From: Eublepharis macularius
Taxonomy: Eukaryota > Chordata > Lepidosauria > Squamata > Eublepharidae
Reading direction: 5' to 3'
Length of the DNA: 64,000 nucleotides
NCBI RefSeq assembly: GCF_028583425.1
Contig: NC_072807.1
Coordinates: 33,051,001-33,115,000 of the forward strand
In this document: piece by piece, positions 1 through 64,000 of the stretch
Numbering within the stretch: the stretch's first letter is position 1
Layout of the letters: every line of letters begins with the position of its first letter
Made by a program: the position numbers and the translations under genes
The notes under the pieces: generated by a model
What the model was told of the DNA's origin: nothing
The model's input: the letters and a program-made list of their open reading frames with translations, nothing else
Database searches by the model: none

Positions 1-90
1 CCATTTTCTCCAGGGGAGCTGATCTCTGTAGTTTGAAGATGAGTTGTAATTCCAAGAGATCTCCAGGTACCATCTGAAGATTGGCAACTA
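1..90 (+). mobile_element. hAT family-1 element, right part (cut by window edge)
   Basis: Matches the 3' 90 bp of the 220 bp family described at 26532: ccattttctccagggg, then gagatctccaggtaccatct and the terminal ttggcaacta. Confidence 0.75.
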
Positions 91-1324
91 AAAGATTTTT
101 AGGTCAAATTTGCCTGGATTGGAGGAGGATTTGGCCCTGCCCTCCCCGCCCTCCCCCCCCCCCCGCCACAGCATTAAACACGAAAAGGTTTGGCCCAAGG
201 AAACAGAAACTAATTCCAAAATAAATAGCAGGTTCCTTTCTCACAAAGGAGAAATGAAATCAAAATTCAGGGTATTCAAAGCAAGCTAGACAGATGGTGA
301 AATCAGAGCACCATCTCAGCTCCAACCCCTGTGCCAGGAATGTCGCAACATACAGGGCAGTTGGGAGTGGGTAGAGAGAGTTTTTCCTTTTTGAAAAACT
401 AAACCACAGTTAATAGACAACCCCAGATTGGTAGCCTAGATCTCAGCCCATTTCCAGTGGAATGCCCCTTTCTTGGCTGGTCTTGCCCAACAGGTGCCTT
501 TTTATTTACAGTTCCTGCTTAACTTTGTGCAGAAGTCCAGCAAGTATTGAAATGCAAATTCTTTATTAAAATGACATCACCTGCTGTTCTAACCTTTTGA
601 TCCTCTGTTTCTTAGATTGTCTGTTACAATAGCACAAATTGCATCATCGTCCAGTCGGGCAACATGGCAGCCCGCGACTTTAAGGAATTCCAGTCACTCT
701 GACCGAACACCTAACCTCTCATATTAGACATACATAGTGAGAAGCTTAGCGCTAAGCCTATTGAAGACACCAGACACTACTTTTCTTCCTTGAGTGTACA
801 CGATTATACCCAGCTTCTGCATGTATTTATGCGGCTGAAGCAATATCCTAGATCACATTTAAGCACTTGTCCTGCTATCATCGCACGGGCATATGCCCAC
901 CTTGTAACCAAAGTTCTCAAGGCAACTCAGATCTGATCGAAAGCTATACCATTTCATAAAATCTTATTCTGAGCATACATTCTAGCTACCAGCACACAGA
1001 AATCTGTAAACAAGTAATAAAGCCTTGCTCGAAGTGTCACATTCCTTCTTCTGAGGTATCATGCTTGTTACATGTCTCCTCTAGTGGAGACTGGTCACTG
1101 GAGCAATTTGTAAACATTTTTTGTTTTGGCTATTCTAATTAGGATAGATTTCAACCTTGAATGAATTCCTTCCCAAGGAAAATATCAGATACATGCATGG
1201 CTCTAGCTTCTCAAATATTTGTATAATTCATTTATCATTCAAACTTGTCAGATGTCATGTTCTTTGGGAAAATGCGTCATTTTGACAGGGTTTCATCCTA
1301 ACCTCTGATCTTTTATTCTGCAAA

Positions 1325-1480
1325 CAAATAGCAATTATTTATTTTAATTTATTTATTTTATTCGATTTTGTATTCCGCCCTCCCTGCACCAGCAGGTTCA
1401 AGGCGGATTCCAATTAATAGAATATAATAAAATACAGTATCTTTAAAACCAATAAAACATCTTAAATATTTAAAAAAGAA
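1325..1480 (-). repeat. Interspersed repeat tail, reverse
   Basis: tttaatttatttattttatt, then gtattccgccctccctgcac and caaggcggattcc: the reversed 3' end of a common squamate repeat, followed by A-rich sequence. Confidence 0.5.
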
Positions 1481-2121
1481 CACACACAACAAGCAACACA
1501 GCAGCAAGTTTTGAAAAACATATGGCAGCAGATTTCACAGGCAACCACTACCCAACCACCGAAATATATGGCAAAGGCTAGGTGGTAGATATCCCTTTCT
1601 CTAGGTGGCTGGCAAGGAGGCCCAGAGCATCAACCATATCAGTACTGAAGGGTATATAAGGCCCTCCAATGCTACTGGTCTTTACACATGTCTCCCCCTA
1701 ATGGAGAGATATGTCTCGGGTTATTCCATGTAAGAAACAAACCCATTTTTCCTCTGTAATTGTTGTGTTTGGTGTCTTGAAATATATATGGGTTAGTGCT
1801 AGTAGGGGACTTATAAATCGGAAGCAGAGCACTATTTAAAAATACCAATAAAAACCCACCTACTAAAAACAGAAAGCTGCCCCATCGAATTATAGTTTCA
1901 GGTTCGTTGGAGAATGTTGATAAACGTCAAGCCACTTTGGTGCCCTTTGTTGGAGAAAGGCAGGCAGGGAAAGGTCTTAAAGAAATGTCTCCAATAAACT
2001 AAAGAAATAGTAACAGCTGAGAGGCGGTACAATGTAGTGGTTAGAGCATTGGATAAGGGGTAAGAAACAAGCCAAGGGCTAGAGCTACAGAGGAATTCTC
2101 TCAGCCACCGAACGATGCTCA

Positions 2122-2203
2122 GTGCAATCCTAAGCAGAGTTACTCTAAGCTCATTGATATCAGTGGGCTTAGACTGGAGTAAGTCTGTTTAGGATTGCAT
2201 TCA
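2122..2203. repeat. Short palindromic repeat (gtgcaatcctaa type)
   Basis: An 82 bp inverted repeat from gtgcaatcctaagcagagtt to gtctgtttaggattgcat, centred on gatatcagtgggc. It occurs again at 37840-37923. Confidence 0.65.
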
Positions 2204-4420
2204 TAGACTCACTATCCCAGGTCTTCTTTCTGAGTGCTTGCAAAAGATGCAAGAAGCATGATGCTTTTCCTGGCTAGGTGTGCACACTATCAACAGGTCC
2301 CTTCTAAAGGAACCCCAAAATGGCAGCTCTATAGGGACTCATAACTCAGCAGGCCAGCTTTGGTTGTGTGAAGATCACTGTCCTAGAAGAAGTTGGTTAG
2401 GGTCACAAGCAGAGCGCTGGGGATAGAGAAACAGGGTAAAGGAGCTGATGTGGGGACACTGGAATGGGGCTAGGACCTCCCTTGCCCCTAAAGGCACCCC
2501 TGCTGCCTTCCTACCCATTTGACAAGCCCGCCTTTAGCCAGACGACCAAGGCTGCCCCATGAAACGAGAGAGAAAACAGTGATTTAAAAACAGGAGAGAA
2601 ACGCCTGCCAGAATGTCAACACGTGCAAAGTCCTCGGTGAGCAATTCTGAAACCTCTCGGTTAGGAAAGAGGTGGGCAGCTCCAACAAATAAGCTTGTTC
2701 CTGTTTTCAGAAGGGATTTTCCCAGAAGTACCCAAGGGAGGGCGTAGGGCAGCTGTTGGCAGAACCGAAGACAGTGCTTCGTGCAGGGCCGAATCGCAAA
2801 AGATAAATATTTGCGAATGGCAGAAGCCTGTGTTATCTAGTGCATCGAAAGGACGCTGGGGAGGAGGGTTTTTTCCCACCCCCTTCTTACTCACCCACCC
2901 CAGCTCGTGAAGGGAGAAGTATAAACGAATGACACAAAAACCATAAACTGGGCCCTGTGCCAGAAACAGTGAATGAACGGGCTCTTTTGTAGCTGTATTA
3001 TCTCTCTGTGGAAGATTGTCAAAGACTTACTGTATCTTATCACTCCAGCCCTCGGGAGGCCTGGCAAATCACAAGGCACAGAACATCTTCACTTCCTCCA
3101 CACCACCCAGATGCCGAAAAGATAGCAGGGCAGGCCCGGCCCCTTTACAGTGCCTCTCTGCCCACGCTTTGCGTCTCGAAATTGCCGACTGGCAGCCCAC
3201 TGAGAAATGCCAACAGGTCGTTGGCCTGCAAGCTCTCTGGTCCCAAGCTTTCCACCAGTCACTGGGCTGAAGATGCTAAAGCAGTCAGAACAGAGCTAAA
3301 GCTTAGGCATCCATCACACATTCAAAGATGAGCAGAGCCAATTCCAACAGGAGCCAAAGCGAGGCAGCCATCTCTTAATCGGTGGTAGAAGAAAACCTGT
3401 CCGACTCTTAATGCATAAAGAAAATCTTTTGCACAAGTCATAATTTAGGGACTTCTCTGGATGGATTGTCTCTGGTTTTACTGACTCGTGCTCCAAGAGG
3501 TTTGCTCTGGCCCGCACAGTTCTTTTCTTCCATTTCCCCAATCCTCGCTGCTGTTAGTAGTCCTTTGGAAATAACATGAAACAGAGTGCTAAAGATTATT
3601 GGATCACAGATGGAGAGAGATAGGCAGCAAATGCCATCTTTGAAAATAAACACAGCTATTGATCTTTTCCCCTTCTTCCGTATCTTTACAAAAATACACA
3701 ATGAAAATAGCTGCATAGTAAACATTACCACCAGATTAGAATCTTTTCTCTCAATTCGAAGCAGTTCACCTTTTAAAATAATAATGATGATGATGATGAA
3801 CCATCAAGCACGTTTACTTAGAAGTTCATTTGTAGAATTCCTTAGGGGGGGGAAATATGAATCACTGCAACATTCAGCCTGGAGAATTCAAAAGCTTGCC
3901 CACTGGGGTGAGGGTGAAGTTGAGCATCTCAGATAAAGGAGAAAAGCAACCAGTAATTTTACAAGCAACTGGTTTGGACTATCGAAATTCAAAAAGCCAG
4001 CAAAGTATGTAACATTGCTGCTTTCTTTGTGATCAGTTCGTGTTGTTCCCTGCCGACCCGACGGCAAAAAATCCCTGCTGTTCCTGAAAACACAGAGGAG
4101 CATGAGCAAGATCCTCAATTTTAATAACGAACAGCCCTGCGGCTCCTGAATTTATTGCAGCATCAACATCTGGAGATCTGACGTCACCTTCTAGGGCACG
4201 AAGTGTTCCCTTCAGCTGGCAGAGACATTTATGTCCAATGCTCGAATAAGCAGAAGGGCCAGGAGGAGGAGGAAGAGAGATCCAGTTTCTCAAGTCCAGG
4301 TACACAATATCACAATGCACAAATGAAAATAAGATCCAGTCAAACAAGCAAACTCCGGCAGTCTTTAAATGGTATGATTCTTGACCACCAGTCGTGCAGA
4401 CTCACACAAGCATGCCTCTT

Positions 4421-4624
4421 AGAGCCAAGCTACAAGTGACGCCTGACACAGGTTGGACACTTGTCAGCTTCCCTCAAGTTTTGATGGGAAATGTAGGCGT
4501 CCTGGTTTTACAGCTTGGCTCTCCATTACAGCTGCAAGACCAGGATGCCTACATTTCCCATCAAAACTTGAGGGAAGCTGACAAGTGTCCAACCTGTGTC
4601 AGGAGTCACTTGTAGCTTGGCTCT
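4421..4624. mobile_element. 204 bp foldback element, copy 1
   Basis: Almost fully palindromic: arms of about 90 bp start AGAGCCAAGCTACAAGTGAC and end GTCACTTGTAGCTTGGCTCT. The interior contains cctcaagttttgatgggaaa and its complement. There is no open frame and no clear TSD. Confidence 0.8.
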
Positions 4625-4674
4625 AGGTTGACACTCCAGAAACAGTGCTTGCAGCTGATAGGTAAACGCTACCT

Positions 4675-4823
4675 GATTCCACACACGTTGGATAATGCAC
4701 TTCCAATCCTCTTCATAGATCATTTGGAATGGATTTTTTCATGTGCAGAACAAAAAATCCACCTCAAACGATTGATAAAGTGCATTGAAAGTGCATTATC
4801 CAACGTGTGCGGAATCAGCCGCT
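4675..4823. mobile_element. 150 bp inverted-repeat element
   Basis: gattccacacacgttggata, then atgcacttccaatcc, pairs with attgaaagtgcattatccaa and cgtgtgcggaatcagc at the other end. The centre holds ggattttttc and its inverse. It is a miniature DNA transposon of unassigned superfamily. Confidence 0.7.
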
Positions 4824-7800
4824 AATTCTTATTCCACTTGAATTTATCATCTGGCCTGATTGATGTCCTCCTAAGAAAGATGTACCATCCATATTAGCAC
4901 CTTTATTTGACTCTGTGAGATGCTCTAGGCTTGCTTTTCTCAAGGGCACAGCTGCGCACTTCAGCAGCGTCCTCTTTCTAATGTTATGTTAGCAGAGTGG
5001 GTAGAAAAGCATGCAGGCACCTCTCATGTACCAGTGGAGCTTAGCACATCCTTCAAACACAAGGCAAACGGCACATTCCCAAGTACACAAATGATCCAAG
5101 ATCTTTTCAATGTATTACATGAAACACTGCTGCACTGGTCGTATGTTGCATTCACCCACACGTGTCCTTGCAGGGGTGAATCTGTGGCCAACCCCACTGC
5201 CTAACATGTGGACCTGTATGGTACGAGGAGAGGAAAATATGCTTTGGTTATGCATATGCATTCACAATTTCCCCCCCCTTACCAAGAATGGCGCCACCTG
5301 CTTGAGGCTGATGGTTTGCTCTCCGCACTGTACACGCACATACCCTTTCCGAGATTACACATACTAAGATTCTTTAGCCAATGATCTAAAAAACTAATCA
5401 CCATTAGCCAACTGCTGTCGGCTAACTGCCTGCTTGCAGGAAGAGTGGATTATAAATCAAATATATAAAAGCTCCAAACTTTTCAGATACCTTTAATTGG
5501 AAGGGGAAAAAATGAGTCAAGAAAGGTGATCCGTTTTTCTTCTTAAACCAGGTGTTGCAAGGAATGGCTAAAAATACCAACACTGCTGTCTAGGAAAAGT
5601 AAGTTATGGCAGAACGAGGCTACAATTAACTGATAAAGGCCAAGGTCGTAAAGACAGACTCGTTCCAGAAAACTTCTATTTCAGGCTGACCTGCAATCAT
5701 AGGGTAGGCCCAGTTTTGCAGAATACAATTGCTTGATTAACACTGGGGATTAGCATCACACCCCAACTGGGTACAATTCATTTCCTCAGCTCTGGCTTTA
5801 TATCTGAGTAGTGCAAAATAAAAAAATTTGGTAATTCCCAGTCTCTGCTCTCCACTAGCGATAACAGAACGCAGTCCACCATAACAATGCCCGCTCTGCC
5901 GTGCCCATCTCACAACTCATTCTTACCCGACCCGAATCCAAACCTGAATTGCTCATCGTTCTGTTTGCTATGCAACATATGGTTCATAAAAAACACTCAA
6001 GACTCTTGGCTGGGCAAGGGAAACATTACCAGCTGGCAATCCCATTAACTGAGAAAAACCTTTGTGGCAAAGTGACCATACGGCAAGCTGCCAAGGTTGA
6101 TTCTGCATGTAACCGATTTCATTTTATGCCATTCCAAACAGATGCACCAGGCAACAAACTCCAGAAGTTTGTTCAACACGCAAATCCTTTCAAGCCGCTC
6201 GAATGCACAACTCCTCCTTGTATGACAGCCGTTTAATTCTAGTTTCCCCAAACATGCATAGCCACACACAACCACAGTTAGTATTACTGAGTAACATATA
6301 AGGGTGCAACAGATACTGGTAGGGTAACAGTACCGTACATCACGTCCAGCCATGGTGGCCTGGCATTAAACCACATCAGATATTAATTCCTTGCAGTACC
6401 CATAATCAAACCATAGTGGTCATCTCTCCTTCCGTGCATTTTTATCCCACTATTCTGCCAAGGAGCTCCAGGGCTGCATACAGAATTCTCCCAATGCCCA
6501 TTTTATCCTCACAACAACCCTGCAAGGTAGGAGAAGTTGGTAGATCTTAGCCAGCCCAAGGCCACTCAGCAAGCTTTCACAGCAATGTGGGGATCTGAAC
6601 CCAAATCTCCCCATTCCGAGTCCAACATTCTAACCACTATACCATGCTGTCTCTCAGCATACAGAATGCTGTCAATGGAAAAGCCGGGCTGTGTCCTTTT
6701 TAAGAACATATCCATAACCAGTGCTTCCGGTTTCTATCATTGGTGATAAACTTCCTGTGGCTTGGGGAGAACATTATAGCATTTTAAAATGTATTACTCT
6801 GGATATATAAACATGGGGGTGGGGGGGAACGCCAGAGTTATTTGGCCTAGTGTAACAATGGAAGACCATTTGGGTTTTCATTTGGGTATAAACAAATACA
6901 TAGTGAGTTTGGTGGCACAAGCCCCAGTGTGCTCAAATGAATACCCAAAAGGGCCTAAGGCCATCTCTTTCTTTCTTCTGGGACTTGCATGGTTCTCGAT
7001 TTCTGCCTGATGTTTCCCTGGTGCCACGAGAGCCCAATCATTACATTCTCACCCTAATGGCATTTCCTAGGCTCTGCCCACTGAAGGCCTATGTGTACGC
7101 TAGTGCTATAGTTACAGGGGAGGGGGGGGGGGAATTAAGCTGCACAGGCCAGGCGCTGCCCGCTGATGAACTGGTGCAATGTGGTTGCTTGCCACTGAAG
7201 CTCGCACCATTCTCAGCCCTTGGAGCATGCACGCACATGCGCTCCCCCAACGCAAGCTGCAGGCACAACTTTGGCAAACCATAAATGGCTCCGAAAGTTG
7301 AAACCAGAGGCTAAAGGCTGCTTACATTTGCGAAACCCATGCAACAAAAAACAGATGATCTTGTGGGAACGGAGTGAAAAAAGAAAAATCTCCCACAGCC
7401 AACTCTGGAAGAGGAGGAAGGACTTTCATAATATTTTTTTTTAAAAAAAAAAACACGTCAGAGGGAGATGAAAACCAGCCCTACTCTGGGGTGGAGGGAT
7501 TAGATTACCCGTTCTTGGAAGAGCAAACCTTGCTTCATTTGTTTCCACATTTAAGGAGCCAGAAGATGGAAACGCAAAGCGCCCAGGAAAAAAAAGCAGG
7601 CCAGGGGCAAGCATGACCCTGAGCAAGTGCAGAGCGCTTCTCATCCATCTTCCTTGGTTGGAATTCCTGCCAGGGCTTTCATGGAAGTTTGAGCCCGGCC
7701 AATTACCTGTTTTTATAAAGCATTTTTTAAAGCTATGCCTGTCTTTGGGGTTCTTCCTTTTCAACTGGGTTGTTCTCACTCGGAGTGATTCCTATTATTT

Positions 7801-7870
7801 CAAGAACCCTAAATACCATCTTTTTTTTAAAAAGTTTGTGCTTAATATTCACAGCTTCTTTTTAGAATCG
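4824..7870. other. Intergenic, no gene seen
   Basis: One reverse SINE at 6430-6660. The rest has scattered frames under 116 codons without recognisable motifs. Confidence 0.55.
6430..6660 (-). mobile_element. tRNA-derived SINE, reverse
   Basis: Reverse complement of the SINE: the tail-side cccattttatcctcacaaca comes first and the promoter end (ccaacattctaaccactata) last. Confidence 0.75.
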
Positions 7871-7875
7871 ATTTG

Positions 7876-8094
7876 TAGGGTTGCCAGCTCCAGGTTGGGA
7901 AATTGCTGGAGATTTGGGGGGGGGGGGGTGGAGCATGGAGAGGACAGGGTTTGGAGAGGGACCCCAGCATGGTATAATGCCATAGAACCCACCCTCCAAA
8001 GTAGGCATTTTCTCCAGAGGAACCGATCTCTGTTGTCTGGAGATCAGATGTGATTCCGGAAGATCTCCAGCCACCACCTGGAGGTTGGCAACTC
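7876..8094 (+). mobile_element. hAT family-1 element
   Basis: A 219 bp copy starting TAGGGTTGCCAGCTCCAGG and ending in a decayed ggttggcaactca. It includes a run of G at 7916-7928. TSD is not clear. Confidence 0.75.
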
Positions 8095-8539
8095 AAAACG
8101 ATTCCCGGGAAGCGCCGCGTTTGGGCCCCTTTCCAAATCCATCTCAAACAGACTAAACAAATTTTTTAAAGGCTCCGCTGATCTTGAAGGAGGCTGCCTA
8201 CAACCACCCAAACACTCCCTCCCTCCCCAAAACGGAACATCTGCCCCCTCCCTCATGCAGCTGTATTCGTTTCCTCGGAAGTAAATCCAGCTGTGCTCGG
8301 GATTGCGCTCGGGCGCACGGCTGCCCTCGCCTGCCTCGCCACCCCGCGACCTGATGCAATAGCGGGCTGCCCTTCCATCCGTTTGCATCACTGGAGGGAG
8401 GGGGAGAAATTCCATTTTCTCCTGCCCCGTTTGGACCCCACCGGGTCAGATTCTTTGCGCTGCAAGCCAGGGGGGCTCGATCCCCTGAGAACAGAGACGG
8501 TTTCAGGTGGGGGAACCGGGAGGGTCTGTAGCAGAAGAG

Positions 8540-8617
8540 CAAGATTCGAGTCCAGGAGCACCTTAAAGACCAGCTAGATTCCCAGGGTCGGAGCTTTCAA
8601 GAGCCTTCATCAGATAC
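8540..8617 (-). mobile_element. Penelope-type tail at the edge of the CpG island
   Basis: Minus strand: ctgatgaaggctcttgaaag, followed by gtctttaaggtgctcctgga. CTGATGA and GAAA remain, but helix II has only three pairs and no UA cleavage site follows. Confidence 0.5.
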
Positions 8618-8678
8618 AAGTGGGAAAAGTTAAGATTTCCAAAGAGGAGGAATTTTTGCGCACAAAGGCTGTCCTCAC

Positions 8679-9180
8679 CTGCGGCTGCCGGTGTCCGGAT
8701 CCGTCCTTCCGCGCAGCTAAAGGCGCCCCTGGCAAGCGCATCTTCCTCCCCGGGGCTGTTCGGGATCACTCCGGGCGGCCGGGCAGGCTCGAACCCGCTT
8801 TCCCGTGTGGACGCAAAAGCTCCCGTTGGCAGAAGGTGGAACCTCACGCGAGGCTCTTCCAAAAAGAAAGTCGAGAGTTCCCAGAGCCGGTCCCTGCTTC
8901 TGTGCAATCTGGAGCGTGATCCGGATTCTCCTTTGGCGAAGCCCGTGTGCACGCGCCGAGTCCGGTTGCAGCCCGATCCGGAGTTGCTGCGGCGGCGGCT
9001 GCTGCTGGGCTCGCGATCCCGGCTCTCTCCCGGCCCCCTCCGCATCAAAGGAGGAGGAAAGCGGTGGGAGGCGGCGGAGGGTGCCCAGAGGCGCACGAGG
9101 GAGCCGGCTGGGTGGGTGGGTGGAGAGGGGAGGAGGAGCCGGGGGTGTGCGAGGCGCCGGCGAACGGCTTCGGGGACGCC
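8679..9180 (-). other. Candidate noncoding first exon, minus strand
   Basis: On the minus strand the island contains a near-consensus splice donor, CCGCAG followed by gtgagg, with the exon border at 8679. With a start near the CCAAT box this would make a GC-rich 5' exon of about 0.5 kb. In human the next gene downstream of PPCDC in the same orientation is C15orf39, whose coding sequence would then lie left of position 1. This is inference from order and orientation; the upper border is a guess, and plus-strand transcription is not excluded. Confidence 0.25.
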
Positions 9181-9499
9181 CCGCAGCCAATCGGCTCAGC
9201 CGGCGGAGGGTTTGGCCTCGAGAAGCAGAAAGGGGGAGGAGGGGAGGAAGAAAAAGAACTTTTCCAGTAGCATTTTTCCCTCCCCTTTTGAATGCAATCC
9301 AACCACGTGCTTCTCTGCCCCGGGCTGTAACACGTTTACTCGGAAGCAAGTCCAGGTGCCGGGAAGGGAAAGGGATTCCCCGCCCCCGGGGTTGGAGCCT
9401 GGGTGAAGCAGGAAGTAACTGCAATGCATAAAGCGGGGTGGTTGACCTGTGGAACTCTGTGCCACGAGGAAGGGATTTCGATACAGAGGGATTGGTTTT

Positions 9500-9625
9500 A
9501 GGTGGGTGGCTGTGTTGGTCTGCTGTAGAACAGCAGGATTTGAGTCCAGGGGCACCTTAGATTGCAACAAGACTTTCAGGGTGTAAGCTTGCCAGAGCTC
9601 CCTTCTTCAGACACAATTAAGGGAA
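9500..9625 (-). mobile_element. Penelope-type tail, variant family
   Basis: The minus strand of this segment ends with the PLE-style tail (gaccaacacagcc, then acccacct). Upstream lie cctgctgttctac, aaggtgcccctggactcaaa and ctgaagaaggg. The ribozyme core is degenerate. Confidence 0.5.
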
Positions 9626-9811
9626 ATCCCCAAACCTTTATATCCCAGTTAACCGTCAGTGGGATGTTATAAGGGAGGGCACCTTGATTAGAGCAGAAAT
9701 TATTATCTCTAGTGAGATAACAATCCTCGATTTCTGTTCAGCCCTGGGGGAATCCATTGTTTTGAATAGGGACTATAAACTACTGCTATGTATTGTCGGT
9801 TACTGGAAGTA

Positions 9812-9920
9812 TGATCCTAGAACAGCAGGATTTGAATCCAGTGGCATCTTAGAGACCAACAAAGTTTTAAGGGTATGAGCTGTCCAGAGTCAAAGCTCTC
9901 TTCTTCAGATAGAATTACCT
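9812..9920 (-). mobile_element. Penelope-type tail, variant family
   Basis: Second diverged copy, 0.3 kb from the previous one and in the same orientation (minus-strand ctgaagaagagagc and gccactggattcaaatcct). It may be a separate insertion or a segmental repeat. Confidence 0.5.
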
Positions 9921-10926
9921 ACTTGGTAGTTTCTGTGTTGTTTAATATGTCAGGCTTAGAATTGCTTTTGCTCTGTTTCAGCATTGCTTCAACTCTGTAT
10001 TAGATTCATCCTGGTTTTAAATCTTTGCAAATTTTCATTTATGTACCCAATTACAGGGTTTATTGAAATGTCCTTGAAATGGACTGTTCTAGCTCCCATT
10101 GTGCAATGTGCCTTGATTGCACAAGGCAATCTGCCTGGATTGCACAGTGAGAAAGGCTGTCTCTAAATAATGTAAATAGTAAATAAATATATAATAATAC
10201 ATGAGTTTGGGGTGGGGGAGTTGTGGAAGGTTAGTCTCTGACCCAGTGGGACCTCTGGGTTCACAGGCTGATAGACTTTGAACTGCAATTCCCTGTACGT
10301 TTTAAGCCCCACTGACTAAAGTGGAATTTACTTCTGAGTAAATATGCATAAAAAGGTATGCACCTTTTTTTTTTTAACCTAAATGTGCACAGGCTTATAC
10401 TGTCTGATCAGATGCAGGGCAACAGTCTGCAGGGGGAGGCAGATGAGCAATACAAAGAAAACAGCCTAAAATGTCACACACAAAAACTGCAACCCTGTTT
10501 CCTTAAAAAAAAAAAAAAAAGCCCTCCTGAACCACTGAAATGAAACATTCAAGCACTCAAGCTACAGGACTTCTCAGGCTGGAGATGCACACGGGATCGC
10601 ACCATTTATCAACCACCTGACAAGCTAAAAGACTCCCTCAAATTCCTTTAGTGAAAACTCCCACTTCCCCAAGCTTGCATGGAGATAAAGTCAGAAAGAA
10701 ATTCCTCCATCGGCCTTATCAGTTTAGCCCTCTGAATGTTCATTTCTACTCTTATAAGAGCCTTGCAGGATTACACCATTTAGTCTAGGCTTTTTCCTCA
10801 AAAGGTCAAATTGATGTCAGTTCTGTCCACTAACTGATATTTAGAGATAGACTGCCTCTGATGGGTGGAGGTTCTGCTTTGCTCTCAGGGCAAATCACCC
10901 GTGAACCTGTCTCATCCCCTTTTAAA

Positions 10927-11186
10927 TCCAGAGCCGTGCTAGTCTGTAGTTGCAAAATAGCAAAGAGTCCAGTCACACCTTTAAGACTAACCAACTTCCT
11001 TGTAGCATAAGCTTTCGAGAACCACAGCTCTCTTCGTCAGATGCATGGAAGGTATGAAGAAACTGGCCAGAGATATATAGGTGGGGAGGGGAAGAAGGAG
11101 AGGGTGCAGGGAGTGAGGGCCACGTAAATGCAAATCAGTTGCAAAAGTCATGAAAGAGGTGGCGCACACAATCCAGGCTCGGTGTG
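10927..11186 (-). mobile_element. Penelope-like 3' fragment with hammerhead-like core
   Basis: A family-1 unit on the minus strand, flanked by ATCCCCTTTTAAA (10914-10926) and ATCCTCTTTTAAA (11187-11199), a 12 of 13 TSD. It includes the untranslated segment upstream of the ribozyme and the full tail ending in ggctctggat. Confidence 0.8.
11003..11040 (-). ncRNA. Hammerhead-like core, Penelope family 1
   Basis: Intact minus-strand 38 nt core: CTGACGA, GAGA/TCTC helix II, GAAA, GC-TTAT-GC helix III and TA cleavage dinucleotide. Confidence 0.6.
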
Positions 11187-12623
11187 ATCCTCTTTTAAAG
11201 CCATTATCCCTCCAGCCAGTGTTCTGAGAAACTCTTCTTGGAGGCAAGTCAGGCTATCCCTGGTGGACTGAAAGTAGAAACAGCCACTCCGTTCCTTGAA
11301 ACCAGAAAGCTTTATTGAACATGCACAGGCTCTGGGAGTCTCCTGCCACAGAGCAAATCACAGCATAACTCTTAATATCTTTTTGCAACAAAAAGAGCAG
11401 GAACCAATAGCAACGTTGCAACACAACTGCCTCCTAATATGGACGACTAAACAGTTAACCCAATGTTGCTAATTTACCCTTAGGCCTGGTATATCTGGGA
11501 AGACTGACAGCTGTCTTAATGTTGCCATTTTACCCTTGGGCCTTGTGTATGAGCCCTGCTTACTTTGAACTTATGGCTCCACATTTGACTTATATCAGGT
11601 CCTTAGTAAAATTTCTCAGGACGCTAGTCTATCCCTCTGTTTTACAAAAAAAGGTAAAAAGAACCCTGCTGGACTGGAACGAAATTCAGCTAGGTCCTCA
11701 TCCTGTTTCCAGGTAACTGACTGCCGGAAAACTACATGGCATAAAAGCTATGCCCTCTGCAATTTTCTTCCTAGGAACTGGTATTCTGAGATATATTGCC
11801 TCTGGACATGGAAGTTCTATTTTCCTATCATGTCTAATTGCCATTGATCCAGTGTATGTTTTCAAAAATCTCCATTTAAAGTCTTTCTACAGAATGCAGT
11901 CCTGTGCTTCTCAGAGCTACTCGACGGGCAGAAGTTTTCCTCAAAATTGCATTACGGTGTTCTACATGAAGGGTAGAGGACAGAACTAAGAATGATGAAT
12001 TACGTCTCCCCTGCACACCTGTACAATTTTATTTTTCTTTGAAAAAAGCAGCAACCTCATAGCAGGGGCTGGTGTTGCAAAAGGGCCGAGAGAAAGGCTT
12101 CTAGTTCGGAAGGACCTGAATTCAAATTTTACCTCAGCCACAAATTCTTAGGGATCTTTAAGCAAGCTACTTTCACCCTCCTGGTCCCAAATCTGAAATA
12201 TTATAGGCCTGTTTTGCAAGATGCTTGCCTTCCAGCTTTTTGAATGTTGAAACAGTGATATAAATGCAAAGGATGATGGGGGGGGAGGGGGATTATAAAC
12301 AGCAGGAAATCCGGCCTTCTACAACCATGTTTTCCTTCCCAGTTTGGGGAGATCCCCCCCCCTTCTTTTAAATATTTAAATAACAAATGTAGCCCACTTT
12401 AAATAAAAAAGGAGGGAAACAGCCCTTTAGCAGTGCTCCCATTATAACAAAGCCGGGCCTCAGGCGATACACTAAACCCTGTGGGTTAAAGTGGCCAACT
12501 TTTCTCCCTCATAAGCTCCTCTGCCTTTATCTGGATAAGAGAAATGCCACTGACTGGCTCGGATAGGGCTTTAATAACCACCTTTCTTCACATTTGGCAA
12601 ATCTAACCCTAATCACCAGTTTA

Positions 12624-12705
12624 GAATCATAGGGTTGGAAGGGACCTCTAGGGTCATCTAGTCCCACCCCCTGCACAATGCAGGAAATTCACCACACACA
12701 CACAT
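12624..12705 (-). mobile_element. CR1 3' end fragment
   Basis: tagaatcatagggttggaag, ggacctctagggtcatctag and caccccctgcacaatgcagg are the reverse complement of the CR1 3' untranslated end. A CA-rich stretch follows. Confidence 0.7.
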
Positions 12706-12879
12706 ACACACAGAGTGGCTTCAGGCTGGTATTGCTTAGGAACTCTAGGAAAGCACCATCTCCAATCTTATGATCCAGCACAAGTTCTGAGATCTTCCTG
12801 GAGGCCTGTTGTAGGGATCAGCTCTTTCAGAGGTTCAGTTATGGGGGGCTTTGTGGGAGGCGTTTGTGGCCGCCTTCCT

Positions 12880-13049
12880 GAATAGTATGGTGTAGTGGTT
12901 ACAGTATCAGGCTAAGGATCTGGGAGACTCAGGTTCAAACCCTTACTCTGCAATGGAAGTGAGCTGGGGCCCACCTCACAGAATTGTCGTGAAGATAAAA
13001 TGGGGGAGCAGGAACCAATGTAAACTGTTTTGTATATAAATAAATATCT
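12880..13049 (+). mobile_element. tRNA-derived SINE
   Basis: Polymerase III boxes: tggtgtagtggttacag (A-box region) and aggttcaaacccttac (B-box), then a degenerate body and tail ataaataaatat. Confidence 0.75.
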
Positions 13050-14223
13050 AGGGAGCTCCTTCCCACAAGAAGCACAATGGGCTTTATTATTACAGGCCTG
13101 CTGGTGTTTGATTAACCTGGCGGGGTTAATGGTTTGTGTTTTCCTGACTGTATTTTATTGTTGCTTTGAGTCACAGCCTAAGACACCGTCAGGTTTATTG
13201 CAAACTCCTCCGAGCGTGAAACAGAAAGGCAGCATAAATATTTTCTAAAATAAACATTTATCTGCCCTACATCCTTTTAAAGAAAAAATGCAGCATGCTT
13301 CTTTTTGCAAAGTAATTCCCCTCCCACCTGTTTGTACCCTTGTGTGTGCCTATATGATTATGGCGTAACGCTTCACGCATCTGGCTGAAGTGGGGCAGAA
13401 CTCCCACCAGCTTGTGCCAGTCTTGAAAGGTGCTGCTAGGTGGTTTGATGTTTCAGCTGCCGCTGGATTCCAAAACCAGCCAACAAGAGAAACTGGCACT
13501 TAACTCTCCACTGGACGCACAAATCTTTTCTCCTATCTCCTCCTCCTCCTTCTGCCTTGCCAACCTTTTCCCAACAAGGGAGACGAGAGAAAATGATGCA
13601 AGATATGTCAGGCTTTTGATGAGCTGCCAACCCTGCTGGAAAGTTTCTTCTAACAAGTCCCATGGGTAGAGAGAAAGCTTCAGACCTGCTCCGAGGGGGA
13701 GGGAGGCTTCCAAGCAAGCAAAACATCTCTGTGTCATCTAGGCTAAGGTGACTAGATGCAATTAAAATTGCCAGCCATCAGAAAACCTCCATAGCTGTCC
13801 CTTGAAAAGCAATCTGACCCTCAGAAAATCAGCAGGCTGATGATTAAAACCAGGCAAAACATCACAAAGCTATGAGAGGCAGCTTTTGAATGTTGCAGGG
13901 CTCTTCTTCAGGCAAGATGTACAAAAAATAAGGGAGAGGAAATAGGGACAAAAAATAAGAGAGAGGCCCCCCCTCCAGCCTTCAGAACAGCCTTAAAATG
14001 GAGTATGAGAGATGTTGAGAGACTTCACGCAATTACATCGGAGGGTCCTGGTTTTGTCGAGCGTATGGATGCTTCTGGAATTCTGAGAGCTGGTAGCAGG
14101 TGCTTCGGCAAAACAGCTGCCCTTGGGAGTGGGAGAGATCCATCATAAACCATTGGGAAGTTCTACAGGCAAACCTCCTCCTATGGCAGAGGCAGCCATT
14201 TCCCAAACAGGCATTCCTGCAGA

Positions 14224-14447
14224 TAGGGTTGTCACATCCAGGTTGGAAAATTCCTGGTGATTGGGGGGGGGGGGGTGGAGTCTGGAGAGGGTAGGGTTTG
14301 GGAGTGGAGGGGCCTCAGTGGGGTATAATGCCATAGAGTTCACCCTTCAGAGCAGCCATTTTCTCCAGGAGAACTGATCTTTGTTACCTGGAGATCAGTT
14401 GCAATTCCGGGAGATCTCCAGCTACCACCTGGAGGCTGGCAACCCTA
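14224..14447 (+). mobile_element. hAT family-1 element, 8 bp TSD
   Basis: A 224 bp copy with terminal inverted repeats TAGGGTTG and GGCAACCCTA. Flanks are cctgcaga and cctgaaga, 7 of 8 identical. Confidence 0.85.
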
Positions 14448-14689
14448 CCTGAAGATGAGATGGAGATGATTCCCGGGGCCCTTCTGAAATGCCAGTTAGC
14501 ATTTTTTTTAATCGGGTCATTTGGTAACCTCCACCCAAAGATGCAATGGAGATCACAACTCTTCTGCTTTTCCTAGTTGTCTAGAAAGAAGCAAGTGTGG
14601 TTAGTCTGTCTCATGATAACAAACACCCCTGCCTAACAGCCCAACAGATCCTATACAGGGTTAGGCAAAAAATGATGGCTGGAGGAGAG

Positions 14690-14832
14690 CCTGCTGGCCC
14701 CCATGAACAGCCGACCACGAACATGTTCGTGAACAGGGCCATGTTCGTGGTTGTTCGTGAGCCCCTGTTCGTGGATGGCAACGAACAACGAACATCACGT
14801 TTGTTTGTTTTTTCTGTCGGTGCCCATCTCTA
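14690..14832. mobile_element. hAT family-4 fragment
   Basis: Contains arrays of gttcgtg and cgaacaa and ends gtgcccatctcta, matching the right end of the element at 24686-25058. The left end is missing. Confidence 0.6.
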
Positions 14833-15189
14833 GTGGCGATCGTCACTCGTATTTCCCAGCTTGGCTTGCACGTTCTGTGGCCCTTCCAACCAACTTAGGA
14901 CAGGAGTTCATGATTTCCTTTTGCATGACAACTGAATCATTGCAACTCGAGACAGACATGCCAAATAATTTACCTGCACTTAATTCCTTTTCCTTATTTA
15001 CACAGTTGCTGCCTTCCACAGAAAATCATTGTTAAACAAGGATGCATACAGTACTACTCCTTCCAATCACCCTAATGCTAAAGGGAAACAACAAAATTTA
15101 ACCACAGGAAATGCAACTTGGGCATAGCCCTTTTAGGCTCTTGCAAGAAAAAAAAAAACAGGAGTCTCACGGCACTTTACATGTTTTTC

Positions 15190-15395
15190 TGTATTTGCTT
15201 TGCTTATACACCATTTTTCTCTCCAGTGAGGGACCATAGCAGCTTACACCATTCTCCTCCGTTTTTGCTCACAACCACCACCCTGTGAGGTGGGTTAGGC
15301 TGAGGGTGTGTGACTAGCAAGCTTCCATCATGGCAGAGTGGGGATTCAAACATGGGTCTCCCATATCCTACTTTGACACTCTACCCCGCTAATCA
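15190..15395 (-). mobile_element. tRNA-derived SINE, reverse, diverged
   Basis: tgtgaggtgggttaggctga, agtggggattcaaacatggg (B-box complement) and actttgacactctacc. Confidence 0.65.
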
Positions 15396-15544
15396 GTTCT
15401 ATTGCTGCCTCAGCTTGCCTGAGCCAGAGAACCTCACTTCATCAGATGTATGGACTCCATAGCCATATTGCAGGCAGCATCTCACCACATTTTGTTCTGA
15501 ATGGCTTCAGTGCAGCCGGATTCAGATATAGGCATGTACTTAAG

Positions 15545-16074
15545 CAGGGCCGGTGCCAGGTTTTCTGGCGCTTGAGGCCAGATACCTGCACCCGGGGGCA
15601 GTTTCAGAAGTACTGCTGCCACACGTGTGCGCTGCATGATGACATCACTGCGTGTGATATCATGCAGGGCGTGCCGCTGCAAGCCAGCCGCCCCATTGGT
15701 GAGCCAGGCAGCTGGGACGGCACGCAGGTGGCCTCCCACCCTCCTGCTCAGTTGCCCCGCACTGCCCCGGCCACCTGCCACGCCTGGCTGGCCTGCAGCT
15801 GTGTGCCGGTGGTGGCGGCGGCAGCAGCACGGGGCAACTGAGTGGGAGGACTGGGAGGCTGCCTGCTCAATTGCCCCACGCTGCCACCACCAGCACGCAC
15901 TCCTGGCCGGGCACCTGCGGGCCAGGCATGGCAAGTGGCCAGGGCGACACATGGGAGCAGCTTCCCAGCCCTCAGCCGCCAGCACTGCCGCTGCCAGCCC
16001 CATGGCGCACGCCCCCGCCCCCCATCAGCGCTCAGGCGGCTGCCGGCACTGCCTCAATGGACGCGCCGGCCCTG
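15545..16074. mobile_element. GC-rich hAT family-3 element, exact 8 bp TSD
   Basis: A 530 bp element with ends CAGGGCCGGTGCC and CGCCGGCCCTG and exact TSD TACTTAAG (15537-15544 and 16075-16082). It is much richer in GC than its flanks, which explains several overlapping open frames of 80-170 codons. None shows a transposase motif. Confidence 0.88.
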
Positions 16075-16928
16075 TACTTAAGAAGCCTTGAGCATCCAAT
16101 TAGCTTTCCTATATGATCAAATCATCTCACTCCTGGCTAGAGGTACACCACAAATAATATTTTAGGTTCATTACTGGGTATAGTACACAAATAATACAAT
16201 GATGGAGTCTTGGCTTCTCTTCTAAGCCTTTATTATTACACCATGTTTATTTAATATTCTTAATAACAATTCAATTAACAAAAATCATACCATCCCTTAT
16301 AACAACCACAGAAAACATTAAGGAGAGCAAATACATGAGTCCCGAAAGTATCTTACCCAGAAATAAGACAGTCATCAGTTTAGCTTTTCACAGGGTTTCA
16401 GAACCTTCTCTTATCAATAGCTGTTTATCCTGCTTCAAAGACTCAAATTCTTGACTAACTTATTATCTTATGACTTCATACCCCAAACAAGGTTATCCAT
16501 ATTTGAAACATCTTCCTAAAACATACAACAATAGTATATTCTTGCTATTTCTTATCTTCGTCTATGTAAAATTAGTGATTACAAGTTTCTCATACACCTG
16601 AATATCGTTTGGCCCTCCACCAATACATCTATCCTTGAATAATATTTCCAGCTTCTATGAAGTTAAGACATTCCCGCCATTCTCAGCTACTCCCTGCACC
16701 CAAGCCTTAGTACATCGTATAGACTGATACAAGCTAAATGCCTCTTCTAATCTACACATGGCAATACAGCTATTTTATGCCTCTCTCCAAGGTTGTTCTA
16801 TTCTAGGCCTCTAGACTCCCTTTGTGGCCTATCTAATTATGGGGCCAGGCTAGCCTCTTTCTGTGTGCAAAGGCATCTTGAATAACTTTCTTGGTCATAT
16901 CCAGCAACTGTTCTCCTATAGTTCTAGC

Positions 16929-17232
16929 CAGGGCTTTTTTTCTGGGAAAAGAGGTACTGGAACTCAGTGGTGGAACTCAGGACCGCACAATGATGTCACT
17001 TTGGGTCAGCTGGAACAAGGGGGGGAGTTTTTAAAAGTTTAAATCGCCCGTGGCGAAAATGGTCACATGACCAGTGGCCCCACCCCCTGATCTCCAGACA
17101 GTTTGGATTGCCCTCCGCGCCGCTGGAGTGGCACGGAGGGCAATCTAAACTCCCCTCTGTCTGGAGTTCAGGGGGTGGGGCCACCAGCCATGTGACCATT
17201 TTCCACTGCATTCCTGCTGAAAAAAAGCCCTG
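16929..17232 (+). mobile_element. hAT family-2 element, exact 8 bp TSD
   Basis: A 304 bp non-coding element with ends CAGGGCTTTTTTT and AAAAAAAGCCCTG. Exact TSD GTTCTAGC is at 16921-16928 and 17233-17240. Internally it contains a subterminal palindrome around gccctccgcgccgctgg. Confidence 0.9.
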
Positions 17233-17424
17233 GTTCTAGCTATATCCATGACATCATGTTTCTATGGAGAGCTCATATGAAAAGAAGATCAAGCCCCAAA
17301 GATACTGTATAGGTCCTAAAAGCACCAATGATCCAGTCAGAGTAGGTGTGGATCACTTCCAGTGGATGATGAACTGGCAAAGCCTGTTGAATCATGCACT
17401 TAAACCTCTAACGATGGACAATTT

Positions 17425-17502
17425 CCAGTAGCACCTTTAAGACTAACCAACTTTATTGTAGCATAAGCTTTCGAGAACCACAGCTCTCTTCGTCAGATGC
17501 AT
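17425..17502 (-). mobile_element. Solo Penelope family-1 ribozyme tail
   Basis: A 78 bp single unit on the minus strand, with an intact hammerhead-like core at 17459-17496. It lacks the distal tail beyond ggtgctactgg. It lies just before a tRNA-derived SINE. No TSD was found. Confidence 0.7.
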
Positions 17503-17527
17503 TTCTTTATGTACTGAGCTAGCCTCC

Positions 17528-17765
17528 CCCTGACAGCATCGTGTAGTGGTTAGAGCATCAGAGTAGGATCTGGGAGACTCGGGTTTGAATCCCCACTCTG
17601 CCACGGAAGCTTGCTGGGTGACCTTGGACCAGTTGCTTTATATCATCCTAACCTGCCTCACAGAGTTGTTTGTTGTGAGGACAGAATGCAGAAAAGGAGA
17701 CTGTTTATAGGCCACTTAGGGTCCCTATTGGGGAGAAAAGTGGAGTATAAATGAAGTAAATAAAC
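17528..17765 (+). mobile_element. tRNA-derived SINE
   Basis: agcatcgtgtagtggttaga and cgggtttgaatccccact give A and B boxes. The body gctgggtgaccttggacc is followed by a tail ending aaatgaagtaaataaa. Confidence 0.8.
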
Positions 17766-20700
17766 TGAGGCTATGTTGGATCGATTGAAAGTTGCACATG
17801 AATTCCAAACTAACTGCTTCACCCAGGGTTCCTCCCTTGGAAGCATATTATTTTACGGATGCCCCCATTCAATTTTTTTTAAAAAATTACCCTCTTTCTT
17901 CCACAGTGGAAATAGTATACATGAAGGGACCCTTTTGGGATCTGAGCCACAGTGTGTGTGTGGGGGGGGGGGTATTGACAGACACAAAACTATTTTCCTG
18001 ACCTCAATGTGCCCCCTACCCTCCTCACTCGGGCATCCTATGGAGTTCCTTCTACAAGGCAAATCGCTATTTATCATGTGAGGGGGAGGGAGACAGAGGC
18101 AATTGAAATCTATATGATTAACTCCCCCCATTGCAACACAATCCAGATTACATACACGCAACCCATGCACACACACACAGTTGCTATTTCCACTTTAAAC
18201 AAAATGCAGATCTATTTTCAGATCCATCTAACTTGATCCTACAACTACAGTTCTGTTTGGTTTGGTTTGCACGCTTGATCATTCTTGTGTGGTTAATTTC
18301 GATAAACTGTCTATTTCATTCTTCTAAGCTGCTTTGAACCATGTGGGAAGGTGGGGTTTAAAACAACACTTCAAATAAAATAAAAACATAAATAAAACTA
18401 TTATTACTTTGACCCTGCTAGGAATTTCCAGTTCAGAAGAGGCCTTGCATAACACTGTTTGAGAGTTTCCTTGGGGAATGTTGTTATGCTCGGTGTGGTT
18501 TCTTCCCCAGACAACACATAATTAACTATGGAATTCACTGCCACAAGACAGGCTACTGGTTTAAATGTCTGAGGAAGTGGATTAGATAAAGTTGTGGATG
18601 CATCAACCAACAGCTAAATGAAACCTCCATATTCTAAAGCAGTCTACTTCTGAGTGCCAGTAGCTGAGGATGGGGAAGGATAAATAGTGGAGAGGACAAT
18701 CGCTTTCACATTTTGCTTTTTGGCCTTCCCAGCAGCATGAGTCCAGCCACTGTGGCAAACACAGAGATGGGTTAGATGGCTCTTTGAAGAAATCCAGTGG
18801 GGTTAGTCGAGAATGGCACAGAATGCAGGATATGAAGTTCATAGTGCCAAGTTCCAAAGCCAGTGTGGTTAGAGCCCCAGGTTCAAATCTCTCCTCTGCC
18901 TCATAGCTCGCTGGGTCACCTGCCTCTGGAGGCTCCATTTAGCCTTGGTGGACTTATCCTCCATGAACTTGTCTAATGCTGAAACAGGCGTTTGATAATG
19001 TTTCAATAAAACAGAAAGAACGCATTATAATATCCCCTTGGAATCAATAAAAATAATGTTAAAAGCCAATAAAACAAAGCAAAACTGATTTTAAAAAATT
19101 AAAATGCACAGTAAACAGATGCGGTAAAAAGTGATCAATAAAATCAGTCAAATGAATAGGAGAAGAGGGTAACGTTTGGCCAGCCCTGTTTTCTCAAAGG
19201 GTTTGGCTTAATTGGCCACAGCGGCTCCGATAAGGACTCACCAACTCCTCCACAAACCTGGATGGCACAAAAGAAAAATGTGAGTGCCAGAAATGGGAGA
19301 GAAGAGCCCTGTTAATGAAAAGTAGAGATTGGCAGGAAGACCTTGCTGATCAGGTTTTTAGCATGTTTACAGCTTGTCTCATAGCCAGAGTTCTGCACAA
19401 AAGCAGATATCCTTGTGTCTGCTGGACGTAGGTGGCTGCTCGGGTTTCCTGCTTTGGAACCAACCGTTGTCCGTCAATGTTCTTTGGAGCAGTGGTTCGA
19501 CCGGCAGCCGTTAGGACATGAGGTCTTTCTTTGCTCCACATGGCGAAAAGCATCAGTTACTGATTTCTGCAGCTGAGCCCTGTTAAGGGAACCGAAGGAG
19601 TCCAATTGAAGCATTTTGAAACATTGAATGAACACCTGATGGTATACTTCTGTGTCTGCAACCAATGAGGACTAGCCACTTTTTGAAAACAACAAATTGT
19701 AAATTGGGATTCTCGGGACTTGTGGGTTGCCTGAAACTGACTTCATGGAGAAGCTGTACTCTCGTTTCCCTTCCTGTCCCCTCCTGTGAACTTTACTACG
19801 CTTTCCAAAGATAGTCATCTTATTTTTGAAAATTTCAGAGACATTTGCTTAGTTACCTTATTTTTGAAAATTTCAGACAACTGCAGCGGTTATATTTTAC
19901 CATTTTTTAAAAAAATCTCACCCTCTCCTCATACTTGGGTCTCCCACTCTCATTTCATCCTCACAACAGTCTTGTGAGGTAGGCAAGACTCAGAGAGAAT
20001 GATTGGCCAAGGTTATCCAGAGAGCTTTAGAATAAGAACGGGAACTGTATCCTACTCTATCCCTCAACCACACCGACATGAGACAGGTTCAAATGAAAAC
20101 AGCCGCCGCCACCGCATAGCTGGCTCCTCTGACAGCTGTGAAAAGGGTAAAATTCAGCTGCCTGAGCTCTGCCTGGCATGCAGTGATGGAAAATGGTGAA
20201 AACCTGACCAATTCTTGACTGTTATAGCACAGAAAATCGGCAGCCCCAATTTGTCAAATGGAAATATGTGCGGAAGATTTGCCGGGGGTACTGCAGAAAA
20301 TCGCAAACAAGGTGCAGTCCTTGATCTAACATGGGTAGCCGTGCACAGTCCAATTAATGGAGGTCAAACAGCACGGTGGATGGTTGCACCTCCACTGCAG
20401 TCGAAGAAACTGCCGCTCCTTCCTTGACAGGCCCGTCTGAGGATCCTACTGCCGCAGTTTTTTTTAAAAGGCCCATCTTCTGAGCAATGCTTCACGGAAC
20501 CACATGGGGGGCAATTAATTTTTCTGCTGGTGTTGTGGGCAAATGACTGTTTCTAATGAACTCCCTTTTGCAATCATTACCAAGAGGGACAGGGGTTACA
20601 GAGAGGTCTCCCCGACACACACCCCTCATGCTTCGAATTTGTTCATTATATTTTTACCCCATTTTTCAGCTAAGATTGGCACCGAGAACAAAGCATGGAG

Positions 20701-20832
20701 AATATGAAACTGATACAAAGGTCAACTAAAAGGACACATAAATGTTCTTCGGGGAAAGGAATCTTGAGACCTAAATGCACAGGACGCCTGATATGCTGGT
20801 TCTCAGGTGCACTACCCAGCTCACAGTCAGAC

Positions 20833-21065
20833 TAGGGTTGCCAGCTCCAAGTTGGGAAATTCCTGGAGATCTCGAGGGTGAAACCTGGAGAAACCCGGAG
20901 AAAGTGGGGTTTGAGGAGGGAAAGGACCTTGGCATGGCATAATTCCATAGAGTCCACCCCCCCCTCAAAGTAGCCGTTTTCTCCAGGTGAACTGATCTCT
21001 GTGGCCTGGAGACCAGTTGTAATTCCGGGAGATCTCCAGCCACTACATGGAGGCTGGCAACCCTA
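20833..21065 (+). mobile_element. hAT family-1 element, exact 8 bp TSD
   Basis: A 233 bp copy from TAGGGTTGCCAGC to GGCAACCCTA, flanked on both sides by AGTCAGAC (20825-20832 and 21066-21073). Confidence 0.9.
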
Positions 21066-21318
21066 AGTCAGACATACATCTGGGGAACTCACCTTAAACA
21101 GCATTTGCTCACTCGGTGCTTGGAAGGAGCACTGAGGAGGGGGGAGCTTTAAGTTTCCCTCCCATCCTGCTTTTGACTGCAGAAATGGTAGGTGGGCTTT
21201 TCACTCTTTGCCCTGGCTCTACATGCCCTAGAAAGGATAGGTGGAGCCAGAGAAAGGGGGTTAAAAGCCCCCCTGCTGCTGTCTCTGCTGGTGAAAGCAG
21301 GGTGGGAGGGAAACTGGA

Positions 21319-21366
21319 AGTTTATGTATGTATGTATGTATGTATGTATGTATGTATGTATGTATT
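21319..21366. repeat. (TATG)n microsatellite
   Basis: About eleven uninterrupted tatg units, next to the repeat at 21366. Confidence 0.95.
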
Positions 21367-21680
21367 TTTATGTCATTTATATTCCGCCTTTCTCACTGAG
21401 ACTCAAGGCGGATCACATAGTGTGAGATTAGTACAATCAGTGGCAAGGGCAAGGGCAGGCATTTCCATACAGTGTTGAGGACATTTCCATAAACAATGTC
21501 AAAGGGTAAATGAATATAAGTTTACAAAGACATAGTATTAACAAGGATCCAATATGGGGTTGAGGAATTGCTGAAACAGAACATAATAAATTCTAGGATT
21601 TACGATAAGCACAGGTAGTATATAGGAGTACATATTTAAAGCAACAGATAATACGTAAGGCAAAATAATGGTGAAAGCTA
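21366..21680 (-). repeat. Interspersed repeat with SINE/LINE-type tail
   Basis: ttatattccgcctttctcac and tgagactcaaggcggatcac continue to about 21680 with no coding signal. A related sequence begins near 1330 (tattccgccctccctgcacc). Confidence 0.5.
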
Positions 21681-21962
21681 TGGTTTCTAACTCATTAGTG
21701 ACACATCTGGGACTCCTTTCCTACAATATCGCCCTCTTAGCTGAGAAAAAGGCCTTTTTGAATCATTCGGTTTTGCATTGTTTGCGGAAAGCCAGGAGCA
21801 TGGGGGCTCTCCTGACCCCATCTGTTCCATCTCAGCTTTAAACGAATGAGCACTTTTAAAGGCGAGTTGCCCTGATATACATCTGGCTGCAAGTGGGGGT
21901 AGCGCACCTGTGCTCCAGCATGCTGTGTTGGACATAGGGTTGGAAAGGCATAGGGTTGGGCA

Positions 21963-22201
21963 TTTGGGGAGGGAAAGGACCTTGGCATGGCATAATTCCA
22001 TAGAGTCCACCCCTCAAAGTCACCAACTGGTCTCCGGGCCACAGAGATCAGTTCACCTGGAGAAAATGGCTACTTTGGGGGGGGGGGTGGACTCTATGGA
22101 ATTATGCCATGCCAAGGTCCTTTTCCTCCCCAAACCCCTCTTTCTCCAGGTTTCACCCTCCAGATCTCCAGTAATTTCCCAACTTGGAGCTGGCAACCCT
22201 A
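21963..22201. mobile_element. Rearranged hAT family-1 copy (inverted halves)
   Basis: The first part (about 21963-22020) is family-1 sequence in plus orientation. It is joined to a long minus-orientation part ending GGCAACCCTA. Flanks gttgggca and cttgggca agree at 7 of 8, suggesting the rearranged unit may have inserted as a whole. Confidence 0.65.
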
Positions 22202-24685
22202 CTTGGGCATGTTGTATATTTGGCCCTCAACTGGAGGTGGATCCAGGCTCGATGGTGCTTCTTGCCATCTGAGGGCCTCGGCGATGGTAGGTAGAAGCCA
22301 GAGGAGCTCTTGGCCAGAGCTGGATCCAGGGACAATGACAGCATCCATAGCTGCTAATGGCCTTATTGAGGGAAGCCAGAATTTCTCCACTGGACTCCTA
22401 CAGAATGGAGTGCTACCACCAAGGAGAGGTCCCCAAACGACACACTATTGTATCACAGCCCCAAAGAAACTTGTAAGGTGATGGTATCAGTGCCGAGATG
22501 GAACCAGATTGTTGTTCTGTAGATTTCGAGCCAACATAGTGGGGGGGTTTAAAAATAAATGCAGAAGATTACAGCGGCCGTTTCCAAGTCCTCATGACAG
22601 CTCCAGCCATCAGAAGAGAAGGGTGTGTGGGACAGCCAGGGAGGCCACGGAGCTGTTTGGCGAAGCAAACTGAAGCTCAGTTCTAGAACGAGGTTGCTAA
22701 AACCACAGGGGAGTTACCCGGAAGGCCTCTCAAAGCTAGGTGGCATAGAGGTTTGCACCAGCAGTTTCTGGGTGGCAATTTTTAGAGCAGAATTTGCTTC
22801 TCCACTTTTCCAAGTATATCCAGGAATGCTTAAGACGGGACCAGCTATGTTTTAATTCCTCAGATTAGCCGTGATCTTATTTATAATCTATTAGTCACTG
22901 CTAAAAGCACAATTGCTACACATTGGAAATCACATAATCCACCAACACTAAACAGTTGGTTTATAAAAACCTGGGATCATTCTATTTCTGCTAAAAAAAA
23001 CAATAATATAGTCAGACCAAACATTTTGCCATGAATACAAAGAATGTTTTGTCTCTAATTAATGCTGTAAGTTTGACCATCTCAGCTAAGTCCATCATCT
23101 TTCCGGTCCCTCTTCTAAGGGGATGCTGTCATTTCTGTTCCAGGAGCTCCAAGGGGTGATTGTGGGGTTTTTGAGAACCCAACCTTGAGGAGGGTGTATA
23201 TATCATAGTCCCTGGAAGGGACCACAGTCAAGATATCCTCCGTAGCTGCCATGCTGTAATCCTCAAGTTCTCCTGGTCCCAGATGTACTGGGGTCTGTGG
23301 AGGTTTCCACTCCTCTTTCCAGAAGGGTAATATCTTACCCAAACACAGGGGAATTGCAAGCCCTGACAAGCTCCAAGCACACACCCACCACCACAGCTGG
23401 TAAATATCAACCACAAAAGTGCAAAAGCAAAGTCTCGAGTTCGAACTAAGCCTCTTTATTAATTACAAACAAAGAGACAGTTTCAGGGAAAGGGTGCCTG
23501 ACTCATTTTAAAAAAGAGCGCTACAAGCCATGAAAATTCATATTCTGAGTCTGTTATTTGCAAACTGCATCAGCGTCCCTGCTTATTAACAGGAAATACA
23601 AACTACTTGCCAGTCACACATGCTGGAGTAAGGGGAAAAGGGGAAATAGTTCCAGGTCATGTTCCACTATTCCATAAGCTATAAGAAGTTCCAGGACTGC
23701 TTTCCACAGAGCCAGTTACTGTGTAAGGAGCAAGAACCGGTGACTCATTCCGGTTCTGTGCTCTTTACTTGCTGTTATTCAAGTCAAATATGAAGAATCT
23801 GTACAAAAGACCACACACCATTTTGGAAAGCACCATCCATTCCTAGAAAAGCAAACAGCATTCATTCCCCATGCATCGTGCCCATCTACCTCACTGCCAC
23901 CATCAAAGCTTCCTTCTTGCCAACTCAAAACCAAACTGATTTCTTTTTCTTTTGCAGGCGAGACTCAAATTGCTACCCAAGCAGGTGGGGTACTTGCCTG
24001 AGTCAAGGGCCACCAAAGGCCCTTCCCCAAAAGCTACCCAAAGGCCTCGGGGGGGGGGAATCTGTCTGATCCAAAGAACACATGTGCAACAATAGGGATT
24101 TGGTGAGTTTCGTCGAGTGCCCTGTGTGGAATTCTGATATTTCTCCCTTTGCAAATAGTTGAGGCATCTTCTCCAGGAAAAGGGACAAGCTGCCTCTTTT
24201 GCCTGTCACTAGAATCAGTCATTGAACAGATTATATCTGTTTTTAGATTATATCCTTCTTTGCTCCACTCTCCGCCTAATCGAGAAAACTCCATGAATCT
24301 CTCACGGAGTGCCAGGAAGGAGACAAACAGGTTTGTTGCTGAGTTCTCCCACCTGCATTGCTGGCCTGGGGGAACTGACACCGGATACCTTTTCTCTCTC
24401 CCTTTGGGAGGGCACGTCATGTCGCTTGGCTTGAAGGCATTCTTTATGTGCCCTTCTGTACACTCAGTGCACCTGGCTTGTTTGCTTAGAGATTGGCGAT
24501 TGTCACTCTAGGAAAAATTAGTGCAAACACACAAGGCCAGCCCCGGACTGTGTTTGCTTGAGGCACCTGATGCCAGGACTTTCCAATCACATTCAAGGAG
24601 GCTGGTCTCTTTTGCATGAGTGCGGGGGCAGAAAACCCCAATCCTGTGTGTGTCAATTTAGACATACTCCTCAGATGATAACTAC
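22202..24685. other. Intergenic, no gene seen
   Basis: Frames of 60-130 codons overlap on both strands without motifs. Sequence appears mostly unique. Confidence 0.5.
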
Positions 24686-25058
24686 TAGAGATGGGCATGA
24701 ACCAGGAAAAAAAGAACTGTACCGTTTGTGGTTCCTTGCGTTTCATGAACCACGAACTTTTATGAACTTGCCCCAGTTTGCAAACCAGTTCATTTGGTTC
24801 GTGAAAACATTACTTCCGGGGCAGCAGAAGGTCACTTCTGGGGCTGCAGAAAACCCATCCCCCCCATTGCAGAGGAAACTGATTGATCAGCGCCAGGCTG
24901 TCTGCAGTTATGAACCAAAAAACGAACCAAACGAACCGGCCTAAAAGTTTGTGATGGTTCGTCAGTAACGGGCTCTGATGAACTGCCAGTTTGTGAACCA
25001 CAAACTGGCCCAGTTTGTGATGAATTTTGGGCCGTATTTTAGTTCATGCCCACCTCTA
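24686..25058. mobile_element. hAT family-4 element
   Basis: A 373 bp element with ends TAGAGATGGGCATGAACC and GTTCATGCCCACCTCTA; flanks ataactac and aaaaccac (6 of 8). The interior has many repeats of gaac and gttc with purine spacers, as in hAT subterminal arrays. Confidence 0.75.
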
Positions 25059-25517
25059 AAAACCACTCCATAAATGATTGATACACATAGATGGCCCCTG
25101 TTAGCCTTGATGGCTAAATGGAACCGCCATATTCAGAGGTAGTATACCTTGGACTACCAGCTGCCAGGAGAAAATAAAGAGCTGTTTGCTGAATGCCCTG
25201 CTTGGAAGAATCCCGGGGGCATCTCGTTGTCAATTGTGGAGAAAGAGGGTGCTGGACTAGATGGACCGTTGGTCGATCCAGCAGGGTTTCATTTATTACT
25301 GAAGTTTTTGTAAACTAACTTCATTGTGATTGGATTTTGCCCAGCAAGGCCGATGAGTATCTTGCTGGCAGCGGTTAGAACTTTAGAGTGGTAGCTTTGC
25401 TTTCACCAAAACCTTTAGCAATAAGAAGACTCTCTTAAAATTAATTCCATGGAATTCTTAATTTTTAATCTGCCATAATACAATTTGATGATTAGCAATA
25501 GGGATTCATTTTAATAT

Positions 25518-25725
25518 GGCCGTTTTCACACGCGCCCCGGGAGATCGCACAAACTCACAGCATGAAACCTCTTCCTAGCATGATCTCCCGGCATGATCCC
25601 CTTTAATGGCCCGATGACATCAGAAAAAGGGCCAATTAAATGGGATCATGCCAGAAAATCGTGCTAGGAAGATACTTTTATGCCGTGAGTGTCACGTGAT
25701 CTTCCGTGGCCGTGTGAAAACAGCC
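25518..25725. mobile_element. 208 bp inverted-repeat element
   Basis: Ends GGCCGTTTTCACACG and CGTGTGAAAACAGCC. Internally tcctagcatgatctcccgg and the reverse order ccagaaaatcgtgctaggaa form a second pairing. No TSD was assigned. Confidence 0.65.
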
Positions 25726-25895
25726 TATATATAAATAATACTATAAGGATCCCTTTTCATTCTTCTCTTGATAGATAGATTTTTGGTACCTACATTTTTA
25801 GATTATATCCTACAAGCTTATGAATTTATGGCTGTATTTTCATGAGAGCAAGTGCTAGCATTCACAATATCTTCCTTTTTAGGTGCCTGGTTCTG

Positions 25896-26145
25896 GAGAA
25901 CCAGTTTGGTGTAGTGGTTAAGAGCAGTGGGACTCTAATCTGAAGAAACGGGTTTGATTCCCGACTCCTCTGCTTGAAGCCAGCTGGGTGATCTTGGGTC
26001 AGTCACAGCTCTCTCGGAGCTCTCTCAGCCCCACCCACCTTACAGGGTGATTGTTGTGGGGATAATCACATACTTTGTAAACCGCTCTGAGTGGGTGTTA
26101 AGCTGTCCTGAAGGGTGTTATATAAATCTAATGTTATGTAATGTT
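25896..26145 (+). mobile_element. tRNA-derived SINE
   Basis: ggtgtagtggttaagagcag and gggtttgattcccgactcc are the A and B boxes. The long body ends gtgttatataaatctaatg. Confidence 0.8.
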
Positions 26146-26519
26146 ATTAAGGGACCGATTCTTAGCAGGCCTGCTCAGGAGTAAGCCACGATAGGGCTTA
26201 CTTCCATGTCTGCAGCCTAATAAAATTCCATTTTAAATGCTGGCCAGTTTTAAAGTCTTTTTTTCTCTGCGCAGTGAAGAGTGTAATTATCTTGTTTTTA
26301 TCTTTACAAAATGTTGAGCATTAATGTTTTTCAAATCTGTATTTGTGTAACATGTCATCACTGAGTAAAACTTTAAACCTTGAACGTTCTATCTGAAACA
26401 GTCGGTGTTTCATTATGGTGAGATTGTAATCTGAATATGACGCTTCTTGTTTCCTTGCAGTTGGTTAATCATTTAGGACCCCTCTTGGCATTTGCCTGAG
26501 TTTCTGTTTCATTTTCAGC

Positions 26520-26965
26520 TAGGATTGTCAATAGGGTTGCCAGTTCCATGTTGGGAAATTCCTGGAGATCTGGGGGGTGAAACCTGGAGAAAGTGGGGTT
26601 TGGGGAGGGAAAAGACCTCGGCATGGCATAATTCCATAGAGTCCACCCCCCAAAGTAGCCATTTTCTCCAGGTGAACTGACCTCTGTGGCCTGAAGACCA
26701 GTTGTAATTCCGGGAGATCTCCAGCCATTACCTGGAGGCTGGCAACCCTAATTGTCAACTCGGGTTTGGGAAATTCCAGGAGATTTGGGGATGAAGTTTT
26801 GGGATGGTGGGGTTGGGGAGGGGAAGAGATCTCAAAGGAATATAATGTCATATAGCTTGCCTCTTAGAGCAACCATTTTCTCCACAGAAACTGAACTCTG
26901 TTGTCTGGTGGTCTACTGTGATTTTGGGCGACCTCCACACACCACCTGGAGGTTCGGCTACCCTG
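26520..26965 (+). mobile_element. Older hAT family-1 copy hosting a younger one
   Basis: taggattgtcaa before, and ctcgggtttgggaaattcc after, the copy at 26532-26750 join into a family-1 5' end. The remainder runs to about 26965 (cctggaggttcggctaccct). The outer copy is visibly more diverged. Confidence 0.75.
26532..26750 (+). mobile_element. hAT family-1 element, exact 8 bp TSD
   Basis: A 219 bp copy with ends TAGGGTTGCCAG and CTGGCAACCCTA and exact TSD ATTGTCAA (26524-26531 and 26751-26758). The 8 bp TSD, roughly 12 bp inverted ends and lack of any open frame make this a miniature hAT-type DNA transposon rather than a SINE. It sits inside an older copy of its own family. Confidence 0.92.
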
Positions 26966-27783
26966 TTTTTGGCAGGCAGATAAATCCCATTGAAATCCAT
27001 CAAGTACGCCAGCTCTGTTTTGCAAACTTTGGCAAGAACAAAAATTTAGATTTTCTTTGAAACATAGTGCAAATACAAGATTAGAAGCATCCAAATTCTA
27101 TGATCCAATTTGTTTTAAAACTGGAATTTGCATACCAAAATTCAGTCTCTGGCATGAATTTGGCTCTCAGAATGCAGATGATACCCCCCCTTTTTTTTTG
27201 TGGTCACACCCTTAACGCGGCCCTTGAGTGCCTGAATTGTCTCTATGCAGCAAATGAATGAACGTATTAATGCCTTAATGATGTAATCGCTCTGAGGGCG
27301 TCCCCTGGGTATCGCCCTCAGATGAACGCGGACATATTCAGATTTCTTAAATTCCCTCCGGCTTCCTGAAGCATGCCTGGAAACCACATCTAGGTTTGGC
27401 AGGTGATGCTTGACAAGATTTGTCCTGTAGGATTTGGGAGTGCAAAATTAAGAGAGATTTGGAGAGAAACCATTTGGGATTATAAAGCAATGTCTGGGTT
27501 TTGTTGTGCTTGCACACTGAACAATTGTGGCTTAGAAGCTTGCGCACACAACACACACCATGCCCTCGCTGCTCCACACAAGACCTGCTCAAATTGTACA
27601 TTCACAAGCTGGAGCTGGCAACCCTAAAAGGTCTCCTGCTAAGCTTGCCAATCCATCTCATACACATACCCTTCCTCCTTGAGGAAGGAGCCAAGAACGA
27701 TGCTCCTCCAAGCCCCCACGTGCAGGGCTCTGCTTTACTGCAAGCCAGTCTTAAACCTCCTTAGATCCAATTTGAGAAGACTC
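26966..27783. other. Intergenic, no gene seen
   Basis: Apparently unique sequence between the nested hAT pair and the second foldback copy. Confidence 0.5.
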
Positions 27784-27987
27784 AGAGCCAAGCTACAAGT
27801 GACGCCTGACACAGGTTGGACACTTGTCAGCTTCCCTCAAGTTTTGATGGGAAATGTAGGCATCCTGGTCTTGCAGCTGTAATGGAGAGCCAAGCTCTAA
27901 AACCAGGACGCCTACATTTCCCATCAAAACTTGAGGGAAGCTGACAAGTGTCCAACCTGTGTCAGGTGTCACTTGTAGCTTGGCTCT
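27784..27987. mobile_element. 204 bp foldback element, copy 2
   Basis: Same length and arms as the copy at 4421 but in reverse orientation. Reading it against that copy I count three substitutions, so the two are very recent relatives. Confidence 0.85.
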
Positions 27988-27999
27988 TATTGGGTTGCC

Positions 28000-28366
28000 G
28001 TTCGCCCCTTGGGGATGAGGGATCCCCCTCTCCCATCCTCTGCCCCCTGCCAACACTCACCTGGCTGGCAGGGCAGAAAGGTGGGGGCAGGCCTCGCAGG
28101 CACACTCCTGGGGTGGTGCAACGACGTCACATCCGGGAGTGACGTTAATTGTGCTGCCCCAAGAGCTCTCCCATGCTTTGCTGCAAGCCGATTTGGGCCC
28201 CAAACAGGCTGAATGAGGCCCGTTTGGGGCCCAAATCAGTCTGGTACAAAGCGCACATGCTCCTGCGCCTGCACAATGATGTCACTACCAGGAGCACGCA
28301 TGCGCGGGAGTGTGAGTGCCAGGTCTCCCCTCCCACTGGGAGTGTAAGGGGACTTGGCAACCGTAA
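28000..28366. repeat. GC-rich interspersed repeat
   Basis: Immediately right of the foldback element. It starts near gggttgccgttcgcc (27991) and ends ggcaaccgta. The interior has gtttggggcccaaatc and paired gtgatgtca-type motifs. The ends look like a diverged DNA transposon, but no TSD is readable. Confidence 0.45.
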
Positions 28367-28427
28367 CTGAAGACACAATGATGAAAACATGGATCCCAGT
28401 AAACGTCCAGGCCTCCCCTGGAGCAAG

Positions 28428-28505
28428 ATCTGGATTCAGTAGCACCTTAAAGACTAACCAGAGTTCCAGGGTGTGAACTTTCAAGAGCCTTCATCAAATA
28501 CAAGG
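28428..28505 (-). mobile_element. Penelope-type tail, variant family
   Basis: Minus-strand match to the variant tail (ttgatgaaggctcttgaaag, ggtgctactgaatccagatc). The core is degenerate. Confidence 0.5.
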
Positions 28506-28579
28506 AGTGGAAAAAGTTAGGAGTCTTTATAATCCAGGCAGAGAGTGGGAGGAGTATTGCAAATTAGAGAGTCAGGAAG

Positions 28580-28689
28580 GTTGTTGTGGATTTTCCGGGC
28601 TGTATTGCCGTGGTCTTGGCATTGTAGTTCCTGACATTTTGCCAGCAGCTGTGACTGGCATCTTCAGAGGTGTAGCACCAAAAGAGAGT
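28580..28689 (-). mobile_element. Solo unit of ribozyme-like family 2
   Basis: A 110 bp insertion framed by GTCAGGAAG (28571-28579 and 28690-28698). On the minus strand it reads CTGAAGA, T, GCCAGT/GCTGGC stem, then AAAA where other copies have GAAA. It is followed by an end rich in gcccggaaaatcc. The core is broken by the CpG-type change before the last As. Confidence 0.8.
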
Positions 28690-28759
28690 GTCAGGAAGCT
28701 AGCTATAATATATGTTGCAATTAGCTTGATAGAACATGGGTGTGAAGTGCAGAAAATTA

Positions 28760-28885
28760 GCATCTGTAATGCTGGGGAAGGCAATGGCAAACTACCCTCT
28801 AAAAAGTCAGCCAAGAAAATGTGATGCGATGTCCTCCCATGGGTCAGTAATGACTCGGTGCTTGCAAAGGGGACTACCTTTACCT
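28760..28885 (+). mobile_element. SINE 3' part with Bov-B-like tail
   Basis: The stretch gcaatggcaaactaccctct, then ccatgggtcagtaatgactc and ggtgcttgcaaaggggacta, is the conserved 3' half and tail of a common squamate SINE. It separates the ribozyme-like solo unit from the GIY-YIG remnant. Confidence 0.55.
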
Positions 28886-28889
28886 TTAA

Positions 28890-29157
28890 TGCGAGAAAAT
28901 CTTATGACTTGATTCAACCTGGTTTTCTTCCCCTCAAATTTGCAAGTAAACTCAATTTCAGCAATCTCATGTTGTAATTTTCCTTTGAAGTTTCTCTTCT
29001 TATGAACTACTACTCTTCGGTCAGTGACGAAATATCCTGGAAGATTAAAATGTTCTCCCACATGTTTTTGAGTGTTGTGATTTTTGATATCGGATTTATG
29101 TCCATTCATTCTTTTGCTGTTTGTCCAATATAGAGAGCTGCAGGGCATTGCTGACAC
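28890..29157 (-). pseudogene. Penelope-like GIY-YIG endonuclease fragment, second family
   Basis: The minus strand encodes MNGHKSDIKNHNTQKHVGEH, then FNLPGYFV and HEIAEIEFTCKFEG. This is colinear with the nuclease fragment at 32437-32745 but clearly diverged. The YIG turn is damaged (SSLYWTNSKR, where the other copy has ALYIGQTSQPLHKR), and the frame runs into an unrelated SINE-like tail below 28890. It is a decayed C-terminal piece of a retroelement. Confidence 0.75.
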
Positions 29158-31850
29158 TTGATGGCATATATAACATTGAAAGATGAATAAGTGAATGATT
29201 ACAGCATGTTTCTCAGGTCTAGTCTGTTTAGCTAAGCCAGTTCAGAGGGCCAAGGCCGCCTTGTGAATTCGAAAACGGACTTATGCCTTACATTCCTGAG
29301 ACAATATAACTAAGAGATGAACTCTTCCACCATGGCCTCTTGGGATCTCAGAGATTGGCTGCAAACATCTTAAGCAGGTGGTCTTTATTTGCATGAAAAT
29401 TAAACTGGTTTTCTACCCAGGGAGAGGGTTTTCCCCACAGAGATGTCAAAACCTAGAAAGGTTAGGGTAGCTTTCCAGTTCAGGCTGTGTGGGACCTTCT
29501 AGGAAAATAATAAAAGCAGGCAGTGTGGCGTCCTTGGGAGTTGCTCCCTTCCTTTGATACCTCCTCCTTCTTTAAAGCATGTTACAGCATAAACCGGAAA
29601 CTGTGGAAGGCTTTCAAAAGCTTTAAATATCCAGTTTTATTCTAAGGCAAACTATAGCAAACGGCCTTCTTCCCTTAAGGTCCCAGCCATTGTGGGATCA
29701 ACCTTGTAGGAACATCTTACAAGGCTTGGATCATTTGCCAGGGTGAAAACGCAAACTGCTTTTGTTGGAAAGTGCGGGTCTTTAGGAGAGAGCAAAGGAA
29801 GTTTTTACCCTAAGGCACTGAGGTTGCTTTGGGCAAGAGAATAATCTGTGTGCTTGCTGCCCACAGATTATTAGAATGGCACCATGCATCTTCCAATGCT
29901 TTCTTCTCTAAACAATCCTCAGATTGCCCTGAGCTGCTCAGTGCTTTGGAAAGGAGAGTATGAACAGTGGTATATCCTGGGCTGTCATTCAATGGAAGAA
30001 ATCTTAAGTTGTTTGACTGTACACGTTTTAATTGCAGGGAAAACAAAATACTCAATTTGCATGTTACCCACCCAGCCTACACAGTCTGCGTTTAAAACCC
30101 AAACCAAAATTGGGTCTGACGCTCCCCTCTGCAAATCCACACAGACTCCTCGATACTCATCTGACCGAGAGGTCGCAACTGTGTCTGGACCACACGTGCG
30201 TTCTCTTTCTGCTTTGCACCCCACAAGCAAAGAGCACACGTTTCTTGGGTGCTAACAGCCACCAAAGAAATTAATTCGGCGCAAGGCTGGGTTAGAAGCA
30301 GGCGCCAGAGGCTGGAGGGTAAAAAAAAAACAATAATGAAAACAGCTCCCAGAGCATCCCCAAGGGAGGGTCTTTTACAAGGCTCCATATCCTTCTCTTG
30401 ACAAATAAGGATCAACAAGGAAAGGGCCCGGAGGGACTCTGTGTCTAATGAAGGCCATGATGTAACCAGAGGCCAGGATTGCAGGAGACCGTGGTGAGGG
30501 TGGAGGGGGGAATCACCTGTGAGAGTTTCCTGGCTGTTTTGATTGGCAGCTCTCCAAGGTCCCTTTCACCCTTGCCCAGTATGGTTGCATTCAGACGGCA
30601 CACACAAAACCAGAGTTTGTTCAGGGCCGCCACGAACCAGCTCTTCTGTCCCACCCTTTCCTGCCCCCTCTTACCAATCCCTTGAGACTTCATGGTTTAA
30701 GAAGTCTTCAGCGTAATAGTAATTTGCCATGATATTCCAAAGCAGGCACCTTGACAAACGGCTGTTTGTTTCTCTTCTGGCAGCCAGGATTCTAAACCAG
30801 GGTTTAAGCCTGGTTTGGAATCTCCGTTACCAGAAAAGAAACACACCTCAGTTTGTAAAGAGACTGGCATTTGGACAATGCGGCAAGGTGGTCCCGCGTA
30901 TGGAAAGCTTGAAAACCATCAAGTTGGGAGGATCTGCCCGACCAGAATCTAAATCCATGGTTTTAGATTGGCTTATTAACCAGAGTTAGTCTCAGCTCTG
31001 ATTTCACATGACCACACCAGGCTTGTTCCCTGGTGGTTTTGATATTCAATAGGATAGTCAGTCTGGGTAGACCGCTCCCCCACCCCAGCCAGTCCAGGGT
31101 GGAGGGGTCAGTAACCCTCACTGCTTTTTAGCCAATCCCCTGCTCCGGGGCTGGTTCCAATCCTTGCATTCCGTTTGCAAAACTCTGTTCTGAAACATAG
31201 CCAGCTTGTCCAAATTGTCCTTGGGAGATTGCCTTTGTCCTGGAAAGAATCAGTTTATTATGTTTATTAAGTTTATTATGGCTTCCCAGTTGCCAAGGTC
31301 TAGTTGTCTTCTGATAAATCACCTTCTCTCTGCTCGTGTCCAAAGTCAACTGTTTTTGTGCCAATTTCCTGGAACGTTGCTTAACAAAAAGAGCCCCAAA
31401 CACCCAGTTTTAGCCCAAAATTCCATAATTGGTTATATCTTATCTTTCTGATGGTGAGCATCTCGTTTTTGGCAGCTCAAGAACTGGAGATTTCTTCCAG
31501 AAAAAAGACTCTGCTTAAAGCTCACGTGACACATCAATTTTTTTTTAACCAACAGTTTGCTGATTAGATGGGGCAACCGCAAGGAGAATTGACTTTTCTT
31601 GGTATGGGAACCGCTTTGTGGATGCTCTCTTATGTAAAAAAAAAAAAAGCATGTCAAAATCACAAATCATTTCCTCCCTGTAACCATCATGAATAATTTT
31701 TTTAAAAGCCCTGTGACTCAGCCTGTAGGATTATGCAGTTTCCAAGATCCCGAACAAAAGAAATATTGGGGGTAGGTCAGCAGCTTTGGATATTGCATTA
31801 CAAAAGAATTCTTCCAACCACAAAAGTTCTGACTTTCCCTGAACTCCTGC
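29158..31850. other. Intergenic, no gene seen
   Basis: No recognisable repeat or coding motif. This is one of the least repeat-dense stretches here and so a reasonable place to look for conserved noncoding DNA. Confidence 0.5.
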
Positions 31851-32062
31851 TAGGGTTGCCAGCCTCCAGGTAGTAGCTGTAGATCTCCCGGAATTACAAC
31901 TGACCTCCAGACAACAGAGATCCATTCCTCTGGAGAAAATGGCTGCTTTGGAGGGTGGACAGTATGGCATTATACCCCCTGAAGTTCCCCCCTCTCCAAA
32001 CCCTCTCCTCTCCAGGATCCATCGCCAAATCTCCAGGAATATTCCTAAGCAGAGTTGGCAAC
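31851..32062 (-). mobile_element. hAT family-1 element
   Basis: Reverse-orientation copy beginning TAGGGTTGCCAGCCTCCAGG and ending gagttggcaacc. TSD is not clear. Confidence 0.75.
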
Positions 32063-32283
32063 CTTTGCTGAATCACACAATTAACAAGATCTCTGAAATG
32101 ACCTTTCGTAGCTAAATACAACCCTTTGTAGGGTGTCCTCCAAGCCCTCTACTTCCTACGTTTATAGGCTAGGAGTTAATTTTCCATCCTAACATTTGCG
32201 CCAGTCAGGTGAAACCTTTTCAAGACCAATGAGTGTATCAAAAAAGAGTCCAGTAGCACCTTTAAGACTAACCAACTTTATTG

Positions 32284-32321
32284 TAGCATAAGCTTTCGAG
32301 AATCACAGTTCTCTTCGTCAG
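32284..32321 (-). ncRNA. Hammerhead-ribozyme-like core, Penelope family 1
   Basis: On the minus strand the 38 nt core reads CTGACGA, one extra A, a 4 bp helix GAGA/TCTC, GAAA, a 2 bp helix GC/GC with loop TTAT, then TA. All catalytic-core bases of a hammerhead are present. The extra A before helix II departs from the canonical fold, so activity is uncertain. Confidence 0.6.
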
Positions 32322-32436
32322 GTGCATGGAGGGCAAGAAGAAACTCGTCAGATATATAGGTGGAGAGGGGAGGGAGGAGTAGATGCAAACAGTAGCTTCT
32401 GATTGGAGATTAGTTTGCTTCTGTTAAGGAAGTCAG

Positions 32437-32745
32437 TTACTTCTGATAATGAGATAACCATTCATAGTCTCTATTCAATCCCAGCCTGATTGAGTCAAAT
32501 TTACATATGAATTCCAATTCAGCAGCTTCCCGTTGGATTTTGTTTTTGAAAGGTTTCTGTTGAACTACAGTGACCTTTAAGTCCTTGATGGAATGTCCTG
32601 GTAGATTGAAGTGTTCTCTCACCGGTTTCTGGATGTTGCCATTTCTAATGTCAGATTTGTGTCCATTTATTCTTTTGTGCAGAGGTTGGCTGGTTTGTCC
32701 AATGTACAGAGCAGATGGATGTTGTTGGCACATGAACCCTTTCAA
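32437..32745 (-). pseudogene. Penelope-like element GIY-YIG endonuclease fragment
   Basis: This 102-codon open frame ends at a natural stop and encodes the C-terminal nuclease of a Penelope-like retroelement. ALYIGQT carries the YIG half of the GIY-YIG signature, followed by LHKRINGHKSDIRN with the conserved arginine and histidine, then REHFNLPGH and an acidic helix AAELEFICKF. In this retroelement class the domain nicks target DNA to prime reverse transcription. The reverse transcriptase and the first part of the nuclease are absent, so the copy is 5'-truncated and dead. It lies inside the inverted composite at 32248-33023. Confidence 0.85.
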
Positions 32746-32898
32746 AACATGGTTTGAATGGTTATCTCATTATCAGAAGTAACTGACTTCCTTAACAGAA
32801 GCAAACTGATCTCCATATCAAAAGCTACTGTTTGCATCTACTCCTCCCTCCCCTCTCCGCCTATATATCTGATCCGTTTCTTCTTGCCCTCCATGCAT

Positions 32899-32936
32899 CT
32901 GACGAAGAGAACTGTGATTCTCGAAAGCTTATGCTA
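32899..32936 (+). ncRNA. Hammerhead-ribozyme-like core, Penelope family 1
   Basis: Intact 38 nt core on the plus strand, in the inverted arm of the same insertion: CTGACGA, extra A, GAGA/TCTC helix, GAAA, GCTTATGC, TA. Confidence 0.6.
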
Positions 32937-33652
32937 CAATGAAGTTGGTTAGTCTTAAAGGTGCTACTGGACTCTTTTTGATTTTGCTACTACAGACTAA
33001 CACGGCTAACTCCTCTGGATCTATGTATCAAAAAAGATTCCACTGTATCTCAGCTTGTTTTCTATAGACCACCCCCACAACCATCTTTGTTGCCCTCTTC
33101 TTCACCCGTGCCAATGTGCCTACAGTCTTCTTAAAAGGGTTGGTGACTGTTTTATGTTTTCTTTTCAAAATGTATTTTTTTGCGGTTTTGATTTGTGCAA
33201 AACCTGTGTAACCCTTCCCTCGAGAAATGGCCTTTCACATTGTGACTGATAGGTAATCCCCACGTGTTTCATTTTATCGGCAAATCTTCTTTTACAAAGC
33301 CTAAGCAAAACACCAGAAACATATTAATATCAAAAGCTTTTGTTGATATTACTAATATGGGATATTTTGTTGATTTAGGAGTATCTGTTGCTTATGATCT
33401 TCATCATGAGAGCGTAGACAGCGACGTTCGTTTCAAGAGCATCTGACACCACTAGATTGGTTCTGTTTCCTCCAAGTGTTGCAGTTCCCAAACTAACAAT
33501 ATCATTTCAGTACATTAGATTACAGAAATCAACCCCAGGAGAATATCTAACATAGCCACATCTGACATGCATGGACAAGCAGACAAATGGGGGAGAGAGA
33601 GTTGTGCGATGATTAGCGTGTTAGACTCGGGCTAACAGTACGCAATTCAAAT

Positions 33653-34150
33653 TCATAGAATCATAGAATCACAGAATCACAGAGTTGGCAGGGGCCATAC
33701 AGACCATCTAGTCCAACCCCCTGCCCAGTGCAGGATCAGCCTAAAGCATCCCTGACAAGTATTCACCCAGCCTCTTCTTGAAAACTGCCAGTGAAGGGGA
33801 GCTCACCACCTCCCTAGGCAGCTGGTTCCACTTTTGAACTACTCTGACCGTGAAAAAGTTTTTCCTAATATCCAGCCGGTACCTTTGTGCATGTAATTTA
33901 AGCCCATTGCTTCGGGTCCTACCCTCTGCTGCCAACTGGAACAGCTCTTTGCCCTCCTCCAAATGACAGCCTTTCAAATGTTTAAAGAGAGCAATCATGT
34001 CCCCCCTCAACCTCCTCTTCTCCAAACTAAACATTCCCAAGGCCCTCAGCCTTTCCTCGTAGGGCTCAGTCTCCAGAACCCTGATCATCCTCGTCGCTCT
34101 CCTCTGCACCCTCTCGATTTTGTCCACATACTTGGGGATCTTTTTCCAGG
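33653..34150 (-). pseudogene. CR1 LINE, 3' end with reverse-transcriptase C-terminus
   Basis: The minus strand encodes KKIPKYVDKIERVQRRATRM, then LRALGMFSLEKRRLRGDMIA, FKHLKG, and the end FFTVRVVQKWNQLPREVV and SLAVFKKRLGEYLSG with a stop. This is the conserved C-terminal region of CR1 ORF2. It is followed by the CR1 3' signature: gttggactagatggtctgta and the terminal gattctatgattctatg repeats. The frame is open for over 130 codons, so the copy is fairly young, but it is 5'-truncated at about 34150. Confidence 0.92.
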
Positions 34151-34169
34151 CAAATAGCCAAAGAACGGC

Positions 34170-34520
34170 TAACATAAATTCTGTCTTCTTAGATGCCAAA
34201 AGAAGCTCAGGGGCAATTCAAAAATTCTATTGGTATAAAGGAGGTAAATGCCTGACTGCGGCCCTCAGACTATTCAAGGCTAAATCCCTCTCTCAGCTTA
34301 CCTATGGAGCCCCAATAAATGTCACCTCAAATTTAAAGAAGCTGGACACAGTTCAATCTAAATTCCTGAGAACAATCTTACAAGTGCCCCATGGTGTCCC
34401 AAATGCACTGATCAGAATTGGAACTGGCATAATTACAATAGAGGCAAGGTTGTGGATTGCAGTAACCCTGTACTGGCTAAAATTAGTTTTCTGTCCCAAA
34501 GGGCTCACAAGGGATATTGG
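34170..34520 (+). pseudogene. Non-LTR retrotransposon C-terminal fragment
   Basis: The plus strand encodes FKAKSLSQLTYGAPINVTSN, then LDTVQSKFLRTILQVPHGVP and NALIRIGTGIITIEARLWIA. The pattern of a YGA motif followed by QSKFLR, P..VPNA and G...IEAR is typical of the region after the reverse transcriptase in several LINE clades. I cannot assign the clade. The CR1 copy abuts its left side. Confidence 0.65.
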
Positions 34521-34549
34521 ATCCCTTTGCCCCCCCCCCCCCATGTCGC

Positions 34550-34910
34550 AGGGCACTGGATACTGTTTAGCCATGGCATTTAGAGCACCGGGAACTCCAG
34601 GTTCAAACACTCCTTCTGCCATGAAGCTCACAGCATAACTCCGGGTCAGTTGCTCTCTTTCTTGGTGTTGTCCACCTCACAGGGCTGTTGTAGGGATAAA
34701 CTGAGGGAGGGAGAACCATGGATTCATCCCTTATCAACTTGGAGGAAGGATGGAGTAAAAAATGTGTATGTGTATGAAAGAGAGATCAGGGCTGGGGTGG
34801 GGGCCTTGAGCCAGGCACTCTGTGTCTCTCTCTCATCATCTCTCTCAGCCTAATCTACCCCACAGGGTTGTTGTGCGAATAAAATGGGAAAGGGAGCACC
34901 ATGTATGCCA
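34550..34910 (+). mobile_element. tRNA-derived SINE, diverged, possibly two copies
   Basis: ggcatttagagcaccgggaa and aggttcaaacactccttctg, then cctcacagggctgttgtagg; a second cacagggttgttgtgcg follows at 34862, suggesting tandem or nested SINEs. Confidence 0.55.
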
Positions 34911-34962
34911 TGCTGTCCCCCTTAGCAGAAAGGTTGAGATCACAATGAGATAGATAGGCTAG

Positions 34963-35083
34963 GGAAGAGAGAAGAGAAGAGAAGAGAAGAGAAGAGAAGA
35001 GAAGAGAAGAGAAGAGAAGAGAAGAGAAGAGAAGAGAAGAGAAGAGAAGAGAAGAGAAGAGAAGAGAAGAGAAGAGAAGAGAA
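34963..35083. repeat. (GAAGA)n purine microsatellite, about 120 bp
   Basis: About 23 nearly perfect pentamer units, all purine on the plus strand. The serine/leucine/phenylalanine-rich open frames on the other strand are products of the repeat, not genes. Confidence 0.97.
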
Positions 35084-35480
35084 CAACATGATGGAATACT
35101 TGCCAAAATCCCCATGTACTGAATGGTGGATGTTCAATCAATGAAGCTTTCCCTGTCTCGGGGAGAAGGGACCTTCTGACATTCGTCCTCATTTTCTATG
35201 CACAGCAAGATTTTAAAAAATGTGTGAGTATCCAAAAATGCCATCTGTTATCTACAACATATGAACAAAAGAAGCTGCCTAATCAAGGGCAGACGGGCAG
35301 CGGCTGCCAGGGTCTTAGGCAGGTGTCTTTCACATCATCACCTACCTTTTTAACTGCAGGTGCCAGGGAGTGTTCCCGGAATCCCTTCCATGCAAAGCAG
35401 TCGCTGCTCTACCACTGAACCACAGCTCCTCCCAAACGCTAGGCTAACTTAAGCATTCAGAAAAGGTACATGGTTATAGC

Positions 35481-36107
35481 CAGGGCCTTTTTTCAGCTGG
35501 AACGCGGTGGAACGGAGTTCCGGCATCTCTTGAAAATGGTCACATGGCTGGTGGCCCCGCCCCCTGATCTCCAGACAGAGGGGAGTTGAGATTGCTGGCG
35601 TGGAGGGCAATCTAAACTCCCCTCTGTCTGGAGATCAGGGGGCAGGACCACCAGCCATGTGACTACGGTTGCCAGCTCCAAGTTGGGAAATTCTTGGAGA
35701 TCTGGGCGGTGAAACCTGGAGAAACCTGGAGAACGTGGGGTTTGTGGAAGAAAAGGACCTTGGCATGGCATAATTCCATAGAGCCCACCCCCCAAAGTAG
35801 CCATTTTCTCCAGGTGAACTGGTCTCTGTGGCCTGGAGACCAGCTATAATTCCAGGAGATCTCCAGCCACTACCTGGAGGTTGGCAACCCTACGTGTGAC
35901 CATTTTTGCCAAGGGCAATTTAAACTTTTAAAAACTCCCCCCCCCCTTGTTCCAGCTGACCCAAAGTGATGTCATTGGCCCTGGGAGTGTGTGTGCACTT
36001 TGCACGTACGCATGTGGTATTAGGGGCGCCACCTCCCACCAAGAGTTGCCCCCTGTGCTGGCAACCCACTGAGTTCCACCACCTCTTTTCCCAGAAAAAA
36101 GGCCCTG
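35481..36107 (-). mobile_element. hAT family-2 element, exact 8 bp TSD
   Basis: Ends CAGGGCCTTTTTTC and AAAAAAGGCCCTG, exact TSD GTTATAGC (35473-35480 and 36108-36115). It contains a nested family-1 copy at 35664-35892. Without that copy and its TSD the element is about 390 bp. Confidence 0.9.
35664..35892 (+). mobile_element. hAT family-1 element nested in a family-2 element
   Basis: A 229 bp copy, flanks catgtgac and cgtgtgac (7 of 8), inserted into the right part of the hAT family-2 copy at 35481-36107. Confidence 0.88.
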
Positions 36108-36747
36108 GTTATAGCCCTTCCAGGAACGGGCAGGAATGCCAGTTTGTGCCAGGTTCTTGAAAGCTCTTTCTGGGTGCCTGGGCAATGCCCCAGATCCTTG
36201 AGAGGAAGGGTGGGACAGAACTGAGAAAAATGAGAAGCCGCAAGCATCTGTGGGTGTGAGCTGTGGCTGAAACAGGGCAAGGAGAGCGCAAGCGAACTGG
36301 AGAAGATTTGGGAATCCCCCGCTGGAGGCCAAAAAGCTCTCGACGTGACAATGGGAGGAAGTGAATCAAACCATGACTGTGAGTCATTTCCCACAGATAA
36401 GCGATTCTCGGTCACAGGCACGGCAGCAAGGCTATAAGACGCTGGAAGCTAGCCAGGCGAGGCAGACCAGAGAACTCTCCTTTCATTGCCCTGTTCTGCA
36501 CACAGTATTGCTGTACCAGGTTGGTGGGCTAAACATTCACTCTTTTCCAGCAAAACTATATATCTGGATTGCCATTTCTTTTCGTTTTTTCCTGGCAGGG
36601 TTCCAACGCATTGAACTGCAGCTTCCCACATCGCTGCATTGCCATGCTAGGAAAAAAGCTGTGCCTGTGGAATGACTGCCTGTCTCACATACCTGTTAAA
36701 ATCACAGAGGCCCTGACCCCCCCCCAATTGCATTGCATAGCACTAGA

Positions 36748-36955
36748 TGCTCTGCTACTGTGGTGCAGTGGTTAGTACCAGACTAGGATCTAAGAGACCC
36801 AGGTTCGAATCCCTACTCTGCCCAGCTGACATTGGGCCAGGTGTTCTCTCCAAGCCTGACCTACCTCACAGGGTTGTTGTTGTGAGGATCAAGTGGAGTT
36901 GGAGAGAAGAAGTGTGGCAAGCTGCTTTGGGGCCCTGCTGGTGAGTAAAGCAGGA
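36748..36955 (+). mobile_element. tRNA-derived SINE
   Basis: tgtggtgcagtggttagtac and aggttcgaatccctactctg form intact A and B boxes. The body has cctcacagggttgttgttgt and the end gtgagtaaagcagg. Confidence 0.8.
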
Positions 36956-37349
36956 TGTGTAAAGTATGCATAACTCAGATTTGTGTCTGTGTCTGTGCGC
37001 ACACGCTGCCAAGTTGCAGCCAACGTATGGTGACCTCATATGGTTTTCAGTTCATACCCTGCTTTTCTCACCACTTGCAACATTTGTTCTCTCAAGGAAA
37101 CAGCATCAAAACTAATCTGGATTTTATCCATTTCCTGCCTAAGATATTCAGGCATGCCACTTAGGACAGTGGAGATCCATCACAGTCCCTTCCCCTTTAG
37201 TCTTTTCCATTCATTTCCGCAGAGAACACACATGGATCCGTTGAACCTGCTCAGCAATGCAGTGAGGAGTCTTTGGTCTGGGAAAGGTGAGTTAACAGTG
37301 ACCTGAATAAATAGAAAAGCTGTATAAAAGCTCAAATCCTTGTTCTACC

Positions 37350-37570
37350 TAGGGTTGCCAGCCTCCAGATGGTAGCTAGAGATCTGCTGGAATTACAACT
37401 GATCTCCAGGTGACAGAGATCAATTCCCCTGGAGAAAATGGCTGCTTTGAAGGGTGGACTGTATGGCATTATACCATTCTGAGGCACCCTCCCCTCCCCA
37501 AACCCTGCCTTCTCCAGGCCACACACCCCCAAATCTCCAGGAATTTCCCAAACTGGACCTGGCAACTCTA
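37350..37570 (-). mobile_element. hAT family-1 element, exact 8 bp TSD
   Basis: A 221 bp reverse copy from TAGGGTTGCCAGC to ctggcaactcta with exact TSD GTTCTACC (37342-37349 and 37571-37578). It has landed inside a tRNA-derived SINE whose body resumes at once on the right. Confidence 0.9.
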
Positions 37571-37735
37571 GTTCTACCACAAGAGTTTGCTGGGTAACCT
37601 TGGGCCAGCTGCATACTCTCAGCCTAACCTACTTTGTTGTGAGCATAAAACGGAGCAGAGGAGAGCAATGTAAGCTGCTTCTCCACTGGGGAGAAAGGTG
37701 GCATATAAGTGAAGGAAAATAAAGTGAAAAGTTAA
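37571..37735 (+). mobile_element. tRNA-derived SINE, right part
   Basis: Body sequence gtttgctgggtaaccttggg to gaaggaaaataaa. The 5' promoter part is missing left of the inserted hAT element, so it was truncated or more distant. Confidence 0.6.
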
Positions 37736-37839
37736 TCATATCCTCGTGCCAGATAGGTCATGTAACATCACCCTATAATTCTTTACTTATGCATCACCCT
37801 ACAGCTTCCTGGATTAGTTTGTTTATAGAAGACTTACCG

Positions 37840-37923
37840 TGCAATCCTAACAAAGCATACTCCAGTCTAAGCCCATGTAAATCAATGGGCTTAGACTGGA
37901 GTAACTCTTTTTAGGATTGCACT
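37840..37923. repeat. Short palindromic repeat, second copy
   Basis: 84 bp; gtgcaatcctaacaaagc, then ccagtctaagcccatg, pair with gggcttagactggagt and ttaggattgcac. Confidence 0.7.
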
Positions 37924-38737
37924 GTTTGTTTCTCTCTCAGTACCGGCACCTCATGGGAAGGTCGAACTTCTGACCTCTCTAACCTTACGTTCGCACCTGA
38001 ATGATTTACCAGCACGTTTAGAAGGGTCTCTTTCTCTGCTACAGTTCGTCATCCCCCCACCCCCCGCACCCATCACCCTGTGATTTTGGTTATAAACGTT
38101 TCTGTAAAATAATTATCCAATCCACATACATCTGAAGCCCTGAGATCTAACTCACCAAAGTGTACGCGGAAATAAAAACTCTTGTCACTCTTGAAGGTGC
38201 CACTAGATTTGCATTTCTCACGGTTGGCTACCCCTTTGGAATTAACAGGGAAACAGACGGAGCGGTGATTTTTGGATCCCTCCTTTACAAATACAACCCG
38301 GAGAGAATGTGATTGGCTTGGTGTTCAGTATGAAGGGGGAGAATGAGGCAGGGTGAACTGATGGGGAACTTTTACGGCGACATCAAGAGAAAGAGAAAAG
38401 AGAAGAATAGTACTTGCAAAAAACGGTTACTTTTCCAACTGTTTACCTGGGACGGTTTTGCACCCTAACCATCACAGGCCTTGATTTTACATTTTGGAAA
38501 TAGCTTTTCAGCACTGGATCCAATTTTATTCCATCCATAAGGTGGCCTGCATGGGTTTGCCACCCCGCCCACTGTATTTTCACAACAGCCCTACGAGGTA
38601 GATCAGTTGGAAAGGGACCAGCCCAAGGCTATTCAATAAGCCAGCAGGCAGGAATGGTGATGAAAAACCTGAGACTCTGCAGTTGACTTCAGCATTCTAA
38701 CCGCTGGGCTGGTACAAGGTACACACAATCCACATGT

Positions 38738-38836
38738 GCTTGGAAGAATTCGGTCCAGCATCTTCCAGAATTCGGTCCAGGATTCGGTCTAGCATCTTCC
38801 AGAATTCGGTCCAGAATTCGGTCCAGCATCTTCCCG
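38738..38836. repeat. Short tandem array built on gaattcggtccag
   Basis: gaattcggtccag occurs four times, with two variants (gattcggtctag and one joined copy), alternating with catcttcca spacers: a young minisatellite of 12 bp and 24 bp periods. Confidence 0.85.
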
Positions 38837-39109
38837 TGGGTCTCCGAGGAGAGGACATATGCTGCAATTCTTTGGTTTGTGAATAAAAGTGCCCAGTAAA
38901 TTGTCCCCGTTTCCCACTGTGAAATGTTAAAGGCTATCAAAGCATTTTGGGTATGGATGACCGTGTTAATGGTACCTACCATAAGATACCAGCTCTTCCG
39001 TGGAAAACAATTATGTACTATTCCTGGATTTAATAATAAAAGCACACAGCGCTCATAAGAGAATAAATATACATATACAACAAAATCATGATACATCCTA
39101 TAAATTACG

Positions 39110-39275
39110 ATGTATTATGAGCCTTGTGGCACAGAGTGGTAAGCTGCAGTACTGCAGCCCAAGCTCTGCTCACGACCTGAGTTCGATTCTGGCAGAAGCC
39201 GGGTTCACATAACCGGCTCAAGGTTGACTCAGCCTTCCATCCTTCCAAGGTTGCTAAAATGAGTACCCAGGTTCC
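39110..39275 (+). mobile_element. tRNA-derived SINE, second type
   Basis: gccttgtggcacagagtggt and gacctgagttcgattctggc give A and B boxes. The tail gactcagccttccatccttc to aatgagtacccag is characteristic of another squamate SINE family. Confidence 0.75.
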
Positions 39276-39292
39276 TGGGGGTAAAGTGTAGA

Positions 39293-39552
39293 TGACGTTG
39301 GGCCCAAAATGGCAAAAGGGGGCTGAAAATGGCTGAAAGGGGGCCCAAAATGGTCAGGATCAGGCTGCTGCTGAGTGGGAGAGTGATCCATCACCCATTA
39401 GAGGCCTGATCCGGGCCGTTTCGGCCCCAATCCAGGCTGAAACGGGCCCCAAATGGCCGAGAGTCAGGTGGGCAGGGCCACCTGACATGTGACCTCTTGG
39501 GGGAACTACCGGAACTGTGCTCCTGCGTGTTCCCCCTCGAAATGAGCCCTGG
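39293..39552. repeat. GC-rich interspersed repeat ending gagccctg
   Basis: Rich in gggcccaaaatgg and gaaacgggcccc. It ends cgaaatgagccctgg, resembling the right end of hAT family 2. The left end is not identified. Confidence 0.4.
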
Positions 39553-40720
39553 TGACGGCATACATTCACTCAGGCAAGGATGACTGTGTTTAATGGTACA
39601 ACAGCAGCAGCTTGAGCTCAGGGACGGCCATCTAATTAAGGTTTCATGTTGAGCTCAGGGCCCGCCCGAGTGGTGGGAAAACCAAAATCTAATACTTCCA
39701 GACCTGAAAATATCTTTTTCTGGTATGGTCCTACTGTGAAGCGTTGCCAAAGCCCAACTTTGGACAGCAGACTCTGTGGTGTTTAAACCATCAAATGTTT
39801 TCGGTTGGGGAAAAGAAAAGCTGCCGCCCAAACCCAATCTGTGCCTTAACAGTTCACAATCGAAACGTTAAGGAGACTTGTTCCATAACCTGTGCACCAT
39901 CGCTTTTAGGGTGAAAGCACCTCCAAACTACCCTCCTAACATGCTGGTTGGCACTCCTGCTGCTTCCTGGAAAGGACCTCCTTCACAGAAAGCATCATTT
40001 TGGGTGCGATTCAGAGGAGAAACCTGGAGGGAGGCAAAGCTCCCCCTCTTACCACTCTTGAAACTGCCCTTCAGCAAAGCTGAATCTGTCCTCTTGGAAG
40101 GCCTCCAAAACGCAAGTGCCCTTCTTCCTCTGGACACCTACCATAGTTCCACATTCCAGCCAGATGGCCACCCTACCTAGGACCTATTGGAAGCAACTGC
40201 CTCCTCTCTATGCGTGGGTCTACATCCTACCCAGAGGAGCGGCCGGAAGCAATTGCCCTCTCTGAGCTCCATTACCTCATCTCTGATTCAGGCTCAAACC
40301 TGTCTCAAAAGCATGCCCCTGCTTGCCAGCCGCACCTCCGCCCTGCCATGATCACCACTGAAGCGCACACTTCCCTCAACTGGTTTCATTTTTACAGGGC
40401 ACCACGTCTTCTTTTGTGATCAGTGCTGACTGGTGGTGAAAGGTTTTGCCCAGGGCCATATATCTAGACTGAACCATGCTTTCCTTCCTCTTTTCCCCAT
40501 GGCAGCTTTCATATTGCAGGGTTACTGTCAGCTATTGCTCCATTAATTTGTGCACAGAGTCCTGCTGCTTTAAGGAGACAGATGTATGAATTTACTTGCT
40601 TCGCCTGTAGCCCACCTTTCCCAGTTGAGATTTGAAGTGGCTTACCAAATCAGAAACAACAGAACAGACCACGTAATATACACCAGTGACAATGAAATAC
40701 AGATGGGTGGCATAAATTAG

Positions 40721-41055
40721 AAATGCAGGATTTGAATCCAGTGGCACCTTAAAGACTAACAAGATTTTCAGGGTGTAAGCTTTCAAGAACCTTGGCCTGG
40801 ATAGTCCAGAGGAGCCTGATCTTGCCAGATCTCAGAAGCTAAGCAGAGTCAACTTTGATTAGTAATTGGATGGGAGACTTTCAACGAAGACGAGGGTTGC
40901 CGAGGCAGGCAACGGCAAACCACCTCTGTGAGTCTCTTGCCATGAAAAACCCCACTAGGGGGGGTCACCATAAGTCAGCTATGACTTCAGGGCACTCTCC
41001 ACCACCAAGCTTTCAAGAGTCAGAGCTTCCTTCTTCTGGCACGATAAATTAGAGA
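40721..41055 (-). mobile_element. Penelope-type tail split by a 5S SINE
   Basis: The tail at 40721-40788 (caggatttgaatccagtggc) resumes at 41007 (aagctttcaagagtcagagc). The interruption is the 5S-derived SINE at 40789-41006, flanked by a copied AAGCTTTCAAGA. Confidence 0.7.
40789..41006 (+). mobile_element. 5S-rRNA-derived SINE with 12 bp TSD
   Basis: The 5' part is homologous to vertebrate 5S rRNA: gatctcagaagctaagcaga corresponds to the A-box region of the polymerase III promoter and aattggatgggagac to the C-box. The 3' part, caccataagtcagctatgac, matches the Bov-B-type tail of 5S-Sauria SINEs. TSD AAGCTTTCAAGA is at 40777-40788 and 41007-41018. The 5S moiety is diverged and truncated at its start, so it is not a ribosomal gene. 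Confidence 0.88.
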
Positions 41056-41224
41056 GCAAATCACTAACGCTCCCCACCCCAATATAGTACATAACAACAG
41101 AACATTTTACACATACCACAAATAGAATAACCAGGCTGGGTTGCTAAATTAGAGAACAATGCAATATAAGCAATGCAATATATACAATGAACAAGAACGT
41201 GTTGTGAGAACAGCACAGACACAC

Positions 41225-41660
41225 CTCTGAGCATTATTTATTTATTTATTTCATTTACCACCTTGACTTTCCCCCAAACAGGGACCCAAAGCAGCTCACA
41301 ACATTCTCTTCCTCTCCATTTTATCCTCCCTACAACCTTGCGAGGTTGGTTAGGCTGAGAGCGTGTGACTGGCCCAAGGTCACCTAGCAGGTTGAGAAAT
41401 TCCTGGAGATTCTGAGGATGAAACCTGAGGACAGCAGGGTTTGGGGAGGGGAGGGGCCTTAGCAGGGTATAATGCCCTAGAGACCACCCTCCAAAGCAGT
41501 CAGTTTATCTAGAGGAACTGATGCCTGCCCTCTGGAAATCAGTGATGGTTCCAGGAGATTGCCAGGCCGCACCTGGAAATTGGCAGCAGTATCACCCAGC
41601 AAGCTCCCGTGGCAGAAGGGAGATTTGAACCACTTAACTCTAAACTGCTGTCATTATAAA
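41225..41660 (-). mobile_element. tRNA-derived SINE, reverse, split by a hAT element
   Basis: Left part tttatttatttatttcattt to gtgactggcccaaggtcac; right part cacccagcaagctcccgtgg to gatttgaacc. They are separated by the hAT copy at 41388-41591. Confidence 0.7.
41388..41591 (+). mobile_element. hAT family-1 element inside a SINE
   Basis: A diverged copy with flanks tcacctag and tcacccag (7 of 8). Sequence on each side is a single reverse-oriented tRNA-derived SINE, so the SINE is the older insertion. Confidence 0.75.
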
Positions 41661-42189
41661 ACACACACACACACTCATACCCTGATTTGTATTGCCTTAG
41701 CTCGCTCCTGAGTCCTTGGGAAGCTTGCATCTACATGATTACACAACAAAAGTGGCAAGCATGTCCCATCCTGAGCCGCTGGATGGGAAACGTTTAAAAA
41801 GTTAAAAAGAATGCTAACAACCAATCAAGCTAATTCCTTTAGGCTACATAGAACAGGAAACATATTGCCGGAAGAGATAAGCAAGATTAAGAACTGGTTC
41901 CTCCATTAAAAGAGAGAATAGATAAAACAGGCGGCTGGGTTATGCAGACTCAATAAAACAATTCAGACTGTTTGCACATAGAGAAAGGCGTTTTGCAGCA
42001 CCTGCAGTCTAGGCTGTTAAAAGTTTCCTGGAAAATAATAATGAACAAGCGTAGATTGTCCCAGAGGGTCCTTTTACTGCCACTATCAGAAACCCATAAG
42101 GAGATGCAGGTCAGAGGCAGTGCTGTGTACTTCTGGTGATTTTTGGACCTGAGGTAGTGGATTTTGTTGGAAAACAAGACAGTTTCATT

Positions 42190-42315
42190 TTTTAAATTTA
42201 TTTATTTCATTTCTACCCCACTTTTCTGCAACCTATGGGGACCCACAGTGGCCTAAAACATTCTTCTCCCCTTCTCCATGTTATCCACATAACAACCCTG
42301 CTAGGTAGGTTATGC
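42190..42315 (-). mobile_element. SINE 3' fragment, reverse
   Basis: tttatttatttcatttctac, cccacagtggcctaaaacat and aacaaccctgctaggtaggt; the promoter end is missing. Confidence 0.55.
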
Positions 42316-42725
42316 CATTCTCTCAAGGATCAACACCCTTGGTTGATTTTAAACATAGTCTGCATCATGGATCTGTGGCCTTCAGGTTGCATAAACAGTT
42401 TTCCGCAGTCACCAACACACAGGAAAGACTGTTTAGCAACATAAAAGGGCTGAGTTTTGTTTGGAAGTGCAATCTGGTTATTCTTTCCTCCGATTCCTCT
42501 AGTGATTTCAAGATCACACATAATCATCTCAACCGTGTTCTGCGATAAACTATGGTTTGAGGTGCAGCAAACCTGGATTCCTCTGCCGGACATCATCACT
42601 AAGAAATTCTGGTTTGTGCACGAAATGCGATCGGATTCCTGCTGTCTCTTCACCTCCCTGCAGGGGCTGAAGACGAGCAGAATTATTCTACGGTTTGTGA
42701 ATTCAGACATCACAACAAATCACAG

Positions 42726-42944
42726 TAGGGTTGCCCGGTCCAGGTTGGGAAATTCCTGGAGATTTGGGGGGTGGGGCCTGGAGAAGGCGGGGTTTGGGGA
42801 GGGGAGGGGCCTCAGAATGGTATAATGCCATAGAGTCCACCTTTCAAAGCAGCCATTTTCTCCAGGGGGACTGATCTCTGTCACCTAGAGATCAGATGTA
42901 ATTCCAGGAGATCTCCAGCTACCATCTGGAGGCTGGCAACCCTA
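42726..42944 (+). mobile_element. hAT family-1 element, 8 bp TSD
   Basis: A 219 bp copy, ends TAGGGTTGCC and GGCAACCCTA, flanks aatcacag and aatcccag (7 of 8). Confidence 0.88.
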
Positions 42945-43521
42945 AATCCCAGGATCGGCCACAATTCACAAACCAGCTACAACAAACCCTAATTTGAAAA
43001 CCAGCTTCCTTCGCGTGTTCACAATTCACTGGGGGTTGATCAAAGAATCATTTATCAACCGCAAGTCGTCGTAATGTCTGAACACAGTCCAAATACATTG
43101 TTCTACCCTGAGATCTGCAAAAGAAAGGAAGAAGTGGGAGTCTGCTGTCTGAGGGCTGGAATGAAATTTAAAGCAACTCTCCGAGAGTTTTTCTCTCTCT
43201 CTCATAGGCCTAGCCAGTGGGGGAAGCTTTTGCTTCTGCATGTGCAAGGGCTACAGTTCTCTGGCTTGCAAATTAAAATATGCATTTACTTTGAGTGGGT
43301 TGCGTTTCAATAAGACCCAGAGCAAGTCATAGGGTTGTAAGCGGCTTTGGATCTCTGCTGGGAGTAAATAAACAAGGAGATGAAATAGAAGCAGTGGAAA
43401 TCAGATAGACAGGGAGTTTGATGAGACAAAAAAACCAGGAGGGCAAACCGATAAGGAACCTTCAAGCACAGATAAATAAAAAAGAGTCCAGTAGCACCTT
43501 TAAGACTAACCAATTTTATTG

Positions 43522-43558
43522 TAGCATAAGCTTTCGAGATTCACGTTCTCTTCGTCAG
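43522..43558 (-). ncRNA. Hammerhead-like core, left arm
   Basis: Minus-strand 37 nt core with intact CTGACGA, GAGA/TCTC helix, GAAA and GCTTATGCTA. The helix II loop is one base shorter than in other copies. The two arms of this insertion match, so they are young or were copied from one template. Confidence 0.6.
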
Positions 43559-43561
43559 CAT

Positions 43562-43598
43562 CTGACGAAGAGAACGTGAATCTCGAAAGCTTATGCTA
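43562..43598 (+). ncRNA. Hammerhead-like core, right arm
   Basis: Plus-strand mirror of the left-arm core, with all core bases kept. A transcript through both arms would fold into one long hairpin, which would compete with ribozyme folding. Confidence 0.6.
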
Positions 43599-45029
43599 CA
43601 ATAAAATTGGTTAGTCTTAAAGGTGCTACTGGACTCTTTTTTATTTTGCTGCTACAGACTAACACGGCTAACTCCTCTGGATCTTCAAGCACAGAGGCTG
43701 GGAAGGGGCAACTGGCTGGATAAACCAAGGTGAATAGAAAGCGCCTGCATTCTTCTCTCTCTATCTCCTCCTGGTAGGGCTCCCTTTGTCTCTTCTCTGC
43801 CCTCCGAACAGATGACAGCAAATGCGATGTGCGTATACAAGGAGTTCTCTCTTGGCTCTGGGGCCAAAACTGCCACAGAGATGCCTTTGAGCTCCCAGAT
43901 CAAAGGGCTATTGTGCCTCACATCTCTGCAAACCCTGGCAGTGCGAAGGGCAGGCTGGGTGCTTTACCCAAAGCCACAGTAACGCGAGCTACACAGCACG
44001 GCACTCCCCCTCCCCCATGCACACTTCTGTTCACAAGGAGGGGCTTTGGTCAAGGCTGCAAACAAACCCAAAGCGGTGGGTACAACCGGGGATCTCCAGG
44101 AAAGAAAGCAGGGGAAGAGAGAGGGCTTGTTTCCCCACCACAACCACAGATCAAACAGGAAATATTTTGGAGCTTAACGTAAAAGTAGCTAAGAACAGGC
44201 GCACGTTTTAAAAAGGAGCAAGCAGATCTGGATTCGTTGAGGTCTGGGCAGAGGAGTGCGTCACCTGCCTCTCTTGTTACCTTCACCCTTTGCCCACAAA
44301 GAATCTCAAAACAATTGCAAAAAAGGCAGCCCTAAGCAGAGCAGGTTATTACTAGTTGAGGGTAGGGACATTAGTTCAGAGTCAGAGCAGATACTTTGCA
44401 CGCTGAAGGGCCCAGGTTCAGATCTGGGGATCTTCACTTAAGGACGGCAGCAGATGTCAGGAAAAAATCTCACTCAACCTGAGAGTGATGATGACCCTTG
44501 GAATAGGCAGTATGGGCCAGCCGTCAGAATCAGTATAAAGCTGCTTCTTTGATTCACAGAACCTGGGCCTATCAGTCGTTCTAAATGGAACCTCTATGTT
44601 CAGAGGCAGTGTACCTTTGATTTCCAGTGGCGCAAGCAACTGCACATTGTTGCAACGTCAGGGAGTAAAGCAAATATGCTGGTTTTACTCTGGAGAAGGT
44701 GGATTCTCTTCTTTCACTGCTTTCTTCATTACTTTCCCTTTTATTTGCACTCACTAACCCAGTTCCTTCATCCCTCCCCCATATTTAAAATTCCACGGAA
44801 CTAAGTTGCAAGCAAAACCTCACAGATTGCACAGGTAAATCTGTGCAAGTCTTCCTATTTTAACAGACTTCCGAATGTTGCGCACACGTTTGTGAGGTCA
44901 AACAAGCTTGCAAAAAGAGGTGTCCCCCCCCTCTAGCCTGTTCTGCAAGAGGTTTCCAGCCCCTCCCCTTGCCACCAGCTGCTCTTAGTGAGAAAAACTG
45001 TGAAATAGGCAACAGAAGGATGACGTATC

Positions 45030-45236
45030 ATACAGTTTATTTTTATTTACTTGATTTATACCCTGCCTTTCTCCCCAAGGGAGATCCAAAGCAGCTCACA
45101 TCGTTTTCTTCTCCTCCATTTTATTCTCAGAACAACCTGGCAAGGCAGGTTAGGCAGAGGGTGGGACTAGCCCAAGGTCTCCCAGCATACTTCCATGGCA
45201 GAGTGGGGATTCGAACCTGGGCCTTCCAGATCTTAG
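45030..45236 (-). mobile_element. tRNA-derived SINE, reverse
   Basis: ttatttacttgatttatacc, then gaacaacctggcaaggcagg, and B-box complement agtggggattcgaacctggg. It abuts the plus-strand SINE at 45244. Confidence 0.75.
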
Positions 45237-45243
45237 TCTTAGT

Positions 45244-45490
45244 TGAGAGCCAGTTTGGTGTAGTCTTTAAGAGCAGCAGGACTCTAATCTGGAGAACCGG
45301 GTTTGATTCCCCATCCCCTCCCCTCCGCTTGAAGCCAGCTGAGTGACCTTGGGTCAGTCACAGCTCTCTCAGAGCTCTCTCAGCTCCACTCGTGAGGATA
45401 ATAATAGCACAGTTTGTAAATAGCTCTGAGTGGGTGTTAAGTTGTCCTGAAGGGCGGTATATAAATCAAATATTATTATATATTATTGTT
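45244..45490 (+). mobile_element. tRNA-derived SINE
   Basis: gagccagtttggtgtagtct and gggtttgattccccatccc, then ttgggtcagtcacagctctc and the tail gcggtatataaatcaaat. Confidence 0.8.
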
Positions 45491-45742
45491 ATACACAAAT
45501 GTGTGTTCCTGTGTATTCTGCCCAATTGCAAAATGAACGCACGGATGAAGTCTAGTGAGGGAGGTAATATATTATATTGTTTATATAAACAAGGAAGAAA
45601 GCCGATACAGAGAGTAAAGTTCCCTCAGCATCAAGCTGCTCTTTGGGGTTTCAAGGTTCTGACATAGGGTTTTATCGCTTTGGGTTCATTAGCAAAAATC
45701 TCAATAGAAGATACATAATTGAATGAAAAGTTAAAATATATC

Positions 45743-46146
45743 CAGGGCTTTTTTTCTGGGAAAAGAGGTGGTGGAACTCAGTGGGTTGCCAGCACAGGGG
45801 GCAACTCTTGGTGAGAGGTAGTGCCCCTGGTACCACATGCGTGTGCACAAAGAGTGTGTACGCTCCCAGTACTGCACAATGATGTCACTTTGGGTCAGCT
45901 GGAACAAGGGGGGAGTTTTTAAAAGTTTAAATTACCCTTGGTGAAAATGGTCACATGGCCCGTGGCCCCGCCCCCTGATCTCCAGACAGAGGGGAGTTTC
46001 GATTGCCCTCCGCACCAGAGCGGCACGGAGGGCAATCTAAACTTCCCTCTGTCTGGAGATCAGGGGGCAGGGCCACCAACCATGTGACCATTTTCAAGAG
46101 GTGCCGGAAAGCTGTTCCACCACGTTCCAGCTGAAAAAAAGCCCTG
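45743..46146 (+). mobile_element. hAT family-2 element, 8 bp TSD
   Basis: A 404 bp copy with ends CAGGGCTTTTTTTC and AAAAAAGCCCTG; flanks aatatatc and aaaatatc agree at 7 of 8. It is the most complete uninterrupted copy of this family here. Confidence 0.88.
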
Positions 46147-47617
46147 AAAATATCAATGATCTGGCAAGATTCCATTGGTCAATCAAACTTTGGGCTGTCC
46201 ATTCACACATTAGCAATTGTTTATCATATCAAAGAACACTCTAGTCTTCCTTGGCACCCCTTGATATCAGTCTTCTGCGAATGTAGGCCTCATCAAGTCC
46301 ATGGGATGTGGTTCTCAAAACAACTTAATCTATTACCCATCATAAACCTGTCTGTGTACCATTGGGGGAGTTTTCTCATGGCTATAAATTGAATGTGAAT
46401 TACTGAGGATGTTTTGCTTTGACAGGTTTGGTCCTAATCTATAGCGACCTTCGTGCCCTAGGACCGGTGTGTTATCAATTGACACTAACCAGAGCTCAGA
46501 CAGCAAGACTACTTTCACTTTGGGTCCAGATCAAGCTTCTAGAAAGAACCTTAAGGAAATTATTAAAGACCCTTTATATTAGATATATATGTATATATGT
46601 ATGTAGGTATGCATGAAGCTGGAATCAGATGCCTATATATTTTACTGAGGCATATATATATATTTTATACTATATATATTTACTGAGGCAGGCTATATTT
46701 GGTTACTATGAAAGCATGAATAATATGTTGATATGCTAAGTGAAGCTAGTCAATCTATACTGGCCACAAGTACATCAGAAATATGTGTCCCACATTATTA
46801 TTATAGTCCAACACTCTAACCACTACGCCACACAGGTTCAGTGAAGTCCTCATGAGAAACTTCTTCAAAAATGAATCAAGTTTGTCTTAGCTAGAGAGTC
46901 AATTAATTAAATTCAACTGAGAGGGATAAAGAAAAGGCAATTCTTGAAAACAGGCAGATATGCGAAAGATTAAGGAAAACACAGCAGATGTGGAGAATAG
47001 CTATGATATGGGGCGGTAGAGGAAGATGAAGGGGAAAGAACATGGCTGAGTGCTGAAGCACATTGTTTATATACAGAAAAACCCAGGTTCGATCCCAGGG
47101 ACCTGGAGATTTTAAAAAAGGATCCAGGTGCGAGGAAAGATCTCTCTCTGTTGGAGAGTCCGTCACCTAGGCAAGAAAACACTGAGGCTAGTGAAGTATC
47201 TCTCTGACTGCTTTGTATATCATATCATATAAACCTTTATTGCGTTAGCTCAGAGCCTTAGCAATTAGCACCGACAAACATTGAAATTATCAGGCTACAA
47301 TCACAATAGCAATAAACTCTAATACACCTTAGCATTTTATAAGCCATCATTAAGATCACGACAGAAATTTAAGTGAAAATCAACATCAATTCAAGCAAAT
47401 CAGTTAGATAGTTTACAAAATACACAGATTTATCCATCAGCCACAATAACAGTGAATGGTTTTGGTAAGGCCTTTATTGCTTCTTGCAACAAACGTTGCT
47501 GTTTGCATCGTTATCCACTTACTTCTATCGGCAGGTAATATAATTAGTCTATCATTATCCGTTCTCCCAGGATATTGTAATAAAATAACTCTGACCGCCT
47601 CACTTGTCCAACCTGAG

Positions 47618-47790
47618 CTAGTGAGGTGCAGTGGATAGCAGGTCAGCCCTCGATTCAAAACCGCATTCAAGCATTAAGTTCACCCAACAGTCTTGGGCCA
47701 CTCATTCTCTCTTGGCTGAGCCTACCTCACAGGGTTGTTGTGAGGATAAAAAGGTGACAGGAGAGAGCCACATGTACTCTGAGCTCTCCT
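47618..47790 (+). mobile_element. tRNA-derived SINE
   Basis: agtgaggtgcagtggatagc and cctcacagggttgttgtgag flank a diverged B-box; the end is eroded. Confidence 0.6.
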
Positions 47791-49547
47791 TAGAGGAAGT
47801 ACAAGATAAAAATGTCCTAGATGTAAAGGACTTGAGAGAACACCAGGGCCCTGATCCATCTGTAGTCATGCGCAACTAGTAGTCCTAAACGGAACAAGCA
47901 GCATCAAAAGACAGATCTGGTCAGTTCCCTGGGGTTTGTGGATATGGATACAGATATGCATTCTGGGCAAAGACATGCCTGCTTCTACAGACAGCCTCGC
48001 CTTGTGCACTAATGCAAAATTCACTTACGTACCTGAGCTATGCAGATCTACGTCACATCCGTATTTGAAACCAGTCGGTAACAGATACAGTAATCAGATG
48101 AATTTATTTCCTCTAGGGAAGGTGGCGCATTAAGGACTTGCTAAAATGCTCGCTTGGCAGAAGGGCAGGGAGAGAAGTCTAAAAACCCAGCTTGCCAACT
48201 GGGCATGAGAACCCAGAAGGGTTTTGAACTTGTGATTCTCACAAACACTAACCCTTCACGACGCAGGGCTTTTGAAACTTGGTGACATTTGCACAGCAGA
48301 AGGGAACACAGATGTGAAACGTTCTAGGAATCTGAAAACTCTTGGGCATGTCCAAAGTAACGCTGTGGCTTGTGGCTTGTAGCTTCTTTGTGCCAACTCC
48401 TGGAGCTACTTCAGGTAGAACGCAGGGTAAAGGGTAAATAAAAATAGGCAGAGAACATCCCAGACAGGACGAGATTCAAACCAGCTTCACTTTGGAGGCA
48501 AGGGCAGGTGTCAACTAGCACCTGGGAACTGCAAGAGGCCACTGACAGAGACCACCTTGTGAAACAGCAATTTGGCACTCTCATTTGTGAACCAGAGCAA
48601 AGCAGAAACGGCAGGACAATAACAAGGAAACAAACACCAGCGGAGAGAATTTGGCACTTTCCCGATTTTTACCCTGGTCCTCAGAGCCAACCAGACAAGC
48701 GCCAGGTAAACAAACAGCCAATTAGCACAGGAAATAACACTTGCCGGTCCCTAACCCTGTATCCAAACATCACCCCTGCTGCAAAGGTACCAAGGCTTTT
48801 GACCCAAAAGACCTGCAATTTTCTTGCTGTGTCGAGCAATTAAAACTCTCTTGGGCTCTGATCTTTTCTCTCTCGGTTGCTGTTTCTCTCTCATCCTTTC
48901 TGACAAAATCTGATAAGGAGAAGATGACACCTTGGAAAACCATGCTGGCTAGATCGACCAAGCCATCTCTCTACTAGGCCAGCCAAACGCCACTCTATGC
49001 CACCAAATGGAAGCAATTTGTGTCCAACCATCCTTGGAAATTGCCAAGTTCCCAAAACCGGTGCAATTTGGGTTTGGAATTTGAATGCTGGCTAAGCTCA
49101 CAGTGGCTTTGAGTGAAAAGCATCCGACTTTCCAACCACGGAGTTTCATGAAATGAAAGCAGTGAGGTGCTAGGCTATAGAGGCGATGGATCTGAATGGC
49201 TACCATTTGTTTAGATCCCCGTAATTCCAAAGGGATAGCGGCATTAATCTTTCGCATCCAAATTCAAAGAAAAGTCCAGGGGGCAGCTGCGCAACTGCCA
49301 AAGTTTATTCCAGCACCTGTGAGCCACTTCCTCAGATGCACAAAGAGAAAAATTTTATACAGTGGTTTTTATAAGGAAGTTCACAGTAAACGGAGGGGGG
49401 AGAAGATTGGGAGTGTAGCAGAGAAAGACCTGCTGTAAATCATTCAGGCGCCAAGTCTGCGTGGAAATGGCTAGAACTGATGTAGCCATTAGACAGAATG
49501 AACAAGAAGAGAGATCAGAGGTCCCAGCCTCTTTTGGGGGGGGGGGG

Positions 49548-49775
49548 TGTCAAAAGGAGTCTGGTGACACCTTAAAAACCCTTTTATTTAGCATAAACTT
49601 TCATGGACACTTTGTGGGGTGCATGAAGTGGACCACCAGTTGGTAGACCTATATATACAAACAGCACATGAAGATCTACTTGATGCATTTGGCAATGCGA
49701 GCTCTTGTCCACTAAAGCTGATGCGAGAATAAAAACTTGTTTAAGGTGCCACAAGTCCTTTCTCTTTGCTGTGAC
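49548..49775. mobile_element. Old inverted pair of Penelope tails
   Basis: A diverged minus-strand tail at about 49552-49632 (ggtgtcaccagactcc, actttcatggac) is followed by a plus-strand tail at about 49680-49775 (ctgatgcgagaataaa, aaggtgccacaagtcc). The arrangement matches the younger inverted pairs, but the ribozyme core is lost and TSDs are not visible. Confidence 0.5.
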
Positions 49776-50414
49776 AGAGGAACACATTTTCTCCTTTGGA
49801 ATCAGTTTAAAAACAGTCGCCTTCCAATTCTTACTACTATGGGTTAGAACCTTCTTCTGGCCAGACTTCAGCAACGTTCTAAGGGGTTAACGGCTGATGA
49901 AACAGTAAGAGATGGTTGCTTTGCCTTCAGGGAAGACCTGAGCTGGCAATTCTTTGGGGAGAACAACCCAGAATCCCCCAAGGGCGGGTGACTGGCACAG
50001 CACACTGGCTCTAATTGCCACCTGCCCTGGCTAGGCAGCCTCCGTGTGCCTGTAATTAATCACCCCGCAGGACTGGGGCTTCAAATATAGCTCCTCGAAC
50101 AAACTGGAGATTTTTAGAAACTCAGTAACGAGTTCGAGAATCCACTCTTCAATGTGAAGCTTCTTTCAAACCAACAAACCTTTCATGCGCAACCCCCTGA
50201 GGTGGTGCAGTCCTATCATTAGAGGGCTGTACCACATCAGAAACACAGAGATTTGGAGTGTCTATCTATTAGATGTTTATCTCATCCTTCCTTTAAGGAA
50301 CTCAGGGAACTATACATGGTTCTTCCTCTATTTTATCCTCCGAATAACCCTATGAGGCAGGTTAGGCTGAGAGAGCAAGAGAGGGAGAGTCTCTGCTAAC
50401 TAAGGATATACTTC

Positions 50415-50525
50415 ATGCATTCAGTGAGGTGGGCTCTGACCAATGAAAGCTGGTAGCACAATACACCTGCCAGTCTTTAAGGTGCCATAAAGCTTCTATG
50501 TTTAAGGCAAGTAGCTGTGTTGGTC
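50415..50525 (+). mobile_element. Decayed Penelope-type tail
   Basis: Plus-strand tggctctgaccaatgaaagc-like core remnant, then ctttaaggtgccataaagct and gtagctgtgttggtc. No intact ribozyme motif remains. Confidence 0.4.
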
Positions 50526-50718
50526 AAAGAGCAAGATCTGGGTCGAAGCTGGAAAGTTAAGAAGAGTTCTGCTAGATCAGACCCAAAGGTGCCACCGAGC
50601 TGTGCCCTCTATTTTAAACATGGACTAATGAGGTACATCCAGGAAGGGTACAAAGCCAACAGACCTCCCCTTTGTGTTCCTAGCTGCCAGCATTCAGGGG
50701 CACAGCGCCTCTGAACAG

Positions 50719-50934
50719 AGAAGAGTCCAGTAGCACCTTTAAGACTAACCGACTTTATTGTAGCACAAGCTTTCAAGAACCACAGCTCTCTTCGTCAGAT
50801 GCATGATGCATCTGACAAAGAGAGCTGTGGTTCTCAAAAGCTTATGTTACAATAAAGTCGGTTAGACTTAAAGGTGCTACTGGACTCTTTACTATTTTGC
50901 AAGTACAGACTAATACAACTAACTCTTCTGGATT
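50719..50934. mobile_element. Inverted pair of Penelope ribozyme units with 9 bp TSD
   Basis: A 216 bp insertion framed by TCTGAACAG (50710-50718 and 50935-50943). Its two family-1 units are head to head, meeting at gatgcat joined to gatgcatc just upstream of the ribozyme core. The left core (50761-50798) has lost the CG before GAAA, and the right core (50812-50849) reads CTGACAA and CAAAA. These are CpG-to-TpG/CpA changes that destroy conserved bases. Confidence 0.85.
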
Positions 50935-51304
50935 TCTGAACAGGGAAATTCCATTTAGCTAAGAGGAGTTCGCATTTCTACCCTCCATGAATCCACCCAG
51001 TCCCCCACCCCTCTGTGAAGTCATCTAAGCTAGTGGCTGGCACTGCAGTCTAGTAGCAGTGAATCCTACAATTAAGCAGTGTGCACAAGCAGCGCTTCCT
51101 TTTGTCTGTCCTGAATTACCGCTGCTCACCACGTTTAGAAGGCATTCACAGAAGCCGCTCTGTAGCTTCCAGGGCACCCCAAAAACGTTCACAGCTTCTC
51201 TTCCTCCTCCAAATTCCTCTTTGGGCTTGGTGAAATTTACCAACTGGATGAAATTTACCCAACTCTTCGGCCCTGGTGAAATTTACAAACAGGAGTGTCT
51301 TCCT

Positions 51305-51424
51305 GATCAAAACTCGTTTTGTAACTATTTGCCAGAATGCTCCAGGTGGGAGGGTTTCCAGATGCAATTCACTTCCAGTGATGAGAATGGATCCAACCAC
51401 CTTTTCATAACAGCGGGAGCGGGC
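51305..51424 (+). repeat. Repeat pair, copy 1
   Basis: gatcaaaactcgttttgtaa, then gggtttccagatgcaattca and ccttttcataacagc are repeated 3.1 kb to the right at 54407-54524. The family is not recognised. Confidence 0.7.
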
Positions 51425-52015
51425 ACGTTTCCTTGGAATTCAGCTGAGCTCGAGAGGGATTTTACACGCAAGCATGCACAGAATCACAGCCTGAAGAGTC
51501 TCGATTCCTCTTATATCTTCCTTTCCTACCACTGGGTCCTACTTTCAAACCTATGCCCCTATTATCGTACTTCCCGCTTTCGACCACAAGCGTCCCGAAC
51601 CCGGAGTCTCTGTTCTGCTGCAGCTTCTAAGAATAGGGTCACCAAATTTCAGACAGGATGTGTCTTAATTGATGCATGATGTTGGCACAATCCACAGTCT
51701 CATCCTCCAATGAGTAATTTTGCCTCAAAAAGCAGCCAGTAAGGGGTGGGGCGGGGGATTTGTTTCAGGACAGCACGGCTGGGGAGGAGCAGGTTAACTT
51801 TTCCCTCTCATATGATTTCCCCTGTTAAAACTGCTCTCAATCTGTTTTTAACCCTTGTAGGGGGGGAGGAAATGTCAGGTTTTACCTGTATTGTACTACT
51901 TTTTCCCCTAAAAAGAAGGGGGAGTTTCCATCGGTAATATGCCCCCCTTCCATGCCATGACCCCATCCATATCACAAAGCACTCACTGTCCTACCAGAAC
52001 CACTCACCAGGTGGC

Positions 52016-52431
52016 TAAACTAAAGTTGGTTCCCAGTTCCCAGTTCCTTATTCGCAGTTCCTAGTTCCTTATTCACAGAGCAAAACACAAATATTGGGGG
52101 AATTTTATTTGGGGGTAGGGGACATTCCCTAGAGTGCTGAACTGTATGATCTGGGGTGATCCAAAGATTTGGGGGGGGTGCAGCTATCCCCCTTTCTGCT
52201 TATTGGTTTGTTCTGAGGGCATCCTACTTTGAAGCTGTTAAGAACCAGACTTTGTAGGAAGACCCAGTATACATCCACTTAGAGGACTGTGGATATGGAG
52301 ATGTATATGTGCTCCTACAGTCTTTATTCTGGGGTACAGAGCTTTTCAATATCCCCCAATATTTGTGTTTTGCTCTGCGAATAAGGAACTAGGAACTGCA
52401 AATTGGGAACTGGGAACCAATTTAGCTTTGT
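52016..52431. mobile_element. 416 bp foldback element
   Basis: Arms of about 80 bp: aactaaagttggttcccagt with internal cagttcctagttccttattc and gcaaaacacaaatattgggg on the left, and the inverse (ccccaatatttgtgttttgc, gaataaggaactaggaactg, gggaaccaatttagctttg) on the right. The interior is unpaired and has no open frame. Confidence 0.75.
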
Positions 52432-52843
52432 CAGCAGGTAAGAGAAAAGCCTGTCGGAAAATGCCTTAAGTGTTAGGGAATTTTGGATCATCTTGTTCTT
52501 TCTTTATGTCTCCCATCTTTCTATGCTCTGGAATAACTAAAGCGTATCAAACCAACATGCACTCTCACATGCTTTATGTTTATTATTTCATTTTTACTCA
52601 GTTCTTCATGTGCTTAGTCAGTACAAGATAAAGGCCAAATTGAATTTAGCAAGCATATTAATCCTTGAGTGACTATGGGCTCGGATGTTTTCCCTTATTG
52701 CCCTTCTCGCTCAGCCTTGGGTATATCCTCTCTGACATGTCCAGATAGCACTGGATTTTGTTTATAGTATTTGACCCAAAGCAGATATGTACTTAAGATG
52801 CCAATCCATCATATTTGAACATCGTGTAACTCTTATTTGATTG

Positions 52844-53011
52844 GTTGTTGTGGATTTTCCAGGCAGTATATCCGTGGTCTTGGCACTGTAGTTCCTGACG
52901 TTTCGCCAGCAGCTGTGGCTGGCATCTTCAGAGGTGTAGCACCAAAAGACAGAGATCTCTCAGTGTGAGAACCATTGTTCTCCGGCCGTGAAGGCCTTTG
53001 ACAATATATCG
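52844..53011 (-). mobile_element. Solo unit of ribozyme-like family 2, longer copy
   Basis: A 168 bp insertion framed by TATTTGATTG (52834-52843 and 53012-53021). The minus strand contains CTGAAGA, T, a perfect GCCAGC/GCTGGC helix, and GAAACG at 52899-52931, so the hammerhead-like core is kept. It extends further upstream (gagagatctctg, gaaggccttt) than the two other solo copies. Confidence 0.8.
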
Positions 53012-53189
53012 TATTTGATTGTTTATCTATTCACTTGTCTGTTTACACTTCGTGTAATAATTTCTTGTTCTGTAAACAAAATTTACTCGAGTCTTTTCCT
53101 TCTGAAAAGTATAAAAGTGGGTGCTACCAAATTCTGGAATGCACTGCCTTATGCATCAAGTTTATTGAAAAATAAACTTTACTTCTGAG

Positions 53190-53294
53190 GTTGTTGTGGG
53201 TTTTCCGGGCTGTATTGCTGTGATCTTGGCATTGTAGTTCCTGACGTTTCGCCAGCAGCTGTGGCTGGCATCTTCAGAGGTGTAGCACCAAAAG
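53190..53294 (-). mobile_element. Solo unit of ribozyme-like family 2
   Basis: A 105 bp insertion framed by ACTTCTGAG (53181-53189 and 53295-53303). The core at 53245-53277 on the minus strand is intact: CTGAAGA, T, GCCAGC helix II with GCTGGC, and GAAA. It is almost identical to the copy 0.3 kb to the left. Confidence 0.82.
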
Positions 53295-53689
53295 ACTTCT
53301 GAGATCACTAGATCTGAAGTCTTGGCCAATTGCTCAGACGAAGAGGGAACCTCATATTGGCACACTGAGGAATAAAAAAAACTTCTCCAACATAAAGTCT
53401 TGTATGCAATCTGGATCCTGCCCAATTGAGAGGCTAGGAGCCACAGGCAAGGTGGAGCTATTTCAAGATCCAAGAACCTAGGAAAAGTACAATCCACCTT
53501 CCTACGGAAAATATTGGGCCTTCCCATGTGTGTGTCTTATGCGGCCATCTGCCTTGAAACCAATCCAAGACTCCTTGAGACTAAAGCATGGATTAATACT
53601 ATCTAATTTTGGTTACATCAACGTTTTAAGAATAATGAGGATAGCCTCATCTTTTACATGCTGATGGGAGTCTCAGTCATCCATAGGGC

Positions 53690-54302
53690 TTAACAATATA
53701 GGGAAAAAAATTAACTCAATAGGGATTAATATTGAAGATTTGTTTTCCCTCACAGAAAAATCAGCTTATGCACTGATCAGACAAAGACTCCTTGACATTG
53801 AGATTCAGAATCTCAGGAGTCTTGCAATAGGCAGATGTTCACCCCTAGGTTTGGGGTTTTTACCCCATGGGTATAGGGCAGAATATCTCACTTGTTTAGT
53901 GGCCCCACATTACACAGAGCTTACTCGTTAGCTCGGTTTAATGTGCTATCATCTGCGATACTTTATGGGAGATTCCATAAAACGCCATATGCTAACAGGT
54001 TATGCACTTGTGCTCAGCGAGACATAGAAACCCTGGAACATGTTTTTTGTATTGTACTTATTACTGTGATATACGTCCCACACTCATTGACCCGCTGTTG
54101 AGAGAGCAAATTGGAAAATCTGATAAATGTAAAGTTATCTTCCTATTGGCTACTCAGAACCAAAAAGTTATCGAAACTGTAGCTAAATTTTTGTATCTTG
54201 CATCTATGAGGCGAGTTGTGTATTTGTAGGCTGAGTTCTGGTTGCGTCAAGTGTTTTTGTTAACATGGATGTAATGTCAATAAAGGTTGCTGCTGCTGCT
54301 TC
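53690..54302 (+). pseudogene. LINE 3' terminal fragment with zinc-knuckle-like end
   Basis: Frame-disrupted plus-strand coding: LEIQNLRSLAIG, FLPHGYRAEYLTC, ARFNVLSSAILYGRF, RLCTCAQRDIETLEHVF and, after a frameshift, CKVIFLLATQNQKVIETVAKFLYL. The C.C...ETLEH array is characteristic of the LINE C-terminus. It ends with ataaagg and a (gct) run, a likely 3' tail. It may be the same clade as the piece at 34170-34520. Confidence 0.65.
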
Positions 54303-54406
54303 ATACCATTCAGCTGTAAATCACCAAATGTTTGTGAAGTGTTTTGGATCCAAGAACCTGTCAAAATAATTGGGGCTTGGGTTCCAGGGAAAGGTGTGTC
54401 CTCCAG

Positions 54407-54524
54407 ATCAAAGCTGGTTTTGTAACTATTTGCTGGTAAGCTCGTTTGGAGGGTTTCCAGATGCAATTCACTTCCAGTAACTAGAATATATCTAACAACC
54501 TTTTCATAACAGCATCAGTTGGCA
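54407..54524 (+). repeat. Repeat pair, copy 2
   Basis: Roughly 80% identical to 51305-51424, in the same orientation. It follows directly after the LINE fragment ending near 54302. Confidence 0.7.
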
Positions 54525-56579
54525 CTGGCATAATGCTAATTACATGTTTCCAGTGCAAGAGAGAGCCCAGGTCTCAACTGAGTCCGAGGTGAACAGAATT
54601 AAACTTTACTGAATAAGAATGTCATGGGGAGTGGGGTGTGTGTCTCTCTCTTTGAATTCTTTGTTTGAAGAACAGGTCAGCATCACAGCATTCCGGGATA
54701 GCGAAAGGTTCCCCTGCTGGTTTCCGAGGATTGCTATTTTTGGCAGGGCAGGTTTGTGTCCATCTCTCCCCTTGCAAAAAGCTTGCTGCGCTTAGCAATG
54801 TGAGGTGAGGCGAGTCAGGAGAGGGTGCTGAATTATTAGGCACACTACTGCACAACGGATGAGATGACGCATCTAAACTGGGTTAGTTTGGATGTACGTT
54901 CAGCCTGCACCAATTTAAGCAGGAGCGAGTTTGAGCAAAGTGGACGGTACCAAAAAGAGCCTTGGGAATTATAACCAACACAAGAGAACTTGTGGGGCTG
55001 AAGCATAAAATAAGAGGACGTTTGATGGCTCTCTGTTGTCACAGTCGAGAGGGCATGCTGTACGAGGTTTGTTCATTATTGTAGCTTTGCCTTTGTTTGA
55101 TCAGGTTTCCCTTCTAGGACTTAAAAAACCAGCTATATAGTGCTATCCTATTGTGCTAGGGGTATGAGCAGATAGGAGTTATTCTCTGGGTATTTGGATT
55201 GTAATTTTTTAACATTCTTTGTTATCTTTTGTACTTGAAGTTAGTATTTTAATAAATATGACTGGGGGGAAATCTGCATAGCCAGAGAAACAAAGACACC
55301 TGCTCTTCCTGGAATTTCCTTCTTCCCAGAGCAAGGTGGGATGAAGTAAGGGGAGCAGGGAGTTGTTGTGATAATATAGATTAAAACACGTTATACTAAT
55401 CAATACTAAGCTAATATGTAGTAACGGCTTGTATCCTAGGCGAACTTTTAAACTTTTCATGAACTGTCTGTGCATTTTTCTTAGAGTATTAGGTAACTAA
55501 AACAGGTGTGCTTTAATCTTTTGACAGCTAATTAAAAATAGTGGACTCCATCTAGATTAATGTTTCTTTATCAGAGACTGGACCAACAGTGATCTAGTAT
55601 CTTAACTCTTCCTGTCATTTCTCACAGATTTACGGCTTTGTTTTTGCAAGTCAGCTGTAACGTCATTTTTGGCTAATTAGAAGGATATACAATAGAAATT
55701 ATGAATATCCAACAAAGCATTAAACCAATCATAGTTTGCTTTATGCTATTACGTGAAAAGATCTTAGATATTTGCATATGATAACCTATAAAACATGCTA
55801 ATCTAGATAATGAGTTAGAGTTCTGATTGGAAGAGATCTCATGAAGATTAGGTGAGATTCTTATCTTTGCAATGTAGGCTATGAAAATCAATACATTTCA
55901 TAAGAACTCGGATTATTTTAAACTTAAGAGTTAGTTAGGAAATGTTAGCAAATTTAATTCTGATTGCCTTTCTGTGTTCTATTTTTGTAGGACTTATATT
56001 AATAATCATATTTTTAACTACTTGCTTCATTAAAAAATAGTGTATTTTCAATAAAAGAAATAAACTCTAACAGGTGTCTGAGTACTATGATTAGAAGCGG
56101 CAAAGCAATAAAGATCCTTTTACAAATAAATGTACTGATAAGCAAATGGTTCAAAGAACAATTTTGCTTGTCAGGTCTTGAACTAATTGCTGAACACTAT
56201 CCAAAGGAAAAGATAAATCTTTCCTTTGGAGTAGTGGAAGCTTAGCTAAGACACAGGCAAAAGAGCCTGTTACAGAGTAGGACCCACCCACCTCACAGGA
56301 CTGAAACGCCATTCCAACCGCCAAGGTCTTGCTTGGCAAGAAGTTGAAGCAAGACTCCTTGGCTTTCAGGATCTTATTCCTCTGTGGGACTCTACCCCGC
56401 TGTCCATTTCAGGAGTCCCGAACGCTCCACCCCCCGCCAAGCACCACTTCAGCACAGAATGAGTAACAGTGCCTTCAGAGTTCAAAGGGCTTCAATGCGT
56501 ATTATCTCACTAGCCCTCCTGCAATAGCCTGGCAAAGTAGGCCAGAGGTATTTTCCCCTAATCCCACGCTGCTCACTGG
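54525..56579. other. Intergenic, AT-rich, no gene seen
   Basis: Unassigned AT-rich sequence containing the hydrophobic short frame at 55942. It may be an old LTR or LINE body, but I see no diagnostic motif. Confidence 0.45.
55942..56040 (+). other. Hydrophobic 32-codon open frame, function unknown
   Basis: The frame encodes a start, about 25 strongly hydrophobic residues (LILIAFLCSIFVGLILIIIF) and a CFIKK end before TAG, followed at once by aataaa motifs. It resembles a membrane anchor with a dilysine end, such as a micropeptide or the last piece of a retroviral-type envelope anchor. The region is AT-rich, so chance is the most likely explanation. Confidence 0.12.
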
Positions 56580-56778
56580 AAAAGTCAATCAAGCTAGGAA
56601 AAGCTGAAGGCCGTAGGAAAAGAGGCAGACCCGAAACGAGATGGCTGGACTCAAGAAAGGAAGCCACGTCCTCCTGTTTGCAAGGTTTGTTAATAATAGG
56701 ACATTTTGGAGGTATTTCATTCATAGGGTCACCGGAAGTCGGAAGCGACTTCAAAGCACATCACACAAACACACAACT
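56580..56778 (+). pseudogene. Bov-B/RTE LINE 3' end
   Basis: aaaagaggcagacccgaaac and gagatggctggactc encode GRPETRWLDS, the conserved Bov-B C-terminus. Then gacattttggaggtatttca, atagggtcaccggaagtcgg and aagcgacttc match the Bov-B 3' tail. A CA-rich tail follows. It is 5'-truncated. Confidence 0.8.
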
Positions 56779-57319
56779 TCATGCTGCAGCTGGGAGCCCC
56801 GGCTGAGAGACAGCAGCTTGCCTAAGGACACTCAGAGAGTTCGTGGCAGAGGAGAGATCTGAAACTGTACCCTCTGAGATGGCTTAGCTGCCACGCTGCC
56901 CTGGACTGGGAGGCTTCTGGCCTGAAGCACCAGCTTTCCAGCCTCATACAAGTTGGTGCCGCACTTCCATGAAGACATCAAGACAGACAAGTTCAGAGAG
57001 CGTTTTGTTTGTAAGGACTGATAAGGCTCCGGCCTGTCCCTGAGTCGCTCAGCAGTCCAAAGGCTGCCCTGAGCATGACGGGGACATTATGTCCTAGACA
57101 GGCCATCTGTTTGCACGGACCCATTTAGCAAAGGGGAAAACATGCTTGGGGATGTGTCAGCAACTTTGGCCGTGTTTATGAGATGAGCCGCTGACCTGCC
57201 CTGACAGGATGGACCTAGATCCCCCCCACACACAAAGCCATCCACGGAAGGCACAGCTCTCTTTCCCAATTCCTGTGTAACAAGCTGTTAATTTTCAAAC
57301 TCCAAGAGCGTTCGAAAGA

Positions 57320-58332
57320 TTTATTTTTCAGGAAAGAGTTCCCAGTTTCCCCCCCCCCCCCGCCTTTCTTGACTTGCCAAGCCAAAAACTGCCATTTATA
57401 GGCAGCTGAGACCCGAGAAGACCTTTTCCTTCCCTGATTCTGTTTGGCTTTCTCTCGGACATCAATACCAGCAGACAACAAAAGAGTGAAAGGTGAAGAA
57501 CTGGGGGAAACTGCAAACAGAGCCTGGTCCAAACCTCTGTGCAAAGCTCGGAGCGGAACATTCGCTGTTGACCCTACTTGTGCTACATTCTCCCTCGCTG
57601 GCAATCCACGCCCCCCCCCCCCCCAATAACTATTGTCACAGCCAAAACATGGGCTGCGCTGGTTGGCTGCACCAAAGAATCATACTCCACTGCTCCAAAC
57701 ACCCTTTCCCTGTTGTGCCCCTTCTGGCTGGCACCTGGGTGGCTGTAGCTGGGTCATGGGAGGGGATCGTGGGTGAAAATCATGCCCAATGTCTCCTCCC
57801 ACATGCGGCCCTCTGAGGAGCCCCATGCGTCACCAACCTGTCTGTCTCCTTTCCCTGCCGCATCCAGTGCCTCCGGAGTTCTTGCTGCCTTGCCCCCCCT
57901 TCTTTTAGTGTGTATGGCCATGTGAGTATCCTCCTAAGGAAATATGCAGAGCAAGACTACAGTCCTGGTGGCCCCAAAGAAAAACGTGCAGTGAAGAAGC
58001 AGAGACGTTGCACATCTGATGTGCCGCTTGAGGGACAGAACTCTAAGGTATAAACTCCTGCCTTCCCAAACCCACAGACAGTTACATCATTCTCTTCTCT
58101 ATCTCACATAAAAGATTCATAAACAACTCCCAGCTTCTGTCTCCAGGACGGAACAAGTGTTGCACAATCAGGGAGCAACCCTTATCAAAATACTACATTC
58201 TTGGCTTTGGGAGACCCCCGAATTTGCTCCAGTCTGAACAGTTTCGAAGACTGGATCCAGCTCTGTCCATGTCGTTTTCATAGCCCAACAACTGTTTGGA
58301 AGGAGAAGAAAATGCAATCCGTTCCAGGAGGG
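57320..58332 (-). other. PPCDC: Probable PPCDC 3' untranslated region and distal flank
   Basis: No gene is seen here. Reading downstream of the PPCDC stop, the first canonical AATAAA I find on the minus strand is at 57320-57325, which would give a 3' UTR of about 1 kb. A C/G homopolymer lies near 57611-57624. The end point is a guess without transcript data. Confidence 0.3.
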
Positions 58333-58418
58333 TCAGCTCTGCACCGGTACACCCCACTCCAACAGGATCGCCTTCACTTTCCCCACAATGGTTGGCACTT
58401 CGGCCATGGCGCCACGAC
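58333..58418 (-). CDS. PPCDC: PPCDC terminal coding exon (86 nt, with stop)
   Basis: After an acceptor ending cgttcag, the exon completes the split glycine codon and reads RGAMAEVPTIVGKVKAILLE, then WGVPVQS and TGA. GAMAE is invariant in the family; the last dozen residues vary between species. The intron before it (968 bp) contains a long TTTC tract and a decayed Penelope-type tail. Confidence 0.95.
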
Positions 58419-58512
58419 CTGAACGGCAAGAACATAAGCAGGTGAAACCCCAGCTGTCCAGTGAGAACAGGCTATCCTCACCTCCAATGCCAAACTTCTT
58501 CCCACAAGGGGC

Positions 58513-58610
<98 letters not shown>

Positions 58611-60935
58611 CTCTCTCTCTCCTCCCCCCCTCCCCACCCCTCTGACCTATAGAACTTAAGTAGCATTTCTCAAACGTAACTGGGACTATAAGGAAGAAAC
58701 AAAAAATGCAGGCCAGAGAAGGTAAGTGGCATTTCTCTACAGGGCACCAACAGATTTCTCAAAAGTTACCTTGGCAAATCTTATTTAAATACACTCACAG
58801 ATCCCAACACGGCCAGTAAAGGGCTCAATAGGAACTGGGAGCAGCATTACACACACACAAAGGTCCCTCTGTAGGTATTTTAGGCAGTTTCATCTCACTT
58901 TGCCAAAACTTCACCATCTGGAAGTGATCCTCGCCCCTTTCTGATCAAACTGCTTACCTTTTCGACTGGATCTTGGTTTTGTCTGAGTTCTGCTGAGCAA
59001 CATGTGACCTGGGAAACTGGGGCTAAGAGCCTAAGCCGCAACCTGCTGGATAAGACCAGCGGTCTACCTAGTCCAACATCCTGTTTCACACAGTGTCCAA
59101 AAACAAGGAAGAAAGGCCAAATTCTCTGATTGATGATTCCTCCTAGCACTGTTATTCAGAGGCTAACTGCCTCTGTACATGGAGGTTCACTTTAATTATC
59201 ATCCCTAGTTACTACTGACAGCCCATCTGGACTTATTTTGTTATAACAAGGGTTTGTGCTCTTGTGAATACGTATATATGCCAACCGAATGTAACACTTC
59301 ATGCATCTGATGAAGCAGGTCCTGGCTCGTGAAAGCTTCTGCTCTGTTGGGATTCAAAGTGTCAGAAGACTGCCCGTACGACTGACCTTCATCTCCACAA
59401 ACCAGCTTCTTCACAATGCAAGAGATCTCTGTGTAGCCAAAGCCCTTGAGCTGCTCTATTTGCCGAGCCGTGATTGGATGCTCCCACATGGCCGTGTTCA
59501 TGGCGGGGCAGAAAAGCAGTGGCTTGCTGAGATCCCAGGCACGGATGACGCAGGTCTGCAAAAGAAGGGAAAGTGTCAAAAAGAAGGGAAAGTGTCAGGA
59601 CCAGATTCTCCCAGCACAATGTCACCCGCCCACACTAAAGGAAGGATATTTTCCTTCCTGCCCACAAATGGGAAGTGACAACGAGCAAGCCTCAAGTACT
59701 GCCCGCTGTGGTTCTATTACTGTCTTTGCAGGAGTTCCAATTTAACCCAAGACAGAAAGAGAGAGACTCGGTTTTGGCCTCAACAGAAGGGAACTTAGCA
59801 TACAAGGGTCATCAATGCATAGCGGAGAGACAGATGCTCATATCAGCAGATGAAGCCACAAGAGACTCACCAGTAAATTGTCACAGATGCCATTGGCAAT
59901 CTTGGCTAAGGTGTTTGCATCCAGAGGTGCCACCAGCATGAGGTCAGCCCAGCGCCTCAGGTCGATGTGCAGCACAGGATCCGTGCGTCCTTTCCACAGC
60001 TGTGGAAGAGAGATCGCCCTGGTTTTATCAAAAGCACTTGGTGTAACACTGAAACTAGGGGTGTGCGCTTTGGGTTTCCAATTCAGGTTACCCGAATCGG
60101 ACCCAATCTGTAAAGATTAGGGATGTCCGAATCGGGGCCAGATTCGGAAATCCCTAATCAAAGCTTTCCGAAGCATTCAGAATGCTTCAGAAAGCTTCGG
60201 GGCTAAGTTTAAAGGGCCCCGGCGCTGCTTGCAAGCGGGAAACCCGAAGCAACCTGGCCCTGCACACCCCTAACTGAAACACACCGACTGACAGACATGT
60301 TGCCAGCCCCTCGAGATGCCAAAGAACTCTAATTACCTGCAAAACTACTCCTGTGCAGAGCTACAACCAGGAAAAGAGAGCATAGAAAACAACCATCCCC
60401 ATCAGATTATCTCATGTTGAACATTCATGTTCGGCAAACCTCAGGTATGAGCAAGGTTCAAATACGGCAGCACTCTGCAGCTGCATTTCCCCTGAATCAT
60501 AAAGACCATGGAGTCCAGTGCTCGACTCAGGGCAGGGGCATTGATACGCCGCCACCACAAAGGAGGCTCCAAACTTTTGACACACATTGTTCAGATCTGA
60601 CGTATAGCAACGGAGCTGTCTCCCCAACCCTGCATGGAGTGATCTACAGAACAGTGGGTCACCCGCTCAAAAACAATCCAGATTTTGGTATCACAAAAAC
60701 AAGGGACCTGGGTACATTCCACAGGTTGGGAATTCTTCACACTGCTCATTTTTTTTGCTCTCTACGCCAGCTGGGACTTGGAAAGCAAATCCCAGCTGAA
60801 GATCTCCCTTCAGTACTGAGAGTTTAGAGGGAAACTGACCTGCCATTCATCCACATCACTGTAGAGGGTCACGGGAATCTCCTGGGGGCTATAAAAGTGT
60901 TTCGCCCTGTCCGTAGTCACCACTTGCACTTCCAG
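58333..60935 (-). CDS. PPCDC: Phosphopantothenoylcysteine decarboxylase, four 3' coding exons (partial gene)
   Basis: The exons are 60840-60935, 59871-59999, 59387-59555 and 58333-58418 on the minus strand. Joined, they give 480 nt: 159 residues and TGA. All three introns are GT-AG and all junctions keep frame. The enzyme is a homo-oligomeric FMN flavoprotein that decarboxylates 4'-phosphopantothenoylcysteine to 4'-phosphopantetheine in coenzyme A synthesis. Family hallmarks are in order: LHIDLRRWAD with the catalytic histidine, APLDANT at the FMN site, PAMNTAMWEHP of the substrate clamp, and KKLVCGDEGRGAMAE with the active-site cysteine. The human protein is about 204 residues, so roughly the first 45 are missing. 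In human these lie in one upstream exon, containing the start and the GVTGSVAA-type flavin loop, which I could not find before 64000. No frameshift or stop is seen, so the gene looks functional. The closest alternatives, bacterial Dfp and plant HAL3, are excluded by the vertebrate exon structure and the specific residues. Confidence 0.96.
58515..58612. repeat. (TTTC)n microsatellite in the last PPCDC intron
   Basis: About 24 perfect units. On the PPCDC sense strand it is a polypurine (gaaa) tract, about 100 bp upstream of the terminal exon's acceptor. It is followed by ct-rich and c-rich runs to 58645. Confidence 0.97.
59030..59230 (+). repeat. Interspersed repeat in the last PPCDC intron
   Basis: aacctgctggataagaccag, cggtctacctagtccaacat, cctgtttcacacagtgtcca and gtacatggaggttcacttta match a widespread squamate repeat. 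Reverse relatives appear near 25085-25300 (ggactagatggaccgttggt) and 18585-18960. Confidence 0.5.
59290..59375 (+). mobile_element. Decayed Penelope-type tail in PPCDC intron
   Basis: Plus-strand catctgatgaagcaggtcct, gtgaaagcttctgctctgtt: CTGATGA and GAAA are kept, but helix II is imperfect. It lies antisense to PPCDC just downstream of exon C (59387), so it is excised with the last intron. Confidence 0.5.
59387..59555 (-). CDS. PPCDC: PPCDC coding exon C (169 nt)
   Basis: The exon begins in phase 0 after tgcag with TCVIRAWDLSKPLLFCPAMN and ends in phase 1 inside the glycine codon of CGDEG, with donor gtcagt. It holds the PAMNTAMWEHP substrate-clamp motif and the active-site cysteine of KKLVCGDEG. 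The open frame continues a few codons into both introns, but the splice sites and family alignment fix the borders. Confidence 0.97.
59871..59999 (-). CDS. PPCDC: PPCDC coding exon B (43 codons)
   Basis: This exon is in phase 0 at both ends. The acceptor ends ttccacag and the donor is gtgagt. It encodes LWKGRTDPVLHIDLRRWAD, which contains the catalytic histidine, then APLDANTLAKIANGICDNLL. The APLDANT segment contacts the flavin in this protein family. The 840 bp intron upstream carries a hAT element at 60066-60272; the intron downstream is only 315 bp. Confidence 0.97.
60066..60272. mobile_element. hAT family-5 element in PPCDC intron, exact 8 bp TSD
   Basis: A 207 bp element with ends TAGGGGTGTGCGC and TGCACACCCCTA and exact TSD ACTGAAAC (60058-60065 and 60273-60280). 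The interior repeats cgaatcgg and gaagc motifs. It sits in the 840 bp intron between PPCDC exons A and B, about 65 bp upstream of exon B, so the acceptor region is close. Confidence 0.9.
60840..60935 (-). CDS. PPCDC: PPCDC coding exon A (32 codons)
   Basis: This exon starts after a pyrimidine-rich acceptor ending in gttag and finishes at cag followed by gtcagt. It is in phase 0 at both ends. It reads LEVQVVTTDRAKHFYSP and continues to SDVDEWQ, matching the second Rossmann strand and the following helix of PPCDC. The upstream intron is longer than 3 kb because no earlier coding exon is found before the window edge. Confidence 0.95.
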
Positions 60936-61756
60936 CTAACAAGAGGAAGACAGGAGGGAAAGAGAGAAGTCCATAAAAGCTGGGAAGCAAAATACACTAA
61001 ATACATTCTACTCTCCATCACAGAGGTTGGGTAATTTCCTTATGCTTCCTACTGCACCTTCCTGGATTACACCTTGTTTATCCTACACCATTTGTCCCAT
61101 GCCACTCATCTTTTATCCTTCTGTAATTGCTCCAAGAGAAGACGGATCCTCTGACCTCTCCCATCATTCATTAGGGAAGCAACCGCAACCACATCTGCTC
61201 AGGCGACGGACTCCTTAATGATTTACAACAGGTATGGTAGTAACCCCCAAGTAATTTAAGATCTACCCAAACCCAATCACCCATACAGGCCACACCTTTT
61301 AAACATCTCAAGACCTCCGAGAGCAGGCTTCCATTTGACAGTTGCACTTCTTTGACTCAACTGGCACTGGCATGACCAAGTCTTAAGAGCATGATCAGAA
61401 AAATCTGGTGAAGAGTTCTGGTCAACTTGAAAGCTTGCACAACGCTGTATGTCATCTTGGTCACCCCTAATAAAACGGTATTGCACGAATCGTGTGTCTG
61501 GATTTTATGTTGGTCGAGACAGCCTTTTCCATCTCAGCACCATCTACATAATTCAGGAAGATAGACTATTAAAACATTAAATAATTCATTCTTCCCGAGT
61601 CCCTGGGCACAGCCAAGCTTTTCGGGGCACCAGATCCTGCCATATTTCAGCGCACTTGCTTTAGCTAGCTTTAAGGTCATCAGTTTCACATATAAGGGCT
61701 TTCTATAGATGTGGATCTTCCGGGCGCCCGGTCAATGGACCCTTCTTCTGAATCTC

Positions 61757-62112
61757 AGAGCTAAACTACAAGAGACGAATTACACGTGGACGCTCACATG
61801 AAGGAAGTCGCAATGTTAGCTGGGAAGCCGAGTTTTAAAAGAGATTGGAAGGCTCTGTCAATTTCCCCTCTCCACAGAGCCTGCAAATACTGCTGCTCAG
61901 GAGGTTTGTTCATTTAATCTTTGCCTTCTAGAAGGGGAAGTGAAACTGACCTAAGAGGAAATTAACAAACCCTTTGAGGAGATCTTTGCTGACTCTGTAA
62001 AGAGGGGAAATTGACAAATCCGATCTCTTTTAAAACTCAGCTTCCTGGCTAACATTGTGATTCCCTTCACGTGCACGTCCTCATGTGATTCGTCTCTTTG
62101 TAGCTTGGTTCT
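61757..62112. mobile_element. 356 bp foldback element with related ends
   Basis: Left arm starts AGAGCTAAACTACAAGAGAC and the right arm ends ctctttgtagcttggttct. Further inside, gttagctgggaagc pairs with gcttcctggctaac and ggggaaattgacaaat with ttgtcaatttcccc (allowing mismatches). The outermost 12 bp resemble those of the 204 bp elements. It lies in the presumed PPCDC intron 1. Confidence 0.65.
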
Positions 62113-62739
62113 CATACTCTTCCTTGCCCCACCCTCAATTCTGGATACGAACCTGTCACATGGTGTTACTGTTAAACAGCAGATACACACTTGGATATAG
62201 ATGGGGTGGAAAAAGCAGTAAACCATGGGGGCAAAAGCAAGAAGTACAACCTGTGCCGTTTCTTCACAAAGCTCAAACACACACAAGATAAGCAGCGTGA
62301 TCCACTGCAAGCAGAAACTGGTGATGCCACATTTCAAAGGGCCATTGTGAATGGCCGTTGTGATTATCAACAAAATATCACAGACAGGGCTTCTTGCATT
62401 GCGTAATCCTTGGCCTAGCTATCTACAGTACAGACAGAGGTTGCAGAGTTTAGGCACAAAAGCCACACTGTCCCTTTCATTCAGAAAAAAAAAACCCTAA
62501 ACAGCTCACAAGCTTCAGAGTTTGCCAAAACCTTTCTTCAGGCTGAATATCTATAACATGTTTCTTTCTGCCTAACTTAAGTATCTTTGCCAACGGAGGG
62601 GGTCTTGAATCTGACGAAGTGGGCTGCAGACCAGGAAAACTTCCATGACAATAAACCTCTTAATCTCTCTGATGCCACAAGGGCTTTCAAAAGAATAGCT
62701 GTGTGATCGTCTGTTGCTGCAAAGTAAAACAAAAATCAA

Positions 62740-62945
62740 ATAGCACTTCTGATGAAGTTGACTCAGAAAAACCTTATGCTGAAATAAATGTGGTTAGCTG
62801 TAAAGGTGACACAGGACTTCTGCTTTATTTTGCTACAACAGACTAACACACCTACCCCTCTGCAACTACCTTTAAGACTAACCACCTTCATTTCATCACA
62901 AGCTTTCTTGTATCAGACCTCATTTCTTTAGATACACAATACAAA
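62740..62945. mobile_element. Decayed Penelope tails, plus then minus
   Basis: A plus-strand tail (cttctgatgaag, aataaatgtggttag, cagactaacacacc) ends near 62868 and is met by a minus-strand tail (acctttaagactaacc, acaagctttcttg). Here the units are tail to tail, unlike the head-to-head pairs. It lies in the presumed first large PPCDC intron. Confidence 0.5.
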
Positions 62946-63067
62946 CTGAGGGGAAAATTACACCAGCATATATAACTACAATCACAGGGGGAGAACTAGG
63001 CGGAGTGCAGCACATGAAGTTTTGTAGCAAATCATTCCAAATTAGTCCATGTGTAAGGGGCTGGAAT

Positions 63068-63090
63068 GAATGAATGAATGAATGAATGAC
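63068..63090. repeat. (AATG)n short microsatellite
   Basis: Five to six units of aatg. Confidence 0.9.
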
Positions 63091-63339
63091 AAGAATGGGG
63101 TCACAGGTTCCAGTCTCTTGTGGAGTTCAGTTAGAGGGAGAGAAACAAAGTTGAAAAGAGAGAAATGAACATTCTTCAAGGAAGGTTCGGTGTGAAGTTT
63201 GGTTAGTATTCAAAATGCCTCTTCCCAGAGAAGTTTTGTAACTGCATGCATTTAATATAGGATGCCAGTAAGAAGAGATCCTAACTTCATAGCCAGAAAG
63301 ATCTGCTTCTATGTTTTCAAAAGTTGTAACATTCAGCCA

Positions 63340-63500
63340 GATGAAAAGTTCTGATGAGTTGAAAAGCTTGCACAAGGCTTTCTGTCAATTTGGTCAGTCC
63401 TAATAAAAAAGAATTACATGCATTTTATAATACTTGCAGTCCTAAAGGTGCAACTTGATTTCTGTTTTGACTTTTCTAATACGGCCACCCCTCTGGAATT
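63340..63500 (+). mobile_element. Decayed Penelope-type tail
   Basis: The plus strand carries gttgaaaagcttgcacaagg, cctaataaaaaag, cctaaaggtgcaacttgatt and aatacggccacccctctgga, matching the diverged tail of this retroelement class. A related fragment lies at about 61420-61500 (aacttgaaagcttgcacaac, cacccctaataaaac). Confidence 0.4.
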
Positions 63501-64000
63501 TGGAAAAGGAGCCTAGATCTATATAGTCTTGGCTAATGGCGCCACCTGCAGGTCATTTGTGCATCTGCTGCAGAAAGCCATCTAATGGCAAAGCAGGTTC
63601 CCTCTCAGAGATGACCCTGTCTTACCACTGGCCTTTGTCCTAACTAGCAGCAGGTGATTTGTATCTTAGCAAACTGCAAATTGTGCAACACTGGCCAATT
63701 CCACCTATGCTAAAAGAAACCAGCTTTGCAGCTGCGAAGCTTTCAAAGATCACATGTACCAAATCGGCGCATCTCAGAGGCCAACATGCTGGGATGGCCT
63801 CTACTGTTCCTTTGCCATCTCATCCTGGCTAACTCCTGCTTCAAAATAAGCAAACTTCTAATACTGTAAACACCTCTTTGGTCCAGTACTGGGGACATTC
63901 CATTCCATGCTCCTTTCTCAAACCCATTCTGACCACAAAGTTTCGAACAGTTTTGGGAAAGCTTGGAAAGCAACGAGGTAAGTGAGGGGCTGGTGTTTAT

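Follow-up and report, generated by a model that had tools for sequence, protein, structure and literature searches.

A 210 bp insertion in the genome of Eublepharis macularius consists of two ends of a Penelope-like element (PLE) that are joined head to head and surrounded by a single target site duplication (TSD). We consider it probable that this insert is the footprint of one PLE retrotransposition, with cDNA synthesis primed from the two cut strands of the target. The single TSD, the head-to-head join, the tail on one arm only, the common source of the arms and the recurrence of the whole arrangement are all observed here. Coordinates refer to the window, that is, the whole stretch of 64,000 nucleotides that was analysed, unless a locus is named.

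Results

Structure of the insert

The 13 bp sequence CTTCAAGCACAGA is found exactly at both sides of the insert (43460-43472 and 43683-43695); when the letters of the flanks were shuffled 20,000 times, a common 10-mer arose in only 30. Between the two copies lie 210 bp (43473-43682) made up of one additional T, a minus-strand arm and a plus-strand arm. There is no intervening DNA between the arms and no coding region is left, only two ends. The arms meet as CTTCGTCAG-CAT-CTGACGAAG and are identical over 85 bp from the core outward, counted from CTGACGAAG. Beyond this shared part, the right arm has a further 36 bp without any counterpart on the left. The features are as follows.

43460-43472, no strand: left copy of the TSD CTTCAAGCACAGA, 13 bp, exact repeat
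43473, no strand: single T at the boundary of TSD and element, untemplated or a mismatch (arm comparison)
43474-43558, minus strand: short arm, an inverted PLE end that starts in the U-rich proximal region and has no tail; equals the right arm over 85 bp
43552-43558, minus strand: hammerhead-like core CTGACGA of the short arm, with GAAA at 43532-43535; named by resemblance
43559-43561, plus strand: junction CAT, with which the right arm opens and which forms the unpaired middle of the palindrome
43559-43682, plus strand: long arm, a direct PLE end with its terminus CTCTGGAT at the right TSD
43562-43568, plus strand: hammerhead-like core CTGACGA of the long arm
43570-43573 and 43581-43584, plus strand: stem II of the long arm, with GAAA at 43585-43588
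after 43592, in the long arm: predicted cut, placed by analogy with PMC11167929
43647-43682, plus strand: 36 bp tail, long arm only (arm comparison)
43683-43695, no strand: right copy of the TSD, 13 bp, exact repeat

Direct sequence comparison thus bears out the exact TSD around a 210 bp inverted-arm insert that an earlier note on this DNA had reported. The same note spoke of two tails in opposite orientation; the arms are indeed inverted and head to head, but only the right one is tailed. By analogy with PMC11167929, we take the 36 bp tail as the interval between two putative start regions of reverse transcription. Because one TSD surrounds both arms, the focal insertion was a single event, as had been proposed, and the same applies to many of the other dimers described below. 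In itself, the focal locus looks like an ordinary product of a Penelope-type element.

Related copies in the window

A GIY-YIG endonuclease is the hallmark of endonuclease-bearing Penelope-like elements. The window holds other related copies of the element, among them two pairs that stand head to head with flanking repeats, and a fragment of such an endonuclease.

50710-50943: second head-to-head pair; untailed arm 50721-50802 (minus strand), tailed arm 50808-50933 (plus strand); repeat TCTGAACAG, 9 bp
32234-33037: third pair, longer and asymmetric; untailed arm starting at 32240 (minus strand), tailed arm ending at 33020 (plus strand); repeat TGTATCAAAAAAGA, 14 bp, which overlaps the start of the short arm
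32440-32760, minus strand: GIY-YIG endonuclease fragment of a PLE (Pfam PF01541, E 4.9e-05, 24.0 bits at a cut-off of 22.6)

The endonuclease fragment sits inside the third head-to-head pair, so that a longer copy of the focal family carries GIY-YIG sequence. Both the focal copy and the set of 51 dimers show inverted ends within a single TSD, one of the ends bearing a tail of about 30-40 bp. An open reading frame upstream of the unit in locus L036 scored 22.5 bits for PF01541, just under the cut-off of 22.6, and one in L033 matched only T5orf172, below cut-off. No reverse transcriptase domain was detected in the three fragments scanned, which hold partial reading frames only, and a phmmer comparison of the L036 frame with solved structures gave no match.

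In both the second and the third pair the tail is confined to the right arm. At 62769-62907, two diverged units lie 5 bases from each other in an older arrangement, plus strand first and then minus; this probably represents two insertions rather than a head-to-head pair.

Abundance and orientation of junctions

The head-to-head pattern CTTCGTCAG-N(0-30)-CTGACGAAG occurs at 2,247 places in the 2.24 Gb genome, compared with 6 for the reversed control, and the idea that the focal feature is unique was accordingly dropped. The centre is exactly ATGCAT at 739 of these places. Genome-wide, there were 13 matches to the head-to-tail pattern and 16 to the tail-to-tail pattern, and by eye some of these have no relation to the element. 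Both of these patterns are less sensitive, since the exact 9-base tail word is present in 21 of 51 long arms, but this would lead to an undercount of a few-fold, against the more than hundredfold gap that is seen. Intact unit cores number 21,222 in the genome.

Segmental duplication of part of contig C1 means that these genome counts refer to places and not to independent insertions. At about 4.9-7.2 Mb on C1, unit copies that share their flanks reappear at intervals of a few hundred kb (one series formed by L093, L095, L098, L102 and L106, another by L094, L097, L101, L103 and L107) and mark the duplicated stretch. Our sample of all units fell in it, where 23 loci reduced by eye to 11 distinct events; for this reason we derived no genome-wide two-armed fraction.

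Target site duplications and independent origin

We assembled a set of 51 dimers from 50 listed junction places (the earliest along C1, chosen by the pattern only) and the focal copy. Flank windows covered 30 bases outside and 12 inside the end of the left arm, and 6 inside and 32 outside the end of the right arm. An exact common flank of at least 8 bp was found in 35 of the 51 dimers and one of at least 10 bp in 28, whereas mispaired flanks (2,550 pairings) gave 2.6% and 0.2%, respectively. The commonest repeat length was 13 bp (12 dimers). Repeats adjoin both arm ends in 31 of the 35 dimers and lie away from the arm ends in the other four (L041, L045, L075 and L082), of which L041 is a doubtful dimer. 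Dimers without a common flank of at least 8 bp (16 of 51) are somewhat older, their own arms differing by 5.2% on average as opposed to 3.2% in the rest. The 28 TSDs of at least 10 bp show a weak target preference, with T at the second position in 18 and A at the sixth in 17.

When flank sharing among the 51 dimers was assessed by megablast (>150 bp), no two were alike. Taken together, the flank repeats and the lack of shared flanks indicate a recurrent insertion product and not one copied mobile dimer. To two separate insertions, or to an assembly artefact, we give next to no credence: we found no evidence in support of either, one TSD lies around both arms with no DNA between them, similar places number 2,247 against 6 for the control, and the flanks of the 51 dimers are distinct.

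Tails on at most one arm

Scoring an arm as tailed when it reached unit position 100, we found tails on both arms in none of the 51 dimers, on one arm in 47 and on neither in 4; with random placement, the probability of no double is 10^-9.9. The sequence GTCAGATGCATCTGAC is present at 2,748 places genome-wide and is followed by CTCCTCTG at 94-116 bases in 553 + 517 = 1,070 oriented matches, some of them in duplicated segments. Independence predicts roughly 104 two-tailed places, a rough expectation that assumes independent tails and may include, among the 2,748, old junctions inside longer copies; one was found. That sole match is spurious, as its second flank does not read as a tail.

The outer ends are correspondingly of two kinds. 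The outer end of the tailed arm falls at unit position 118-121 in 44 of 51 dimers; that of the untailed arm falls at 73-90 in 37 and short of 73 in 14. Microhomology between the untailed end and the TSD is slight (mean 0.88 versus 0.35, a value unreached in 2,000 shuffles) and is absent in 15 of the 25 scorable dimers among the 28 with a repeat of at least 10 bp.

Nearly all examined dimers are thus lopsided, and this one-tail rule is what our analysis adds to the known anatomy. We found no prior account of such a count, or of its link to two-strand extension, in the portions of the open-access literature available to us. The available text of PMC11167929 does not mention inverted pairs, and the word 'inverted' occurs in it once only, for an inverted dT.

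Common source of the two arms

Variants rarer than 5% elsewhere were treated as private alleles. Own arms share such alleles in 22 instances, spread over 16 of the 51 dimers, while left arms mispaired with the right arms of other dimers (40 shuffles) share a mean of 0.82 and at most 3. For the 49 of 51 dimers with enough overlap, the mean distance is 3.7% between own arms and 8.2% to the right arms of other dimers. In only 19 of the 49 is no other arm closer than the own partner, which is what one would expect if many of the dimers are old. Over the 78 bp compared, the focal arms are identical, and none of 97 other arms is equally close. Since own arms have private variants in common far above chance, these data point to dimers arising anew, each from one arm source; later gene conversion between arms could add to their identity.

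These observations bear on one suggestion of the earlier note, a mobile mini-element. In this reading the whole dimer would multiply together, in the manner of a miniature inverted-repeat unit or a retrozyme. The 739 copies with the same centre, and the flanking repeat that most of the examined dimers have to themselves, would agree with it. We nevertheless judge it very improbable and do not uphold it: the outer ends are not mutual inverted repeats, owing to the single tail; junctions are diverse; no dimer of the 51 shares the flanks of another; and own arms are closer to each other than to the right arms of other dimers, with 22 private alleles in common against 0.82. The matching terminal repeats of a miniature inverted-repeat DNA transposon are likewise lacking at the focal copy, where 36 bp are unmatched, and genome-wide, where the only two-tailed match is the spurious one.

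Junction centres and inner ends

The centre is ATGCAT in 19 of the 51 dimers. Of the other 32, 7 are palindromic throughout, 2 have one unpaired base in the middle and the remainder have loops or filler; in a half-swap control, perfect palindromes averaged 1.36 and reached at most 6 in 400. The centre of L065, CAG-AGA-CTG, fits a 3 bp snap-back. We also inspected the 40 copies most like the focal unit (L001-L040), a biased sample because it was chosen by likeness to the tailed unit. A head-to-head partner lies within 1.5 kb in 21 of the 40, leaving out L012 (73% match) and copies with only short inverted stretches of element body. The inverted repeat extends across the centre in 14 of the 21 pairs, leaving 0-102 bases unpaired; in the other 7, 62-949 are unpaired. 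The inner end is therefore often, though not always, equal in both arms.

Such centres fit self-priming. In this process the first cDNA, or an antisense transcript, would fold back and copy itself, and opening of the resulting hairpin would leave two inverted arms around a palindrome. PMC3846280 proposed it, for an antisense template, on the strength of palindromes. Palindromic or short-loop centres are common, as the counts above document, and some, such as L065, fit a snap-back. Palindromic centres are, however, compatible with self-priming and with two-sided priming alike. A copied arm should keep the tail, yet 47 of 51 dimers are one-tailed and none has two, the end of the untailed arm mostly lies in what we take to be the second priming region, and the 7 of 21 asymmetric dimers with 62-949 unpaired central bases also speak against a fold-back. 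On balance, we regard self-priming as a rather unlikely origin of the dimers.

Several single loci bear on where the inner end lies. L030 has a solo unit (locus 1501-1624, minus strand) that starts with (G)CATCTG and has a 13 bp flanking repeat, TGATACTGTACTG; no inverted partner was found within 1.5 kb, and it is a minimal one-armed counterpart of the dimer. By eye, one type of long copy has a TATA-like TATATTT about 31 nt upstream of GCATCTG. From this position and from L030 we suggest, tentatively, that the RNA 5' end may lie at GCATCTG; in two other types (L096, L104) TATATTT is 6 nt closer. In the longer copies L007, L015, L019 and L034, the body contains an older, diverged head-to-head junction (..TTTGTCAGATGCATCTGGCGGGG..), roughly 270 bases upstream of the core; it looks as though the element had incorporated an inverted dimer at an earlier time.

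The hammerhead-like motif

Both focal arms contain CTGACGA and GAAA, with GAGA/TCTC between the two, and a stem II of 4 bp is present. The earlier note had described both cores as intact. This stands as far as CTGACGA and GAAA in each arm are concerned; on inspection, however, an additional A separates CTGACGA from the stem and helix III is not obvious. A scan of the insert against Rfam gave no hammerhead match at the gathering score, and hammerheads were absent from the 14 weak matches with E up to 10. Models of microRNA hairpins came out best among these, a result to which any long palindrome may lead. Folding of the arm as RNA (z -0.15 and -0.80) did not support a special structure. Judged by its letters, the motif may fairly be called hammerhead-like, and we retain this label because PMC7761336 describes PLE hammerheads as minimal forms that lack helix III or tertiary contacts.

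At the focal copy the arms are joined at the motif's 5' edge. The cut predicted from PMC11167929 by analogy is about 34 bases further inside the arm, and a junction at the cleavage site was therefore rejected. Of the template switch at the ribozyme boundary that had been suggested earlier, a preference for the boundary is borne out (ATGCAT at 739 of 2,247 places), but the join is off the cleavage site and other dimers are joined elsewhere than at the ATGCAT boundary. A jump from the RNA end to a second RNA copy was also discarded, as it would yield head-to-tail junctions, which number 13 against 2,247 head to head. A ribozyme role at the junction is not supported, and hammerhead mutants left insertion unchanged in vitro (PMC11167929). 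The self-complementary ATGCAT, or an RNA 5' end at this place, would explain the boundary preference without catalysis.

Discussion

A proposed model of two-sided priming

In vitro, the PAc protein of the anole cleaves the two target strands and extends each of them, using two adjacent internal start sites on the RNA; the interval between these sites is an optional genomic tail of 30-40 bases (PMC11167929). By analogy, the outer ends of our dimers, which fall at two putative start sites, would fit each target strand priming a cDNA on the element RNA. We propose that the element endonuclease makes a staggered cut that exposes two 3' ends of 13 nt. One 3' end would prime a cDNA at the distal RNA site and give rise to the tailed arm; at the other, synthesis would begin some 36 nt further upstream, at the proximal U-rich site, and produce the untailed arm. 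Both cDNAs would extend toward the RNA 5' end. A self-complementary stretch such as ATGCAT would often be the place of their head-to-head joining, or else a common RNA 5' end may bring it about, and gap filling would create the TSD. Because the TSD stands on both outer sides, we infer that the primers (3' overhangs of about 13 nt) carry it. One start site per strand, the order of priming, the geometry of the overhangs, the joining step and the use of one or two RNAs are likewise deductions of the model.

The one-tail rule and the in vitro data on PAc favour two-sided target-primed reverse transcription over self-priming. The PAc assay does not explain the one-tail rule, because PMC11167929 reports that top and bottom strands do not differ in start site. 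Other observations count against two-sided priming. Equal inner ends also fit self-priming (7 palindromes among 32 centres versus 1.36), 16 of 51 dimers have no common flank of at least 8 bp, the untailed arm does not reach position 73 in 14 of 51, the repeat does not adjoin the arm ends in 4 of 35, and arm identity might partly stem from later gene conversion.

Two-sided priming is reminiscent of classical LINE-1 twin priming, in which a second target end primes internally on one RNA and which produces inversions of L1 (PMC12016303). As proposed here, both target strands prime, one arm is inverted on one side only and there is a single TSD; the looser untailed end and its slight microhomology also agree. 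LINE-1-type inversions have little overlap between the cDNAs, with a median of 12 bp where L1 cDNAs overlap (PMC12016303), against 85 bp of arm overlap at the focal copy, and the second start here falls in a preferred region. Classical twin priming is consequently an improbable description of the insert, and the dimer would be a special form of twin priming, not the same event as in L1.

We put forward, tentatively, the possibility that two-ended priming is the standard Penelope route. One RNA would be read from each 3' overhang, with start sites that are not interchangeable, and nearly every insertion would have one tailed and one untailed arm, its ends acting like telomerase primers. The minimal dimer would be the case of two cDNAs that terminate together at one RNA 5' end, located immediately upstream of the hammerhead-like motif.

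Comparison with known systems

Inverted-end anatomy inside one TSD, with a tail on one side, is already described in PMC3846280. In Pen2a of Adineta vaga and in other Penelope elements with inverted pseudo-LTRs, an inverted end likewise stands next to a direct one within one TSD. According to the available text, the rotifer elements have a TSD of 8-10 bp, an inverted copy that is 37 bp shorter, an optional 31 bp tail on one inverted end and palindromes at the head-to-head junction. They are longer than the insert described here, which consists of ends only, has no coding region and is flanked by a TSD of 13 bp; the thousands of copies in the present genome, moreover, permit counting. PAc (Poseidon, Anolis carolinensis; PMC11167929) shares the hammerhead-like motif at the element end. 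The evidence for PAc comes from in vitro assays and read mapping, whereas the start sites proposed here are placed by analogy and not by alignment with PAc.

Among other retroelements, twin-primed 5' inversions of LINE-1 resemble the dimer in having second-strand cDNA and an inverted segment inside one TSD, and inverted insertions make up 18-22% of those of L1 in PMC12016303; in our case the long arm includes the entire short arm. Metazoan retrozymes, as PMC7761336 presents them, are alike in being small and non-coding, in carrying type I hammerhead motifs and in possibly being mobilized by PLEs. They spread via circular RNA of repeated units, while the corresponding head-to-tail repeats are nearly absent here (13 against 2,247 head to head). 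For Penelope integration, the literature available to us holds a self-priming inference from 2013 (PMC3846280) and in vitro two-strand extension from 2024 (PMC11167929). The one-tail rule is a footprint that helps to discriminate between the two, and thousands of natural junctions are at hand in this genome.
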